From the NCBI RefSeq assembly GCF_003814835.1, contig NZ_RKRG01000002.1:124001-188000 (forward strand): a stretch of 64,000 nt of DNA. Direction: 5' to 3'. A program made the position numbers and the translations under genes. Under the pieces are notes generated by a model. The model saw nothing but the letters and a program-made list of their open reading frames with translations, searched no databases and had not been told where the DNA came from. Source of the stretch: Methanobrevibacter gottschalkii DSM 11977. GTDB lineage: Archaea; Methanobacteriota; Methanobacteria; Methanobacteriales; Methanobacteriaceae. Within the stretch, counting starts at the first letter, position 1; every line of letters starts with the position of its first letter. This document shows, piece by piece, positions 1 through 64,000 of the stretch.

Positions 1-2
1 CA

Positions 3-1166
3 GATGTTATTATTGTAAATACATGTTATGTTAAGTTACCTACTGAAAATAAAGTTACTTATAGAATTCAAAAGCTTCAAAACGATTTTCCAGATAAAAA
101 AATCATCGTTGGTGGATGCATGGTCGAAATCGACCCTGAAAAATTGGATAAAGTTGCTCCTAATGCTTCATGGATTGGACCTCATCAGTTAAATAAATCT
201 GCAGAGGTTGTTAAATCCACATATTGTGGTGAAGTCGTTCGTGAGTCCGGATTTTCAAAGGAGTCTAAAGTTGATGTTCCTAAAGTCATGGATGATAGTC
301 TGATTCATATTATCCAAATATGTGAAGGTTGTTTGGGTGCATGCACATTCTGTTGCACACGTTTTGCTCGTGGACCATTGAATAGCTATCCTATTGAAGA
401 TATTAAGGAAGAAGCAAGAAAAGCTATTGAACAGGGTGCCTGTGAAATTCAGCTTACCGCACAAGATACTGCAGCGTTCGGTAAAGATAGTGGTGAAAAA
501 CTATCTGATTTAATCAAAGAAGTGGCTAATTTAGATGGGGATTTTCGTATTCGTGTTGGAATGATGCATCCTAAAAATATTTTAAATGATGTTGATGAAA
601 TCATCGATGCGATGAAACATCCGAAGGTATATAATTTCATCCATTTGCCTATTCAAAGTGGAAGTGATAAAGTTTTATCAGACATGAGGAGAGGGCATAG
701 TGTTAATCAATATCTTGATATTGTCTCAAAATTTAAAAGTGAAATTCCTAGTTTAACTTTGGCTGTTGATATTATTGTGGGTTATCCAACTGAAAGTGAG
801 GAGGATTTTAATTTAACTGTTGAATTACTTGAAAAAATAAAACCAAGTTTAATTCATTTATCAAAATATCAACACAGAAAAGGTGCAGTTTCTTCTTCAC
901 TTCCTGAAATTCCTCATGAAACTATGAAGAGAAGATCAAAATTTTTATCTGAGATTAAATCAAAAATAACTGAAGAAGAAAATAAAGAATTAGTTAATTC
1001 CAATCAGAAAGTCTTAGTCATTGAAAAAGGTTCTAAAGGAGGATTTATTGCAAAAACTAATTCTTATATTCCTGTAATTGTTGATAATGTTAGCTTAGGA
1101 ACTTTTGTTGACGTAAAAATAACTGATGCAACTGCTACTTATCTTAAAAGTGAATTATTGGGATAA
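3..1166 (+). CDS. tRNA N6-threonylcarbamoyladenosine methylthiotransferase, 5' partial
   Basis: The reading frame is open to the window edge, and the true start lies upstream. The first visible residues (DVIIVNTCYVK) are the end of the N-terminal UPF0004 domain of the MiaB family. The central radical SAM domain carries CLGACTFC, the CxxxCxxC that binds the 4Fe-4S cluster. The C-terminal 60 residues look like a TRAM RNA-binding domain. The family adds a methylthio group to t6A37 in ANN-decoding tRNAs; the archaeal/eukaryotic CDKAL1-like subgroup is the best fit. An internal ATG at 120 is not the start, because the conserved N-terminal cysteine motif precedes it. A T-rich tract follows the stop. 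Confidence 0.88.
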   Translation, partial: DVIIVNTCYVKLPTENKVTYRIQKLQNDFPDKKIIVGGCMVEIDPEKLDKVAPNASWIGPHQLNKSAEVVKSTYCGEVVRESGFSKESKVDVPKVMDDSLIHIIQICEGCLGACTFCCTRFARGPLNSYPIEDIKEEARKAIEQGACEIQLTAQDTAAFGKDSGEKLSDLIKEVANLDGDFRIRVGMMHPKNILNDVDEIIDAMKHPKVYNFIHLPIQSGSDKVLSDMRRGHSVNQYLDIVSKFKSEIPSLTLAVDIIVGYPTESEEDFNLTVELLEKIKPSLIHLSKYQHRKGAVSSSLPEIPHETMKRRSKFLSEIKSKITEEENKELVNSNQKVLVIEKGSKGGFIAKTNSYIPVIVDNVSLGTFVDVKITDATATYLKSELLG

Positions 1167-1333
1167 TTTTTTTTATTTTTTTATTTATCTTATTTTTCCA
1201 TATTGATGTTACTTTTTTCCTTAATTTTTTATAATACTTATAATTTTTTCCTAAATCTGAAAGTATATTCTGATAGGTGATAAGTTATAATATAAGGGTG
1301 AAATAAGCATTTTTACCGATACCTTTATATACT

Positions 1334-1342
1334 ATTGTGTAC
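1334..1342 (+). promoter_or_regulatory. Probable histone promoter region (TATA box)
   Basis: The sequence ACCTTTATATACTATTGTG around 1320-1340 holds a TTTATATA-type box about 40 bases before the histone ATG. A strong GGAGGTG ribosome site lies at 1355-1361. The spacing fits an archaeal promoter with a short leader; the coordinates are approximate. Confidence 0.5.
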
Positions 1343-1366
1343 TATCTTTTAATTGGAGGTGTCATT

Positions 1367-1567
1367 ATGAGTGAATTACCAATCGCACCAGTCGGTCGTA
1401 TCTTAAAAAATGCTGGCGCACAAAGAATTAGTGATGATGCAAAAATTGCATTAGCTGAAGCATTAGAAGAAAAAGGTGACGAAATCGCACAAAAAGCTGT
1501 TAATTTCGCACGCCACGCTGGTAGAAAAACTGTAAAAGCTGAAGATATCAAATTAGCAATCAAATAG
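1367..1567 (+). CDS. Archaeal histone (HMf-like)
   Basis: This 66-residue protein begins [22 protein letters not shown] and is a single histone fold (three helices with short loops) with no tails. It is typical of the HMfA/HMfB histones that form dimers and larger stacks wrapping DNA in Methanobacteriales. RVSDDA-like and RKTVKAEDI segments correspond to the two DNA-contacting loops. The ATG at 1367 is chosen because GGAGGTG sits 5-11 bases before it; an in-frame upstream ATG at 1337 would precede the ribosome site. The gene stands alone with its own promoter and a hairpin terminator. Confidence 0.95.
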
Positions 1568-1615
1568 ATTTTCTAATTAGTTATTTTTAAAAAAGCTTTT
1601 AATTAATAAAATCTA

Positions 1616-1645
1616 TTGGCCATTTTTCTTGGTCAATTTTTTTTA
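1616..1645 (+). terminator. Hairpin terminator after the histone gene
   Basis: TTGGCCA (1616-1622) pairs with TGGTCAA (1630-1636), including one G-U pair, and is followed by a run of eight Ts. It lies about 50 bases after the histone stop codon. Confidence 0.6.
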
Positions 1646-1726
1646 TTTTTAAATTTTACATTGCTAGTTCTATTCAACTAAGAAAGCTTTATATATTACT
1701 TTTTACAAAGTATAATATGTTGTGTA

Positions 1727-1798
1727 GGACCGGTGGTCTAGGGGTATGATTCCTCTTTGACGTGGAGGAGATCACGAGTTCGAATCTCGTTCGGTCCA
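1727..1798 (+). tRNA. tRNA-Val (GAC)
   Basis: The acceptor arms GGACCGG and TCGGTCC pair over seven positions, with A as discriminator. The anticodon stem CCTCT/GGAGG encloses the loop TTGACGT, giving anticodon GAC. The T arm has GAGTTCGAATCTC. No 3' CCA is encoded. A TTTATATAT box lies about 35 bases upstream, and tRNA-Phe follows three bases later, so the two are probably one transcript. Confidence 0.93.
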
Positions 1799-1801
1799 TA
1801 T

Positions 1802-1874
1802 GCCATGGTAGTTCAGATGGGAGAACGCTAGACTGAAGATCTAGATGTCGCTGGTTCAAGTCCGGCCCATGGCA
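1802..1874 (+). tRNA. tRNA-Phe (GAA)
   Basis: The acceptor arms GCCATGG and CCATGGC pair perfectly, and A1874 is the discriminator. The anticodon stem CTAGA/TCTAG encloses CTGAAGA, giving anticodon GAA. The T arm is GCTGG/CCGGC with one G-U pair. CCA is not encoded. It directly follows tRNA-Val. Confidence 0.93.
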
Positions 1875-1984
1875 TTACTTTTTATCTGTTTTTATTAATT
1901 TCCAGAATATACTTATTTTAGGATTTTTCAATTTTAATTAATTGTGATGGTTTAGCATATTAAATATGGTGATGGTTTTTTAAT

Positions 1985-2707
1985 CTATAATGTGATAGGT
2001 TTTGGTTTTACTTGTGTGTTTTCTCGTAAATCTTTATATCTTTTAACAATTTCATAACCTTGGTCACTACCAATTACATCTGCTCCTCCAGTTAATATCT
2101 GGTTAGCGAATTTATAATTGTTAATTCCACCATAAATTTCAATTTTAATTGTCGGTGCATGTTTTTGGATAATATTAATGTCATTAACATTTTCAAAAAT
2201 ATGGCTTGGTGATACAAAACCTGTGGAAGTTTTTACATAATCTGCACCACTTTTTTCAGCCAATTTCGCAGCATTAGCTTTTTGATAGTCTTCTAACGCT
2301 TTTGTTTCAATAATTACTTTTAAAACTTTATCTCCAATTGCTTCTTTTATTTGTTTGATTTCATTTTCAAGTAATTCGTATTTTTCATCTTTTAGGTAAC
2401 TTAAATTAAGAACTACTTCAAATTCATCAACACCTTTGTCAAGTAATGATTTGGCAGCCTCTACTTTACTTTCAGTATCTTCGAAACCTAATGGAAATCC
2501 AATAACACTTCCAACTTTTATATTAGTGTCTTTTAATGTTTCTTTTGCTAATTTGACATAAGTAGGAGAAACAACAACTGAATTAAAGTTAGTTTCTTTT
2601 GCTTTTTCGAGGAATTCAACCATTTCACTTTCAGTAATTATATTATTTAAATTAGTGTAATTAATTAAACCTGCTAACTCTTTTGAATTTTTTATATTGT
2701 ATGTCAT
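1985..2707 (-). CDS. deoC: Deoxyribose-phosphate aldolase-like protein with altered active site
   Basis: This 240-residue TIM-barrel protein of the DeoC family would interconvert deoxyribose 5-phosphate with acetaldehyde and glyceraldehyde 3-phosphate. The Schiff-base motif YVKTSTGF is intact (Lys159). Two other catalytic positions of the well-studied bacterial enzyme differ. The Asp before the VV(F/I) strand appears as Glu in DEFEVVLN, and the second catalytic Lys, three residues before the GG motif, is Glu in KIEIYGG. It may have shifted activity. The promoter must lie in the short gap to the upstream elp3 stop. Confidence 0.8.
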   Translation of the reverse strand: MTYNIKNSKELAGLINYTNLNNIITESEMVEFLEKAKETNFNSVVVSPTYVKLAKETLKDTNIKVGSVIGFPLGFEDTESKVEAAKSLLDKGVDEFEVVLNLSYLKDEKYELLENEIKQIKEAIGDKVLKVIIETKALEDYQKANAAKLAEKSGADYVKTSTGFVSPSHIFENVNDINIIQKHAPTIKIEIYGGINNYKFANQILTGGADVIGSDQGYEIVKRYKDLRENTQVKPKPITL

Positions 2708-2751
2708 ATTATCACTCTCTTAATTAGTTTGTATTTATACGAACATTATAT

Positions 2752-4425
2752 TTAAATGTTTTTATATAATTTTTTTACCATGTATGGTCCAACTTTTTCA
2801 TAACCGAATTTACGATAATAATTTCTGGTTCCAATTCCGCTTATTATAGCAACTTCTTCTTTACCATTATCAATAGCTAAATTTTCAGCTTCTTTTAGAA
2901 GCCGTTCTCCAAATCCCGTATGTTGGCCTATATGGGGGTTTCTGTTTCCTATTTTAATCATATTTCCATAAACATGTAATTCTCTTACAAGTGCGGTTTT
3001 ATCACTAATTTCATCTCTGAAATGATCTTTTGATGGGAAACGCAATCTTAAAAATCCGGCAACACTTTCTTCATTAATATCTTCTATGGATAAGAAGTTT
3101 TCAACTCCTCCACATGCCTTGTAACTTTCATTAAATAACTCAAATTCGTCTAAACTATATTGTTTTGATGTTTTTTTATGGCCAATTTCACGGCAACGTA
3201 TGCATTGACAGTTGATGTGCTCTTCATCTAATCTATTATAAACAAGCTCTCCTAAATTTGATTTTTTAACTCCAGCTTCAATTAATGTTGATGGAATATC
3301 ACGTTGTATTCTCATTGTTCTAACCCATTTGGGAAGAATTTTTTTAATTTTGACAATTAATTCAACAGCTTCCTCATCGGTATATGGTGCATATTTGCCT
3401 TCCGCCCACAAGTCATATAATTCACTTCCTTTGGTAACAAGACAGGGATAAATCTTTAACATGTCAGGTTTAAAATTATCATCATGGAATAATTGTTTAA
3501 ACATTTTTAAATCTTGTTTTTCATCTGAAAATAAACCGGGCATCATATGCATTGCAACTTTAATTGCCGAATCTCTTAAAAGCTGATTTGATTCAATAAC
3601 ATCAGCTATTTTATGCCCTCTTTTTATTTTGGAGTATATGTCATCAGATAATGTTTGAACACCAAGTTCAACTCTTGTTACTCCGAAATCAAGCATTCTA
3701 TTAATATGATCTTTTTTACAATAGTCTGGACGTGTTTCGAATGTCATTCCCACACATCTTACTTTTGAGTTTTCATTAGCTTTTTGAACATCACTTATTA
3801 AAACATAATCATTCGGAGGATATGTCTTTAAAATACCTTTTTCAAAAGATCTTATTTCATTGAAATCTAAATTATATTCATAATTTGTTGGTTTATTTTC
3901 AAGTATTAAACCAAAATCGGTCATTGCTTTCAAGCACTGTGATACAAACCATTCTTGATAACATAAGTCTCTTGAAGGAAATGTCCCGCCCATAATGATT
4001 AGTTCAACTTTATCAATAGGATGTCCAATTTTTTTAAGTTGTTTTAATCTATTAAAACATTGTATGTATGGGTGGAATTCATACATTCTCCCTCTAAGTG
4101 CCGCTGGTTCTTCACCAGTATAACTTGGAGGCGCTATGTCACTTTCCGGACAATAAAAACATCTTCCATGAGGACATTTGTGTGGATGGCACATTACAGC
4201 AACAACTGCAACACCGGACATGGTTCTAGTTGGTTTTTTCTTTAATATTCCAGAAACAAGTTCTTTTTCTTCCGGTTTGGCAAATTCTAATATGTCTGCG
4301 TTACTCATAAATCTAGATAAATTTAAGTCACGGCAAAGTTGTCTTTTTGCAACTTCAAGATCACGTCGTGTAGATATTTCACCGTTAAGAATATCGTTAA
4401 TTATAATTCGACATGCTTTTTCCAT
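2752..4425 (-). CDS. elp3: Elp3-like tRNA uridine-34 modification enzyme (radical SAM/GNAT)
   Basis: This 557-residue protein has an N-terminal radical SAM core with the [12 protein letters not shown] cluster motif and the MGGTFPS segment, followed by a C-terminal GNAT acetyltransferase domain ([14 protein letters not shown], then YYRKFGYEK). Archaeal Elp3 alone adds a carboxymethyl precursor at C5 of wobble uridine in tRNA using acetyl-CoA. The start MEKACR is preferred over an in-frame TTG five codons upstream, because GAGGT lies eight bases before this ATG. The gene is divergent from the PRC-barrel gene at 4526. Confidence 0.93.
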
Positions 4426-4525
4426 TATTTCTAACCTCAATAATTAATAGTTAATTTTATATCACGGTTGTATTTAAATATTTAATAATTTAAATATAAT
4501 ATTATAAATTTCTTAGGTGAAAACT

Positions 4526-4801
4526 ATGCAAATTAAAGAATTTTTAGGATCTGTTGTTTTGGATAAAAATGCATATGAAGTAGGTAAAGTAAGTAATGTT
4601 GAATTTGATGCAGCAACTGGAAAAATTAATGAGATTACTTTAACTTTACAAAAAAATATCTTTTCTAAAGACGAACTTGTAATTAGTTTTGACGATATTG
4701 CTACTATTGGTGCTTATGTTATCCTAAACAAAGAAATTCCGAAAGATGCTGAATTTGAAGAAGCTGAAGCTGTTGAAGTTGAAATCGAAGAAGATAAGTA
4801 A
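4526..4801 (+). CDS. PRC-barrel domain protein
   Basis: This 91-residue protein consists of one PRC-barrel (residues about 5-75: LGSVVLDKNAYEVGKVSNVEF then INEITL) and an acidic tail rich in Glu. PRC-barrels are small beta-barrels found in RNA-processing and photosynthetic proteins; the free-standing archaeal versions have no proven role. AGGTGA lies six bases before the ATG. A similar small PRC-barrel gene lies at 22349. The DUF2098 gene follows 17 bases later, so the two are probably co-transcribed. Confidence 0.8.
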   Translation: MQIKEFLGSVVLDKNAYEVGKVSNVEFDAATGKINEITLTLQKNIFSKDELVISFDDIATIGAYVILNKEIPKDAEFEEAEAVEVEIEEDK

Positions 4802-4818
4802 ACACAGAGGTTTTCAAA

Positions 4819-5115
4819 ATGGTTTTTGATGCAAGAGATATTGAAATTCCTTTAAATTCTCATGTCAGATATGTTGATACTGGTACTATGGGTGAAGTTG
4901 TTGATGAAAGAATAACTGATGGTATTGGATGGGTTAAATTAGGTAAAACTGGTTTATGGTATAAATCAAGTCATGTTGAATTGTTAGCGGAAAAGGATAT
5001 CAAAAAAAGTTCTTGGGGTGCTGGTAAGGATCTTGATGTTGAAGATTTAAAAGAGAAAGCTATTAGCTTTGAAGAACTTGAATTATCTAGTGATGCTGGT
5101 AATGGTGGAGGTTAA
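4819..5115 (+). CDS. DUF2098 family protein
   Basis: This 98-residue protein matches the DUF2098 family of methanogens (SHVRYVDTGTMGEVVDERITDGIGWVKLGKTGLWYKSSHVELL), which looks like a small SH3-like barrel followed by a disordered Gly-rich end. The function is unknown. AGAGGT precedes the ATG. It forms a two-gene operon with the PRC-barrel gene and ends inside the stem of a strong terminator. Confidence 0.75.
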   Translation: MVFDARDIEIPLNSHVRYVDTGTMGEVVDERITDGIGWVKLGKTGLWYKSSHVELLAEKDIKKSSWGAGKDLDVEDLKEKAISFEELELSSDAGNGGG

Positions 5116-5130
5116 ATCCACCTTTTTTTT
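5104..5130 (+). terminator. Terminator hairpin overlapping a stop codon
   Basis: GGTGGA (5104-5109) pairs perfectly with TCCACC (5117-5122), followed by eight Ts. The TAA of the DUF2098 gene lies in the loop. The helicase gene on the other strand ends at 5129, so the structure separates convergent genes. Confidence 0.8.
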
Positions 5131-7198
5131 AATTTTTTACAAATAATCTTATTTTTTCAGCTAGTTTAGGACCAATTCCTTCAACTTTTTGTAATTCATT
5201 TTCAGAAATGTTACTTAAATTGTTTCCAAACAATTTTACAAGATTTCTAGCTCTTTTTCTTCCAAGTCTTTTAACTCCAATGACTAATGGAATAATGTCT
5301 GTTTTAACTCCATAGTATAATCTAGCAGATAGGATATCATATTCTTTTAAATTAGAATAGTCTCCTAAGATTTCAGAAGTATCTTTTGCAAATTTCACAA
5401 GACGGGATGCTTCATAAGCAGATCTCCTGGTTGATGCCGAATAAACATTATATTTATTTTCTATTTCATATTCATTTCTTTCATCAATCCATTCAATTAA
5501 TGAAACTGTTGTTGCTTCAGAAACACCAATATCCATTGCAAATAATCCGCATTCAGATAATCTGTCTCTAACAGGATCTTTTGATTTTCTTCCTTTAAAT
5601 GAAATTAATGGCAAATCTGGTGTTTCAGATAATGCATAGATAAATTCTTCAACATTAATTTCATTCATGTTTGATATATATTCTTTAATTTTAACGGCTG
5701 TTTCTACTGCATAATTGGATTTAGCAATTAAATAACCAAAATCAGTAGTTTTAAGCCCTTCAGGTGTGGCTCTAATAATTCCATTTTGAAGTAAGAATTC
5801 TAATGCAGTTTCAAGTTCATATTTTATAGTGTATTCTGCAAAAGAAGACATTGATGGATTATTATTCATTTGATAACCATAAAGTGTTTTTCCAAAGAAA
5901 TCTACAAGTTCATCTAAATTTTTTGAAAGTGAAGAAGCAATTTGGGCAATAATCTGTTTATAAATTGCATCTTTATTATCCACTAATTTTGAGTTTGTTT
6001 TTTCAATTTCTCCTTCAACATAATACTCTTCTAAATTTTGAGCTTCATCCATTGTTTTTGCAATAAGGTAAGAATAACCTACATCATCGTATTGTGGTCT
6101 ACCTGCTCTTCCGGACATTTGTTCATAATCAAAAACAGGTATTGGTTGCGGTCCATTACTTGTCCAACGTGTATGGTCTCTAATTACAACAGTTTTTGAT
6201 GGCAAATTAACTCCATACATTAAACTTGGTGTTGCTGTAATCATTAAGATATTTCCATTTCTAAATTCATCTTCAATGATCTCTTTTTGTTCATTGAAAA
6301 GACCTGCATGGTGAAATGCAACACCTAATTCTACAGATTCAGCTAATTTTAAACAAGTGCTTGTTGGAAGCGATCCTTTTTTCTTTGGAACGTCCAATAG
6401 TTTCTCAGCAACTTCTTTAAATTTTTCTCGTTGCTTTTTATCGATTTTTTTATTAATTTTTTTAGCAACATATGTCGCTAAACTTTCTGTAAATCTTCTT
6501 GTAGAAACAAAAGCTAATGCTTGGGAGCTATCTTTCATTGCTTTTTCAACAATTTTAACAATCACATCATTTTTATTCTTTGTATTAAACATTTCCGCAT
6601 CTAATACTTCTTTATGTAATGGCACTGGTCTATAATCATGCTCCACACACGTTCCGTCAAGCCAACCTTCTATTTCTTCAATATTTCGTAAAGTAGCTGA
6701 AAGAGCGATAATTTTAATATTTGGGTTTATAATCTTAGCTCTTGTAATTGCAGCTTCAAGTGTTGGGCCTCTTGAATACTCTCCAATCATATGGAACTCG
6801 TCAATAATTAATGTATCTACTTCTCTCAATACATTCCAGGAAAATCTTGTAAGTGCGTCAAATGACTCAAAAACCATAACTGATAAATCTGCGCTTGATG
6901 GATGTTTTCCTACATTGATGCCATATTCCTCAAATGCTTTGAATTCTTTAACTTTTTCGTTTTGAATTGAAAGGAGCGGTGCTGCATAAACGGCTTTTCC
7001 ACCATTCAATATGGTTTTTAAAGCAGGTAAAACTCCTAAAACAGTTTTTCCACTTGCAGTAGGTATTGAAATTATGTAATTGGAGTTATCTTCTAAATAT
7101 CCGGACTCAATCACTGCTTTTTGAGCAGGATTAAAATCTTTAATGTAGGGATATGCGCTATTGATTATTTTTTTAATATCAGTATCTAGGTTTTCCAT
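5129..7198 (-). CDS. hel308: ATP-dependent DNA helicase Hel308 (Hjm)
   Basis: This 689-residue superfamily 2 helicase unwinds lagging-strand forks in the 3'-5' direction and acts at stalled replication forks. The order of motifs is Q motif NPAQKAV, Walker A PTASGKT, DEFH box (DEFHMIGE), SATL, motif VI QMSGRAGR, a winged-helix and ratchet region, then a C-terminal helix-hairpin-helix (VEGIGPKLAEKIR). The length matches archaeal Hel308. The start MENLDTD is chosen; MIK three codons earlier is also possible and no clear ribosome site decides. It is convergent with the DUF2098 gene. Confidence 0.87.
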   Translation of the reverse strand: MENLDTDIKKIINSAYPYIKDFNPAQKAVIESGYLEDNSNYIISIPTASGKTVLGVLPALKTILNGGKAVYAAPLLSIQNEKVKEFKAFEEYGINVGKHPSSADLSVMVFESFDALTRFSWNVLREVDTLIIDEFHMIGEYSRGPTLEAAITRAKIINPNIKIIALSATLRNIEEIEGWLDGTCVEHDYRPVPLHKEVLDAEMFNTKNKNDVIVKIVEKAMKDSSQALAFVSTRRFTESLATYVAKKINKKIDKKQREKFKEVAEKLLDVPKKKGSLPTSTCLKLAESVELGVAFHHAGLFNEQKEIIEDEFRNGNILMITATPSLMYGVNLPSKTVVIRDHTRWTSNGPQPIPVFDYEQMSGRAGRPQYDDVGYSYLIAKTMDEAQNLEEYYVEGEIEKTNSKLVDNKDAIYKQIIAQIASSLSKNLDELVDFFGKTLYGYQMNNNPSMSSFAEYTIKYELETALEFLLQNGIIRATPEGLKTTDFGYLIAKSNYAVETAVKIKEYISNMNEINVEEFIYALSETPDLPLISFKGRKSKDPVRDRLSECGLFAMDIGVSEATTVSLIEWIDERNEYEIENKYNVYSASTRRSAYEASRLVKFAKDTSEILGDYSNLKEYDILSARLYYGVKTDIIPLVIGVKRLGRKRARNLVKLFGNNLSNISENELQKVEGIGPKLAEKIRLFVKN

Positions 7199-7336
7199 TT
7201 TTATCATTTATTTTTATTTTTTTTATTTGTATTAAACATTTGTAGAGAGCATTTGAAACCTACTGTAAATAGGTAACAGTTATATATAACTAATTATTAA
7301 AATAGTTACAAAATAATTTTATAGGAGATGTTAATT

Positions 7337-7600
7337 ATGGCAATTAAAGTAGAAGTATTTTCAACTAGTACATGTCCCCACTGTCCTGCAGCAATTGATG
7401 CTGCTATGAAAGCAAAAGATAAATTAGGTAATGCAATTGATGTAGAATCTGTTAAAATTGATGGAAATATGGATAACAGACAAAGAGCTATGGATTATCA
7501 AATAATGGCTGTACCTACTATTGTAATCGACGGTGAAGTTGCTTTCGTCGGCGCACCTGCTGAATCTGAACTTATTGAAAAATTAGAATCTATGTTATAG
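7337..7600 (+). CDS. Small thioredoxin/glutaredoxin-like protein
   Basis: This 87-residue thioredoxin fold has the redox motif CPHC (TSTCPHCPAAID) near residue 12 and the cis-proline strand VPTIVIDG. It belongs to the short archaeal thioredoxin-like group found in methanogens, which reduces disulfides in cytosolic proteins. AGGAG at 7323-7327 lies nine bases before this ATG; an ATG at 7328 would directly abut the ribosome site and is rejected. It stands 35 bases before cbiD. Confidence 0.88.
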   Translation: MAIKVEVFSTSTCPHCPAAIDAAMKAKDKLGNAIDVESVKIDGNMDNRQRAMDYQIMAVPTIVIDGEVAFVGAPAESELIEKLESML

Positions 7601-7635
7601 GTTCACACTTTTTTATTCTTTTTTTTTTAATTAAA

Positions 7636-8712
7636 ATGACAAATGATAATTATACTTGTGTAACAACTGGTACAGTAGCAACTGCATGTTCTCTTGCAGC
7701 ATTAGATGCGATTTTAAATACTCCTGATATTGCTTGTGTCAAAGTTGAAACTCCCAAAAAAGTATTGAATATTATCATTGATGAATGCAAATGCATTTCT
7801 AATAATAAAGCTTATGCGATTGCTCATAAAAATCCATATAATGATCCTGATGTTACAGTAAATTTGGATATTATTTCTACAGTTGAATTATTGGATAAAA
7901 ATGATGAAGAATCTAATGTTATTATTACTGGAGGGGAAGGTGTTGGAGTAATTACAAAACCGGGTCTTCAGATTCCTGTTGGAGAGTATGCCATAAATCC
8001 AGTTCCCCGTCGTATGATTATTAAAAATTTGTCTAGTAAAATCCCTAAGGGGAAAGTAGCTAAAGTAACTATTTCAATTCCTGAAGGTAGAAAAATAGCG
8101 AAAAAAACTATGAATCCAAAATTAGGTATTGTTAATGGAATTTCAGTTCTTGGAACTACTGGGATTGCAAGATCAATGTCGAGTGAAGCTTATAAAAATT
8201 CAATTGTTACACAAATTGATGTTGCAATTGCTTCTGATATTGATGATTTAATTTTTGTTCCGGGCAATATTGGTGAAAAATTGGCATTGAAACAATTAGA
8301 TGTTAAAAAAGAACAGATTATTCAAACTGGTAATTTTGTTGGTTTCATGTTTGATGAAGCGGCTAAAAGAGGAATTGCTAAGTTTACTTTCTTTGGTCAT
8401 ATTGGTAAATTAATTAAAGTCGCTGGGGGCATTTTTGATACTAAACATGCTATTGCTGATGGCAGGCGTGAAATAATGGTTACTCATGCTGCATTATGTG
8501 GTGTCGATAAAATTAATCTTCAAAAATTATTTGATTCAAAAACAACTGATGAAATGATGTCTATTCTGGATGGACTTGGAGTTTCAGTTGAAGTTTCAAA
8601 TAGTATTGCATCTGCAATTCATGACAGGTGTATGCAACGTTTCGATTTAGATTTAAATGTTATATTAGTTGACATGGAAGGTAATTATTTAAACAACAAT
8701 TTCATTATATAA
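7636..8712 (+). CDS. cbiD: Cobalt-precorrin-5B (C1)-methyltransferase CbiD
   Basis: This 358-residue protein begins TCVTTGTVATACSLAALDA and contains GGEGVGVITKPGLQIPVGEYAINPVPR and the KLIKVAGGIFDTKHAIADGR block, all diagnostic for CbiD. It methylates C1 of the corrin ring during anaerobic cobalamin synthesis. No other cobalamin gene lies nearby, so the pathway is dispersed. Corrinoids are needed by the methyltransferases of methanogenesis. The ATG follows a T-rich stretch with no clear ribosome site. Confidence 0.93.
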   Translation: MTNDNYTCVTTGTVATACSLAALDAILNTPDIACVKVETPKKVLNIIIDECKCISNNKAYAIAHKNPYNDPDVTVNLDIISTVELLDKNDEESNVIITGGEGVGVITKPGLQIPVGEYAINPVPRRMIIKNLSSKIPKGKVAKVTISIPEGRKIAKKTMNPKLGIVNGISVLGTTGIARSMSSEAYKNSIVTQIDVAIASDIDDLIFVPGNIGEKLALKQLDVKKEQIIQTGNFVGFMFDEAAKRGIAKFTFFGHIGKLIKVAGGIFDTKHAIADGRREIMVTHAALCGVDKINLQKLFDSKTTDEMMSILDGLGVSVEVSNSIASAIHDRCMQRFDLDLNVILVDMEGNYLNNNFII

Positions 8713-8740
8713 TAATAGTGATTGATTGGAGTTTTATTTT

Positions 8741-9823
8741 ATGAAAATAGCTATGGTAGGCCAGTTTCCGCCTCATGTTGGAGGCGTTGGTGTTCATATT
8801 CATACTTTATCAAAAAAATTAGTTGATGAAGGTCATGAAGTTTATGTGATTACTTATCCTCACAGAAATATTGAAGATATTGATGGAATTCATGTCATTG
8901 GAACTAAAGGACTTAATCTTCCGGGTGTTAGAGGTTTAATGTTTAAAATGAATGCTAAAAAAGCTTTAGAAGATCTTTTAGAAAAAGAAGATATTGATAT
9001 TATTCATGGACATTATTTATTCCCTGCAGGAGCAGCGGCTGTTGAAGTTGGAAGAGAACATAATATTAAAACATATGTAACTGCACATGGTTCTGACATG
9101 TTTGAATTATACAAAAAACAGCCATTTATGAGATCTCCGATTAAAAAAGTTTTAAGAGATGCTGATGGTGTTTTTGCAGTAAGTAATGCTTTAAGACATG
9201 AAATAATCGCAACAGGTGTTACTGGAATTGCTAATAAAACAAAATTATCTTGGAATTCTGTTGATATTAATAAATTTTCATCAAAGACAAATGATTTATT
9301 TAAAAAAGAAAATAAACTTGAAGATAAGCCAATAGTTCTTTTTGTTGGAAATTTAATTAAAAGAAAAAATGTTGATTCACTATTGGATGCTAAAAAAGTA
9401 TCTCAAAGTGAATATTATTTGGTAATTGTTGGTGACGGACCTCAATTTAAAAAATTAAACAAGAAAGTTGAAGAAGAAAATATTCATGATGTGATTTTCA
9501 CCGGTTCTAGAAATGATGTTGAAAATATTATTCCAAGTTGTGATGTACTAATTTTACCGTCATTTTCTGAAAGTTTTGGTTTAGTTTTAATTGAAGCTTT
9601 AGCATGTGGAAAACCTGTTATTGGAAGTGATGTTGGAGGCATAACTGAAATTATCAATGATGATGTCGGATTGCTTGTAAATCCAAATAAAATTTCATCT
9701 ATAGCCAAAGCAATTGATACGATTATTCAAGATGATGATTTAAGATTGGTGTTTTCTCTTAATGCACGTAATCGTGCATTTGATTTTTCGGAAGTTACCA
9801 TCCCCTATGATGAGGTTAATTGA
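8741..9823 (+). CDS. Family 4 glycosyltransferase (GT-B fold)
   Basis: This 360-residue protein has an N-terminal acceptor domain starting MKIAMVGQFPPHVGGVGVH and a C-terminal donor domain with SESFGLVLIEALACGKPVIG, the E-x7-E motif of GT4 enzymes. It probably transfers a sugar from a nucleotide donor to a lipid or cell-surface acceptor; the acceptor cannot be read from sequence. GGAG lies nine bases before ATG 8741. The last bases overlap the start of the shikimate kinase gene (TGATG), so the two are translationally linked. Confidence 0.85.
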   Translation: MKIAMVGQFPPHVGGVGVHIHTLSKKLVDEGHEVYVITYPHRNIEDIDGIHVIGTKGLNLPGVRGLMFKMNAKKALEDLLEKEDIDIIHGHYLFPAGAAAVEVGREHNIKTYVTAHGSDMFELYKKQPFMRSPIKKVLRDADGVFAVSNALRHEIIATGVTGIANKTKLSWNSVDINKFSSKTNDLFKKENKLEDKPIVLFVGNLIKRKNVDSLLDAKKVSQSEYYLVIVGDGPQFKKLNKKVEEENIHDVIFTGSRNDVENIIPSCDVLILPSFSESFGLVLIEALACGKPVIGSDVGGITEIINDDVGLLVNPNKISSIAKAIDTIIQDDDLRLVFSLNARNRAFDFSEVTIPYDEVN

Positions 9824-10689
9824 TGAAGACTATTGTTAGATCTCCGGGTTCAGCAACAATAATTAATGCTATTGCAACAGGATTTGGTTCTGCATTTGGT
9901 ATTGATCTGGATATAAAATGTATTGCTAAAACAACGGATAAAGGAATAACTTGTCTCAATGATGTTGGTGCAGATATTGGGTTTATGGAACTTTGTGTTC
10001 AGAGAGTGTTTAACCATTATAATATTGATACTTCAGAATTTGGTATTGATTTAAAAACAGAATCTAATTTACCAATGGCATCAGGATTATCGAGTAGCAG
10101 TGCTTCATCTAATGCTATTGTTAAAGCTGTTTCTTCAGTTATTTCTGAGGAGTTTAATTTAAAACCTCTTGATGATTTGGAATTAATTAATATGGCAATT
10201 GACGCATCACTTGAAGCAGGAGTTACTATAACAGGTTCCTTTGATGATGCTACTGCATCTTATTTTGGTGGTGTTGTAGTAACTAATAATAAGAATAGGG
10301 AGTTTATTATTAGGGAAAAAATGGAAGAGTATCCGGTTTTGGTCTATATGCCGAATTATTATTCAAAATCTGGAGATTCAAATTCGGACAGGATGAAATT
10401 ATTAGCACCATTAGTGGAAACTGCTTTTGAGTTTGCATGTAATAAAGATTATTTTAAAGCACTGAATCTAAATGGATTGTTATATTCTGCAGCTTTAGGA
10501 TTTAATTCATCAATAGCTATTGATGCATTGGAATCAGGAGCAATAGCTTCGGGTTTATCTGGAACAGGATCATCTTTTGTAGCAGTTTCAAATGAAGATA
10601 CAATCGATGATATTATATACTCTTGGGAGAAATATGAAGGTACGGTAATAGAAACAAAAATTGATAACGTAGGTTGTAAGATATTATGA
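9823..10689 (+). CDS. aroK: Archaeal shikimate kinase (GHMP family)
   Basis: This 288-residue GHMP kinase phosphorylates shikimate at the 3-hydroxyl in aromatic amino acid synthesis. The phosphate-binding loop is LPMASGLSSSSASSNA (about residues 83-98), and the C-terminal GHMP motif is GLSGTGSSFVAV. This archaeal enzyme is unrelated to bacterial AroK. GAGGT precedes the ATG. The gene overlaps the glycosyltransferase by one base and the following secreted-protein gene by four bases (ATGA). Chorismate mutase lies 1.5 kb downstream. Confidence 0.9.
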   Translation: MKTIVRSPGSATIINAIATGFGSAFGIDLDIKCIAKTTDKGITCLNDVGADIGFMELCVQRVFNHYNIDTSEFGIDLKTESNLPMASGLSSSSASSNAIVKAVSSVISEEFNLKPLDDLELINMAIDASLEAGVTITGSFDDATASYFGGVVVTNNKNREFIIREKMEEYPVLVYMPNYYSKSGDSNSDRMKLLAPLVETAFEFACNKDYFKALNLNGLLYSAALGFNSSIAIDALESGAIASGLSGTGSSFVAVSNEDTIDDIIYSWEKYEGTVIETKIDNVGCKIL

Positions 10690-11957
10690 AAAAAATATAT
10701 TCGATGCTTTTACTGATTGTTATGCTGTGCAGCTTATCAATAGTTTCAGCCTCTGAGAATCTATCTACTTCAGATAATCCTGTTGTAGTGGATAATGTGG
10801 ATATGTCATCTAAAAATATTGGAAGTATTCCTGATGTTACATCTGCATCAAATGATGTTGTAGTTTCAGAAAATTCTTCGGTTGAATGGAAATCTTATGA
10901 AAATGAGAAGGATGATAATGTATCAGATAATCAATCTAATTCATCAAGTAACTCAACTTCAAATGGTAGTTATAAAGAGGAGTCTGTTGTAAGTAATGTT
11001 GTAACAAAGAATGTTTCATCCAGTTATGGGACTGTTGTGAACTATAATATTAAAGTTCTTGATCAGTTTAAAAAACCAATGGTTGGTAAGACCGTTTCAG
11101 TTACCATTGGTAAAAAGACTGTTGAGAAAATAACTGATAGCGATGGAATGGTTACATTCACACTCAATTGTCAAGCGGGTAAATATGTAATCAAATATAA
11201 AGTTGATAATATAAACGGTTCTAATTCATATATTGTTAAGAATAAGATTTCATTAACTGTCTTAAATTGGAATCTTAAAGGTGATGTTTCTAAAATTAAT
11301 TTAATTAAAAAGAACATGCCTAATAATACTTGGGTTAAAAAAGCTGTTGCAGCAACTAAAAAAGGTATTCCTTTATTAAAATTTAAGGGTGGAAAAGGAA
11401 AGATTGTTTTCATGACTGCTGGTGTTCATGGGAATGAATTATCCTCCCAAGTTGCAGCAATGAAAATGATTAAATATTTGTCTGATAATCCAATTAGTGG
11501 AACTGTTTATATAATGCCGTTTGTGAATGTTAAAGCAATTGCTAAAAAAGTCAGATATACAGATAAAGATTATAATCGTATAGCTTCTAGTTCTGGAACT
11601 ATACCAAATAAAATTGTTAAATTGGTTGTAAAATATAAATGTAATTCTTATGGGGATTTCCACACTACAAAACCTGGTGGAGCTCCTGGGAAAGATATTG
11701 TAATGGGATCTAAGAGTTTAAAATCAAAAAGTGCAGACCTTACTAACTATATTGCTAAAAAATGTAAAGTTAATAAGAGAATATATAGTCATATTGGCCA
11801 AGAATATCCTGGAGCATTGTTTGAAAATGTTAATAAGAAAGGGATTACTTCAGTTATCTGTGAAGTTGCACTTCCACATAATACTGTAACAACAAAAACA
11901 GTCAAAACATCTTTTAACATGATGAAATATCTATTAAAATATAATTCAGTTATATGA
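10686..11957 (+). CDS. Secreted M14/succinylglutamate desuccinylase-like zinc peptidase with Ig-like domain
   Basis: This 423-residue protein starts with a clear signal peptide (MKKIYSMLLLIVMLCSLSIVSA), then a Ser/Asn-rich linker (to about residue 110) and one Ig-like domain (about 112-185, TVSVTIGKKTVEKITDSDG). The C-terminal part resembles the M14/AstE zinc hydrolase fold: GVHGNE gives His248 and Glu251, GDFHTT gives His326, and CEVALP gives Glu393 as a likely general base. The substrate is unknown; pseudomurein peptide is a reasonable guess. It overlaps aroK by ATGA, an odd partner for an exported protein. The peptidase assignment is by motif only. Confidence 0.65.
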   Translation: MKKIYSMLLLIVMLCSLSIVSASENLSTSDNPVVVDNVDMSSKNIGSIPDVTSASNDVVVSENSSVEWKSYENEKDDNVSDNQSNSSSNSTSNGSYKEESVVSNVVTKNVSSSYGTVVNYNIKVLDQFKKPMVGKTVSVTIGKKTVEKITDSDGMVTFTLNCQAGKYVIKYKVDNINGSNSYIVKNKISLTVLNWNLKGDVSKINLIKKNMPNNTWVKKAVAATKKGIPLLKFKGGKGKIVFMTAGVHGNELSSQVAAMKMIKYLSDNPISGTVYIMPFVNVKAIAKKVRYTDKDYNRIASSSGTIPNKIVKLVVKYKCNSYGDFHTTKPGGAPGKDIVMGSKSLKSKSADLTNYIAKKCKVNKRIYSHIGQEYPGALFENVNKKGITSVICEVALPHNTVTTKTVKTSFNMMKYLLKYNSVI

Positions 11958-12159
11958 ATAAATTTTATTCAATTTTCATCATATCTTTTTTATTTTTAAG
12001 TTTTGTTGTTGGTTAATGTAATTTTTTGAATACAAAACTGTTATATTGGAAGTTAATATCTCCATTGATTTATTATAATTAGATTAATTCTAAAATCACT
12101 ATTTATGATGGAATTATTTCTTAAATTCAATACTATAATTTAATGGATTAATCATATAG

Positions 12160-12196
12160 TTTATATACTAGGATAATAATAAATTATATTATTATC
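12160..12196 (+). promoter_or_regulatory. Promoter and palindrome before chorismate mutase
   Basis: TTTATATAC at 12160-12168 is a TATA box. It is followed by GATAATAAT (12172-12180) and its exact inverse ATTATTATC (12188-12196), which covers the expected transcript start. This could be an operator or a leader hairpin. Confidence 0.5.
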
Positions 12197-12220
12197 ATTA
12201 TTATCAGTTTGGTGATTTTT

Positions 12221-12562
12221 TTGAATAGAAGTTATGAGATAAAATCTTTTAAAAATAAAAAAGAAGCTGAAGAACTTCTAAAGAAATCAAGAAAATCTAT
12301 TGATGAAATTGATAATCAATTATTTGATTTAATTTCTCAGAGAACCGCTCTTGCCAAGGATATAGCTAGTTCTAAAGAATATCTGGAAATACCAATTTTT
12401 GATAAATCTAGAGAAAAAGTTATTCATGATAAAATTAGGCGATTGTCTGAAGAAAAAGGTCTTGATGTTGATATTATTAATCAAATAGTGGATATGTTGA
12501 CTATTTTAAATAAAAATGCACAAAAAGAAATTTTAAGGAGGAATGTTGATGGGAAATATTAG
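12221..12562 (+). CDS. Chorismate mutase (AroQ class)
   Basis: This 113-residue all-helical AroQ-type chorismate mutase converts chorismate to prephenate for Phe and Tyr. The motif [26 protein letters not shown] holds the conserved active-site Arg and Lys. The start is taken as TTG 12221, since GGTGA at 12211-12215 is placed correctly for it; an in-frame upstream TTG at 12209 would precede the ribosome site. The gene overlaps rps17e by 14 bases, an arrangement that couples aromatic synthesis to a ribosomal gene. Confidence 0.88.
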
Positions 12563-12746
12563 AACTTCATTTGTTAAACGTTTAGCAAAGGAACTTATTG
12601 AAACTCATAAAGGTGTTTTCACTACTGATTTTGAACAAAACAAAAAATTAGTACAAGAATACTCCACTGTAAGTACTAAACATTTAAGAAATAAAATTGC
12701 AGGATATGTAACTAGGCTTATAAGGTTAGAACAAACTAGAGAATAA
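12549..12746 (+). CDS. rps17e: 30S ribosomal protein S17e
   Basis: This 65-residue protein ([20 protein letters not shown], then [12 protein letters not shown] and [12 protein letters not shown]) is the archaeal/eukaryotic S17e of the small subunit. AAGGAGG at 12535-12541 lies inside the chorismate mutase gene and selects ATG 12549 over ATG 12543. A long AT-rich gap with a new promoter follows before lysC. Confidence 0.95.
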
Positions 12747-12843
12747 GCTTTTTTTCATATTTTTTATTACTCTTTTTTTATTTAATTATTCTCAATTTTA
12801 AACTTTTTTTAGTGTATTTATTTTTATAAAGTTTATTAATAGG

Positions 12844-12889
12844 GTTATATAAAAATATATACGAATATTTTGTTAGTTTGATTAACAAA
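12844..12889 (+). promoter_or_regulatory. lysC promoter with palindrome at the expected start site
   Basis: TTATATAAAAATA at 12845-12857 is a TATA box. TTTGTTA (12869-12875) and TAACAAA (12883-12889) form a 7-bp inverted repeat where transcription should begin, about 40 bases before the lysC ATG. It is a possible operator. Confidence 0.4.
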
Positions 12890-12923
12890 TTTTCAATGAA
12901 TTTTCAAGAAATGGGTGAACTTA

Positions 12924-14144
12924 ATGGATTTGATAGTAGTAAAATTCGGAGGAACTTCTGTGGGTGATGGTTCCAGGATTAAAAAAGCGGCGCAGTCCGT
13001 AGTAAATGAGTATATGAAAGGCAGTCAGGTAGTAGTTGTAGTTTCAGCTGTCAACAAGACTACTGATGAACTCATTGGATTATCTAATGATGCTATTGGC
13101 ACTGGTTTAACTGACAAGCAAAAGGCGGAAATTATGGCTATGGGTGAATTGACTAGTGCTAGATTATTCTCAGCAACTATTGAATCTTTAGGTGTAAAAT
13201 CTGAGTTTATTGATCCTTATAATAAATTATGGCCAATTATAACAGATTCTAATTCTTTAGAAGCTAAAATAGATTTAAATACTTCTAATAAGAAAACTGA
13301 AGGGATTAAACAACTTGTTAATCAAGGGGTTATTCCTGTTATCTGCGGATTTTTGGGAAAAGGGCCCAGTGGTGAAATCACAACTTTGGGAAGGGGTGGA
13401 AGTGATATAACCGCATTTTTAATGGGGCATTGTTTGGATGCAAATGAAGTTGTTATTGTTACTGATGTAGATGGTGTAATGTCAACTGATCCTAATAAAA
13501 TTGAAGATGCAGAATTGTTGGATACAATTTCTGTTGAAGAATTGAGGGATTTAGCTACTCATGGTGCGCAAGTTTTACATCCGCATGCATTAAAATACAA
13601 AGATCCATTAATAAGTGCAAAAATTATTAATTTCGCTAATGAGGATTTAAGTTCTAAGGGTACTCGTATTGTAGGGCCTTTTGAAGGCGAAATGTTAAAA
13701 TGTGTTACACTTTATAAAGATCCTATTTCACTCATAGCTATTGTTGGAGAAGCCATGCTTAAAAAAGTTGGTTTAATGGCTAAATTAACTACAGCTCTTG
13801 CTGATGATGGTATTAATATTTTTGGTATGTCTGCAGGTCAAAATTCAATTACAGTATTTGTAAACAAAGTTGATTCAAATAAAGCATATCTTTTGTTACA
13901 TCAATTAGTAATCGATACTGATGTTTTAAGTTCTTTATCTCTTGGAAGAGATACTGCAATGATAACTTTTGTTAGTCCGGATATTATTGAAACTCCAGGT
14001 ATTATATCAGATATTACAGAACCACTTAGAAAAAATAACATTAATATTTTAGAAATTACTTCCTCACAAACTGCTGTCGTACTGTTTGTTGATTGGGAAG
14101 ATGGTGAAAAAGCACATAAATTAATTACAGAGGTTTTAGAATGA
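12924..14144 (+). CDS. lysC: Aspartate kinase
   Basis: This 406-residue enzyme phosphorylates aspartate, the first step to lysine, threonine and methionine. The N-terminal kinase domain starts with [14 protein letters not shown] and contains TLGRGGSD. Two C-terminal ACT domains (from about residue 265) suggest feedback control by an amino acid. GGGTGA lies six bases before ATG 12924; a GTG three codons upstream would overlap that site. It is the first gene of lysC-dapA-dapB-asd and overlaps dapA by ATGA. Confidence 0.95.
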
Positions 14145-15034
14145 ATTTTGAAGGAACATATGTTGCTATGGTCACTCCATTTACAAAAGATGGAACTTTT
14201 GATGAAGAAGGTTTCAGGTCAAATATAAATTATTTAATTGATCAAGGTGTAAATGGTTTAGTTGGTGCAGGAACTACTGGTGAATCAGCTACTATGACTC
14301 ATGAAGAACATCATAAAGTCATTGAAGTTTTAGTAGATGAAGTTGATGGTAAGGTTGATACAATAGCCGGAACTGGCAGTAACTCTACATCAGAGGCATT
14401 GTCTCTCACTAAATTTGCTTGTGATGCTGGTGTTGATGCAGCTTTATTAATCACTCCATACTACAATAAACCACAACAGCATGCTTTAGTAAAACATTAT
14501 GGCACTATTGCAGAAGCTTGTGATCTTCCAATTATTGCTTATAATGTGCCATCACGTACTGGATGTGATATTGAAGTCGAGACTGCTGTTGAATTGGCTA
14601 AAATTGATGGTGTGGATGCTATTAAAGAAGCTAGTGGTAGTGTTGACAAAGTGTCTGATATTTATAGGGCACTTGCTAATGAAGATTTGGAATCTGAGTT
14701 TAATATTCTCTCCGGTGAAGATTCCTTAACTTTGCCTATTATGTCTGTTGGAGGCACTGGAGTAATTAGTGCATCTGCAAATATTGATGCAAAAAGAATG
14801 GTTTTGATGGTTGATAGTATTTTGAATGATGATTATACAAGAGCATTGGAACTTCATTATGAAATGTTGGAATTAATAAGGGCTATTTTTGTTGAAAGTA
14901 ATCCTGTACCTGTTAAAACTGCAATGAATTTAATGGGACTTCCTTCAGGTCCTTTAAGAGAACCATTATGTGAAATGAAAGATGAAAACTTAGAAATTCT
15001 TAAAATAGCATTAAAAAATTCTAATTTAATTTAA
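14141..15034 (+). CDS. dapA: 4-hydroxy-tetrahydrodipicolinate synthase
   Basis: This 297-residue TIM-barrel aldolase condenses pyruvate with aspartate semialdehyde. [11 protein letters not shown] is the signature near residue 43, YYNKP holds the catalytic Tyr, and AIKEASG holds the Schiff-base Lys (about 162). It overlaps lysC by four bases and is followed by dapB after 12 bases, so it is a middle gene of the operon. Confidence 0.96.
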
Positions 15035-15046
15035 GTTGGTAATATT

Positions 15047-15868
15047 ATGATTAAAGTAGCAGTAACTGGAGCTGCTGGAAGAATGGGCTCCGGTATTATT
15101 AAAAAGATTACGGAACAAGATGATATGGAAGTAGTTGCAGCTATTGAAATGCCAAATACTCCTCTTGCAGGTAAAGATGCAGGTCTTCAAGCAGGTATTG
15201 GGGAAATTGGTGTTGGAATTGTTGGTTCTGAAAGACTAGAAGAAACATTAAAATCATCTGGTGCGGAAGTATTAGTTGATTTTACTATTGCTCCTGCAGC
15301 TGTGGAAACTATTAAAACAGCTACTTCATGTGGAGTTAATGTAGTTGTTGGCACTACTGGTTTTACAGATGATCAAATGGCTTTGAATATTAAAAATGTT
15401 GAAGATAACAAAGTTGGGGCTGTTATTTCATCAAATATGGCTATTGGTGTTAATGTATTTTTCAACACATTAAAAAAATTAGCTCCACTTTTATATGATT
15501 TTGACATTGAAATTATTGAAGCTCATCACAATCAGAAAAAAGATGCACCATCTGGAACTGCTATGACTGCATTTGAAGTAATAACTGATGCATTAAATAG
15601 AAATCCTGAAGAAGTTGGAGTATTTGGAAGAAAAGGTTTAGTTGGAAAAAGAACTCCTGAAGAAATTGGTGTTCATGCCATCCGTGGTGGGGATATTGTT
15701 GGAGACCACACTGTAATGTTTGTTGGTGAAGGTGAAAGATTTGAAGTTAAACATCAGGCTCATACTAGGGAAGTATTTATTGCGGGTGTAATCAGAGCTG
15801 TAAGATATGTGCCTACTGCACAAAAAGGTGTTGTAAGTAGTATGAATGATGTTTTAGGTTTAGAATAG
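15047..15868 (+). CDS. dapB: 4-hydroxy-tetrahydrodipicolinate reductase
   Basis: This 273-residue reductase starts with the NAD(P)-binding motif VTGAAGRMGSGI and contains EAHHNQKKDAPSGTA, the substrate-binding and catalytic His/Lys segment. The C-terminal RGGDIVGDHTVMF block is also typical. It performs the second committed step toward diaminopimelate and lysine. It lies in the operon between dapA and asd. Confidence 0.96.
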   Translation: MIKVAVTGAAGRMGSGIIKKITEQDDMEVVAAIEMPNTPLAGKDAGLQAGIGEIGVGIVGSERLEETLKSSGAEVLVDFTIAPAAVETIKTATSCGVNVVVGTTGFTDDQMALNIKNVEDNKVGAVISSNMAIGVNVFFNTLKKLAPLLYDFDIEIIEAHHNQKKDAPSGTAMTAFEVITDALNRNPEEVGVFGRKGLVGKRTPEEIGVHAIRGGDIVGDHTVMFVGEGERFEVKHQAHTREVFIAGVIRAVRYVPTAQKGVVSSMNDVLGLE

Positions 15869-15877
15869 GTGAATAAT

Positions 15878-16927
15878 ATGGTAAAAGTAGGGGTACTTGG
15901 TGCAACTGGAATGGTTGGTCAAAGATTTATCCAATTACTTGAAAATCACCCAGATTTTGAGGTCACTGCATTAGCAGCATCTTCCCGTTCGGCAGGTAAA
16001 AGATATGAGGATGCTACTACTTGGTATTTGGATAGTGAAATGCCAAATTCTGTAAAAGATATTATTGTCTGTGAAACTAATCTTGAAGATATGGATAATG
16101 ATATAGATATTATATTTTCATCTCTTCCTACTGAATTTGCATCAAAAGTTGAAAAAAAATTCGCTAAAGATTATGTTGTTGCAAGCAATGCTAGTGCACA
16201 TAGAATGAAAAAAAATATTCCATTAGTAATTCCGGAGGTTAATCCTGAATATTTGGACATGATTGATGCTCAGCAAAAGGAAAATAATTGGGATGGTTTT
16301 ATTGTAACTAATCCGAATTGTTCTACTATTGCATTAACTTTAACATTAAAACCTATTGTGGATAATTTTAATGTAAATTCTATTAGGGTATCAACCATGC
16401 AAGCAGTATCTGGTGCAGGTTATAATGGAGTTCCGTCAATGGCTATTGTTGATAATCTTGTTCCTTACATTGGTAATGAAGAAGAAAAAATGGAAAGTGA
16501 AACTCTACATCTGTTAGGTTCTTATGATGGAAATGTTGTAACTAATGCGGATTTCAGGTTGAGTGCATCTTGTCATAGAGTGCCTGTTATTGATGGTCAT
16601 ACTGAAGCAGTATTTGTTGAGTTGGATGATGAGTTTGATATTGGTGATGTTAAAAATAAAATGGCAAACTTTAAAGCATTGCCGCAAAAATTAAATCTGT
16701 TCTCAGCTCCTGAAAATCCTGTCATTGTCAAAGAAGAAAATGACAGACCACAACCTCGCATGGATAGAAATGCAGGTAATGGTATGGCTGTTACTGTGGG
16801 TAGGATGAGAAAAGATAAAATATTCGAAAATAGCTTTAAATATGTTCTTGTTGGGCATAATACTATTCGTGGTGCTGCTGGAGCATCTATTTTAAATGCT
16901 GAATTGATTAATGATAAAATACTATAA
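15878..16927 (+). CDS. asd: Aspartate-semialdehyde dehydrogenase (archaeal type)
   Basis: This 349-residue enzyme reduces aspartyl phosphate to the semialdehyde. LGATGMVGQRF is the NADP-binding motif and NPNCSTIAL holds catalytic Cys148; the SCHRVPVIDGHTE block follows. AGGTGA overlaps the dapB stop and sits six bases before ATG 15878. As the last gene of the operon it supplies the substrate for DapA, which makes the cluster a self-contained feeder for lysine and threonine synthesis. Confidence 0.95.
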   Translation: MVKVGVLGATGMVGQRFIQLLENHPDFEVTALAASSRSAGKRYEDATTWYLDSEMPNSVKDIIVCETNLEDMDNDIDIIFSSLPTEFASKVEKKFAKDYVVASNASAHRMKKNIPLVIPEVNPEYLDMIDAQQKENNWDGFIVTNPNCSTIALTLTLKPIVDNFNVNSIRVSTMQAVSGAGYNGVPSMAIVDNLVPYIGNEEEKMESETLHLLGSYDGNVVTNADFRLSASCHRVPVIDGHTEAVFVELDDEFDIGDVKNKMANFKALPQKLNLFSAPENPVIVKEENDRPQPRMDRNAGNGMAVTVGRMRKDKIFENSFKYVLVGHNTIRGAAGASILNAELINDKIL

Positions 16928-17157
16928 TTTAATCAAATTTTTTCATCTATTTTTTTTTAAATTTTCTATTTTTTCCTTACGTTTTCTTATAAGTTCTATT
17001 TTTATTTTTAAGTTAATTTAAGGGTTTAATTTAAATAGTATAAAATTAATATTTTATATCAAGGAATTATATTGTACAATATATCGAAATTTTCAAATTC
17101 ATAAAGGGTTAGTAATTTGAAATTGATATTGGGATAAAATTTAAACTAAGGGATAAA

Positions 17158-18315
17158 ATGGAATTAGGAATGGATGTTGAAAAAGATACTTTACAATCTT
17201 TAATTCGATCTTGCTTATTAGAGCTTAATAAATTAAAATATGATTTAACTGAGCTTGAAGTGGAAAGGGCTAATGATAACACTCCACAAAGGATTAAGGA
17301 GCTAGAGAAAGATATTGTTGATAAAGAAAAAGAAGTATCTGTCATTAAATTTAAAGCAGAAGATGAAATTAATCTTTTGAAAAAACAGCTCGGTGAAAAA
17401 GATATTTTAATTAAAAATCAAGAAGATAGAATTTATGAATTGGATTATGTCAACAATTCTCTTGATGAAATTAAAGAATATTTTGCTGAACAGTTAAGGG
17501 ACTACAAGAAAAAAGAATTGGCTGATGTAAATGAAAGATTAACTGATTCTTTTAAAAGTATTGCTGAGAAGGAAGCTACTATTAACACTCTTTCAAGAAC
17601 TATTGATGATTATAAGATTAAGGTTATTAAGCTTGAAAATAATGTTGAATCTCAGGCTCAAATTTTAGAACTTGAAAAACAATTAGAACTTAAAGAGAAT
17701 GAAATTCGTATAAAAGATAGTGAAATTAATAAAATGGATGGTGAGTTGGATAATTTAAAACAACAGACCATTCCTAAAGATGAATATGTTAATCTTCAAT
17801 CTAAATTCAAATCTGAAATTACTGCAATGGATGCTGAAATAACTAATTTAAAACAAGAAACTATCCCTAAAAAAGATTATGAGCATCTTCAATCTAAATT
17901 TGATTCAGAAATTAAAAATTTAGATAATCAGATTAATAGCTTAAAAGAAAACACTATTCCTAAAGATGAATATGTTTCTCTTCAAACAAGATTTGAAAAT
18001 GAATTATCTGCTCGTAATAGTGAATTAGAATACTTAAAAGAAAGATCTATTCCTAAAGAAGATTATTTAACTCTTAAAACTCAATTACAAAATGAAATAA
18101 GTTCTAGGGAGAATGAGCTTAGATTTTTAAAAGAGCAGACTGTCCCTCGTGAAGATTATCTCAAGCTTCAAAATGAGTTAACAAAAAAAGATGGTAAAAT
18201 TAAAAGATTGGAAGAAATTAATGCATTCTTCAACGAACTTCAAGAAGAGCAAGAGGCTTATGAAACTCAAGAAACAACTCCTCCTTTCAGATTAGAGAAG
18301 AAACAAGGTAGATAA
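17158..18315 (+). CDS. Coiled-coil protein with 31-residue repeats
   Basis: This 385-residue, highly charged protein is coiled-coil almost throughout, with no signal peptide or membrane segment. From residue 204 it carries four full 31-residue repeats and part of a fifth, each beginning (T/S)(I/V)P(K/R)(D/E/K)(D/E)Y and containing LQ(S/T)(K/R)F. In DNA these are 93-base units at 17767, 17860, 17953, 18046 and 18139. I do not recognise a family. AGGGAT precedes the ATG and a perfect hairpin terminator overlaps the stop. A structural or scaffold role is possible but unproven. Confidence 0.8.
   Translation: MELGMDVEKDTLQSLIRSCLLELNKLKYDLTELEVERANDNTPQRIKELEKDIVDKEKEVSVIKFKAEDEINLLKKQLGEKDILIKNQEDRIYELDYVNNSLDEIKEYFAEQLRDYKKKELADVNERLTDSFKSIAEKEATINTLSRTIDDYKIKVIKLENNVESQAQILELEKQLELKENEIRIKDSEINKMDGELDNLKQQTIPKDEYVNLQSKFKSEITAMDAEITNLKQETIPKKDYEHLQSKFDSEIKNLDNQINSLKENTIPKDEYVSLQTRFENELSARNSELEYLKERSIPKEDYLTLKTQLQNEISSRENELRFLKEQTVPREDYLKLQNELTKKDGKIKRLEEINAFFNELQEEQEAYETQETTPPFRLEKKQGR
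17767..18219 (+). repeat. 93-bp in-frame repeat array (about 4.9 units)
   Basis: Units start at 17767, 17860, 17953, 18046 and 18139, exactly 93 bases apart. Each encodes a proline-led 31-residue coiled-coil segment. The units differ considerably at base level, so the array is old or under selection for protein pattern rather than recently duplicated. Confidence 0.85.
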
Positions 18316-18340
18316 TTCTACCTCTTTTAACTTTTTTATA
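18306..18340 (+). terminator. Terminator of the coiled-coil gene
   Basis: AGGTAGA (18306-18312) pairs with TCTACCT (18317-18323) around a four-base loop that holds part of the stop codon. A T-rich tract follows. Confidence 0.75.
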
Positions 18341-18484
18341 TAATTCATGTCATAATTCCTTTAGTTGTATTTCCCATATTGCATTTTAAATAGAAATGAT
18401 TTTTTATTAATAATTTATCATATTTATCTAGTTTTAATGGTTTTCGTCTTTTTCTTACTTTAATTTATTTTATACCATAAAGTA

Positions 18485-18565
18485 TTTATATAACCTTAAA
18501 CTCATTAATTATGTAGAAAGGTTTAATCAACACTATAACTTATTTTCTCATGTTGATTTTTAAAC
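18485..18565 (+). promoter_or_regulatory. Thermosome promoter and leader hairpin
   Basis: TTTATATAA at 18485-18493 is the TATA box. In the leader, GTTTAATCAACA (18521-18532) can pair with TGTTGAT (18551-18557) plus TAAAC (18561-18565), a 12-bp stem with a three-base bulge. The ribosome site (AAGGTGA, about 18595-18601) lies outside the hairpin. Confidence 0.5.
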
Positions 18566-18607
18566 TAATCTAAATTATTTTATTAAAAAATTAAAAGGTG
18601 ATTATTA

Positions 18608-20218
18608 ATGGCACAAGGACAACCAATCTTTATTTTACCTGAAGGTACTAATAGGTCTGTCGGCAGAGATGCACAAAGAAATAATATTTTAGCTGGTAAA
18701 GTATTAGCTGAAACCGTAAGAACTACATTAGGTCCAAAAGGAATGGACAAAATGTTAGTTGACGGACTTGGTGATATTGTTGTAACCAATGATGGTGTTA
18801 CAATATTAAAAGAAATGGATATTGAACATCCTGCAGCAAAAATGCTCGTTGAAGTAGCAAAAACTCAAGAAGATGAAGTTGGAGATGGAACTACAACAGC
18901 AGTAATCATTGCTGGCGAATTATTAAAAAAATCTGAAAATTTACTCGATTCTGACATTCACCCAACTATCATTGCTATGGGATACAGAAAAGCTGCAGAA
19001 AAAGCACAAGAAGTTTTAGATGAAATTGCAATTGATGATGTTGATTCTGAAACTTTAGTTAAAGTGGCTATGACCGCAATGACTGGTAAAGGAACCGAAG
19101 CAGCACGTGAACCATTAGCAAAATTAATCGTTGATGCTGTAGAAGCTGTTGCTGAAGATGGTGAAGTTGATATTGATAACATCAAAATCGAGAAAAAAGA
19201 TGGTGCTGTTGTTGAAGAATCTACTTTAGTTGAAGGGGTAATTGTAGACAAAGAAAGAGTACATCCTGGTATGCCTTCTGAAATTAAAGATGCTAAAATC
19301 GCATTAGTTAATGCTCCTTTGGAAGTAAAAGAAACAGAAGTTGATGCTGAAATCAGAATTACTGATCCTGCTCAAATGCAAGCTTTCATTGAACAAGAAG
19401 AAAAAATGGTTAAAGACATGGTTGATCAAATTGTTGCTGCTGGTGCAAATGTATTATTCGCACAAAAAGGTATTGATGATTTAGCACAACATTATTTATC
19501 TAAAGCTGGTGTTTTAGCTGTAAGAAGGGTTAAAAAATCTGACATTCAAAAATTATCTAGGGCAACTGGTGCTAATGTCATTACTAATTTAGATGATTTA
19601 ACTGCAGAAGATTTAGGTCAAGCAGGCATTGTTGAAGAAAGAAAAGTATCTGGTGAAGAAATGATCTTTGTAGAAGAATGTAGCGGAGCTAAATCTGTAA
19701 CTTTATTCGTAAGAGGAAGTACTAAACACATTGTTGATGAAATTGTAAGAGCAATTGAAGACGCAATTGGTGTAGTGGCTGCTACTGTAGAAGATGATAA
19801 AGTTGTTGCTGGTGGAGGAGCTCCGGAAATTGCAATGGCTAAAAAACTCAAAGATTATGCAGAATCTATCTCTGGAAGAGAACAATTAGCTGTTAATGCA
19901 TTTGCAGAAGCTTTAGAAGTAGTACCAAAAACCTTGGCTGAAAATGCAGGTTTGGACAGTATTGATTCTTTAGTAGATTTAAGAGCAGCTCAAGAAACTT
20001 CCCACTACATGGGATTGGATGTTTTCACTGGTGAAGTAGCAGATATGAAAGAAGCTGGTGTAATTGAACCTAAACGTGTCAAAAAACAAGCTATTCAATC
20101 TGCATCCGAAGCAGCTGAAATGATTTTAAGAATCGATGATGTAATTGCATCTACTAAAGGTCCAGAAGATGCAGGTATGGATCCTTCCGCAATGGGCGGA
20201 ATGCCTCCAATGATGTAA
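18608..20218 (+). CDS. Thermosome subunit (group II chaperonin)
   Basis: This 536-residue chaperonin subunit folds proteins in an ATP-driven double ring. Signatures include [30 protein letters not shown] (nucleotide binding) and the C-terminal GGMPPMM tail. AAGGTGA precedes the ATG. The gene stands alone with its own promoter, a possible leader hairpin and a terminator. Codon choice looks more biased than in its neighbours, as expected for an abundant protein. Confidence 0.97.
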
Positions 20219-20224
20219 ATATGA

Positions 20225-20255
20225 AGAAATTTTTATAATTTCTTTTCTTTTTTTA
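20225..20255 (+). terminator. Thermosome terminator
   Basis: AGAAATT (20225-20231) pairs with AATTTCT (20237-20243), followed by a T-rich tract. It starts six bases after the stop codon. Confidence 0.65.
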
Positions 20256-20745
20256 TTTTTCATATCAAGTAAACTTATTTTTCATAAATATATTTTATGA
20301 GAACTTTTTAGTTAAAAATAACCTATTTTCAAGTATTTTTGTAAAGTAATATTTCCTTCATTGATTAATGTTGGAATTTCTGATTTATATAAATGTATTT
20401 TTAATCACATTTTTTAAGATAATGAATTATCCTGAAACGCACATTGTTTAAAACTACTTAATAAATAAATGTGGCTTAATGGAAATTGATTTTAATTTTT
20501 CAACTGGTATAATCATATTTGCTGAAATGAATAATTTAATTATTGCTTTAAAATTATTTAATAATTTTTAAGTTACAGTACCATGTTAGACCATAATAAT
20601 TCAAAAGTAGCTAATTTTCATATGATATGTAAATGAATTTATTTTTAATAATTAATGTTAATCTATCTAAAGTAGCTAAAAAATAGTAAAATAAAATTGT
20701 AATAGTTATCCAATAAAAAATTATTAGAATACTGGATTAACTATT
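20256..20745. other. AT-rich intergenic region, nothing recognised
   Basis: About 490 bases between the thermosome terminator and the convergent end of xseB. I find no open frame of useful length, no tRNA-like fold and no repeat of any other part of the window. It may hold decayed sequence or a small RNA that cannot be seen by eye. Confidence 0.5.
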
Positions 20746-20964
20746 TTATTCGGTGGGATTAAATTCTACAAGTTCTCCATTTTCTTTAACAATTTTAGCA
20801 ATTGATTCTTCGGCTGCATTTAATTTTTCATTACAAATTTTAACTAATTTCATTGCATTGTTGAATTCATCAATTGCATTATCTAATGGCACATTCCCAT
20901 TTTCTAAATTGTTAACAATTCTCTCCAATTTTTCTAAACTTTCTTCAAAACTTAAATTTTCCAT
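20746..20964 (-). CDS. xseB: Exodeoxyribonuclease VII small subunit
   Basis: This 72-residue helical protein (MENLSFEESLEKLERIVNNLENGNVPLDNAIDEFNNAMKL) is the XseB family. Several copies bind one large subunit to form exonuclease VII, which degrades single-stranded DNA from both ends. Its start overlaps the xseA stop (TAATG), giving translational coupling. Exonuclease VII is a bacterial enzyme, rare in archaea. Confidence 0.93.
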   Translation of the reverse strand: MENLSFEESLEKLERIVNNLENGNVPLDNAIDEFNNAMKLVKICNEKLNAAEESIAKIVKENGELVEFNPTE

Positions 20965-22220
20965 TATATCACCTTTGTATTTACAATTCCATCATCAAAT
21001 TCAATATCAAGTTGGTCTCCGGTTTTAACATCTTTTGCAGATGAAACCACTTTATCATTAGTTTTTGCTAGGGTATAACCTCTTTTCAATGTTAAAAGAG
21101 GATTTAGAATTTCTAATTTTTCAATATTTCTTAAGCATGCATCTCTTTTAGATTTTGTTATTTCAATTGGATTTTTTAAAACAATAGAATTTTCTAGTTT
21201 GAATAGTTTTGTTTTGTTGCTGTTAATTATGTTTTTTGATATAAAATGTAGTTTATTGACAATATTATCTAAACCCATTCCTTTGATTTCATAGATGGAT
21301 TCTGGATTTTTTAAAATCTGTTTTTCAGAAATATGTGTTAATTTAGTTTTATTTTGTTTAATTCTATTTGTAATATTTTTATTCGCTCTGTTTGAGAGAT
21401 TATTTAAGTTATTTTTAACTTCATTTATATCTGGTACTGCAAGTACTGCAGCTCCAGTTGGTGTAGGTGCTCTTTTATCTGCTACAAAATCAGATATTGT
21501 ATAATCAATTTCATGGCCTACTGCACTGATTATTGGAATTTTACAATTATAAATAGCATGTGCAACAATCTCTTCATTAAATGGCCATAAATCTTCAATA
21601 CTACCTCCACCTCTACCAACAATTAATGTATCTATATTAAACTCTTGTGCATATTTAATTTGTTTTACAATTTGTTGTGCTGCTTGGTCTCCTTGAACTA
21701 AAGTTGAAAATACTAAAATGTTAGAAACTGGATATCTTTTTTTTATTGTTGTAATGATATCTCTGATTGCCGCACCACTTTGTGCTGTGACAACACCGAT
21801 AATTTTAGGATATTTTGGTATTTCTTTTTTATGTGCATTATCAAATAATCCTTCTTTATCAAGCTTCTTTTTTAATTGCTCATAAGCAAGATGTAGATTT
21901 CCTATTCCATCTTCAGTAATTTTTGTAGCATATAACTGATATTTTCCTGTTTTTTCATAAACTTCAATTTTACCCTTTACAATTACTTTCATACCATTTT
22001 CTGGTTCAAATTTAAGAAATCTATCTTTATTGCCTTTAAACATAACTGCATCTATTTGAGATTTTTCATCTTTTAATGTAAAATAACTATGTCCGCTAAA
22101 AGAAGATTTATAATTAGAAATTTCACCTTTAATAAGAATATTTTTCAAATTAGGATCAGTTTTCAATTTTCTATTGATATATGAATTAATTTGAGATACT
22201 GTTATAGTTTCTTTTTCCAT
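20964..22220 (-). CDS. xseA: Exodeoxyribonuclease VII large subunit
   Basis: This 418-residue catalytic subunit has an N-terminal OB fold (ILIKGEISNYKSSFSGHSYFTLKDEKSQIDAVMF) and the catalytic block VVTAQSGAAIRDI, then GRGGGSIEDLWPFNEE and SAVGHEIDYTISDFVADKRAPTPTGAA, all standard for XseA. A coiled-coil middle part binds XseB. The gene pair has no archaeal nuclease partner nearby, which fits transfer from a gut bacterium followed by fixation in this lineage. AAGGTGA precedes the ATG. Confidence 0.94.
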   Translation of the reverse strand: MEKETITVSQINSYINRKLKTDPNLKNILIKGEISNYKSSFSGHSYFTLKDEKSQIDAVMFKGNKDRFLKFEPENGMKVIVKGKIEVYEKTGKYQLYATKITEDGIGNLHLAYEQLKKKLDKEGLFDNAHKKEIPKYPKIIGVVTAQSGAAIRDIITTIKKRYPVSNILVFSTLVQGDQAAQQIVKQIKYAQEFNIDTLIVGRGGGSIEDLWPFNEEIVAHAIYNCKIPIISAVGHEIDYTISDFVADKRAPTPTGAAVLAVPDINEVKNNLNNLSNRANKNITNRIKQNKTKLTHISEKQILKNPESIYEIKGMGLDNIVNKLHFISKNIINSNKTKLFKLENSIVLKNPIEITKSKRDACLRNIEKLEILNPLLTLKRGYTLAKTNDKVVSSAKDVKTGDQLDIEFDDGIVNTKVI

Positions 22221-22348
22221 AAATTCACCTTGAAATCAATATTGCTAATATATTGTTTATATTAAATACAATTTTTCATTATTATTCCATTAATATGAGA
22301 AATATATTTAAATTGAAAACACAGATAGTAAACATAAGGTGTTTGTTT

Positions 22349-22579
22349 ATGAGAATTAAAGAGGAATTATTTGGCAAAGAAGTTCTCGATGCAGAAATCC
22401 AAATTGTTGGAAAAGTTAATGATGTGATTTTTGATAAAGATACTTTTGAAATCACAGATTTAGTAATTAAAAAAACAGGATTATCAGAACAAATTAAAGC
22501 TAGTGAAAATATTGTCCCAATAGAATTAGTAAAAGTTATTGGTGATAAGATTTTACTTAAAGGTGAAGATGATATTTAA
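22349..22579 (+). CDS. PRC-barrel domain protein
   Basis: This 76-residue single PRC-barrel (GKEVLDAEIQIVGKVNDVIFDKDTFEITDLVIKKTGL) resembles the protein at 4526 in layout. AAGGTG at 22336-22341 selects ATG 22349; a longer upstream frame lacks a ribosome site and has unlike composition. The stop lies ten bases before the pyrE ATG, so it is probably co-transcribed with pyrE. The function is unknown. Confidence 0.78.
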   Translation: MRIKEELFGKEVLDAEIQIVGKVNDVIFDKDTFEITDLVIKKTGLSEQIKASENIVPIELVKVIGDKILLKGEDDI

Positions 22580-22588
22580 TTGATTTTT

Positions 22589-23116
22589 ATGGTTTCTAGG
22601 GAATATTTAATTAATTTATTAAAAGACAATAATGTATTTCTTGAAGGTGATTTTACATTATCTTCTGGACAGAAAAGTAATTATTATATTAATATGAAAA
22701 AAGCTATTACGGAGCCTGAAATTCTTTCAACTATTTCAAAATTAATTACTTCTAAAATTGATTTGGATGATATTGATAAAGTTGCAGGTCCTGCATTAGG
22801 TGCAGTTCCAATAGCTACTGCTGTTTCATTGGAATCAAAAATTCCGTTATTAATGATTCGTAAAGAAAAGAAAGGTTATGGTACTTCTAAATTAATTGAA
22901 GGTGAATTAAACGAAGGTGATAATGTTATTGTTGTTGAAGATGTTTCAACTACTGGAGGATCACTTTTAAAAGCTATTAAAGCTATTAATGATAATGGTG
23001 GTAATGTAATAAGGGCATTTGTTGTAGTTGACCGCCAAGAAGGTGCTATTGAAAAATTTGAAAAAGAGGGTATTAAATTAGAACCTTTAATAAATGTTAA
23101 TGAATTTTTTGATTAA
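22589..23116 (+). CDS. pyrE: Orotate phosphoribosyltransferase
   Basis: This 175-residue type I PRTase couples orotate to PRPP in UMP synthesis. [18 protein letters not shown] is the orotate-binding start. [18 protein letters not shown] is the PRPP motif near residue 115. ATG 22589 ([11 protein letters not shown]) is preferred; an in-frame TTG three codons earlier abuts the upstream stop. It ends at a shared hairpin terminator facing moaB. Confidence 0.95.
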
Positions 23117-23125
23117 AAAAGAAAT

Positions 23126-23156
23126 AATGATGAAAATTTAATTTCATCATTTTTTA
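23126..23156. terminator. Bidirectional terminator between pyrE and moaB
   Basis: AATGATGAAA (23126-23135) and TTTCATCATT (23142-23151) form a perfect 10-bp stem with a six-base loop. A T-run follows on the plus strand, and an A-run precedes it, giving a T-run on the minus strand. The right arm overlaps the moaB stop at 23147. Confidence 0.85.
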
Positions 23157-23653
23157 ACATGATGGACAAAATGAGGAATTTCATCAATGATTATGTTAAA
23201 TGCAGTCTTAACTGCATTAGGAGAGCCTGGCATGGAAAATATAACTGTTTTTTTGTAAATTCCTGCTGTTGCTCTTGAAAGTAATGCTGCAGCACCAATT
23301 TCATCATAAGATTTTGCTCTAAACATTTCTCCAAAACCATCAAGTTTTTTCTCGAAAAGTGATTCCACTGTTTCAACTGTGATATCACGAGAATCAAGAC
23401 CTGTTCCACCAGTTGTTAAAATAACATCAATATCATCATCAATCATGGTTTCAATAGTATTAATCAAATCTTCTTTCTCATCTGGAATTAAACTTCTAGA
23501 TTTTAAAGTGTATCTAGCTTCAATTTCTTCTGCCATATATTGGCCAGATAAATCTACTTTTTTTGATTTCCTACTATCACTTAGAGTGATTACACCACAA
23601 GTAATGTCATTGGATGACATTTTTTGATGTTCAATTGTTGTTTTACTTTTCAT
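23147..23653 (-). CDS. moaB: Molybdenum cofactor biosynthesis protein MoaB/Mog-like
   Basis: This 168-residue protein has the MoCF-binding fold with the signature TTGGTGLDSRDITVE and SMPGSPNAVKTAF. It adenylates molybdopterin before metal insertion; methanogens use the Mo or W cofactor in formylmethanofuran dehydrogenase. The start overlaps the upstream ArsR-like regulator by ATGA. It is the last gene of a four-gene operon whose other three members are all transcriptional regulators. Confidence 0.9.
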   Translation of the reverse strand: MKSKTTIEHQKMSSNDITCGVITLSDSRKSKKVDLSGQYMAEEIEARYTLKSRSLIPDEKEDLINTIETMIDDDIDVILTTGGTGLDSRDITVETVESLFEKKLDGFGEMFRAKSYDEIGAAALLSRATAGIYKKTVIFSMPGSPNAVKTAFNIIIDEIPHFVHHVKK

Positions 23654-23988
23654 TTTTTATACCTTTCATATTCAATTTTAAGAAAATTCCTTATTAGACT
23701 ATATTCTTCTATGCAATTATATAATTTTTTGCTAGGGTAATATATGTAGCTATTAGTAATTTTTTCTTTTTCCACATATTTGTGGTCAATCATGATGTTT
23801 AAGTGATATGTTATTGTTTTATAATCTAAGTGCAGTCTTTTCGATAATTGATTTGCATTGCTAGGTTGGTGCAATATTTGATCGGTTATTTTAATTGTAG
23901 TTGCACCACCTTTTCTTCCAATTAATAAATTCGAAAGTTTTTTATCTTTGATTTTACCCATTTTTGAAATTAACTCGGTATTGAACAT
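23650..23988 (-). CDS. Winged-helix (ArsR-like) transcriptional regulator
   Basis: This 112-residue protein has one winged-helix domain (about residues 25-85: ATTIKITDQILHQPSNANQLSKRLHLDYKTITYHLNIMIDHKYVEKEK) and short flanks. AAGGA lies seven bases before ATG 23988; GTG 23994 is too close. It overlaps moaB by four bases. The ligand and targets are unknown; the context suggests a link to metal or molybdopterin status, which is inference. Confidence 0.75.
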   Translation of the reverse strand: MFNTELISKMGKIKDKKLSNLLIGRKGGATTIKITDQILHQPSNANQLSKRLHLDYKTITYHLNIMIDHKYVEKEKITNSYIYYPSKKLYNCIEEYSLIRNFLKIEYERYKK

Positions 23989-24004
23989 ATCCACTTCCTT
24001 TTAG

Positions 24005-24805
24005 TTAGTTATGTGAAAAGCATTGAATTAAATTTAAAGCCCATTTTATTGCATTTTTGTCTTTCCCGATTAAAATTTGAGAATCATCATAATGGCCATC
24101 GTTTAAGAACAATGTTAATGACATGAAATTATCTGAACAGGTTAAAAATAACTTTAAATCTTGTTCGATGCATTTAACTATCACCTTTTCATTCTCTAAT
24201 AATTTTCTTTCTAAGTTCTTGTTTTGTTTGATTGAATTTAGAATCTTTTCATTGACTATTAACTCCAATTTTGCTTGTTCATGTTTATTTAAAAAATCTA
24301 TCATGTGCTTAAAATGATTTTCAGAGTATATTGGTAGAATTATTTTTAATTCTGTTGATTTTAAAAGTAATTTGATATATTTATTGAATGCATTTGATAG
24401 GTCGCTTGTTGTTGAGGTCTCATATTCAACATTTTTTAATAAATAAATGTCTTTTAACATTTCTTTTGGGATGTCTGATAAATCATGCTTATTCCAAAAT
24501 TGTTTGCTTTTATTTATAGAATACCAATTTTCAATTAACTTTATCATATTTGTTGTTAGAATATATCCATTTGAAGTTAATTCATAGTGTTTTTGAATTT
24601 TCCGAATTAAATTCTTATTTTCCAACTCTTTAAGCCCATGCAATATTGTTGCTGAAGGTTTTTTCAGATCTTTTCTTATTTCTTCTAATTTCTTTGAATG
24701 TTCATAAAGCGCTAAGAGTAATTTAGTTCTCATACTTGAGGTTAAAATGTATTTTACATTTTTATATTCTTCATTTAATTCTTTCTTGGTTTGAATATTG
24801 GTCAT
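24005..24805 (-). CDS. FilR1-type winged-helix transcriptional regulator
   Basis: This 266-residue protein has an N-terminal winged helix (TSSMRTKLLLALYEHSKKLEEIRKDLKKPSATILHGLKELENKNLI) and a C-terminal DUF1724/FilR1-type domain (ILPIYSENHFKHMI, then LTLFLNDGHYDDSQILIGKD). Such proteins are common in methanogens and resemble the filament regulator FilR1. It overlaps the upstream paralog by ATGA, and the next regulator starts 16 bases beyond its stop. Confidence 0.75.
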   Translation of the reverse strand: MTNIQTKKELNEEYKNVKYILTSSMRTKLLLALYEHSKKLEEIRKDLKKPSATILHGLKELENKNLIRKIQKHYELTSNGYILTTNMIKLIENWYSINKSKQFWNKHDLSDIPKEMLKDIYLLKNVEYETSTTSDLSNAFNKYIKLLLKSTELKIILPIYSENHFKHMIDFLNKHEQAKLELIVNEKILNSIKQNKNLERKLLENEKVIVKCIEQDLKLFLTCSDNFMSLTLFLNDGHYDDSQILIGKDKNAIKWALNLIQCFSHN

Positions 24806-25593
24806 TTTATCACATCATACTTGATATTTTTAAATAAATTGTCTGCCCACGCTTGTGATTTTTCACTATCCGAAATTAATATTCTGTTCTGATCGAAACT
24901 TTCATCATTTTTAAATAGTCCAAAACTCATTGATTTATCGCAAATGGTTAAATATATTTTTAAATTATTTTCAATTGGATAAATTGTTAATTTTTTCTCT
25001 TTGATTGCAGTTTTTCTGGTTTTTAAATCAATCTTTGATGTAATTGCATTGGAAATACTTTTTGGGATTATTAGTTCAACTTGTCCATTATCTTTTAATA
25101 TATTTTCAATTAATTGAGGATATTCTGGATGTAAGTATGGAAATATTGCTTTAAGTGATTTTGAGTTACTTATTTGACTTTTTATGGTGTTGTGAGGTTT
25201 ATAAATATCAAGTGGTGTTGTTTCAATTAATTTTGAATCTTTCAAATCTGTAATATTTTTTAATGAGTCAATATTTATTTGATTTAAATTGTGTTTGTCC
25301 CAAAATTCACTATAACTAGTTATTATTTCTACACTGTTTTTAAAATCCATTAATGTTTGAAAATATATTTTTGTCATCGGGTTTAGATAATATTTTGACT
25401 TTATTTTTTTAATGTAGTTATTCTGCTCTAATTTGTTGATGTTGCTTGATACAGAACTATATGTTATTTTAGTTTTTTTAACGAGTCCATGGACACTATT
25501 AGGGCTATTTTGCAACTCACTTAAAATTTTCAGTCGAATTTCTGATTTTGCAAGAAATTTGATATTGTTGTTAATTTCATTGTGAATATCCAT
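24802..25593 (-). CDS. FilR1-type winged-helix transcriptional regulator (paralog)
   Basis: This 263-residue paralog of the adjacent regulator has the same plan: an N-terminal winged helix (IRLKILSELQNSPNSVHGLVKKTKI) and a C-terminal FilR1-like domain (MSFGLFKNDESFDQNRILISDS). GGAGG lies nine bases before ATG 25593; an ATG two codons upstream is only three bases from it. It is first in the regulator-moaB operon, with a 200-base AT-rich gap shared with divergent nob1. Confidence 0.75.
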   Translation of the reverse strand: MDIHNEINNNIKFLAKSEIRLKILSELQNSPNSVHGLVKKTKITYSSVSSNINKLEQNNYIKKIKSKYYLNPMTKIYFQTLMDFKNSVEIITSYSEFWDKHNLNQINIDSLKNITDLKDSKLIETTPLDIYKPHNTIKSQISNSKSLKAIFPYLHPEYPQLIENILKDNGQVELIIPKSISNAITSKIDLKTRKTAIKEKKLTIYPIENNLKIYLTICDKSMSFGLFKNDESFDQNRILISDSEKSQAWADNLFKNIKYDVIK

Positions 25594-25816
25594 TTTCATA
25601 TTCCTCCAATTTTTTGGTAATATCAAATTTTTTTATTTAAATTTAAATAGATTTTTCCAATTCTTTCCCAAATTCATTCCAATACTCTTCCAAATTCGTT
25701 ATAATCCTAATTTAACGTTTTACCATGATTATTAAAGTTTTTTAGTTATATTTAAATTTTTATAATCTTTTTTTAATTACTAAACTTTTTTAATCTATAA
25801 AATTTAATATATTTAC

Positions 25817-26323
25817 ATGGAAATTTGTTATATATTAGATGCCTCCGCTTTTATTAATGGATTTAAATTAGATTCTAACAATAATTTCACGGTTCCCGAA
25901 ATCACTGCTGAAATTAAAGATTTTGAATCTAGATTAATGTTTGACATGGCTATTGATGAGTGTAAATTAACTATACAAGATGTGCCAAATAAATATACAA
26001 ATTGTGTCAATAAGATTATATCTGAATCAGGTGATATTTTAAGGTTGTCATTTCCTGACAAAAAATTAATAGCATTGGCGTATATGTTTTCAAAGGAAGG
26101 TAGGAATGTAAAAGTCATTAGTGATGATTATACTATTCAAAATACTTTAAAAATTATGGGTATTCCTTATTCGGGAATTATAACTGAGGGAATCAAAGGA
26201 ATTTACAATTGGAAAAAAGTTTGTGAAGGATGTAAAAAGGAATATGATGATGATTATCCTTTTGATGATTGTGAAATTTGTGGATCGAAAATATATAAAA
26301 AAAGGATTAAGGTGAGCAAATGA
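25817..26323 (+). CDS. nob1: Ribosome maturation endonuclease Nob1
   Basis: This 168-residue protein has an N-terminal PIN nuclease (ILDASAFINGF with the first acidic residue; DKKLIALAYMF; VISDDYTIQNTL) and a C-terminal zinc ribbon (CEGCKKEY then CEICGSKIY). It cleaves the 3' end of 16S rRNA precursors. The ATG lies about 20 bases after a TATAAAATT box, so the transcript may be nearly leaderless. It overlaps the DUF2117 gene by ATGA. Confidence 0.92.
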   Translation: MEICYILDASAFINGFKLDSNNNFTVPEITAEIKDFESRLMFDMAIDECKLTIQDVPNKYTNCVNKIISESGDILRLSFPDKKLIALAYMFSKEGRNVKVISDDYTIQNTLKIMGIPYSGIITEGIKGIYNWKKVCEGCKKEYDDDYPFDDCEICGSKIYKKRIKVSK

Positions 26324-27435
26324 GAATTGGTATTGTTGTTCATGGTCCAAATATTATTGATTCAGGTTATGCTTTAAAACTTATTGATCTACTTAAAAAT
26401 TATGGTAATATTTCAGTAAGACTTGGGGGAACAATGGGTCGCACAGCGGTTATTGATGCTAGTTTGGAAAATATAATTGATATAACTCGTAAATTAGTGC
26501 CCAGTGATTCTTTAAAGATTTTCTCTGATGAGGGTGTTGATTTGATTTTTTTACTTAACTATGGTAAATCCAATGTTACTGGACAAGTTTTCGGATATAA
26601 GGTGTATAACCATTATGCTGATAAAGTAACTGAAAATAATGTTCCAGTTATTCAAATTGAACGACCTGGTGAAGAAGATGGTAGCATTATTCCATGGAAT
26701 AATGATTTGGATATTGTTCATGATTTATCTAAAAAATTAAACTTGGCTATTGTATATCCAAATGAAGTCTATGAAAATCATATTAAACAGGATAATGCTA
26801 ATGTTAATCAAAGAATTGTTCATGGTGTAAGTCCTGATGAAAATATCATGGTTAATAGTGTTGTCATTGGTAAAACTAACTCGGATAAACTTACATTAAT
26901 AGCTCGTGATAATCATATCGTTGATATTATTGGAGGGGAGTTAAAACAGCATGGTCTTGAAAAATTAGGTGAAGTGGATTTGGATTCTGCAATTGTAAAA
27001 ACCGGTCTTTTAAGACATGCAAAAGTTACACCAAGAGTTATTTCAACTAATAAATCTAATGATTATAAGATTACTTTTTTAGATCATGCTGGTGAGGATG
27101 TATATAAATTTAGAGATTCTTCTTTGGTAATTACTGTTGGGGATGATACAACTTTAATTTCTTCGGATATTCTGTATAGGTTTGATATACCTGTAATCGG
27201 AATAACTGATGGAGATTTAGATAAAGTTGTGGAAGATGGATTTAAGGTTAAAAATTCCATTATCTTCGAAGTTGAAAGGGGTTTTGATGATGTTGTGGGA
27301 AGAGATATTAAAAGGATAATGTTTGATGGCGCACAGGAATCATTTAATTATTTAAACATTGAGGAAGTTCGAGATAAAATCATTGAAATTATAAATAATA
27401 TTAATTGTAAATACAAAATAAGTTATATTGAATAA
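26320..27435 (+). CDS. DUF2117 family protein
   Basis: This 371-residue methanogen-specific protein begins MRIGIVVHGPNIIDSGYALKLIDLL and contains RLGGTMGRTAVIDA, followed by a long C-terminal domain (VITVGDDTTLISSDILYRFDIPVIGITDGDLDK) reminiscent of nucleotide-binding folds. The function is unknown. It is translationally coupled to nob1 and lies 16 bases before marker 2, so it may belong functionally with the methanogenesis marker genes. Confidence 0.7.
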   Translation: MRIGIVVHGPNIIDSGYALKLIDLLKNYGNISVRLGGTMGRTAVIDASLENIIDITRKLVPSDSLKIFSDEGVDLIFLLNYGKSNVTGQVFGYKVYNHYADKVTENNVPVIQIERPGEEDGSIIPWNNDLDIVHDLSKKLNLAIVYPNEVYENHIKQDNANVNQRIVHGVSPDENIMVNSVVIGKTNSDKLTLIARDNHIVDIIGGELKQHGLEKLGEVDLDSAIVKTGLLRHAKVTPRVISTNKSNDYKITFLDHAGEDVYKFRDSSLVITVGDDTTLISSDILYRFDIPVIGITDGDLDKVVEDGFKVKNSIIFEVERGFDDVVGRDIKRIMFDGAQESFNYLNIEEVRDKIIEIINNINCKYKISYIE

Positions 27436-27451
27436 TTAGGATGTGTGGTCT

Positions 27452-28426
27452 TTGAATTTTAAAAATCTTGTTAAAGAAATTCAAGAGTTTAAAGGAGTGT
27501 CTCGTAAAAGTTCTATTAATAATGTAATTTCTCTTTTAGAGGAGTCATATAATGTTTCAGGTGATGTTGTAATTGAAATTGGTGATGATGCTTCAGCTAT
27601 TGACATTGGAAATAATCAAGTAATGCTTATTGCTGCTGACGGTATTTGGGGAGATATTATGAATGTAAATCCCTATTGGGCTGGATATTGTTCTGTTTTA
27701 GTAAATGTAAATGATATTGCAGCAATGGGTGGAAAACCGTTGGCTATGGTTAATATAATGTCTATAAGCAATGATGAAATTTATGAAGATTTATTGAAAG
27801 GAATCAAAGACGGTTGTTTGAAATTTGGTGTTCCAATGGTTGGTGGTCATTTGCATCCTGATGGTGAAGTTGACTCTTTGGGAGTAGCTATTGTAGGAAT
27901 AGCTCAAAAAGATAAGATTATAACAAGTTTTGGAGCAGAAGTTGGGGATAAAGTAATTGTAGCAATTGATCTTGATGGAAAACCTCATGAAATGTTTAAT
28001 TTAAATTGGGATACAACTTATGATAAGGACTCACAACTTGTAAGGGATCAGATTACTGCTGTTCAATACTTAGCCGAACATGATTATATTAAATCTGGAA
28101 AAGATATTTCCAATCCTGGAATTTTGGGAACATTGGAAATGCTATTGGAAACATCTAAAAAAGGAGCTATTGTCAATTTAGAAGATATTCCGAGAAATGA
28201 AACTCTTGGTTGGGCAGATTGGCTCAGATCATATCCAGGTTCCGGATTTGTTTTTACAGCAGATGAGGATAAATGCGAATATATTAGAGAGTATCTTGCA
28301 AAATATTCGATTGAAGCAGCTGTTGTTGGTGAAATAACCGATTCTAATAGTCTTTATTTGAATTATGCAGATGAACAAGCTGAAATTTTCAATCAAGATA
28401 AAAATCCAGTTTTTATTTTTAGATAA
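27452..28426 (+). CDS. Methanogenesis marker protein 2 (PurM/AIR synthase-like)
   Basis: This 324-residue protein has the PurM/SelD/HypE-type ATP-binding fold, with [28 protein letters not shown] and VGGHLHPD as the glycine-rich and metal-binding segments. It is the family found only in methanogens and annotated as marker 2; its exact reaction is not known. I take TTG 27452 ([15 protein letters not shown]) as start, because the upstream GTG at 27443 abuts the AGGAT ribosome site. The frameshifted nitrilase follows 34 bases later. Confidence 0.85.
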
Positions 28427-28460
28427 ATCTGTTATTGAATTTAAATATTGATTTGATAAT

Positions 28461-29257
28461 ATGAAAATCGCTTTAGCGCAGATGAAAATGGAAGAGGATA
28501 TTGAAGTTAATTATAAAAAATCATTAGATTTTATTCGTAAAGCTTCTAGTAAAGGTGCTAATTTAATATTTTTTCCAGAAATTCAATTAAATAGGTTTTT
28601 TCCACAATATTCTAATCTTAATAAAGATGATTTTTTTATAACTATGGATTCTAAGTATATTGCTGGAATTTGTGAGAAATGTAGGAAAAATAATATTTAT
28701 GCTGTTCCTAATTTTTATATTAAAGAGAATGATAATGAATATGACATGTGTTTATTCATTGATAATAATGGTAAAATAATGGTAATCAAAAAATGGTTCA
28801 TATTGCTCAATTTAAATATTTCTATGAGCAAGATTATTACATTCCCTCAGAAGAGGGTTTTAATATTTTTGATACTGAATTTGGCAAAATTGGTATTGTA
28901 ATATGCTTTGATAGGCACTATCCTGAAAGTATTAGGACCAGCGTATTAAAAGGAGCTCAATTAATCCTTATCCCTACGGCTAATACTGTTGATGAACCTA
29001 CTGAATTATTCCAATGGGAAGTTAGAGTTCCTGCTTTTCAAAATAGTGTAAATATTGCAATGTGTAACCGGGTTGGTGTTGAAGATAATATGACTTTTTC
29101 TGGTGAATCAATGGTTGTAGATTATAATGGGGAAATAGTGGATATTGCTGGTAGTGATGAAGAGTTATTATTATGTGATATTAATCTGTCTAATGTTATT
29201 GATGTTAGAAATAAAAAGACATATACTAGTTTACGCAGGACTGAATTATATCTATAG
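28461..29257 (+). pseudogene. Carbon-nitrogen hydrolase (nitrilase family), frameshifted
   Basis: Two overlapping frames (28461-28901 and 28793-29257) join into one nitrilase-superfamily protein of about 265 residues. The first holds the N-terminal part with catalytic Glu (FFPEIQ). The second holds the Lys region and catalytic Cys (GIVICFDRHYPES) and the C-terminal NRVGVEDNMTFSGES. The break lies in a run of six As at 28788-28793; a seventh A would restore the frame. Possible causes are a real mutation, phase variation, slippage at translation, or a sequencing error. The amide or nitrile substrate is unknown. Confidence 0.85.
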
Positions 29258-29273
29258 CTAAAATTTCATGATG

Positions 29274-29337
29274 AAAGTGGATTCGTATTTGGAGAATTGA
29301 ATCACAATTTTCCACTTTATAATGTTCAACATTATAA
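29274..29337. terminator. Nested hairpins in a convergent junction
   Basis: AAAGTGGA (29274-29281) pairs with TCCACTTT (29311-29318) around an inner AATTG/CAATT stem. A second palindrome follows immediately: a 10-base arm at 29317-29326 and its exact inverse at 29328-29337 around a single C. The nitrilase and nuclease genes converge here, so this is probably a two-way terminator. Confidence 0.6.
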
Positions 29338-29403
29338 ATTTTGCATATATTATATTTTTTAATATCCTGCAGTTTATACTGCTATGTTATTTTAAAGAAA
29401 ATA

Positions 29404-30144
29404 TTAAGGATTACATATTTCACATGGTGTATATCCTTGATTTATTGCATCAGTTCTGCTTGAAAAAAATACTTTATTGTGCTCGGACATATGATTAACA
29501 CTACTACAACCAGCAGTGTGGAATTTTCCAGTGTTTGCATTGCCAATATATTTTGCAGAATCTGAAGAGCTTGTGGATTCTGTACTTGTATGTGTTGTTG
29601 AAGATGAACTGTGTGTTGTATCTACATGTGTATTGGTGGTTCCCCACTCAAATGGATTGAATTCACTAGGAGGCATGTACATTATTTCTGCAAGACCTTC
29701 CTTTAATAGCATTTCATTAACATTTTTTCCATCAACAATAACAACTGCTAATGTTCTTCCATATCTGTCAGTAAATTTTGAATCATCGATATCAAGACCT
29801 ACTTTTTTATTTAAGCATAATTTTTGAACAAAATTTTTTGAAGTAATGTAACCTTCAACTCCTCTTTCAGGGGTGTTTACTCCAACAAAACGTATTTTCT
29901 TACCGTTATCTAAATAGATGGTGTCTCCATCAACAACTTTTGTGCAGACACCATTTTCTTCTACATGACAATTTGTCGTGTTATATTTATTCAGAATATC
30001 TGAAGCTGATAAATCATGATATTTTGATGTGGGAATATCATGTGAAAAACCGGTTCCCACATAAGCACTAGATATAGAAATAGTTCCAAGTGCAATTATT
30101 AAAATTATTAGTAATGAAAAAACATGTTTTTTAGTAATTGCCAT
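29404..30144 (-). CDS. Secreted thermonuclease-like (SNase) protein with Cys/His C-terminal domain
   Basis: This 246-residue protein has a signal peptide (MAITKKHVFSLLIILIIALGTISISSA), a staphylococcal nuclease domain (CTKVVDGDTIYLDNGKKIRFVGVNTPE with the metal-binding Asp residues, then DRYGRTLAVV), a Ser/Thr-rich linker and a C-terminal domain with GKFHTAGCSSV and TPCEICNP. That last domain resembles a metal-binding module seen on secreted nucleases. It probably degrades extracellular nucleic acid. GGAGGAA precedes the ATG. It sits opposite to, and splits, the marker-gene block. Confidence 0.85.
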   Translation of the reverse strand: MAITKKHVFSLLIILIIALGTISISSAYVGTGFSHDIPTSKYHDLSASDILNKYNTTNCHVEENGVCTKVVDGDTIYLDNGKKIRFVGVNTPERGVEGYITSKNFVQKLCLNKKVGLDIDDSKFTDRYGRTLAVVIVDGKNVNEMLLKEGLAEIMYMPPSEFNPFEWGTTNTHVDTTHSSSSTTHTSTESTSSSDSAKYIGNANTGKFHTAGCSSVNHMSEHNKVFFSSRTDAINQGYTPCEICNP

Positions 30145-30271
30145 AATTTTTTCCTCCTTAAAATATTGTTATCATTGTGTGTTAATATATTTGTGCATGC
30201 ATATAAATAAATTTAATATATAATAAGATTAAAAATATAAACTATTATAAAATTCTTAATTAGGAGATTGT

Positions 30272-31819
30272 ATGTTAATTAAAATTAATGGAGAAGAAAT
30301 GGATGTGGCAGAAGCTTCCACAATTCAGGATGTAATTGAGGAAACTAATGCTCCATATACTCCTGGTAGTATTGTTTGTTTAATTAAGGGTAAAAAAGAA
30401 CTTGAAAAAAATATTAGTAAATATAAAATTAGAACTAATAAAGGCTCTATTGTTATCCAATTAGACGAATCTGATGAAGCCAAACCACTTGTGGATATTT
30501 GGAAAAATCAGTATGATGAATTTGTTGATTTAAACATCAGATGGTCTACTACAACTGAGGTGGCTATTGGTCCAATTGTAACTGATTTGGAACCAACTTC
30601 AGAAGAATACAAATATTACGAAGGAGATGTTGTTTTAAGTTTATCTAGTTTTAGTAATGAGTCTACTCATTTAATATTGCTTAAAGATAATACCACTAAT
30701 GTCTATAGTGTACCTCCATTTAATAAGGGTATTTTTGCTCGCGTTATTGGTGGTAAGAAAACTTTAGATAACTTAACTGATGACGATTCAGTAAGTAGTA
30801 TTGAACCAATTATTGAGAGAAGCACAACAAAGGATATTGTATCAGTATCTGATTTAACTACTGTTTTAGAAGAAGGCAATGAATTGTATACTTACATGTC
30901 TTTTGATATTGATGAAGAATCCCCAGTTTGTGTGGAACATTTATTTGCACTTATAAAAGATGGCAAAATGAAGGTTTCATATGAAAGTGAATCATTTTTA
31001 GGTTTTTATGAACTAGCCAGTCTTGAAAAGCCTAAAGAGCATGTTACAAAAAGAAATAGAGGAACAATCACTGTTAGAAGTGATGGTGTAGGTGTTGGAA
31101 AACTTTTCATCTATCGTGAAAATAGAGTGTTATCTCCAAATCACACTACTGTTGGAAATGTAGTGAAGGGTATGGAACTTATTGATGCTGCAAAAGAAAA
31201 TGAATTTATTACAGTTAAAGCTGAACAAGGTAGGTTAATGTTGTTAAATAAAACTCAAGCTGAGGCTACTGAAATGCTTTCTGCTGCAGGTGTTGAACAT
31301 ATGATAGATGGACTTGTTGATGATAATGCTATTATTGTTGAGCAAACTCCTCAACATACAATTGATATCCTAAAAGAGGGTAAAGTTATTACTAAAGCTA
31401 TTAATAAAGATGATTTATGCACAATTAAGTTTACCGATAATGCTCCAAGATCTGTAAGGTACTTTAAATTACTGTCTGGTCTTTTGGAAAATCCTGTAGG
31501 TCAAATTAAAATTCACTTTGCAGTACCGGGAATGCATATTGTCATTTTTGAAGGGGATAAAAAAGCAGCTAAAGGTTTAGTCCCTGAAAATAATCCTGTT
31601 GATAAAGTTATAAGGGGTCAAATAGGAATTACTAATATGGCTTCAAAAAGTGCTGGTTTGATTGGTATTAGATTTGAAGATAATTCTGATTTTGGACCGA
31701 CTGCTGAAACTTTTGATGCGACAAATATAATTGGAGATATTACTTCTGATTATGATTATCTTGAAAATTTAAAAGAAGGAGTTGTGGTGTATGTTGCCGA
31801 ATCTAACAATGAGTCCTAA
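30272..31819 (+). CDS. Methanogenesis marker protein 3 (UPF0288)
   Basis: This 515-residue protein matches the methanogen-only UPF0288/marker 3 family: an N-terminal ubiquitin-like part ([20 protein letters not shown]), then two segments resembling cyclophilin-type folds ([35 protein letters not shown]). Marker 3 has been found in preparations that activate methyl-coenzyme M reductase. AGGAG precedes the ATG, and a TATA-like box lies about 45 bases upstream. It overlaps the next gene by 29 bases. Confidence 0.88.
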
Positions 31820-32264
31820 TTTGGGTACAGAAGATTGGGATCCTGATGTAATTACTCGTATGATTTTTATTGGACCTGGAGCACATGTAAGTGAACAGCA
31901 AGTTGTTAATGAGTTTCATATGCTTGGTTTGCCACTTACTATTAAAAATACTTGTTATGGATCTATGATTAGTGGAAAAAGTGAAGATGTTTATAAAGCT
32001 ATTAAAGAGATTAGAAAACTTGACCCTAGCCACATTTTTACAAAAGAAAGAGGATTTGCACCAGGTGATCCTAGAAGGTGTAGAGGTCATAGATTTGGTC
32101 CAAGAGAAGGTTTCCACCAGATGGAAAAAGAGTATAAGATACTTGGTTTTGTTTCAGAGGCTCTGGAAAACCCTAAAGAAGTTGAAATTGAAGAGAAAAA
32201 ACCAATTGATGTTGACGAATTTAAAAAAATCATGAACAAATGTTTAGATAAAAAGAATAGGTGA
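31791..32264 (+). CDS. Methanogenesis marker protein 6
   Basis: This 157-residue methanogen-specific protein contains [39 protein letters not shown] and [24 protein letters not shown], typical of marker 6. AAGGAG within the marker 3 gene lies nine bases before ATG 31791; ATG 31809 is an alternative. The overlap with marker 3 and the four-base gap to marker 5 indicate one translationally coupled operon. Confidence 0.85.
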
Positions 32265-32268
32265 AATT

Positions 32269-32724
32269 ATGGTTAAAATCGCTTTATATCCTCCAAATTC
32301 ATTAATTTTAGCAGATTTATTAGAAAGGAAAGGTCATGTTCCTTTAGTTCTTCAAAAACAAATTAGACAAAAAATTAAGGATCCGGAGATTGATTCTCCA
32401 CCAATGAATATTACTGAAGAAGATCCTCTCAACGGACTTAAATATGCTGCAATCGAAGTTCCTTCAGGAGTACGTGGAAGAATGTCTCTTATTGGTCCTC
32501 TTATAGATGAAGCAGAAGCGGCTATTATAGTTGATGGTGCTCCATATGGTTTTGGTTGTATTGGATGTGCAAGAACAAATGAATTATCAATATTTTTACT
32601 TAGGAACAAAGGTATTCCAGTTTTAGAATTAAAATATCCTGATAATCAAGATGAAACTTATGTTATGGTGAATGCAATTAATGAATTTGTAGATTCACTT
32701 GAAGAAACTATTGGGGAGGAATAA
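32269..32724 (+). CDS. Methanogenesis marker protein 5
   Basis: This 151-residue protein starts [23 protein letters not shown] and has [17 protein letters not shown] with a CxxC near its centre, matching marker 5. The two conserved cysteines may bind metal or take part in cluster handling; this is inference. TAGGTGA lies before the ATG, and marker 15 follows two bases after the stop. Confidence 0.85.
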
Positions 32725-32726
32725 TA

Positions 32727-33968
32727 ATGGTAAAAATTGCTTTAGTTTCATGTGGGACAGAATATAGTGGGATTCAAAAAGAAATTGAAAAGGCAGCAAA
32801 TAAATTTGGTGCTGAAATTATTCTTCCTGAAATTGATTTAGATTACATTGATGAATCTTATGTAAAATTCGGATTTTCAGCTCAAAGCTCAAGTTTAAAA
32901 TTGATGATTGCAAGAGCAATGGCTATTGTGGAAGGTAGATGCAGGCCTGATGCCGTATTTATTGCAACTTGTTTTAGATGTGCAGAAGCAGCACTAGTAA
33001 GAAATGAAGTAAGAAGATTCATACAAAATAATACACGTATTCCAGTTGTTACTTATTCATTTACTGAAAGAACAAAGGCAGATGAATTATTTATTCGTAT
33101 GGAAGCATTGGCTACTACTGTAACTCGTAGAAATATTCTTGCTCGTGAAAAACAAGAAGGTCTTACTCTTGGTTTAGACTCAGGTTCAACAACAACAAAA
33201 GCAGTTCTCATGGAAAACAATAATGTTATTGGGACTGGTTGGACATCTACTAAAGATATCATTGAATCTGCAAATATTGCAGCTGCTGAGGCATTTGAAG
33301 GTACTGGTTATACCTGGGATGATATTGATGGTATTGGAACTACCGGTTATGGTAGATTTACAATGGGTGAAAAATTTGGTGCTGAACTTGTCCAAGAAGA
33401 ATTGTCTGTTAATGCAAAAGGTGCAGTATATTTAGCAGATTGTCAAAAAGGAGAGGCTACAGTATTAGATATTGGTGGTATGGATAACAAAGTAATCACT
33501 GTAAACAATGGTATTCCTGATAACTTTACTATGGGAGGCATTTGTGCAGGTGCATCTGGAAGATTTTTAGATATGACTTCCCGTAGATTAGATGTAGATA
33601 TTACTGAGTTAGGTCCTCTTGCTGTACAAGGTGATTGGAGAAATGCTATGTTAAATTCATATTGTATTGTATTTGGTATTCAGGATCTTGTTACTACATT
33701 AGCTGCTGGTGGTTCTAAAGCTGATGTGGCGGCAGCAGCATGTCATTCCGTATCCGAACAGGTTTATGAACAACAACTCCAGGAAATTGATATTCGCGAA
33801 CCTTTGATACAAGTTGGTGGAACAAGTTTAATTTCTGGTCTTGTTGAAGCAGTAAGTGAAACTTTAGGTGGAATCGATGTTATTGTACCTGAATATTCTC
33901 AACATATTGGTGCTGTAGGCTGTGCACTTTTAGTATCCGGTATGGGACACAGACAAGATGATAAATAA
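32727..33968 (+). CDS. Methanogenesis marker protein 15 (CoA dehydratase activator-like ATPase)
   Basis: This 413-residue protein has a methanogen-specific N-terminal domain (to about residue 145) and an ASKHA ATPase domain related to 2-hydroxyacyl-CoA dehydratase activators ([50 protein letters not shown]). Activators of this kind bind a 4Fe-4S cluster between two subunits and use ATP to drive low-potential electrons. That fits the ATP-dependent reductive activation of methyl-coenzyme M reductase. Confidence 0.9.
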
Positions 33969-33992
33969 ATATGAAGTAAAAGGGTTGATTTG

Positions 33993-34553
33993 ATGCTAGT
34001 TGAATGTTATGATGAGAGAGGTGCAGAGGTTTATGAAATCATCATTAAACAGATTTTTCAAGATCTGGTTCTAGGTTCTTCTGTTGATGATTTGAAAGCT
34101 TATGTGAATCCAGATGACCCTGTATTTGTTTTGGCTATTAAAATGAGAAAAACTTCTAATGTTATTAAGTTTGAAGATGTTGCTAATTTAATGTATAATA
34201 AACAAAACGATGTTACAACAATTTTGATTGATAATGAGAATTATCTTCCCAATATTCTTAAAGAATTATGGAAAAGATTTTCAAGAGATGAAATCTATCA
34301 ACCAAATAGATATCAGCTTGAAATTAAAGGGGATTTCACTGAGTTAGGATCTATTGTTGTAGATGATCCTCATTCTAATTTACGAAGACGTATTTATGAT
34401 GCAGTATTCCGGATATTGCCTGAAGGATTTAAAATCATTAAAGATTTGTCTACTGAAGATATTGTGACTGTTGTAGCTACTGATGAGTTAATTAAAGATG
34501 CATGGATTGAAAAAGCTCTGGAATTTATTGATGAGTTGAACAAAGGTATTTAG
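33993..34553 (+). CDS. Methanogenesis marker protein 17
   Basis: This 186-residue protein (MLVECYDERGAEVYEIIIKQIFQDLVL, then NYLPNILKELWKRFSRDEIYQPNRYQLEI) matches marker 17, another protein reported with the methyl-coenzyme M reductase activation fraction. AAGGG lies upstream of ATG 33993; a TTG directly before it is less likely. It ends the marker operon 24 bases after marker 15; nifB has its own TATA box just beyond the stop. Confidence 0.83.
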   Translation: MLVECYDERGAEVYEIIIKQIFQDLVLGSSVDDLKAYVNPDDPVFVLAIKMRKTSNVIKFEDVANLMYNKQNDVTTILIDNENYLPNILKELWKRFSRDEIYQPNRYQLEIKGDFTELGSIVVDDPHSNLRRRIYDAVFRILPEGFKIIKDLSTEDIVTVVATDELIKDAWIEKALEFIDELNKGI

Positions 34554-34558
34554 AAAAC

Positions 34559-34566
34559 TTTATATA
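34559..34566 (+). promoter_or_regulatory. TATA box for the NifB-type gene
   Basis: TTTATATA directly after the marker 17 stop codon, about 56 bases before the NifB ATG, with AAGGAG in between. The nifB-like gene can therefore be transcribed apart from the markers. Confidence 0.55.
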
Positions 34567-34621
34567 TTTGTTCGTAACAATAGAAATTAACAGGAGTTAT
34601 ATTTTAAGGAGTAGTGGTATT

Positions 34622-35488
34622 ATGAATGAACACAAAGGTTCAAGATTTGCACATATTACAAGAGCACATCCATGTTTTAATGAAAAAATGCATGATAAAG
34701 TCGGAAGAGCACATGTGCCAGTTGCACCAAAATGCAATATCTTTTGTAATTTCTGTACAAGAGATATTAACAACGAAGAAGACAGACCTGGTGTAACAAG
34801 TTGTATTATGCAGCCTGATGATGCAATCAATCATATTAATGATGTTACTGCAGATGGTCCAATTTCAGTTGTAGGGGTAGCGGGGCCTGGAGATTCACTA
34901 GCTAATGATGAAACATTTGAATTCTTTGAAAAATTAGCTACTGAACAACCTGATTTAATTAAATGTATGAGTACAAATGGGCTTTTACTTCCAAAATATG
35001 CAGATAGACTTGCAGAACTTGGAGTGAATTCCGTCACTGTTACAATAAATGCGATTGATCCGGATATTGCTGTAGACATTTATTCATTTATTAAATACGA
35101 AGGAAAAGTCTACAAAGGTTATGAAGCAGTGGAAATTTTAATTAAAAATCAATTAGAAGGTGTTGAAAAAGCAGCAGCTAATGGTTTAGTAGTTAAAGTT
35201 AATTCTGTTTTAATTCCCGGAGTAAATGATGAACATATTGTTGAAATTGCTCGTGAAGTTGAAAAACGTGGTGCAGCTTTAATGAATATTTTGCCTTTGA
35301 TTCCGTTAGGAAAAATGAAACATTTGCAAAGGCCTGACTGTTCTATGATGGAAAAAGTCAGAGAAGAAGTTGAAGAAATTATACCTGTGTTTAGAGCATG
35401 TACTCAATGTAGAGCGGATGCTTATGGAATTCCAGGTAAAAAAAGCGAAGACCATCATTTAGGAATGACTCCACAAAGTCATTACTAA
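34622..35488 (+). CDS. nifB: NifB-type radical SAM iron-sulfur cluster synthase
   Basis: This 288-residue protein lacks the C-terminal NifX-like domain of bacterial NifB, as usual in archaea. HPCFNEKMHDKVGRAHVPVAPKC leads into the radical SAM cysteines Cys38, Cys42 and Cys45. RPGVTS and the C-terminal CTQCRADAYGIPG match the auxiliary cluster ligands of NifB. NifB fuses two 4Fe-4S units with a carbide to form the 8Fe precursor of nitrogenase cofactor. No nifH, nifD or nifK is seen in the window; its neighbours are reductase-activation markers. Confidence 0.88.
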   Translation: MNEHKGSRFAHITRAHPCFNEKMHDKVGRAHVPVAPKCNIFCNFCTRDINNEEDRPGVTSCIMQPDDAINHINDVTADGPISVVGVAGPGDSLANDETFEFFEKLATEQPDLIKCMSTNGLLLPKYADRLAELGVNSVTVTINAIDPDIAVDIYSFIKYEGKVYKGYEAVEILIKNQLEGVEKAAANGLVVKVNSVLIPGVNDEHIVEIAREVEKRGAALMNILPLIPLGKMKHLQRPDCSMMEKVREEVEEIIPVFRACTQCRADAYGIPGKKSEDHHLGMTPQSHY

Positions 35489-35554
35489 ATAATTTTCTTA
35501 TTTTTACTATTTTTAGTTTATCTGTTAATTTTCAATTATTGTTTTTTATTTATT

Positions 35555-35663
35555 TGAGTATTCGCCAAAAGTAATTTTTTCGATACAAATTTTTCTTTGT
35601 TTTTGAATTGAAGTAATTTTAATCAGTTTCAAAAATTGATTTTAGATTTTTGGCTGACACTCA
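35555..35663. mobile_element. Probable decayed MITE related to the IS at 43.6-45.5 kb
   Basis: TGAGTATTCGCCAAAA (35555-35570) is inverted at 35648-35663 with 13 of 16 positions matching. Both ends resemble the terminal repeat of the IS1182-like element (core GCCAAAA; T-rich after it). The 109-base unit holds no gene and lies in the gap between nifB and ppaC. The rest of this gap (35664-35824) holds only a promoter for ppaC. Confidence 0.55.
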
Positions 35664-35824
35664 TCAATGTATTTATAGATTAAATAATTTATTTTGTTAT
35701 TTGATATTATGTAGGGGACATACAATAAAAAATTATGTATGGACGTCTATTTTATAGCAATATTAAATATGGATAAAATACAAACTAATAAATTAATATT
35801 TATTTTATCAAGAGGAAAGATAAT

Positions 35825-36745
35825 ATGGTTAAAACTTATGTTTTTGGACATAAAAGTCCGGATAGTGATTCAATCACTTCAAGTTTAGTAATGACTAACT
35901 TAGAAAAGGAATTAGGTAATACAGAAGTTCAAGCTTATAGGTTAGGAAATATCAATAAAGAAACAGAATTTATTTTAAATTATTTAGATATTGATGCACC
36001 TGAGCTTTTAGAAAATATTGAAGATGATGCTAATGTTATTTTAGTAGATCATAATTCTCCTTCCGAATCTGTTGAGAATTTAGAAAATGCAAACATTTTA
36101 AAAGTTGTTGACCACCATAAATTAGCTTTAAAAACTTCATATCCTTTGTTCTTAAGATTTGAACCAGTTGGATGTACTGAAACTATTTTATGTAAATTGT
36201 ATGAAGAGAACAATGTTGAAATTACAAAGGAAATGGCTACATTAATGCTTTCGGCTATTATTTCTGATACTTTACTTTTAAAATCTCCAACCACTACTGA
36301 AGATGATAAAAAAGCTGTTACAAAACTTTCTAAAATTGCTGAAATTGATGTAGAAGAATATGGTTTAAAAATGCTTAAAGCCGGAACTGATTTGAGCAGT
36401 TTTTCAATTGAGGAGATTTTAGCATTAGATGCAAAACAAATTGATTTTAAAAATGTAAAGTCTATTGTTAATCAAGTAAATACTGCTAGTATTCCTGATG
36501 TTTTAGAAATGAAGGATGAATTAGAAGAAGGTATGAATAAAATTATTGAAAAAGAAAACTTAGATTTGTTCATGCTTTTAATAACTGACATTGTAAATAG
36601 TAATTCACAAGTTATTGCACTTGGAAAAAATGCTGATCTTGTTGAAAAATCATATGACATTAAACTTGAAGACAACATGGTTTTACTTGAAGGTGTTGTT
36701 TCACGTAAAAAACAAGTTGTTCCAATAATGACTGAAAACGCATAA
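35825..36745 (+). CDS. ppaC: Manganese-dependent inorganic pyrophosphatase
   Basis: This 306-residue family II (DHH) pyrophosphatase has the Mn ligand motifs GHKSPDSDS, LVDHNS and VVDHHK and a C-terminal DHHA2 domain ending VSRKKQVVP. It hydrolyses pyrophosphate to drive biosynthesis. GAGGAAAG precedes the ATG. It is a single gene followed by an A/T-stem terminator. Confidence 0.95.
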   Translation: MVKTYVFGHKSPDSDSITSSLVMTNLEKELGNTEVQAYRLGNINKETEFILNYLDIDAPELLENIEDDANVILVDHNSPSESVENLENANILKVVDHHKLALKTSYPLFLRFEPVGCTETILCKLYEENNVEITKEMATLMLSAIISDTLLLKSPTTTEDDKKAVTKLSKIAEIDVEEYGLKMLKAGTDLSSFSIEEILALDAKQIDFKNVKSIVNQVNTASIPDVLEMKDELEEGMNKIIEKENLDLFMLLITDIVNSNSQVIALGKNADLVEKSYDIKLEDNMVLLEGVVSRKKQVVPIMTENA

Positions 36746-36761
36746 TTTTTTAGGTATTACT

Positions 36762-36787
36762 AAAAAAAGCCTTTTTAAGGTTTTTTC
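36762..36787 (+). terminator. Terminator after ppaC
   Basis: A run of seven As plus GCCTT folds onto AAGG plus six Ts with one bulged G. It lies 16 bases after the stop codon. Confidence 0.55.
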
Positions 36788-36825
36788 ATAAAAATTTATA
36801 AATGATAATGTTAAAAGTATTAAAC

Positions 36826-36975
36826 AATGTATTTATAATACATTTCTAATCAATCCATTTCGGATATTAAAATAGATGGGAGCATAATTATAAAACCTTT
36901 AATTGTATTTTTATACATTAAAATTAGAAACTAACGTTAATTATGCTTTCTCTTTTTAATAATATTTTTTTTTTA
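36826..36975 (+). promoter_or_regulatory. Candidate folded leader upstream of mtnA
   Basis: A TTTATAAAT box (about 36794) precedes two predicted structures. AATGTATT (36826-36833) pairs with AATACATT (36837-36844). AGCATAATTA (36881-36890) pairs with its exact inverse TAATTATGCT (36938-36947), enclosing an inner TGTAT/ATACA hairpin. T-rich runs follow directly, then the mtnA ribosome site. The arrangement looks like an attenuator or riboswitch-type leader; no known class is recognised. Confidence 0.45.
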
Positions 36976-36990
36976 AAATAAGGTGTTAAT

Positions 36991-37920
<930 letters not shown>

Positions 37921-38069
37921 ACAATAATTATATTCTATTTTTTTAACATTAACAAAATGAAATGCATTTTCATGATATTATTTATATAAGTTTATTTATA
38001 GTTATTTTATCGAATGTTTGTGGCTGTTGAATTTATTAGTTAAATAAATAATGCAGTTGGTGCATTAAA

Positions 38070-38516
38070 ATGAATAAAAAAATTGTAATATTGGTTATTG
38101 TTGTAATTATTGCTGTTTTACTATTATTTTTAGTTTATGCTAATAATGATTCTTCAAGTAATTCAAATAGGACTATTTTAAATGTGTCTTCTGAAGGTCC
38201 AATTGAGCTTTCTAAAATAACTGATGATATTAAAAACAATTCCTATTATGAGGGATATGATGTTGAAACTTTAAGATGGATGGAATCATTAGGGGATAAG
38301 TATGTTTTCAAATCAAATGATGAAATTGTAATTATGGATAAGTGGGATGCAGACAAAATTCCTTCCGCTTATGTTTGTGATGCTTATTTCCGGGAGATAT
38401 TTTCATGCAATGTTTTGGAGAATCGTACATTAGGTGATGGAAATCATTTTAAGGATGTTCTATTTATTAAGAATGTTGAATTCATTGATGAGGAAGTGCA
38501 TTATATTCAAATTTAA
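38070..38516 (+). CDS. Hypothetical membrane-anchored protein
   Basis: This 148-residue protein has an N-terminal hydrophobic segment (KIVILVIVVIIAVLLLFLVYA) that anchors it in the membrane or acts as an uncleaved signal, followed by an Asn/Ser linker and an outside domain (about residues 45-148) with conserved-looking acidic and aromatic residues and two Cys. I recognise no family. The ATG lies 12 bases after a GTTGG segment, a weak ribosome site. It is convergent with trm5. Confidence 0.65.
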   Translation: MNKKIVILVIVVIIAVLLLFLVYANNDSSSNSNRTILNVSSEGPIELSKITDDIKNNSYYEGYDVETLRWMESLGDKYVFKSNDEIVIMDKWDADKIPSAYVCDAYFREIFSCNVLENRTLGDGNHFKDVLFIKNVEFIDEEVHYIQI

Positions 38517-38543
38517 TATTTGCATATGGCTTTTAAACTTTTT

Positions 38544-39542
38544 TTAGTTAATTTTTCCATCAATAGATATGTGCCATTCTCCAGGGGATGTGGATTTAAC
38601 TTTACGGCAATTAATTATATCAACTTTTTTTCCAACTGCACTGCAGGCATCAGTTAAACGTTTCACGCCCCGGTCATATGAATCGGAAAACTCATAATAA
38701 TTAATTATTCCACCATCTTCAATTAAATCAACTGCAACATCAAGGAAAGTATAAGCAAGGCCAGGCAAGTTCATAATTATTCTATCAAATTTTAAGTTAA
38801 AATCATCACTAACTTGTCTTATATCACCACAATAAGTTTTTACATTACCTTTCAATTTATTTAACTTAATGTTCTCATCCAAATATTTGATTGCAGATTT
38901 ATTAATGTCAACAGCAACAATATCAACATTTTTATTGTGTGCTATTACTATTGGAAATGGTCCAATTCCACAAAACATATCTAGGATTTTCTCACCATCT
39001 TCAACACTTTCCATCACTCGTTTTCTCTCCGTTGCAAGTCTTGGTGAGAAATAAACTTCACGAACATCTAATTTTAATCTAGCACTATGTTCTTTGTGAA
39101 TTGTAACTGTATCATCCACTCCTGATAAAAATTCTAAGTCACGAACACGTGTTGTTCCTTTAACTGCACTTTTTTTCATGTAAATTGATCTTCTTTTTGT
39201 AAACTCAAGTGCGGCATCTCCAATTATCTGTTTTTTATCTTGTAAGTTTTCAGGGATTTCTAGAATTACAATATCTCCAATTGTGTCAAATGATGTCCTT
39301 AAATTTTCAATTTCTTCAGAGCTTAACTCATCTTTGAGTAATTCAGCAAAATTATGTGGAAATTTTTTCATTGCTTCTAGTTCAACATCAACAATTTCAT
39401 AATCGTTAACATATTCATTTACTGGAATATATCCCCATTTATCATCAGTTTTTATTTTATATTCCATATTCATTAAACCATTTTCCATTAATTTTATACG
39501 AGTATCATTTAATTGTCTTAATGGAACTTTTACACATTTCAT
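38544..39542 (-). CDS. trm5: tRNA (guanine37-N1)-methyltransferase Trm5
   Basis: This 332-residue enzyme methylates G37 next to the anticodon and so prevents frameshifting. The N-terminal D1 domain precedes the Rossmann SAM domain with ILDMFCGIGPFPIVIA, VAVDINKSAIKYL and the catalytic IIMNLPG. It starts with MKCVKVPLRQLNDTR. The start is 35 bases from the divergent dphB start, so both transcripts must be nearly leaderless. Confidence 0.92.
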   Translation of the reverse strand: MKCVKVPLRQLNDTRIKLMENGLMNMEYKIKTDDKWGYIPVNEYVNDYEIVDVELEAMKKFPHNFAELLKDELSSEEIENLRTSFDTIGDIVILEIPENLQDKKQIIGDAALEFTKRRSIYMKKSAVKGTTRVRDLEFLSGVDDTVTIHKEHSARLKLDVREVYFSPRLATERKRVMESVEDGEKILDMFCGIGPFPIVIAHNKNVDIVAVDINKSAIKYLDENIKLNKLKGNVKTYCGDIRQVSDDFNLKFDRIIMNLPGLAYTFLDVAVDLIEDGGIINYYEFSDSYDRGVKRLTDACSAVGKKVDIINCRKVKSTSPGEWHISIDGKIN

Positions 39543-39577
39543 AAAGTTTTTTATGTTTAAATTATTATATAATATAT

Positions 39578-40369
39578 ATGTTTTATTTAGTGGGTTTAGG
39601 ATTATTCGATGAAAAGGATATTTCTTTAAAAGGATTGGAATGTTTGAGAAATGTTGATAAAATTTATGCTGAATTTTTCACTTCAAGACTGTTTGGTTCA
39701 AATTTTAACGCTATTGAAGAGTTAGTTGGTCAAAAAATTGAAATTTTAGTTAGGGGAGAAGTTGAAGAGGAAAGTAAATTCATTGAAGAGGCTAAAACAC
39801 AAGATGTTGCTTTGATTATGGGTGGCGATCCTTTAATTGCAACTACTCACAGTGATTTTTTAGTTCAATGCTCTAAAAAAGGTATTGATTATGAGGTTAT
39901 TCACGGTTCATCTATTTTATCTTCTGCACCAGCCATATCAGGTCTTCAAGGATATAAATTTGGTAAAGTAACAACAATTCCTTTTCCAGATTATAATTTT
40001 TATCCAAAATCTCCTTATGAAGCTATTGAGGAAAATTTAAAAATGGACTTGCATACTTTGGTTTTACTTGACATTCAAGCTCATAAAGACCGTTATATGA
40101 CTGTTAATCAAGGTTTGGAATATTTGATGAATATTCATGATACGTTGGATAGGGATGGTTTGATTAATGAAAATACTTTAGCTGTTGGTATTGCACGTGT
40201 CGGCTCAAAAGATGTTTGTGTTAAAGCAGGAACCATAAATGAATTAATTGATTTCGACTTTGGGGGTCCTCTTCATTGTATTGTAATTCCTTCAAAACTT
40301 CACATTGTCGAAGCAGAATATCTTGTTGAAATTGCAGGAGCAAATTCTAAACTTTTAGATATTGTTTAA
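39578..40369 (+). CDS. dphB: Diphthine synthase
   Basis: This 263-residue SAM-dependent methyltransferase (tetrapyrrole methylase fold) trimethylates the diphthamide precursor on His of elongation factor 2. It starts MFYLVGLGLFDEKDISLKGLE and has MGGDPLIATTHSD and PDYNFYPKSPYEAIEENL. A TATATAATATAT box lies directly before the ATG, suggesting a leaderless message. It is divergent from trm5. Confidence 0.95.
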   Translation: MFYLVGLGLFDEKDISLKGLECLRNVDKIYAEFFTSRLFGSNFNAIEELVGQKIEILVRGEVEEESKFIEEAKTQDVALIMGGDPLIATTHSDFLVQCSKKGIDYEVIHGSSILSSAPAISGLQGYKFGKVTTIPFPDYNFYPKSPYEAIEENLKMDLHTLVLLDIQAHKDRYMTVNQGLEYLMNIHDTLDRDGLINENTLAVGIARVGSKDVCVKAGTINELIDFDFGGPLHCIVIPSKLHIVEAEYLVEIAGANSKLLDIV

Positions 40370-40380
40370 TCTTTAAAAAT

Positions 40381-40715
40381 AGGGAGATTAGAAGTAGTAC
40401 TGTTTTTCCCACTTCTTTTAGATATTTTGGCTTTTTAGTGATTAAAAGAGATTGATTGATGCCTACAATTGATATGAATATTATATCATATCGTTTATTA
40501 TTTTTTATTTTTTGGTTATTTAAATCTTTTTATTTTATCTGTTGAATCTTTTTAAAAAATAGTTGAGTTATTTTGAAGTATTTAATTGAAAAATAAATGG
40601 GGGGAGAGGAAGTAGTTGTCATTTCTACTTCCCTAATGAAATATATTCTAACATTTTGGAGATTATAAAATGATTGATGTTTTTCATTAAAGACATGAAT
40701 TTTACTTCATATCGT
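40381..40715. repeat. Duplicated noncoding unit with paired hairpins
   Basis: Two related stretches (about 40381-40499 and 40602-40715) each begin GGGAGA, then a hairpin (AGAAGT/ACTTCT at 40390-40416; GGAAGTAG/CTACTTCC at 40608-40632), then ATTTTGG, GATTGATG and a second inverted repeat starting ATGA and ending TCATATCGT. The first arms differ by compensating changes. The rest of the 460-base gap between dphB and the MarR gene is plain AT-rich sequence with a TTTATATAAAC promoter box near 40794. Confidence 0.5.
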
Positions 40716-40829
40716 ATAATACTTATATTTTAATAGTATTTAAATATTGTTATCTGATTTTATATGTGCAGTATTTACAATATTTATAATTGTTTATATA
40801 AACTATATTTGATGAAATTTGAAAAAACA

Positions 40830-41279
40830 ATGGGCTTTTATGATTCAAATAGGATGGGAGATATTCTATTTATATTCCACAAAAATCATAAAAAATATCT
40901 GAATGATGAGCTTTCTAAATATAATATGAGTTTGATACATGCTCTTTGCATTATAATGATTCATGAAAGTGATGAACTAAATCAAAAAGATTTATCTGAT
41001 GGTTTGCATTTAACAAAAAGTGCAATTACAAAAGCGGTTAAAAAATTAGAGGATGAGGGTTGGATTTTACGTGAAAGATCTATTGAAGATAAACGTCATT
41101 TTATTTTAAAATTAACGGACAAAGGCAACGATTTTATTCCAATTATGAATGATATAAATAAAAAATGGGAGTCTGAAATGGGGTTATATGAGTTAGATCC
41201 AAATTTTATGCAAATATTTAATGAATTAACTCATCGGGCTATTAATTTAAATTTAAAAAAAGAAATGAAAAAGGATTAA
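40830..41279 (+). CDS. MarR family transcriptional regulator
   Basis: This 149-residue regulator has a MarR winged helix (LNQKDLSDGLHLTKSAITKAVKKLEDEGWILRERSIEDKRHFILKLTDKG). It probably responds to a small ligand and represses nearby genes. The start is uncertain: ATG 40764 and 40812 are in frame, but the TATA box at 40794-40801 favours a start at 40830. Its stop overlaps the dehydrogenase stop on the other strand by four bases, so the two may be linked in control. Confidence 0.8.
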   Translation: MGFYDSNRMGDILFIFHKNHKKYLNDELSKYNMSLIHALCIIMIHESDELNQKDLSDGLHLTKSAITKAVKKLEDEGWILRERSIEDKRHFILKLTDKGNDFIPIMNDINKKWESEMGLYELDPNFMQIFNELTHRAINLNLKKEMKKD

Positions 41280-42211
41280 TATTCATAAAATCCTTTTCCA
41301 GCATTAATACCAGTTTCACCTGCATCAATTTTTTCTTTAAGCATTTTAGCAATTTTTCCAGGGGTAGTTTCAGGATCTTTTGATTCAGGATTCATAATAA
41401 CAATATTATATGCTGTTTCAAGTCCTACAATATCTAAAATGTGGAATGGTCCTGCAGGAGAACCTGTTGCTAGAATCCAAGTTTTATCAATTGTCTCATG
41501 ATCTGCTACATCATTTGCAAGTAATGCTTGTCCTGCGTTTAGGAATGGAACTAAAAGTGAGTTTAAGATATAACCTGGTTGTTCTTTTTTAAGTTTTAAA
41601 GGAATCATGTTAATATCTTCAGCAAATTTAACAACTTCATCATAGTATTTTTGCTCGGTTCCAGGATGTCCCATTACTTCAGCAGTATTATTTGCCCAAA
41701 TTGTGTTTGCAAAGTGCAATGAAAGATATTTTTCAGGTCTTCCAGTATATTCAGCAAACATTGATGGGAGCAATGTTGAAGAATTTGTTACAAGTATTGT
41801 TTTATCTTCCATATGTTTTGCTAATTCTTGGTAAAATGCAATTTTTTGTTCTGGATTTTCAGAGATAGCTTCAATAATTAAATCCGCATCTTTTGCTGCT
41901 TCTTCATAACTTGTTGTTAATTTTAAACTATCATATGCATTTTGCGCTTGTTCTTTTAAAGCATCTAATTCTTCAGAACTTAAATCTGCTTTTTTAGATA
42001 AACCTCTGCAGTATGCACTTGCATCTGTTTTCATTTTCTCAAGAGTGTCAACATAGATGTTTTTAAATCTTTCAAGTTTTGGTTGAGCTCTTTCAATTGA
42101 TCCTTCACTTCTAAGCCAAATTGTCACATCAAATCCGCAATATGCTGTTTGAAGTGCAATTTGACTACCGAGTACTCCTCCGCCTGCGACAACGACTTTT
42201 TTTATACTCAT
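41276..42211 (-). CDS. 3-hydroxyacyl-CoA dehydrogenase
   Basis: This 311-residue protein has an N-terminal Rossmann domain (KVVVAGGGVLGSQIALQTAYCG), the catalytic His in LSLHFANTIWANNTAEVMGH, Asn in the following helix, and a C-terminal dimerisation domain ending GKGFYEY. It oxidises 3-hydroxyacyl-CoA or reduces acetoacetyl-CoA; in an archaeon without beta-oxidation the role is unclear. GAGGT precedes the ATG. It is possibly of bacterial origin. It overlaps the MarR gene tail to tail. Confidence 0.88.
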   Translation of the reverse strand: MSIKKVVVAGGGVLGSQIALQTAYCGFDVTIWLRSEGSIERAQPKLERFKNIYVDTLEKMKTDASAYCRGLSKKADLSSEELDALKEQAQNAYDSLKLTTSYEEAAKDADLIIEAISENPEQKIAFYQELAKHMEDKTILVTNSSTLLPSMFAEYTGRPEKYLSLHFANTIWANNTAEVMGHPGTEQKYYDEVVKFAEDINMIPLKLKKEQPGYILNSLLVPFLNAGQALLANDVADHETIDKTWILATGSPAGPFHILDIVGLETAYNIVIMNPESKDPETTPGKIAKMLKEKIDAGETGINAGKGFYEY

Positions 42212-42463
42212 TTCAAAAACCTCTATTAGTTTACTTGTATACTAAGTTATATTTTTTTTAATATATAAACTGATAATATTGTTTAATGATTCAAATAAAA
42301 TTAATATAAACCTACAAATTATTGAATATTTTGATTTATACTACTTTAATTAATCATAATATGATTTTTATTATTGTTTTTTGATTATTTGAATAAATTT
42401 AAAAGCGTAAAGTTAATTTTCATAATTCTGGTGACTTATTTTAATATGTTTTATAACGAAACA
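42212..42463. other. AT-rich divergent intergenic region
   Basis: About 250 bases between the divergent dehydrogenase and DUF134 genes. Apart from likely promoters at each end, I see no gene or repeat. Confidence 0.5.
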
Positions 42464-42494
42464 TTTATAAATAGTTATGAATATATATTCATAA
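42464..42494 (+). promoter_or_regulatory. TATA box and 20-bp operator-like palindrome before DUF134
   Basis: TTTATAAATA (42464-42473) is immediately followed by the perfect palindrome TTATGAATATATATTCATAA (42475-42494), placed where transcription should start. A regulator bound here would block initiation; the adjacent helix-turn-helix protein is the obvious candidate. Confidence 0.6.
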
Positions 42495-42521
42495 TACCTA
42501 ACAAGTATTGGGGAGAAAATT

Positions 42522-43046
42522 ATGGTAAGGCCTAGAAGAATGAGAAGAGTTGTTGAATGTCATAAGTATAATTTAAATGAAAATCGAAAACCAATTGAGT
42601 TGTCTGTAGATGAATTCGAAGCTATTAGGTTTAAAGATTATCGCAACATTAAACAAATTGATGCTGCTGAATTTATGGGCATTTCACAATCCACTTTTCA
42701 TAGGATTTTAAATTCTGCAAGGCATAAATTAGCTATCTCATTGATCGAAGGTAGGAGAATTGTTGTAGTTAGAGGTGATACTATGATTGATCAAAATAAA
42801 TATTTGTGTAATGACTGTGGATTTCAATGGTCAAATCCTGAAAAGACTTATGAAAAATGTCCAGATTGTGGTTCAAAGAATATCCAAAGATTGAATAGAG
42901 ATAAGTTAAGGGGCAGTTCACCAGATAAATGTAGATGTCCTGAATGTGGTTATGAAGAACCAAAAGTTAAAGGTGTTCCGTGTAGAACTAAAATATGTCC
43001 TGAATGTGGTTCTTCATTACAGGGAAGAGGAATGTGTAGAATATAA
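42522..43046 (+). CDS. DUF134 helix-turn-helix protein with zinc ribbons
   Basis: This 174-residue protein has an N-terminal DUF134 sigma-70-region-4-like helix-turn-helix (LSVDEFEAIRFKDYRNIKQIDAAEFMGISQSTFHRILNSARHKLA) and three CxxC pairs forming zinc ribbons (CNDCGF, CPDCGSKN, CPECGYEE, CPECGSSLQ). DUF134 proteins often neighbour iron-molybdenum cofactor biosynthesis genes and may sense metals. GGGGAGA precedes the ATG. A palindromic operator lies at the promoter. The second gene of the pair follows after 23 bases. Confidence 0.82.
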   Translation: MVRPRRMRRVVECHKYNLNENRKPIELSVDEFEAIRFKDYRNIKQIDAAEFMGISQSTFHRILNSARHKLAISLIEGRRIVVVRGDTMIDQNKYLCNDCGFQWSNPEKTYEKCPDCGSKNIQRLNRDKLRGSSPDKCRCPECGYEEPKVKGVPCRTKICPECGSSLQGRGMCRI

Positions 43047-43069
43047 AATTTAAGCCATGGGATGATTTT

Positions 43070-43354
43070 ATGAATGATAATTTAAAATACAACTGTAATG
43101 AATGTGGATTTACATGGATTACCTTAAATGGTCAACATTCCATATGTCCTAAATGTCACAGTGAAAAAATTGAATATTTGGGTGAAGTTGAAGATTTAGA
43201 TATAAATTCTATTTTAGAACACAACAAAAGAAGAGGGGGATGTTGTGGGTCCGCTCGTGGAAAAGGACCACTAACATGTGGAAAACCTTACCCTGATCAT
43301 CATGATCCAAATATTCCACATGATCCATCTAGATGTTGCGGTCATAATGAATAA
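43070..43354 (+). CDS. Small zinc-ribbon, Cys/His-rich protein
   Basis: This 94-residue protein has a rubredoxin-like zinc ribbon (CNECGFTW then CPKCHSEK) and a C-terminal Cys/His-rich tail (RRGGCCGSARGKGPLTCGKPYPDHHDPNIPHDPSRCCGH) that could hold further metal. The N-terminal ribbon resembles that of the upstream DUF134 protein, so the pair may share origin and metal response. The function is unknown. It ends just before the mobile-element region. Confidence 0.7.
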   Translation: MNDNLKYNCNECGFTWITLNGQHSICPKCHSEKIEYLGEVEDLDINSILEHNKRRGGCCGSARGKGPLTCGKPYPDHHDPNIPHDPSRCCGHNE

Positions 43355-43405
43355 TCTTGTTGATAAGGATATAATTTATCCTTATCTAACTTAAACTTTT
43401 TTTCA

Positions 43406-43592
43406 AATTTCAATATTGAATATCACACATCAAAATGCTCTTAAACTACACTAAAACATTTATTAACTTGTATGCACTATCTATTCCTATGACTCGAAAC
43501 AGACGTGTTACAATTAGCATCAATAATGGCATTGATTTGAATTTTTGCAAAATTGCATCCAGTAAGATGTTATTTCAAACTGGTTGGTATTT
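43406..43592 (+). repeat. Direct repeat, copy 1 (RHH gene and its upstream region)
   Basis: This stretch is nearly identical to 45651-45836 and includes the 12-bp palindrome TTCAATATTGAA (43409-43420), a promoter-like TTTATTAAC and the first 35 codons of a small gene. The two copies flank the IS element at 43631-45470. Confidence 0.85.
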
Positions 43593-43629
43593 TGGAATTG
43601 AAACATATCAATTTATTTTTCGTTTTTAG
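43489..43629 (+). pseudogene. Ribbon-helix-helix-like protein, C-terminally altered copy
   Basis: The 46-codon frame begins MTRNRRVTISINNGIDLNF like the intact copy at 45734, but after GWY the sequence diverges and ends in IFRF two bases before the IS terminal repeat. It lacks the conserved AIEEAMLLWIEKE helix, and an Arg-to-Cys change is present (NFCKIA). It is most likely a truncated duplicate. Confidence 0.6.
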
Positions 43630-43630
43630 A

Positions 43631-45470
43631 AGGGTGTCCGCCAAAATTAGTTTTTTGATTTTGTGCCGGAAAATTTTTGACTTATTTTTTCTTATTTTTC
43701 ATTTATTTATTTTAATTTTGCTTTAATTTAAATGTATTCTTATTAAAATTTGTATAATTTAATTATAGTAATTTTTAATTTGTTAAATTGGATTTTAACT
43801 GATTTTATAATAGTTAAGTTTATATACTTTGTTTTATATAGTTAATATTAACTGTTAGTTATTTTGGAGTTGTATTTTATGGTTTTAAGAAAAATTGATA
43901 AGAATCAGAGTAAAATTAGGTATTGTAACTTTTAGATAGCAACATTCCCGGAAGATCATATTTCTCGTTTTGTGGGTGGATTTTTATTGATGAATTTTTA
44001 TCCAATGTTAAATATCAAAGAACCTAAAAAGAAGAAAGGACGAGAGTCCTTGCCTATTGATTCCATGTTAAAATTGCTTGTTTATGCTAAAATAGAGCAT
44101 GTGGAAAGTGCCAAGTATTATTGCAGATAATGGCAAGGTACCATGATGTTTACAGGTTTGTTTTATGATGATGTACAACCATAAGAACGCTCAATTCAAA
44201 GGTACATGAGAGAATACGGCTGTTACTTTGAAGTATTGCTTCAAATGACCTTAAAAAAAGAGGCTTCAGATTTGAAATTAACAGATTTTAATCAATGTTG
44301 CCCTTTGATGGAACTATTAAAAAAAGCATTACAATTCCAACAACAATGTTATCAAAAAAAGATAACTCAAAATATTACTCAATTACTTCAATGGACTACA
44401 TATTAGCCAGAAAAAGCTTGATAAACTTCAAAAACCCGCTCAAAAAAATATTGGAAATATAAAGACATGGATGTCGAAGATAAAATAAAACTATTAATAT
44501 GACATTGAAACACAATTTACATTTTACAGGGACAAGATAAAATACCATTAAACGATATAGAAGCAAGATTTTATGAAAGGAAAGAAAGTAAAAACTTCAT
44601 GGTTGCTTACAATATCCCAATTCTGCAGTCGATTACGATTACCAAATTAATCTGTACAATAAAACGTCACACAAAACCCTTTACAGACCATTATAAACTA
44701 AAATCGCAGAAAGAGCAATACAAAACATACAAAAAATACCAAAAATACATAAAGCGCTGACACAATATATTTAAATCAAAATAACCCTTTATCTTTTACT
44801 TGGCAGATAATAAAATTGATGGATTAATACCCAATAGAAAACAATCCAAAAGAAAAAATAGGGAAATTAAATCCCAATCAAATATCATAAAGACTCCATT
44901 TTCGAATACAATTATGAATTAGATGCATTCAAATGCCCAGAAGGAGAATATTTACACTTCTTTGGAAAATATATTGAACCACACAAAGACCCAGAAAAAC
45001 CAAACAAAATAAAAAGAATTTACAACAATTATGAATCATGTAAAAACTGTAAAGAACGAAACAAATGTTGCTCAGCCTCACAAACACACAGAACCATCAC
45101 AGAATACGGATCATAAAATGCAAAAAGCAATGAACCAAAAAATGGAAAAAAACAGGAATATAAAAGACGAATATACTAAAAGATCAAGCGTTGAAGAACC
45201 CATTTTGGAAAATATTAAAAGAACAATTCCAAATAGAAAAAGAAGTAGTCATCGGAAATGATACGAACAGAATATAAGACTATACTTAGACGCATTAGCA
45301 TACAATCTAATCAGATTATACAACATTAAACAAGAAAATAAAAAATTCAACAGAAGATTTAGAAAATTTCTGCGAAAAAAAATCAGTAATCCACCAATTA
45401 AAACTCGACGTGACAATATTTTAATTAAAAATCAACAGACCTGCCAAAAACTAATTTTGACGGACACCCT
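43631..45470 (+). mobile_element. IS1182-like insertion sequence, inactive
   Basis: The 1,840-base element is bounded by 25-bp inverted repeats with 24 of 25 matches: left 43631-43655 (starting AGGGTGTCCGCCAAAA) and right 45446-45470. The transposase inside carries many stops and frame changes. No obvious target duplication is seen at the borders. The near-perfect ends suggest it could still be mobilised by an intact transposase elsewhere in the genome. Confidence 0.88.
43879..45440 (+). pseudogene. IS1182-family transposase, degraded
   Basis: From ATG 43879 the frame reads MVLRKIDKNQSKI, then TFPEDHISRFVGGFL, KGRESLPIDSMLKLLVYAKIEHVES and ERSIQRYMREYG, the N-terminal IS1182 transposase, but with in-frame stops at 43933, 44128 and 44182. 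Further on, in changing frames, come the cysteine block CKNCKERNKCC with RTITEYGS (to 45116), then MQKAMNQKMEKN and KRSSVEEPILENIKR, and LDALAYNLIRLYN near 45285-45330. At least three stops and several frameshifts make it nonfunctional. Confidence 0.85.
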
Positions 45471-45650
45471 ATTGATAAATGAAAAAATATTCATAATTAA
45501 TGACTATTTAAGCATATATTTATTTTAGATTATTCTAGTTTGAAAAGGATATTATTTTTAATCAAACTTTTTATAAAATTTGTAATATCTAGGCTAATTG
45601 TCAATTGCAAGGGTAATATTTTATTTGGGTAATCTATTGAAAAGTAATCT

Positions 45651-45836
45651 AATTTCAATATTGAATATCACACATCAAACTGCTCTTAAACTACACTAAA
45701 ACATTTATTAACTTGTATGCACTATCTATTCCTATGACTAGAAACAAACGTGTTACAATTAGCATCAATAATGACATTGATTTGAATTTTCGCAAAATCG
45801 CATCCAGTAAGATGTTATTCAAAACTGGATGGTACT
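45651..45836 (+). repeat. Direct repeat, copy 2
   Basis: This is the counterpart of 43406-43592, with the same TTCAATATTGAA palindrome (45654-45665) and promoter-like sequence, leading into an intact small gene. The stretch 45471-45650 between the IS end and this copy holds nothing recognisable. Confidence 0.85.
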
Positions 45837-45892
45837 CAAAAGCTATTGAAGAAGCAATGTTGTTATGGATTGAAAAGGAAAAATTTAAATAA
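45734..45892 (+). CDS. Small ribbon-helix-helix-like DNA-binding protein
   Basis: This 52-residue protein (MTRNKRVTISINNDIDLNF, then RKIASSKMLFKTGWYSKAIEEAMLLWIEKEKFK) looks like a ribbon-helix-helix fold: a basic beta strand followed by two helices. Such proteins are often antitoxins or plasmid and IS-associated repressors; no toxin gene is adjacent. The 12-bp palindrome about 70 bases upstream is a candidate self-operator. There is no strong ribosome site. A truncated copy lies on the other side of the IS. Confidence 0.6.
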   Translation: MTRNKRVTISINNDIDLNFRKIASSKMLFKTGWYSKAIEEAMLLWIEKEKFK

Positions 45893-45972
45893 TTTTTTTC
45901 TTTTTTTCTTTTTTAAGCATTAACTATTTAAATTAAACTATTCTATTTATTATTATAGAGTGGGTGTCATTA

Positions 45973-46890
45973 ATGGATAATGAGGAATTAAGAACTGTTA
46001 GAGTTTATACTAAAAAATATACTAGTAAAGATAAAGAGGGAAATATTGTTGAAAAAGAATCTCAACAAAAACAAGTAAGTCTTAAAAAAGAAGATCCTTT
46101 TGAAGATAATGATTTGGTAAAAGTATTGGCAAAAAGGGAATATGAATCATTACTTGATAATCAATTTTCTGATTCAAAACTTGATGAATTTTATAATAGG
46201 CTTGAAGCAAAAGATGCTGAAATTGAAAAATTAAACAGTCAGATTCAAACTCTTAAAGGATCATTTTTTGATGATGTTAATTCTCTTAAAGAACAGCTCA
46301 CTTATAAAGATGAACTTTTAAACGCAAAAGATGAAATTCATAAATTAAATAAGAAAATTACTAAAATTGATGATGAAAGAGTAGCTATTTTTAAAGAATT
46401 GGATTATAAAAATAAAATGATTTTAGCTTATAATGTCGAGTTAAATAAATCTATTTTAAATGCTATAAATGTTGTTATTGATGAGGCAAGAGATAACATT
46501 AACAGAAGAAACGCTCAACTTGTTGAAGACTTGGAAAAATCTATTGAAAAATCCAAACATGATGTAAATGAAAAGAATAAAGCTATAGCATATGAAATAA
46601 AAAGCACTGTTGAGGATATGAATGAACAAATTAGAAATACCAGCACCCTTAAAATGATATTGAACAAAAAAAGAATTAATTTAAGAGTGCCTACCGATGA
46701 TTTGCTTAAACCATTTGACTTTGACTTTGATGTGGAACAATTGCTTTCCGGACAAGCTTTAGAACTTGACGCTGCTGAAATTTTAAAAGAAGTAATGCCG
46801 AAGCTCCCAGAACCATTTTCTAAATATATTGATACTATTGAAGAAGAACCTGAAACTATTGAAGTTTCATCAACAAAACAAGGGGAATAA
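45973..46890 (+). CDS. Coiled-coil protein of unknown function
   Basis: This 305-residue charged protein begins MDNEELRTVRVYTKKYTSKDKEG and has a central coiled coil (about residues 70-220) and a C-terminal segment (LRVPTDDLLKPFDFDFDVEQLLSGQ) that may be globular. There is no signal peptide or membrane segment. I recognise no family. GGGTG lies six bases before the ATG. The PsbP-like gene follows after three bases and is probably in the same operon. Confidence 0.7.
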   Translation: MDNEELRTVRVYTKKYTSKDKEGNIVEKESQQKQVSLKKEDPFEDNDLVKVLAKREYESLLDNQFSDSKLDEFYNRLEAKDAEIEKLNSQIQTLKGSFFDDVNSLKEQLTYKDELLNAKDEIHKLNKKITKIDDERVAIFKELDYKNKMILAYNVELNKSILNAINVVIDEARDNINRRNAQLVEDLEKSIEKSKHDVNEKNKAIAYEIKSTVEDMNEQIRNTSTLKMILNKKRINLRVPTDDLLKPFDFDFDVEQLLSGQALELDAAEILKEVMPKLPEPFSKYIDTIEEEPETIEVSSTKQGE

Positions 46891-46893
46891 TTC

Positions 46894-47310
46894 ATGAGAA
46901 CATTTAATGCTGGAAAAATTACTTTTGAATATCCTGATAATTGGGAGGTTGAAAAAGCCGATATCTTATCTAATCCAGATTGTATTGCAACATTGTCTAA
47001 AGGGCAGGATAATTTATTCAATGCAGTTTCATTTCCAACTGCTACAAATCTTGATGATTATAAAATTTTCATGGAAGATGTAATTTCTGATGATGGAGGG
47101 GTTATTTTATCTTCTGATTTTGTTCAGATCGCAGATAAAAATGCTATTAAAGTTCATGCCAATATGGACACTCCTGAAATCAACTTTGACATTCATACTT
47201 ATGTTTTTATAGAAAATAGGGAAATTTATATTTTTGAACTAAGGACATTAGATGTTTCAGGCGAATCAGAGCGCGAATTCAAGAATATGATTTCATCATT
47301 AAGGTTTTAG
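46894..47310 (+). CDS. PsbP-related (MOG1/PsbP-fold) small protein
   Basis: This 138-residue protein begins MRTFNAGKITFEYPDNWEVEKAD and ends VSGESEREFKNMISSLRF, a pattern seen in PsbP-related proteins of methanogens (ITFxYPxxW, and a final helix before the C-terminus). The function is unknown. GGGGAA precedes the ATG. It is co-transcribed with the coiled-coil gene. Its stop overlaps the end of the ArcS-like gene on the opposite strand by four bases. Confidence 0.65.
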   Translation: MRTFNAGKITFEYPDNWEVEKADILSNPDCIATLSKGQDNLFNAVSFPTATNLDDYKIFMEDVISDDGGVILSSDFVQIADKNAIKVHANMDTPEINFDIHTYVFIENREIYIFELRTLDVSGESEREFKNMISSLRF

Positions 47311-48050
47311 AATATTTGCGTATACTCTAGCAAATAATTCATATGATTTTTATCAAGTATTTTTAAAGTTGAGATATTTTGTGGAGTGGTGCCTGAGCGT
47401 TCTTCTACAAGATTTCTTAAAGATTTGTTTTTCATGTGTACATGAATTTCTTTTATTACAAATTTCATGTTTTCAAGATTCTTTTTTTCTAAGTCTTTTT
47501 GTGAAATATTTTCATAAATAGGATAATTATTTAAGTCATATGATTTAGTTGGAGTTTGCAGAACATTCATGTAGCTGTAATAATTTGCAGAATCGGCTAA
47601 AAATCCATCAATCCCCATATATGTTAAAAGTGGCATGAAAGATAATTCTGCGAATGGAAATATGAAATAACTTGTTTTTTTAGCTTCTTTTTTAAGGGAT
47701 ATAATAATATCAACAAGTTCTCTTGAATTAGTTAGTAATGCATCACCATTAGCTATTATAAATCCATTGTATCCGATTTCTTCTAATTTTTTTAGGCATT
47801 CAATTCTTAAATCAATGTATTTTGAACCTTGAATCACGGCAATGTTACAGGTTTCAGCATTTTCTTTAGCGAGTTTTAATGTTTCTTTTACATTAAATTC
47901 GGCAATTTCACGATCGATATTGTGTGCAGAACCTTGGTTTGGAGCTATTTTTAATTCCTCTTTAAAAAATATTCTGGGTGTAAGTTCACCATCAACTTTT
48001 CCAATTCTTCCAGGTCCATCATGTGATTTAATTTCGAATTTTTTTATCAT
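47307..48050 (-). CDS. ArcS/TgtA2-like protein, N-terminal TGT-like domain only
   Basis: This 247-residue protein starts MIKKFEIKSHDGPGRIGKVDGELTPRIFF, resembling the start of archaeosine synthase alpha (ArcS). It continues with a TIM-barrel-like part (VIQGSKYIDLRIECLKKLEEIGYNGFIIANGD) of the tRNA-guanine transglycosylase superfamily. Full ArcS also has further C-terminal and PUA domains; these are absent here, so this may be a split subunit or a paralog with another task. It is divergent from hdrC. Confidence 0.55.
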   Translation of the reverse strand: MIKKFEIKSHDGPGRIGKVDGELTPRIFFKEELKIAPNQGSAHNIDREIAEFNVKETLKLAKENAETCNIAVIQGSKYIDLRIECLKKLEEIGYNGFIIANGDALLTNSRELVDIIISLKKEAKKTSYFIFPFAELSFMPLLTYMGIDGFLADSANYYSYMNVLQTPTKSYDLNNYPIYENISQKDLEKKNLENMKFVIKEIHVHMKNKSLRNLVEERSGTTPQNISTLKILDKNHMNYLLEYTQIF

Positions 48051-48234
48051 TTATTTCGTTCCTATTTACTTTTTATTTTATTATTGTTTCTTTAGGTTTA
48101 TAAAAATTTTTCATCAAATGTAATCTTTTTGATTACACTATCAAAAAATTTAGTAACCTTTATATATTGTTTTTTTAAAATTATAATTAAGGATTTGAGG
48201 AAATAATCCAATGATTGTCCGAGGTGTGTTTTTA

Positions 48235-49161
48235 ATGTCTATAATAAATCGTCTTAAATCCTTATTTAAAGGAGACATAGATAAAGAAGAAACTGACATC
48301 AATAATGATGTATCAAACACATCTGATGATGTCGAAGTTACATCTTCAAAAATGGAAGAATCTATCAGTCCTGAAATGGAAGATAGTAAAAAAGATTTAA
48401 CTTTCAAAAAAGACATCGAAATCGTAGAAGATTCATCTGAAATTGCGGAAGAAGTTGAAGCTTTCGAAAAAACAATTCCTGAAGAACAAGAAATTGTTGC
48501 TGAAGAAGCTAAAACTATTGAAGATGAAGAAAAAACAACTGATGAAGATGTTGTTGAGGAAGTTGAAGAAAATTCAAATGATAAAGATAAAAAGAGAGAT
48601 ACTATGACTTTATTAACTGATAAAGAATTATTAAACGATACTAATCGTGATCCAGATTTTACTGCTGAGTTCATTGATGCTGGAATTGAAACTGTAAAAC
48701 ACTGTTTCCAATGTGGTACCTGTAGTGGTAGTTGCCCATCTGGAAGAAGAACTCCTTATAAAGTAAGACAAATTGTCAGAAAATGTTTATTAGGTTTAAA
48801 AGAAGAAGTTATTGCTGATGATGCTTTATGGATGTGTACTACTTGTTACACTTGTCAAGAAAGATGTCTCAGAAGTGTTAAAATTGTTGAAATCATCAAA
48901 AAAGCACGTAACATCGCTGCTCATGCAGGATACATGGCTAAATCTCACAAAATGACTGGTGTATATGTATTAAATACTGGTCATGCAGTACCTATTAATG
49001 ATAAAATAAAAGCTTTAAGAGTTAAAATTGGTCTTCCAGAAGTACCACCAACAACTCACACTTATCCTGAAGCATTAGAAGAAGTAAAGAAATTATGTAA
49101 AATTACCGCCTTTGATGAATTAATTGGTTATGATGAAGCAACCGGCGGATTAAAAGAATAG
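48235..49161 (+). CDS. hdrC: Heterodisulfide reductase subunit C with acidic N-terminal extension
   Basis: The C-terminal 185 residues (from MTLLTDKELLNDTNRD, ATG 48604) are standard HdrC with two 4Fe-4S motifs, CFQCGTCSGSCP and CTTCYTCQERC. Ahead of this is a Glu/Asp-rich, probably disordered stretch of about 123 residues starting MSIINRLKSLFKGD. GAGGTG lies six bases before ATG 48235, so the long form seems to be made; an internal start at 48604 has only a weak AGAGAG before it. HdrABC reduces CoM-S-S-CoB, the last step of methanogenesis. Confidence 0.9.
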   Translation: MSIINRLKSLFKGDIDKEETDINNDVSNTSDDVEVTSSKMEESISPEMEDSKKDLTFKKDIEIVEDSSEIAEEVEAFEKTIPEEQEIVAEEAKTIEDEEKTTDEDVVEEVEENSNDKDKKRDTMTLLTDKELLNDTNRDPDFTAEFIDAGIETVKHCFQCGTCSGSCPSGRRTPYKVRQIVRKCLLGLKEEVIADDALWMCTTCYTCQERCLRSVKIVEIIKKARNIAAHAGYMAKSHKMTGVYVLNTGHAVPINDKIKALRVKIGLPEVPPTTHTYPEALEEVKKLCKITAFDELIGYDEATGGLKE

Positions 49162-49182
49162 ATTTATGAGGAGAGTTATAAT

Positions 49183-50070
49183 ATGGAAATTGCATACTTC
49201 TTAGGTTGTATTATGAACAACCGTTATCCTGGTGTTGAAAAAGCTACCAGAAAATTATTTGAAGCATTAGATATTGAATTAAAAGATATGGAAGGAGCTT
49301 CTTGTTGTCCTGCTCCTGGTGTATTCGGTTCTTTTGATGAAGAAACTTGGGCTACTGTCGCAGCACGTAACTTAACTCTTGCTGAAGATATGGGTGTAGA
49401 CATAGTGACAGAATGTAATGGATGTTTTGGTTCATTATTTGAATGTAATCATATTTTAAAAGAAGATGAAGATAAAAAAGCTAAAATTAATGCTAACTTA
49501 GCTGAAATTGGAAGAGAATACAAAGGAACTACTAATGTAAAACACATCGCTCAAGTTTTAAGAGATGATGTTGGTTTTGAAAAATTAGCTTCCCTTATTG
49601 AAAAACCTTTAGACTTAAATGTTGCTGTTCACTATGGATGCCACTTCTTAAAACCTACTGAAACTATTGGTATTGAAGATCAAGCTGAAAACCCATCTAT
49701 TTTAGATGATCTTGTAGAAATTACTGGTGCTAAATCTGTTGACTACAAAGATAAAATGATGTGCTGTGGTGCAGGTGGGGGTTTAAGATCCAGAGATTTA
49801 GATGTTACTGCTAGTTACACTAAAGAAAAACTTGAACACATGTCTGAAGCTGGTGTAGATGCAATTGTTAATGTATGTCCATTCTGTCACATGCAATTTG
49901 ACCAAGGTCAAGTTGAAGTTAATGAAAGATACGGAACTGATTTTGCAATTCCTGTATTCCACTTAGCTCAATTATATGGATTAGCTATTGGATTACCAGT
50001 TGAAGATTTAACATTTGATGCTCAAAAAATTGATGCAACTTCTGCTGTCAAAAAAGCATTAGGTGAATAG
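49183..50070 (+). CDS. hdrB: Heterodisulfide reductase subunit B
   Basis: This 295-residue catalytic subunit has two cysteine-rich CCG domains (GASCCPAPGVFG with CNGCFGSL, and YGCHFLKP with MMCCGAGGG and NVCPFCHMQFD) that hold the noncubane 4Fe-4S clusters cleaving the heterodisulfide. GAGGAGAG precedes the ATG. It follows hdrC by 21 bases; hdrA is not in the window, as is usual in Methanobacteriales. Confidence 0.96.
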   Translation: MEIAYFLGCIMNNRYPGVEKATRKLFEALDIELKDMEGASCCPAPGVFGSFDEETWATVAARNLTLAEDMGVDIVTECNGCFGSLFECNHILKEDEDKKAKINANLAEIGREYKGTTNVKHIAQVLRDDVGFEKLASLIEKPLDLNVAVHYGCHFLKPTETIGIEDQAENPSILDDLVEITGAKSVDYKDKMMCCGAGGGLRSRDLDVTASYTKEKLEHMSEAGVDAIVNVCPFCHMQFDQGQVEVNERYGTDFAIPVFHLAQLYGLAIGLPVEDLTFDAQKIDATSAVKKALGE

Positions 50071-50074
50071 ATTT

Positions 50075-50100
50075 AAGGATTTTCAATCCTTTTATCTTAT
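50075..50100 (+). terminator. Terminator of hdrCB
   Basis: AAGGATT (50075-50081) pairs with AATCCTT (50085-50091) around a three-base loop, followed by a T-rich tract. A second hairpin, GTTATC/GATAAC (50133-50149) with Ts after it, lies further down. Confidence 0.7.
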
Positions 50101-50173
50101 TTTTAGACATTAAAAACACATTTTGGATATCGGTTATCGTTATGATAACTATTTTTTTATTTTAAATTTTTTT

Positions 50174-50213
50174 GTTTGTATTTATACGAATTATTCGTAA
50201 ACATGTTTATATA
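50174..50213 (+). promoter_or_regulatory. Palindrome and TATA box before DUF749
   Basis: TACGAAT (50185-50191) and ATTCGTA (50193-50199) form a perfect 15-bp palindrome just upstream of a GTTTATATAT box (50205-50213). The left half is part of a 17-base string also present before deoC (2727-2743). Confidence 0.5.
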
Positions 50214-50261
50214 TGAGTATGTAGATATGAATAAATGTTATATAAATACGAGGTGAAAATT

Positions 50262-50528
50262 ATGTTTGTAGCAACATTAGATGGAATATTCAAATATTCT
50301 GACCTTCCAGAAGAATACGAACCTTATGTTCAATTTAAAGCAACTATAGATAAAAGAGAACTTAAACCTACTGATGAAATGGCTATTTTAAACATTGCAG
50401 GTACTTCTACTCATCATGTTTTATTCTTAGATGCTTATTCAAGTATTGCAGAAATCGAAGCTGAATTAAAAGAAGCAGATGCAAAAATTAATCACACTAC
50501 TTTAAAAATTATAGGTGGCCATTTATGA
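50262..50528 (+). CDS. DUF749 family protein
   Basis: This 88-residue protein (MFVATLDGIFKYSDLPEEYEPYVQFKATIDKRELKPTDEMAILNI) matches the methanogen DUF749 family. In a related genus the homolog also lies next to hdrBC and has a solved structure, but the function is unknown. GAGGTG selects ATG 50262. It overlaps the next gene by ATGA, and transcription is separate from hdrCB. Confidence 0.68.
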   Translation: MFVATLDGIFKYSDLPEEYEPYVQFKATIDKRELKPTDEMAILNIAGTSTHHVLFLDAYSSIAEIEAELKEADAKINHTTLKIIGGHL

Positions 50529-51052
50529 GTTTACCATCTGAGCAAAACTGGTTAGTTCTTCAAAATCTCATAATAGATTTGACAAAAAAGGGGTATGAAA
50601 TACCTAATGGAATTAACCCTGAGATGGGATTAATCAGGTCTTCAATTAGTTCATATAAAAGAGATCCTTCCCATCCTGAATTGATCAATGGTTTAGCTAA
50701 AGCAGAAATGGCTTTGAATAATATCCAAGGAACTCTTTTAACTATTGCTGAAGAAGAAGGTGAAAATTATGTTGATTATTGGCTTGATTTATTAAAACAA
50801 GTCATGAAAGGTGAAGAATTGTTTGAATTTGCCAAATCTAGGTCAAAATTCTTAGTTAATACTCCACCGGGTTTAACTACTGGCAAAATTAACTTAAAAG
50901 TTCCTTTAGCTGAAGAAAGAGTTCAAGAAATTGCAGAATGGAATGGTTTAATCATCGAATTTGAGGATGATATGACTGTTCAATTACATGGTGACCAGGA
51001 AGACCTCAAAACTGGTTTAAAAGAGATGGGATCTTTCTTTTTAGATGATTAG
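50525..51052 (+). CDS. DUF2096 family protein
   Basis: This 175-residue protein (MSLPSEQNWLVLQNLIIDLTKKGYEIP, then LAKAEMALNNIQGTLLTIAEEEGENYVDYWLDLLKQVMKGE) belongs to a methanogen-specific family, probably DUF2096, with a helical N-terminal half and a beta-rich C-terminal end. No role is known. It is translationally coupled to DUF749 and lies eight bases before the phosphoesterase gene. Confidence 0.65.
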   Translation: MSLPSEQNWLVLQNLIIDLTKKGYEIPNGINPEMGLIRSSISSYKRDPSHPELINGLAKAEMALNNIQGTLLTIAEEEGENYVDYWLDLLKQVMKGEELFEFAKSRSKFLVNTPPGLTTGKINLKVPLAEERVQEIAEWNGLIIEFEDDMTVQLHGDQEDLKTGLKEMGSFFLDD

Positions 51053-51060
51053 GTGATTTT

Positions 51061-51750
51061 ATGACAAAAATTTTAGCAATAAGTGACATTCATGGTGAAG
51101 AAAATGAAAATTTATACACTTATTTAGGCAATAATGATATTGATTTAGTTTTAATTCTTGGGGATATTACTGACTTCGGGCCTTTGGATTTTGTAGAGAC
51201 ATTTATTAATAAACTTTATGAATATGATGTTGATGTAATTGCTATTCCAGGTAATTGTGATCCACAGGGGATATGCAATGCTATTAATGATGTAGCATTC
51301 TGTCTTCACAATAATATTGTTGCTTATGGGGATGCAATTTTATTTGGTTACGGCGGTTCTAATCCAACTCCATTTAACACTCCTGGCGAAACAGATGATG
51401 ATCATATTTATAAATCAGTTTATGATTTATTGGCAAATTATGATTATGTATACAATACCGAAGTTCCTAAAGTAAAAATTTTAGCCACTCATGCTCCACC
51501 ATTCAATACTGATGCTGACAGAGTTTCCAATGGCGAACATGTAGGCAGTTCTGGAATTCAAAAATCTATTCATGAATTTGAACCTGAAATTAATGTTTGT
51601 GGGCATATACATGAAGCTAAATCTCTTAGTAAAATTGGAACAACTACTGATGTAGCAAATCCTGGTATGCTTAAAGATAATGGTGCTGTCTTAATTGATA
51701 TTAAAGATGGTTCAAACTATGACATAAGCATTGTTTCTTTAGATGAATAA
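51061..51750 (+). CDS. Calcineurin-like metallophosphoesterase
   Basis: This 229-residue protein has all five motifs of the class: DIHGEE, GDITDFG, GNCDP, ATHAPP and CGHIHEAK, which bind two metals and hydrolyse phosphate esters. The substrate (nucleotide, sugar phosphate or other) is unknown. TAGGTGA precedes the ATG. It is the last gene of the DUF749-DUF2096-phosphoesterase operon. Confidence 0.88.
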   Translation: MTKILAISDIHGEENENLYTYLGNNDIDLVLILGDITDFGPLDFVETFINKLYEYDVDVIAIPGNCDPQGICNAINDVAFCLHNNIVAYGDAILFGYGGSNPTPFNTPGETDDDHIYKSVYDLLANYDYVYNTEVPKVKILATHAPPFNTDADRVSNGEHVGSSGIQKSIHEFEPEINVCGHIHEAKSLSKIGTTTDVANPGMLKDNGAVLIDIKDGSNYDISIVSLDE

Positions 51751-51886
51751 ATTATTTATTCTCTTTTTTCTTATTTTTTATTTATTTTTAAACAGTTACT
51801 GTAATTTTATTTTTTTCTAGGAATTCAAATAACAAATTTTATTTAACATTAATTTTATAAATTTAATTATATTTAATGTGATTTTC

Positions 51887-52789
51887 ATGATTTGGGTTAC
51901 TAGTAATGTTGATGGTGAAGAATACAAAGAACCATTTTCCAAGGGAATTATGTCTCGTTCACTCAATATTTCTTATATTGGATCTAAAAGAGCATATGAA
52001 TTAGCTAGTGAAATTGAAGAGGAATTGATTAAAAAGGATATGTCTGTTATTTCTCGTGATGAATTAGCAGATATTGTATTAAATCATCTGATTACGGTAG
52101 ATCCAAAAATTGCAGAAAAATATAAAAGTCTAAGATTACTTAGGAACTCTAAAAAACCATTGATTATTCTTATTGGAGGTTCCTCTGGTGTAGGTACTTC
52201 TTCAATGGCATTTGAATTGGCTAATAGATTAAGGTTAAAAAATATTATAAGTACAGACATGATTCGTGAAGTAATGCGTAAAATTGTTTCAAAAGATTTG
52301 AGTCCCGTAATTCATAAGTCTAGTTATGATGCTTATGAAAGTATAAGAACACCATCTCTTAAAATGGATAAGATTGTTGAAGGTTTTATTACTCATGCTG
52401 ATGTTGTTAATGTGGGAATTGAAGCAATCATCGAAAGGTCTATTAAAGAAGGCATTAGTATTATTATTGAAGGAGTCCATGTCGTTCCAGGTTTCATCAG
52501 TAAAGATTTAATGGAAAATAATAATATTATCATGTTTACATTAATGATTGATGATGAAGAGTTACATAAGCAACGTTTTTATTTAAGATGTAGTCAACCT
52601 TGGGTAAAAAGATCTCTTGAGAATTATATGGAAAACTTTGAATCAATTAGAAAGACTCAAGATTTTTTTGTTGAACAAGCAAAGATTTATGATTCTCACA
52701 TAATCAATAATATTGAGATTAATGAAACAATTAATCAAATGGTAAGTGCTATCTTGGAAAAATTTGTAGGTGTTAATGATGTTAGATAA
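51887..52789 (+). CDS. pgk2: 2-phosphoglycerate kinase (cyclic diphosphoglycerate synthesis)
   Basis: This 300-residue protein has an N-terminal ATP-cone domain (EPFSKGIMSRSLNISYIGSKRAYELASEIEEEL) and a P-loop kinase domain with IGGSSGVGTSSMA, then STDMIREVMR. It phosphorylates 2-phosphoglycerate to 2,3-diphosphoglycerate, the precursor of cyclic 2,3-diphosphoglycerate found in Methanobacteriales. ATG 51887 is chosen; a GTG three codons upstream is less likely. It overlaps the CBS gene by 11 bases. Confidence 0.88.
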   Translation: MIWVTSNVDGEEYKEPFSKGIMSRSLNISYIGSKRAYELASEIEEELIKKDMSVISRDELADIVLNHLITVDPKIAEKYKSLRLLRNSKKPLIILIGGSSGVGTSSMAFELANRLRLKNIISTDMIREVMRKIVSKDLSPVIHKSSYDAYESIRTPSLKMDKIVEGFITHADVVNVGIEAIIERSIKEGISIIIEGVHVVPGFISKDLMENNNIIMFTLMIDDEELHKQRFYLRCSQPWVKRSLENYMENFESIRKTQDFFVEQAKIYDSHIINNIEINETINQMVSAILEKFVGVNDVR

Positions 52790-53165
52790 GAAAGTTAAGG
52801 AAATAATGACATCTGATGTACTAACTACTACTTCAGATGTTGATGTTGTATTTGCATTTGAAAAATTAATGGAAAATAAAATTAGTTCTCTTCCAGTTGT
52901 TGAAGATGATGAATTAATTGGAATTATTACTGCAACTGATGTTGGTCATAATTTAATTTTAGATAAATATGAATTAGGTACTAGTGTTAAAGAAATAATG
53001 ATAACTCCTGTTGTTACTGTTTCTCCAGATAGTACTATCGAAGAAGCTGTTTGCATAATGAAAGATAATGTTTCTTCAGGTATATTAAATCAACTTCCAG
53101 TTGTTGAAAATGGAAAATTAGTAGGTATTATTTCTGATGGAGATATTATCCAAGAAATATTCTAA
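52779..53165 (+). CDS. CBS-domain protein
   Basis: This 128-residue protein consists of two CBS motifs (KVKEIMTSDVLTTTSDVDVVFAFEKLMENKISSLPVVEDDELIGIIT, then VKEIMITPVVTVSPDSTIEEAVCIM) and no other domain. Such pairs bind adenosine ligands and sense energy state. TAGGTG within pgk2 is six bases before ATG 52779. The overlap with pgk2 suggests coupled expression and perhaps regulation of the same pathway. Confidence 0.88.
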   Translation: MLDKKVKEIMTSDVLTTTSDVDVVFAFEKLMENKISSLPVVEDDELIGIITATDVGHNLILDKYELGTSVKEIMITPVVTVSPDSTIEEAVCIMKDNVSSGILNQLPVVENGKLVGIISDGDIIQEIF

Positions 53166-53289
53166 ATTAACCTATTTAATTTTATTTTTTTTAAATTATA
53201 TCTATTTTTACTCAGTTACTATAATTTCATTTTTTCTAGAAAATTTTTACTAATTACTTTTTTCAATTTTTTAGATTTTTTTACTAACC

Positions 53290-53299
53290 TTTATATAAT
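53290..53299 (+). promoter_or_regulatory. TATA box of the SRP RNA gene
   Basis: TTTATATAAT, about 25-30 bases before the inferred SRP RNA start. Confidence 0.6.
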
Positions 53300-53320
53300 A
53301 TTAAACCCATATATTATTAT

Positions 53321-53582
53321 GGCTAGACTGGAGGGTTAGGGGTCCTCTGTAAGCACACACCCCCTTTGGTGCAGTTGAAGTCTAGGAGGCGGCTTTTTAA
53401 AAGAATATGAGCCTATTAAAAACAATGTAGAAACCTCGTCCTACAGGATTGGTGGTGATGAAATTTTTACTGTAGGGTAAAAATTAGTCATCTTTGATAT
53501 GGGAATGGGTCAGGCCCGGAAGGGAGCAGCTTTACTGTTAACATACAATGCTTGTAGAATCCCGGGGTGGAGTTGGGTTTTT
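53321..53582 (+). ncRNA. Signal recognition particle (7S) RNA
   Basis: The segment GGGTCAGGCCCGGAAGGGAGCAGC near 53506-53529 is split here as GGTCAGGCCCGGAAGG and GGAGCAGC, the universal helix 8 loop that binds SRP54. Upstream, paired G- and C-rich blocks fit helices 3 and 4 and the long helix 5. The ends are approximate, set by the TATA box at 53290 and by partial pairing of the 5' GGCTAGACT with 3' AGTTGGGTT. It works with SRP19 and SRP54 in targeting proteins to the membrane. Confidence 0.9.
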
Positions 53583-53697
53583 TAGATTACTTATATTTTT
53601 GAGATTAGTCCACTCTTAGACATGCCATTTCTAAAAAATAATTAACTTTATAAATAAGTTTAGACATATAATTTATTATACTTGTTTTATTATAACT

Positions 53698-53781
53698 GTC
53701 GGGATGGCCCAGCCTGGTACGGCGTCGGACTGCTAATCCGATGGTCTTATGACCACCCGGGTTCAAATCCCGGTCCCGGCG
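53698..53781 (+). tRNA. tRNA-Ser (GCT)
   Basis: The acceptor arms GTCGGGA and TCCCGGC pair with one G-U, and the discriminator is G as expected for serine. The anticodon stem CGGA/TCCG encloses CTGCTAA, giving GCT. A long variable arm (TGGTCTTATGACCA) marks the class II tRNA. CCA is not encoded. It lies just before the convergent cation transporter gene. Confidence 0.93.
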
Positions 53782-53787
53782 TTTTTA

Positions 53788-54696
53788 TTATTTATCTATT
53801 TCTTGATTATGATTATAATCCAATCCTTTTGGACATGCATGGACATTCACATATTTTACATCAGGTATTCTTTCAATAATATTATTCTGGACAATATGTA
53901 CAATTTTATGTGACTCATTTAATGTCATATTTCCATCGATTTCAATATGTAATGTTACTGCAGCATATGAACCTAAATAATCTACTTTTATATTATGTGC
54001 ATTGTTTGCATAATCGCTACTTTCATTTGCTATTTTTCTTATTTCATTAACAAATTTTTCAGATGGAATTTTACCCATAATATTGTCAAGATTCTCTTTA
54101 CCAATGCCATATGCTGTTTTTAAAATTAAAAATCCAATAATCAAACCAATAATTGGATCTAATATAGGATAACCTATGTTTGATACAAGTACTCCAATTA
54201 ATATTGCAATTGATGAAAAAATATCTGTTTTTTGATGTTTTCCATCAGCCACGATTGCTGGGCTATTAATCTGTTTACCTAATCTAATAATATACTCACT
54301 TATTATGTAATTGATAAATATTCCGAAAATAGCCATTACTGCAGCATAAATGTCTGGTGTGGTGATTGTTGATGGATTAAATAATTTTTCAATAGCTCCA
54401 CTCATAATTTCATAAGCGACCATTGTTAAAAATAACATGATTATTAATCCACTTATTGCCTCAGCACGTCCATGTCCTAGTGGATGTTCTTTATCTGCTG
54501 GCTTCTGACCAATTTTAAATCCAATATATGCAATTATTGTTGTTGTAATATCTGATAAAGTATGCCCTCCTTCTGAGATTAATGCATAACTTCCAGACAG
54601 CATTCCTACAATAATGTTAAAAACGGTTAAAAATGTATTTGCAATTATTGCAACAGTTACAGCTTTTTTACCACCTTTATTTCTTAATTCATCCAT
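53788..54696 (-). CDS. Cation diffusion facilitator transporter
   Basis: This 302-residue membrane protein has six predicted transmembrane segments and the metal-site motifs GGHTLSDIT in helix 2 and DGKHQKTDIFSS in helix 5, plus a C-terminal ferredoxin-like cytosolic domain (about residues 210-295) containing His and Cys. It exports divalent metals such as zinc, manganese or iron. The start overlaps the aminotransferase stop by eight bases, indicating one operon. Confidence 0.92.
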   Translation of the reverse strand: MDELRNKGGKKAVTVAIIANTFLTVFNIIVGMLSGSYALISEGGHTLSDITTTIIAYIGFKIGQKPADKEHPLGHGRAEAISGLIIMLFLTMVAYEIMSGAIEKLFNPSTITTPDIYAAVMAIFGIFINYIISEYIIRLGKQINSPAIVADGKHQKTDIFSSIAILIGVLVSNIGYPILDPIIGLIIGFLILKTAYGIGKENLDNIMGKIPSEKFVNEIRKIANESSDYANNAHNIKVDYLGSYAAVTLHIEIDGNMTLNESHKIVHIVQNNIIERIPDVKYVNVHACPKGLDYNHNQEIDK

Positions 54697-55810
54697 TAAC
54701 TACACGCTCTTCTAAAATATTCATTGCTTTTTCAATATTTTCATATGAATTTGCATAAGACATACGTACATGATTTTTGCCATTTGTTCCGAACGCAATT
54801 CCTGGAACTGTAATTACTCCGGCATCAGCAGCTTTCATTACGAAGTCTTCATCTTCAATTTTTGGAAATACATAAAATGCACCTTCTGCATTTACTGTTT
54901 CATATTCCATTTCATTTAAACGACGGATAATTAAATCACGTCTTTTTTGGAATTCAAAAACCATTTTTTCAACTTCATCTTGTGGTCCGGTCAATGCTTC
55001 ATATGCTCCTCTTTGTGCAGTTGTATTGGCACAAGCAATGTTATATTGGTGTATTTTAAGTAATTGTTCTGTGTAATTTTCGTTAGTAGTAGCTAAATAA
55101 CCGATTCTAAGTCCTGTCATTGCATATGTTTTTGAAAATCCATTTAAAGTAATTACATTATCACTGTATTTTGCAGGGGAATAATTTTTTTTTCCATAAA
55201 TAATTTTCTCATATATCTCATCAGAAATTATTAAAAAATTTTCATCTATGGATAAATCTGCAATAGCTTTTATATCTTCTTTCTCCATCACAGCACCTGT
55301 TGGATTAGATGGTGAATTTAAAATTATTGCTTTTGTTTTATTGCTTATTTTTTCTTGAACATCTTCTGCTTTTAATTTAAACTCATTTTCCATTTTACAA
55401 TCAACTGGCACTATATTCCCATCAGCTAGCTTTATGCATGATTCATAAGAAAGAAAACTTGGATTTGGAAGCAATACTTCATCTCCTTTTTCAACGAATG
55501 CCTGTGTACACATATATAATCCTTCACTAGCTCCTACAGTAACAATAATATCATCAGGATTTGTGTTTATGTCATTTTCTTTTTTAAATTTTTTAGAAAT
55601 TTCTTCTCTTAGTTCAATATATCCTTTATTGGGAGTATAATGAGTATCATTTTCATCAATTGATCTTTTCATAGCATTTTTGATGTTTTCAGGAACATCA
55701 AAATCAGGTTCGCCGATTCCTAAATTTATTGCATTTGGGTTTGTCACTTCAAACATTTTTCTTATTAATGACAATTCAATTGATTTTGTTCTACTTGCAG
55801 GATTTATCAT
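54689..55810 (-). CDS. Class I/II pyridoxal-phosphate aminotransferase
   Basis: This 373-residue aminotransferase of fold type I has NLGIGEPDFDVPENI, LNSPSNPTGAVM (PLP-binding Asn), ISDEIYEKI (Asp, Tyr) and SKTYAMTGLRIGY with the Schiff-base Lys. It is related to aspartate and aromatic aminotransferases; the exact amino acid is not clear. It is followed by the metal transporter on the same strand with overlap, and the radical SAM gene lies about 58 bases upstream. Confidence 0.88.
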   Translation of the reverse strand: MINPASRTKSIELSLIRKMFEVTNPNAINLGIGEPDFDVPENIKNAMKRSIDENDTHYTPNKGYIELREEISKKFKKENDINTNPDDIIVTVGASEGLYMCTQAFVEKGDEVLLPNPSFLSYESCIKLADGNIVPVDCKMENEFKLKAEDVQEKISNKTKAIILNSPSNPTGAVMEKEDIKAIADLSIDENFLIISDEIYEKIIYGKKNYSPAKYSDNVITLNGFSKTYAMTGLRIGYLATTNENYTEQLLKIHQYNIACANTTAQRGAYEALTGPQDEVEKMVFEFQKRRDLIIRRLNEMEYETVNAEGAFYVFPKIEDEDFVMKAADAGVITVPGIAFGTNGKNHVRMSYANSYENIEKAMNILEERVVNG

Positions 55811-55868
55811 AATTTTTGCCTCTATTTTATTAATATATTATTATTGTAATTTAATTTTTTTCCAAGAA

Positions 55869-57419
55869 TTATTTTTCACAAGATCCGCAATTATAGCAGG
55901 GGTTTGTTTCACACCAGGGGGTTTGTTTTAGACTTCTCAATCTTTTGTTCTCTATTTTTAAAAATCTCTTATTTACACCTACATCAATATTGTCCCAAGG
56001 CAATACATCATCAATATCATATTTTGGTAGTAATTCTTTCCATTCTTTTAATGTAGGATTTTTTGTTAAAGTTTTTTCAATAATTGCACCAATGCTTCTA
56101 TTTCCACAAGACAGTATATATTGGATTAATCCTTTTTTAGGACTTTCACACTTTACATTATATTTTCTCATTTCTTTATTAATATATCTAGTTTTCTTTT
56201 TAATATCCTTGAAATCATAAGGTTCCCATTGTAATGGTGTGTGTGGTTTTGGAATAAGTGGATTTACACTAAATTTTACATTTTTGATACTTTTGTGCAT
56301 ATTTGCAATTTTTTTCATATATTGGCAAAGTTCTTCAATGTCTTCCATAGTTTCACCAGGTATTCCAATTAAAAAATATAGTTTAATTTTAAAATCAAGT
56401 TCAATAGCATTTTTTATTACTGTAAAAATCTTTTCTTCCAGTATTTCCTTATTAATTACTTTTCGCAATTTTTCAGTTGATTCCAGTGCAAGCGTAATAG
56501 TTTTTAATCCACTTCTCTTTAATGATTCTAAAGTTTCTTTTGTTATTGATTCAATTCTTAGGGAAGGTGTTGAAATCTGAAAGCCCTCTTTTTCTAAACC
56601 ATCAATTAAATTTTTTAAATCACTATAATCTGAAACTGCAGCCCCTATTAATGTAATTTTATTTAATCCAGTATTTTCACGATTTTTAATTGCAATGTCA
56701 ATTAGCTTTTTATATTTGGTTTCTCTCATGGGTCTGTATAAATATCCTGACATGCAAAATCTGCAACCTCTTGTGCATCCTCTTGAAACATTTAACATTA
56801 TGGTATTATTGAAAATGGTCTGATAATTTTCATCATCACTTTTACTCACAATATGTTCTGTAATGTGGTAAGTGTTATCCATGTTTGGTATGATGTTTAT
56901 TTTTGTTCTGTTGTTGTACTTTGGAATGTAAACTCCAAGCAACCCAAGATATTTTTCTAAATTTTTTCCATGTTTTTTATATGTATTTAAAATTTCATCA
57001 ATAACAAATTCACCTTCTCCAATTACAAAAATATCAATATAATCGTATAATGGCATAGGGTTTGCAGTTACACATGGACCTCCTGCAATAATCAAAGGAT
57101 CACTTTCACTTCTATCTTCTCTTTTTAGAGGTATTTCTGCATCTTTGAGCATTTTTAATACATTAAAATAATCTTCTTCAAATTGGACAGTAAAGCTTAT
57201 AATATTAAAATATTTGCTGGGTGTGTTTGATTCTATTGAATTAGTATTGGGAAAGATTATTCTCTCACACCAAGTATTTTCACGTTCATTAATCTTATTG
57301 TATAAAATATTATATCCTAATGAAGACATTGCAGTCCTATAAATATTTGGATAGGCCAATCCCATGTGAATATTCATATTTTTGATATTTTTTTGAAATA
57401 TATTTTTTTCATATAACAT
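55869..57419 (-). CDS. Radical SAM protein with B12-binding-like N-terminus
   Basis: This 516-residue protein has an N-terminal region like a cobalamin-binding/Elp3-MiaB-associated domain (GLAYPNIYRTAMSSLGYNILYNKIN, then IAGGPCVTANPMPLYDYIDIFVIGEGE), the radical SAM motif CTRGCRFCMSG at the centre, and a C-terminal Cys-rich end (CETNPCYNCGSCEK) that could bind an extra cluster. The substrate is unknown. Similar archaeal proteins are widespread and uncharacterised. It faces the large surface-protein gene across a 477-base gap. Confidence 0.82.
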   Translation of the reverse strand: MLYEKNIFQKNIKNMNIHMGLAYPNIYRTAMSSLGYNILYNKINERENTWCERIIFPNTNSIESNTPSKYFNIISFTVQFEEDYFNVLKMLKDAEIPLKREDRSESDPLIIAGGPCVTANPMPLYDYIDIFVIGEGEFVIDEILNTYKKHGKNLEKYLGLLGVYIPKYNNRTKINIIPNMDNTYHITEHIVSKSDDENYQTIFNNTIMLNVSRGCTRGCRFCMSGYLYRPMRETKYKKLIDIAIKNRENTGLNKITLIGAAVSDYSDLKNLIDGLEKEGFQISTPSLRIESITKETLESLKRSGLKTITLALESTEKLRKVINKEILEEKIFTVIKNAIELDFKIKLYFLIGIPGETMEDIEELCQYMKKIANMHKSIKNVKFSVNPLIPKPHTPLQWEPYDFKDIKKKTRYINKEMRKYNVKCESPKKGLIQYILSCGNRSIGAIIEKTLTKNPTLKEWKELLPKYDIDDVLPWDNIDVGVNKRFLKIENKRLRSLKQTPWCETNPCYNCGSCEK

Positions 57420-57766
57420 ACAATCACTATTTCATATTTTTTAGTGAATTTCTTTTTATTAGATTAAATTGTTTATTTATAATTTAATGATCAATACGGA
57501 TGTTATTTTTTTTATTTTGAACAATAAGAAATTAATTTTCACTATGATGGATTAATTCTTTATTATTTTAATTATAAAATCCAAATTGATTTAAATTTTA
57601 TTTTTCATCCGATTGTTAAAAATTTAAATCAAATTTAAGATATTTAATCTTATCTTTCTTTATTTCCATTTAATTATTCTTTTATTTTAAATTAATACAT
57701 ATTTTTAGTCTATTTTAATTAATTTACATATTTTTAAGGTGTTTTTAAGTTTTTAAAGTTTTAAAA
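57420..57766. other. AT-rich divergent intergenic region
   Basis: Promoter-bearing sequence between the radical SAM gene and the surface-protein gene. I see no other gene or repeat in this part. Confidence 0.5.
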
Positions 57767-57874
57767 ACATTTATATAATATTAAATCATATGTTTATCTA
57801 CTCATTATGAAATACTATATTTTAGTATACTCATATTTTACTATAAAATTTTCGTAATGAGAACCAAGAGGTGG
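57767..57874 (+). promoter_or_regulatory. Promoter and folded 5' leader of the surface protein
   Basis: A TTTATATAAT box (about 57771) is followed by a leader in which CTCATTATGAAA (57801-57812) pairs with TTTCGTAATGAG (57850-57861), 12 bp with one G-U, enclosing ATACTA/TAGTAT (57812-57828). The stem ends six bases before the ribosome site AGAGGTGG (57867-57874). Confidence 0.55.
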
Positions 57875-57896
57875 AAAAATTTCGATAAAAAACAAA

Positions 57897-60797
57897 GTGT
57901 TATTTATTTCTATTGCATTGATGTTCTTCTTAGTTTTGGGGGTAGTTGGTGCAACAGAATTTAATAATGCTTCAAATACAGAAGATTCAAATTTAATGAC
58001 TGATAATGTTGATTCATTGTCTGTTGAAAATAAATTAGAAGTTTCTAACGAGGATTCTATCTCAGAGGCTAATTTAGTTAATTCTCATGATGATAATTTG
58101 AACAATTATTCTGATAGTGATGTTTTAAGTAACTATGAGGATGATTATGGAAATGTTCAAGCTTCTAATTATGCTGAAATAGGTAATACTAATTCTGTTC
58201 GTAGTGATGTTTTATCTGTTTCTAATGATGATAATTTAGCTGCTAGTTCTAAAGTATCTGCAAAGGTTGATGTAGTTGATACACATTATTCCAAATCCGC
58301 TACATATTTCAAAGTTACTTTGAAAGATACTAAAGGTAATTCTATCAGCAATCAAAAAATTTCTTTTAAAGTTAATGGAGTGACTTACACTGCTACTACT
58401 GATAAAAATGGTATTGCATCAGTTAAAACTGCAGCTTTGTCTGTAGGAACATATACTGTTGCAATTAAATACGCTGGTAGTTCCAAATATGCAGCTGTAG
58501 CTCTTTCAAAGAAAGTTAAAGTATTGTCATCTGTTAGTGGAAGTGATATTACTAAATATTATGGACCTGTTGTCCAGTATTCAGTAAAATTCTGGAAAAA
58601 TTATAATGCATTAGCAAATACTAAAGTATCATTTAAAGTTAATGGGATAACTTATACTAAAACCACTGATAAAAATGGAGTCGCTAAATTACCAGTTAAT
58701 TTGGCTCCTGGAAAATATGTTATTACTACAATTAATCCATATTCTGGTGAAAAATTGTCTAATAAATGTATTTCATTAAGAGATGGTACAACTTTAACCC
58801 ATGGTTCAACTAATACATATATTACTCCTAATAAAAAACATTCATTTACTGTAACTTTAAAATCTAAACACGGTATTTTAATTAAAAACAAAAATGTAGT
58901 ATTTAAATATAATAATAAAAAAGTAACTGTTAAGACTAATTCGAATGGGAAAGCTACTTTGTCTATTCCTGCTCTTTCTAAAGGTACTTATTATATTAGT
59001 TATTCATATTCAGGAGACAAATATTATTCAGGTTCATCTGGATCTGGAAAATTGTATGTAAAAAATCCAACTACTAAAATTACATCTTCAAAATTGAAGA
59101 TGCAATATAAGGATGGATCTAAATTTGCGGTTAAGTTAACAAAAAATGGTAAAGTTTTAGCTAATAAAAAAGTGAAATTAACATTTAATGGAAAAACTTA
59201 TACTGAAAAAACTAATTCAAAGGGTATTGCTTATTTAACTGTCCCTACAGTAAAACCAGCTACTTACAATATTAAATATCAGTATTTAACTCCAAGTTAT
59301 TTTAATTATTGTTATGGCTCAAATAAAATTGTTGTTTCTAAACAAACTGCTAAAGTATCAGCAGGGGATTTAGTGATGAACTATAAAGATGGTTCTGTTT
59401 ATAAAGTTGTTGTAAAAAATAAATTTGGAAACCCTCTTAAAAATATTAAAGTCAAATTTACAATTAACGGAAAAACTTATACTAAAACTACTGATTCAAA
59501 TGGAGTGGCTAAGCAGTCTATTGGTTTAAATATTGGTTATTATTCTGTTAAAACAGTACTTTCTAATAATTATTATGCACATGGCGCTATATATAAACAT
59601 ATTTCAGTTAAAGGAACTAAATTTGTAGGCGGAAATATTCATGTAGCAGTAGGTAAAACTGCATATTATTCAGTAAAATTATTGGATTATAAGAATAATC
59701 CGATTAAAAGTACAGAAGTTACTTTTATTTTGGATGGTAAAAAATACACAGCTACAACTAGTTCAAAAGGTGTTGCTAAAGTAAATTTAGGTGTTTTATC
59801 TGCAGGTACTCATAATGTTAAATATTCACAAGGAGAGTATTCAGGTTCATCTAACATATATGTTGCTGATAAAGTGACTATTAAGCAAATTATTGCTGCA
59901 TCTGGAAATGTGCAAAAGTATATTCAAAAAAATCATAGATTACCTTCCACAGTTAATATTGGGGGTGTTACTTATTCAACTAATCAATATTTATATTTAG
60001 TTTCAAAAGCTATTGTAAATTTAAAATCTAATGTTAAATCTGCAATTTATGTTAAAAATGTCGATGGTCCAAGTAATCCTTCATCAACATATGCTGCAGG
60101 TAATTTATATGATTATCTTTCAGTTGCAAATAGTGTTGTGAAAAATTCTGATTCAAAAGGTAGTGTACCTAATACTGTTAGTTCTAAAGTTGGAACTATT
60201 GGTTATAAAAGTTTAGTTTATGCGTTTGCTCGTGTTGTTGCATTTTATGGTGATGATGATAGATTGCCATCATTTGTTGAAATAAAATCACTAAGTGGTA
60301 CTAGTTCAGATAGTAATATTAACTCTAAAAATACTATTTCAAACTTAAAAGCATATTTGGCAGCATCAACTAATTGCCAGGTTAATAATGCTAAAATTAA
60401 ACAATTAGTTGGCAAATTAACTAATGGGTTGAAGAGTGAAAAATCTAAAGCAACTGCAATTTATAATTATGTGAGAGATACAATTTCATATAGTTTCTAT
60501 TATGATACTAAACACGGTGCTGTTGGAACATTGAATGCTAAATCTGGAAATTGTGTTGATCATTCCCATTTGCTTGCTGCTATGTTTAGAACTGCAGGTC
60601 TTGCAACTAGATATGTGCATGGGTCATGTACATTTTCTAGTGGAAGTACATATGGGCATGTTTGGACTCAAGTATTGATTGATAATACTTGGACTGTTGC
60701 TGATGCAACAAGTTCTAGAAACTCGTTAGGAAAAATAGCTAATTGGAATACTAAGTCTTATAGGCTTAATGGATACTATTCCAGTCTTCCATTCTAA
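57897..60797 (+). CDS. Large secreted Ig-repeat protein with pseudomurein-binding repeats and transglutaminase-like domain
   Basis: This protein of about 966 residues has a signal peptide (ending GVVGATEF) and an Asn/Asp-rich stretch. It then has six Ig-like repeats of about 85-95 residues (120-660), two pseudomurein-binding repeats (about 662-711, QKYIQKNHRLPSTVNIGG; and 737-800) and a C-terminal transglutaminase-like domain with Cys886, His921 and Asp936 (SGNCVDHSH, YGHVWTQV, VADATSS). This resembles phage pseudomurein endoisopeptidases. GTG 57897 is listed, but the ribosome site fits an upstream ATT (57879) or ATA (57885), which would add the usual Lys residues. It probably remodels or anchors to the cell wall. 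Confidence 0.85.
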   Translation: MLFISIALMFFLVLGVVGATEFNNASNTEDSNLMTDNVDSLSVENKLEVSNEDSISEANLVNSHDDNLNNYSDSDVLSNYEDDYGNVQASNYAEIGNTNSVRSDVLSVSNDDNLAASSKVSAKVDVVDTHYSKSATYFKVTLKDTKGNSISNQKISFKVNGVTYTATTDKNGIASVKTAALSVGTYTVAIKYAGSSKYAAVALSKKVKVLSSVSGSDITKYYGPVVQYSVKFWKNYNALANTKVSFKVNGITYTKTTDKNGVAKLPVNLAPGKYVITTINPYSGEKLSNKCISLRDGTTLTHGSTNTYITPNKKHSFTVTLKSKHGILIKNKNVVFKYNNKKVTVKTNSNGKATLSIPALSKGTYYISYSYSGDKYYSGSSGSGKLYVKNPTTKITSSKLKMQYKDGSKFAVKLTKNGKVLANKKVKLTFNGKTYTEKTNSKGIAYLTVPTVKPATYNIKYQYLTPSYFNYCYGSNKIVVSKQTAKVSAGDLVMNYKDGSVYKVVVKNKFGNPLKNIKVKFTINGKTYTKTTDSNGVAKQSIGLNIGYYSVKTVLSNNYYAHGAIYKHISVKGTKFVGGNIHVAVGKTAYYSVKLLDYKNNPIKSTEVTFILDGKKYTATTSSKGVAKVNLGVLSAGTHNVKYSQGEYSGSSNIYVADKVTIKQIIAASGNVQKYIQKNHRLPSTVNIGGVTYSTNQYLYLVSKAIVNLKSNVKSAIYVKNVDGPSNPSSTYAAGNLYDYLSVANSVVKNSDSKGSVPNTVSSKVGTIGYKSLVYAFARVVAFYGDDDRLPSFVEIKSLSGTSSDSNINSKNTISNLKAYLAASTNCQVNNAKIKQLVGKLTNGLKSEKSKATAIYNYVRDTISYSFYYDTKHGAVGTLNAKSGNCVDHSHLLAAMFRTAGLATRYVHGSCTFSSGSTYGHVWTQVLIDNTWTVADATSSRNSLGKIANWNTKSYRLNGYYSSLPF

Positions 60798-60902
60798 TTA
60801 ACTATTTTTATCTTTTTTTTTAAATTTTTTCTTTTTTTATTGCTATTAATTTTTATAATAGTTCTAATAAATAGTTATTTAGCAAACTATTAGGACAATA
60901 TT

Positions 60903-61361
60903 ATGAATTCTAAGAAATATAGTAAAGTGGCTGTTGGTGGAACTTTCGATAAATTTCATGATGGGCACAAAAAATTATTAACAACTGCTTTTGAATTGGG
61001 TAACCAAATTGAAATTGGTGTTACCTCTGATGCTTTTGGAGGGTTAAAAGGAGATATTGACCCTTGTAAAGAGAGAATGAGCAATCTTAAGGCTTTTTTT
61101 TCAGATAAATCAGATTTTGTTGTAATTCCTTTAAATGATCCGTATGGAACTACAATATATGATGAGGATTTTGATGCTATAGTTGTTAGTGAAGAGACTG
61201 AGCCTACTGCAGTTGAAATTAATGAGATTAGAATTTCTAAAGGTATGAAACCTCTTGATATTGTCGTAGTAAGTTTTGTGCTAGCTTATGATGGAAATCC
61301 CATATCTTCAACACGAATTAGACGTGGTGAGATTAATCAAAAGGGAAATGTTGTTGAATAA
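60903..61361 (+). CDS. coaD: Archaeal phosphopantetheine adenylyltransferase
   Basis: This 152-residue nucleotidyltransferase starts KVAVGGTFDKFHDGHKKLL, with the (H/T)xGH-type motif (FHDGH), and has SSTRIRRGEI near the end. It transfers AMP from ATP to phosphopantetheine in coenzyme A synthesis. The archaeal form differs from bacterial CoaD. The ATG is about three bases after a TAGGACAATATT segment. It is a single gene. Confidence 0.93.
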   Translation: MNSKKYSKVAVGGTFDKFHDGHKKLLTTAFELGNQIEIGVTSDAFGGLKGDIDPCKERMSNLKAFFSDKSDFVVIPLNDPYGTTIYDEDFDAIVVSEETEPTAVEINEIRISKGMKPLDIVVVSFVLAYDGNPISSTRIRRGEINQKGNVVE

Positions 61362-61448
61362 TCCAAAATATATCGATATGTTTATTAATACAATTCGATA
61401 AATAATTAATTGCATAATTTGTTTTGTGTATATTTTTGAGGTGATTAT

Positions 61449-61640
61449 ATGGCAGTAAAAATTGATTCTGATTTATGTGGACATATTAAAGATTGTCCAG
61501 TACAAGGATTATGTATTAAACTTTGTGAGCAAGGTGCAATCATAGAAAAAGATGGTGATGTATCTATTATACCTGAAAATTGTGATGATTGTGATCTTTG
61601 TATTCAAAACTGTCCAAATCAAGCTATATCTAAAGTATGA
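61449..61640 (+). CDS. Small ferredoxin (FwdH-like)
   Basis: This 63-residue ferredoxin has an N-terminal variant cluster site (CGHIKDCPVQGLCIKLC) and a standard CDDCDLCIQNCP site. It is similar to the small FwdH proteins that accompany FwdF in formylmethanofuran dehydrogenase operons. GAGGTGA lies before the ATG. It ends eight bases before the polyferredoxin start, so the two are co-transcribed. Confidence 0.8.
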   Translation: MAVKIDSDLCGHIKDCPVQGLCIKLCEQGAIIEKDGDVSIIPENCDDCDLCIQNCPNQAISKV

Positions 61641-61648
61641 GGGATATA

Positions 61649-62659
61649 ATGTTTAATATAGAAAGAAATGGTGAAGAGCACCGTAATTTATCATATAATG
61701 ATATAAATTGTGTTGGTTGTGGTATTTGTACGGATATTTGTCCGACTTCTTCTTTAAGATTAGGACCCATAGTTCCAGTAGCTCGTGGATTAATTGAAAT
61801 GGATTTAGTTTCTATTAAAGAAGATTCATGTGTGTTCTGTGGATTATGTTCTATTGCTTGTCCGTTTGATGCTTTATCCATGTCTGTTGATGGGGAATAT
61901 ATTAAAAACATTGAGTCTTATCCTATTTGGAATAAAGAATCTGTTGTTGATGATGGAGAATGTATGTATTGTAGTAAATGTTATAATATATGTCCTAGTG
62001 ATGCAATAATTTTTGAGAGGAATCTTCCAAATCCTGCTGATTTAGTTAGGGGGGAAATTGAAATAAATGAGGAAGATTGCATATATTGCTCTTTTTGTGC
62101 AGATATGTGTCCTGCTGAAGCAATTACAATTAAAAATATTCCCATATCTTCTGTTGATAAATTAAATAATTTTATTGATGTTGATTCTTCTAAATGTATT
62201 TTCTGTGGTGTTTGTAAAAAGGTTTGTCCTGAAAATGCTATTAAGCAAATCTGTTCTACATGCATGTTAAATGAAGAAATTGAAGTTCCGGAAATTACTG
62301 GAAATGTAATGATTTTAGAAGATTTATGTGTATATTGCTCATGGTGTTCTGAAGTTTGTCCTGTTGATGCAATTGATATAACTAAACCATTTGATGGTAC
62401 TTTGGAATTAGTTGAAAGTGAAGAAAAAATCTGTAAGGGTGATTCTTGTCATGCTTGTCAAGATGTTTGCCCATGCAATGCAGTTTCAATTGTTGATGGA
62501 AAATCTGTAACTGATTTATCTTTCTGTAATTTATGTGGTGCTTGTGTGAAAGCATGTCCACAAGATATTAGAATTTTAACAAGAACTGATTTGAATTTAG
62601 AAAATATCAATTCTGAATCTTGGAATGATATTTTAACTTCAATTCTAGTTGGAAAATAG
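61649..62659 (+). CDS. Polyferredoxin, FwdF-type (8 x 4Fe-4S)
   Basis: This 336-residue protein contains eight CxxCxxCxxxCP-type blocks (from CVGCGICTDICP near residue 25 to CNLCGACVKACP near 300), enough for eight cubane clusters. The first 90 residues (NIERNGEEHRNLSYND, LRLGPIVPVARGLIEMDLVSI) fit FwdF, the electron wire of formylmethanofuran dehydrogenase. GAGGGA selects ATG 61649. The catalytic fwdB/A/C/D genes do not follow, which is unusual for FwdF. An Ehb-type polyferredoxin is the alternative. Confidence 0.8.
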   Translation: MFNIERNGEEHRNLSYNDINCVGCGICTDICPTSSLRLGPIVPVARGLIEMDLVSIKEDSCVFCGLCSIACPFDALSMSVDGEYIKNIESYPIWNKESVVDDGECMYCSKCYNICPSDAIIFERNLPNPADLVRGEIEINEEDCIYCSFCADMCPAEAITIKNIPISSVDKLNNFIDVDSSKCIFCGVCKKVCPENAIKQICSTCMLNEEIEVPEITGNVMILEDLCVYCSWCSEVCPVDAIDITKPFDGTLELVESEEKICKGDSCHACQDVCPCNAVSIVDGKSVTDLSFCNLCGACVKACPQDIRILTRTDLNLENINSESWNDILTSILVGK

Positions 62660-62690
62660 AGAGGTTTACTCTCTATTTATATTTTATTTA
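62655..62690. terminator. Bidirectional terminator between the polyferredoxin and pilin genes
   Basis: AATAGAGAG (62655-62663) pairs perfectly with CTCTCTATT (62669-62677), followed by a T-rich tract. The left arm overlaps the polyferredoxin stop; the right arm meets the pilin gene end. Confidence 0.8.
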
Positions 62691-62859
62691 TTAAGAAATC
62701 TCTTTCTGTTTTTAACAAATTTTGAATATTTGTCTGTGTTTTTTCAGTTATATTTGATATATAACTTGCTATTAGGAGTACAACAACAATTAAACCACCA
62801 ATGATTAAAATTAACTCAGCACTCCCTTGGCCTTTGCTGTCAATTCTTTTTCTAAACAT
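62677..62859 (-). CDS. Class III signal-peptide pilin-like protein
   Basis: This 60-residue protein (MFRKRIDSKGQGSAELILIIGG) has the archaeal class III signal: basic residues, KGQGSAE cut before Gln, then a hydrophobic helix that forms the pilus core. EppA-type peptidase would process it. The start ATG overlaps the stop of the upstream pilin gene (ATGTTTAG), so translation is coupled. It probably forms adhesive type IV-like pili. Confidence 0.8.
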   Translation of the reverse strand: MFRKRIDSKGQGSAELILIIGGLIVVVLLIASYISNITEKTQTNIQNLLKTERDFLINKI

Positions 62860-63058
62860 GGGTTCTGTTGTCAAGTATGGTATTTCTTACATCAATTATG
62901 TCATCTTTAGCTTTTAAACTGACATCACTTGTTTCCATATATGATCTGTATATTGTTAATGCAAGTAGTGCGATTACAAGCACACCTCCAAAGAGCAATA
63001 TATATTCGGCAGCACCTTGTCCAGAATTTTCTTTGATGAGTTTTTTCATATTTTTCAT
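62852..63058 (-). CDS. Class III signal-peptide pilin-like protein
   Basis: This 68-residue protein (MKNMKKLIKENSGQGAAEYILLFGG) has the canonical class III motif SGQGAAEYILL; cleavage is expected just before Gln. A hydrophobic helix of about 20 residues and a short exposed domain with many Asp residues follow. GGTGA lies six bases before the ATG. It overlaps the second pilin gene by eight bases, forming a two-gene pilin operon. Confidence 0.85.
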   Translation of the reverse strand: MKNMKKLIKENSGQGAAEYILLFGGVLVIALLALTIYRSYMETSDVSLKAKDDIIDVRNTILDNRTHV

Positions 63059-63251
63059 GTTTTTTCACCAGTATTAAATTGGATTTTTTAATATATTAAT
63101 ATTACTATATTATAAAAAAGTAATACTAATCTCTTTTTTAATTTTTCTTTAACTATTTTCGTGTTTTTCTTCCATTAGATTTATAAATAGTTATTTAGAT
63201 ATTATATAGTAGTTAAATATAGAGTGATTAAAAAGTTATAAGGGTGAAATC

Positions 63252-64000
63252 GTGGGAAATACAATAAAATTAGTTTCAGGTTTTATTTTATTTGTAATTG
63301 GTGTTCTCATAGCTTATGAGGCAAGTGTGTATAATTTATTAGATATCTTATTAATAATTGGTTTAATCATTGCAATTGTAGGAATAATTATGATGATTAG
63401 TCATTTTGTGGAATCTAATGCGGATAGGACAACAAATAAAATTAAAGAGTTTTTAGAGTCTAAAGAAAGTAATTCAAGTTTTGAAAGAAAAAATTTTACT
63501 GGTGAAGAACCTTTAAAAATCCGTCATGATTATAATGATTTTGACGATGCAGAATATGATGACTTAGGCATTGAAGATTATAATGATTCAACTCCTAGTG
63601 AGTATTATGGAGATTCTTTTGAAGATAATCCTAATAGAGTATTAAGAACTGTTCCAAGGCAAGAAAAAGAATTAAATTTAGATAACCAGCTAGTTTTCAC
63701 TCCTAATTATGGAAGGCCTTTGAAAGTTACTAGAACTCCTAAAAAACGTCAATCAGATTATTTTGAAAAAGAAATGCCTCCGTTTGTTGTGGAAACTGAT
63801 AAATCTGATGAAATTAAACGTGCTTTAGAAGAACCAACTCCTGTTGAAAAAGCTGTTAATAATCATACATTGGCTCCTGAAGTGAAACAGCCTAGAGATA
63901 TTAAAATTGATATTAATGACCCTGAGAGTTTACCTGTTCCAAAATCACTCAGTAGCCATATACTTTGTAATGATTCTGTTATTACTTCACAAGAAGCTTT
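63252..64000 (+). CDS. Hypothetical membrane protein, 3' partial
   Basis: From GTG 63252 the frame is open to the window edge (249 codons). AGGGTGA lies five bases before it. The protein begins MGNTIKLVSGFILFVIGVLIAYEA and has a second membrane helix (LLDILLIIGLIIAIVGIIMM), followed by a long hydrophilic, acidic and Pro-rich cytoplasmic or external part without recognised domain. The frame has no ATG start, so it is easy to miss. The family and the true end are unknown. Confidence 0.7.
   Translation, partial: MGNTIKLVSGFILFVIGVLIAYEASVYNLLDILLIIGLIIAIVGIIMMISHFVESNADRTTNKIKEFLESKESNSSFERKNFTGEEPLKIRHDYNDFDDAEYDDLGIEDYNDSTPSEYYGDSFEDNPNRVLRTVPRQEKELNLDNQLVFTPNYGRPLKVTRTPKKRQSDYFEKEMPPFVVETDKSDEIKRALEEPTPVEKAVNNHTLAPEVKQPRDIKIDINDPESLPVPKSLSSHILCNDSVITSQEA

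Follow-up and report, generated by a model that had tools for sequence, protein, structure and literature searches.

A predicted wall transglutaminase of Methanobrevibacter with a probable AUU start codon and a conserved leader

Exported transglutaminases are the published best candidates for the enzymes that cross-link pseudomurein (PMC11915815). What, then, is made by a long reading frame of Methanobrevibacter gottschalkii DSM 11977 in which pseudomurein-binding (PMB) repeats are joined to a Cys-His-Asp domain – and where does its translation begin? The frame (57897-60797, forward strand) lies in a stretch of 64,000 nucleotides, here called the window, from a genome of 1.88 Mb in six contigs. 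A sequence-only reading had described the product as a cell-encoded protein with a signal peptide, Ig-like repeats and wall-binding repeats, and had seen in it a possible wall-remodelling enzyme or cross-linking adhesin rather than a simple adhesin.

A core, syntenic gene and its domains

The reading frame is real and sits in a conserved gene neighbourhood, with a CDF (cation) transporter, an aminotransferase and a radical SAM gene on one side and coaD, a ferredoxin and a polyferredoxin on the other. This set of neighbours is unchanged in the examined Methanobrevibacter loci that carry the orthologue, and the syntenic locus is also present in a genome that we take to be M. smithii. Two long PMB-transglutaminase proteins are encoded in the M. 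gottschalkii genome: the present gene is the core, syntenic, genus-wide copy of Methanobrevibacter. A relative of its C-terminal module occurs in 119 of 120 Methanobacteriaceae genomes, spanning all 17 genera. The PMBR repeat was found in 147 of the phylum's 152 genomes; all 14 control genomes lack it.

57879..60797, forward: whole coding sequence from the probable AUU, 972 aa (list of reading frames and orthologue comparison)
57879..57953, forward: predicted signal peptide, MSIKNKVLFISIALMFFLVLGVVGA (sequence)
58248..59861, forward: six bacterial Ig-like repeats (Pfam Big_1/Big_3_5; six units readable in the translation)
59862..60296, forward: PMB domain of four helix-strand units (AlphaFold2 model and Pfam, which detects units 1 and 4)
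60342..60794, forward: transglutaminase-like catalytic domain (Pfam PF01841; AlphaFold2 model; Foldseek)
60552..60554, forward: Cys886, putative nucleophile at a helix N-terminus (translation, alignment, model)
60657..60659, forward: His921, invariant in the alignment and aligned with PeiW/PeiP
60702..60704, forward: Asp936, invariant in the alignment and inside Transglut_core, with no Asp of PeiW/PeiP opposite

Read from the ATT at 57879, the coding sequence specifies 972 amino acids and is six codons longer upstream than from the GTG at 57897. An export signal, as claimed earlier, appears to be visible at its N-terminus, and the claim of six Ig-like repeats is borne out both by Pfam (Big_1/Big_3_5, E 1e-31) and by the units seen in the translation. 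The Pfam matches include no beta-helix family: a single N-terminal anchor or signal and the Ig-like repeats are present, and the PMB repeat adjoins the C-terminal transglutaminase domain. Searches of the protein against PHROGs and NCBIfam profiles gave nothing useful. The protein is cell-encoded and carries predicted wall-binding repeats, as had been read from the sequence alone.

Two such repeats had been read ahead of the catalytic domain. Repeats are indeed present – PMBR is matched twice, at residues 658-686 and 766-794 – but the number differs in the AlphaFold2 model, where four helix-strand units are predicted against the two found by Pfam; the alignment, too, points to four. A Pro motif occurs in three of the four (LPSTV, VPNTV and LPSFV), and in the homologue from virus Drs3 it is unit 3 that gives the best Pfam match to PMBR. 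For MTH719, at least three PMB motifs are required for pseudomurein binding (PMC3124540).

Other arrangements of related modules were seen. The same genome encodes a 272-aa protein with PMBR and Peptidase_C71 (G000:C2 about 58725-59546; L239:2226-3047), without a signal peptide, which scores 27 bits on C71 against a cut-off of 22 and resembles a phage-type pseudomurein lysin. In other genera (L229-L232 and L110) Tyr/Lys-rich repeats and a hydrolase-like stretch (HLDYLRYPG) lie between the signal peptide and the transglutaminase region.

The catalytic domain and its likely reaction

The three residues singled out by the sequence-only reading are present in the translation at the positions given there. 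All 14 aligned sequences share His921 and Asp936, and 13 share Cys886, the exception being a paralogue (L063) with Gly in its place. The further claim, that the triad has the layout of the phage endoisopeptidases, holds for Cys886 and His921, which align with PeiW/PeiP, but not for Asp936, which aligns with a Ser of these enzymes and sits where transglutaminases carry their Asp. By sequence the domain is Transglut_core (PF01841; residues 836-937, E 1.7e-23, profile positions 2-108 of 108). Peptidase_C71 (PF12386) is matched at 22.2 bits against a cut-off of 22.0 (24.1 bits for the C-terminal fragment), over profile positions 16-97 of 149 only: PeiW/PeiP score 296-319 bits on the same profile, as against 22-24 here. 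The closest viral relative by sequence is the PMBR-transglutaminase protein of virus Drs3 (31.5% over 98%, E 3e-45), PeiP is matched only at E 0.5, and a scan of viral contigs found no relative. A domain specifically of the phage Pei (C71) type is therefore not what the sequence comparisons indicate.

The fold gives a slightly different ranking. In an AlphaFold2 model built from 14 sequences (mean pLDDT 78, pTM 0.51) the catalytic Cys is placed at a helix N-terminus, with His and Asp on or beside adjacent strands. When the C-terminal 311 residues were submitted to Foldseek, the top PDB match was complete PeiP (8z4f_A, E 8.8e-11, 315 alignment columns), followed by the bacterial transglutaminase-like 3isr, with the PeiW catalytic domain ranking lower (target-normalised TM 0.60); PeiP was again first in the viral structure library. 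Global TM-scores are low (about 0.3), which makes the domain orientation in the model unreliable. As modelled, then, the domain has a transglutaminase/endoisopeptidase fold: in the structural comparison with PeiW/PeiP that had been proposed, the PeiP fold is matched and the topology is the expected one; by sequence the Asp is aligned elsewhere. The domain may work like the Pei family; with a C71 match that is partial and at the cut-off, and with Asp936 opposite no Pei Asp, it is a borderline candidate for membership. We claim no evolutionary direction, since the Pei branches are very long in a tree that includes them.

Two further cysteines, Cys827 (60375-60377) and Cys911 (60627-60629), are invariant in the alignment even where the catalytic Cys is lost, and may have a disulfide or other structural role. 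In the Methanobrevibacter paralogue without the catalytic Cys (L063:6001-6477; GNGVDH), His, Asp and these two cysteines are kept, and the gene has an ATG start.

What would such a protein do? We consider it probable that it is a host enzyme acting on the isopeptide bonds of pseudomurein: exported, docked on the wall, and limited in its synthesis at initiation by AUU. A Sec signal peptide would export the protein, the six Ig-like domains would serve as a spacer, and the four-unit PMB domain would dock it on pseudomurein. Cys886-His921-Asp936 would then form an acyl-enzyme on a wall peptide, the acyl group being passed to a lysine epsilon-amino group, in cross-linking, or to water, in remodelling. 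Acyl transfer seems somewhat more likely than cutting as the reaction.

Cutting would be the task of a host endoisopeptidase – an autolysin whose domain would, in the manner of PeiW/PeiP, hydrolyse Ala-epsilon-Lys cross-links as the cell grows or divides or as its wall is turned over. The order of PMB and catalytic domains and the fold match full-length PeiP, Cys and His align with PeiW/PeiP, and AUU-limited synthesis would suit a potentially lytic enzyme; set against this, C71 is reached only at threshold, the Asp position differs and the sequence match to PeiP has an E of just 0.5, so that an autolysin is a possible reading that we hold tentatively. A more remote one is that of an adhesin that cross-links itself or its neighbours via protein-protein isopeptide bonds, and thus serves attachment rather than wall chemistry. 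The Ig-like array would fit, as would the classing of this architecture among adhesin-like proteins in the published description of such architectures (PMC11532034). However, the PMB domain adjoins the catalytic domain and would place it at the wall, and core syntenic conservation is unlike that expected for variable adhesins: this reading we regard as improbable. An enzyme rather than a simple adhesin, as the sequence-only reading had it, is the better view because the Cys-His-Asp set is kept order-wide.

The 5' end: start codon and leader

The most unusual conserved feature of the locus is its 5' end, where a promoter-like element and a leader precede the gene.

57763..57777, forward: archaeal promoter-like BRE/TATA element, AAAAACATTTATATA, almost unchanged across the upstream regions of 29 orthologues
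57801..57811, forward: 5' arm of leader stem P1, CTCATTATGAA (alignments; helix pairing; leader fold z)
57812..57828, forward: small variable hairpin P2 (ATACTA...TAGTAT), tentative (83-91% of cells paired)
57851..57861, forward: 3' arm of leader stem P1, TTCGTAATGAG (alignments), which also supplies the main-frame stops TAA TGA
57868..57873, forward: Shine-Dalgarno GAGGTG, at aligned spacing 3 to ATT
57879..57881, forward: probable true start codon ATT (AUU), invariant in orthologues and part of an order-wide pattern

When orthologues are compared, no ATG, GTG or TTG is conserved at the gene start. The constant element is ATT, and the codons that follow ATT-TC are variable. The near-identical DNA block shared by orthologues ends GAGGTGGAAAAATTTC and places ATT 5 nt after AGGTG, a distance that is also the commonest AGGTG-to-ATG spacing in the window (five of nine Shine-Dalgarno-led ATG genes; range 5-8). 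Main-frame stops, TAA TGA, stand directly upstream in most orthologues. With ATT as the start the signal peptide would be a normal one, its n-region basic; any start later than 57885 would lose this n-region. Among the 52 long reading frames of the window it is the sole one with ATT behind a strong, well-spaced Shine-Dalgarno and no canonical alternative; two others showed only an ATC in that survey. One count of ATT, 52 of 52, holds by construction, the search pattern having required ATTTC: the unforced evidence comes from the upstream comparisons of orthologues, the matches of the leader model, the order-wide reading of homologues and the exact-motif search. The GTG at 57897, from which the frame had been taken to start, is unconserved in orthologues, and translation probably begins at the AUU at 57879 instead.

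We think it unlikely that translation starts elsewhere – on a canonical codon further downstream, or on the ATG at 57857 upstream with a frameshift to follow – with AUU simply part of a conserved RNA motif. M. gottschalkii does have its own GTG at 57897; in some homologues an ATG or TTG lies close to the hydrophobic core, and a few homologues carry the upstream ATG in the reading frame. Yet no canonical codon is conserved downstream, where the basic n-region would be lost, and the Shine-Dalgarno spacing fits AUU only. A programmed frameshift from ATG 57857 was rejected on its unconserved frame and on early stops in several orthologues, and an in-frame upstream reading frame from 57807 was rejected as unconserved.

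The preference for AUU extends across the order. N-terminal sequence was read for 56 homologues, drawn from other genera and families and from paralogous groups, and in 39 of 51 interpretable starts ATT (in a few cases ATA or ATC) stands at an aligned spacing of 2-4; seven are an ambiguous ATT-TTG and five are ATG. Genomes with the ATT start include those that we take to be M. ruminantium M1 and Msp. stadtmanae and, likewise, M. thermautotrophicus dH. A search for the exact motif GGAGGCGGTAAAATD gave 11 occurrences in ten genomes, the last base being T every time; behind it stand genes for secreted proteins that belong to the transglutaminase family or lie at its edge, one of these genes being cut by a contig end. 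For GAGGTGRAAAAATD, 15 genomes yielded 20 matches with ATT, of which 17 belong to the family as judged from their position; the remaining matches of this motif mostly lead to ATG, as expected of ordinary genes.

AUU is neither universal in the family nor exclusive to it. That ATG starts go with lost catalysis was rejected, since ATG paralogues keep the triad (although the Cys-less L063 uses ATG); that AUU is confined to transglutaminases was likewise rejected on the evidence of a 629-aa adhesin-like protein. This protein (L278; G049:C1 near 784257) has a membrane segment at its C-terminus, lacks the transglutaminase domain and starts GAGGTGAAAAAATT, which suggests AUU starts in other surface proteins.

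The leader itself is conserved. From the transcription start, predicted from spacing to lie near 57797, to the start codon, Methanobrevibacter sequences have a mean identity of 94% to the window; the figure is 70% both in the DNA before the leader and in the 90 coding bases that follow it. The leader folds better than shuffled sequence (z -2.98), and its 11-bp stem P1 links the 5' end to the segment just before the Shine-Dalgarno. A first count of pairs, confined to close relatives, found no covariation; once more distant members were included, pairing held in 98% of P1 cells and two P1 pairs were changed on both sides, P1 being so invariant that covariation is weak. For the whole structure 11 of 500 shuffles equal the measure of both-side change, so that the support is modest. 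It is doubtful that the arms are instead a DNA operator for a regulator: their near-invariance would suit an operator, but the two pairs changed on both sides would not, nor would the stem-loops of unrelated sequence found upstream in other genera.

A covariance model of the leader matched 58 genomes of the genus; it also matched two from a sister genus, and a single weak match elsewhere proved false. The matches that were read precede a gene of the transglutaminase family, save weak ones judged false. A search of the 5' region against Rfam found nothing above chance. In other genera the leader sequence differs, and folding upstream of the Shine-Dalgarno is stronger than in control genes (mean z -1.40 against -0.35, p 6e-5), with the reservation that some controls belong to operons and that the homologues are related to one another. 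In one genome (G073, L104:8013-8183) a tandem duplication includes the gene and its leader, of which one copy has diverged.

Since start codons outside the canonical set are selected against by archaeal aIF1 (PMC6237735), an AUU start should lower expression of this gene. On the proposed mechanism, the mRNA would begin with the stem-loop leader and be read from AUU behind the strong Shine-Dalgarno; AUU would hold translation down, and the leader would stabilise the mRNA or modulate ribosome access. We think it fairly likely that AUU is, throughout the order Methanobacteriales, a deliberate start codon of the wall transglutaminases – combined in Methanobrevibacter with a structured leader specific to the genus – as a form of archaeal initiation control. 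If so, the 5' ends of such genes are likely mis-annotated, constructs made from a downstream start would be without a proper signal peptide, and archaea would use the choice of start codon as a conserved control. Among the candidates for cross-linking pseudomurein, the syntenic core gene found in each Methanobrevibacter genome is the first one to test.

Comparison with known systems

The architecture is that of the published Group-III transglutaminase-type adhesin-like proteins of M. smithii and Msp. stadtmanae: an N-terminal membrane or signal segment, Ig-like (ABD) repeats, and a PMB repeat beside a C-terminal transglutaminase domain, with no architectural difference from the published outline; the sections of that work describing these proteins do not discuss start codon, leader or synteny (PMC11532034). 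A role of transglutaminases in cross-linking pseudomurein was suggested in 2010, and no penicillin-binding-protein-like transpeptidases are known in pseudomurein archaea (PMC2812497); in 2025 the exported transglutaminase orthogroup OG0000044 was named the best candidate (PMC11915815). The present gene resembles this orthogroup of exported host transglutaminases by description, and is a candidate member. Since both architecture and cross-linking role have thus been published or proposed, the enzyme idea is not new.

PeiW/PeiP (family C71) share a PMB domain followed by a Cys-His-Asp domain, the same fold and, on the model of the present protein, four PMB units; they differ in being phage-encoded, in having no Ig array and in carrying the Asp at another position. 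ORF35 of Methanobacterium virus Drs3 (AXN53416.1), itself Transglut_core plus PMBR in Pfam, shares 31.5% identity across 98% of the PMB-transglutaminase module and has the same motif order. It differs in being viral and without an Ig array, and its annotated CDS begins directly at the PMB module.

What is new here is the unconserved GTG, the probable AUU start conserved order-wide and the conserved Methanobrevibacter leader. In a search of open-access papers, none was found that describes AUU starts of this sort in archaea. In bacteria, infC and pcnB use a conserved AUU start to limit their translation. The likeness to the archaeal gene is the conserved AUU itself; the differences are another domain of life, another gene and, at the present locus, a regulation that we infer from that conserved codon.
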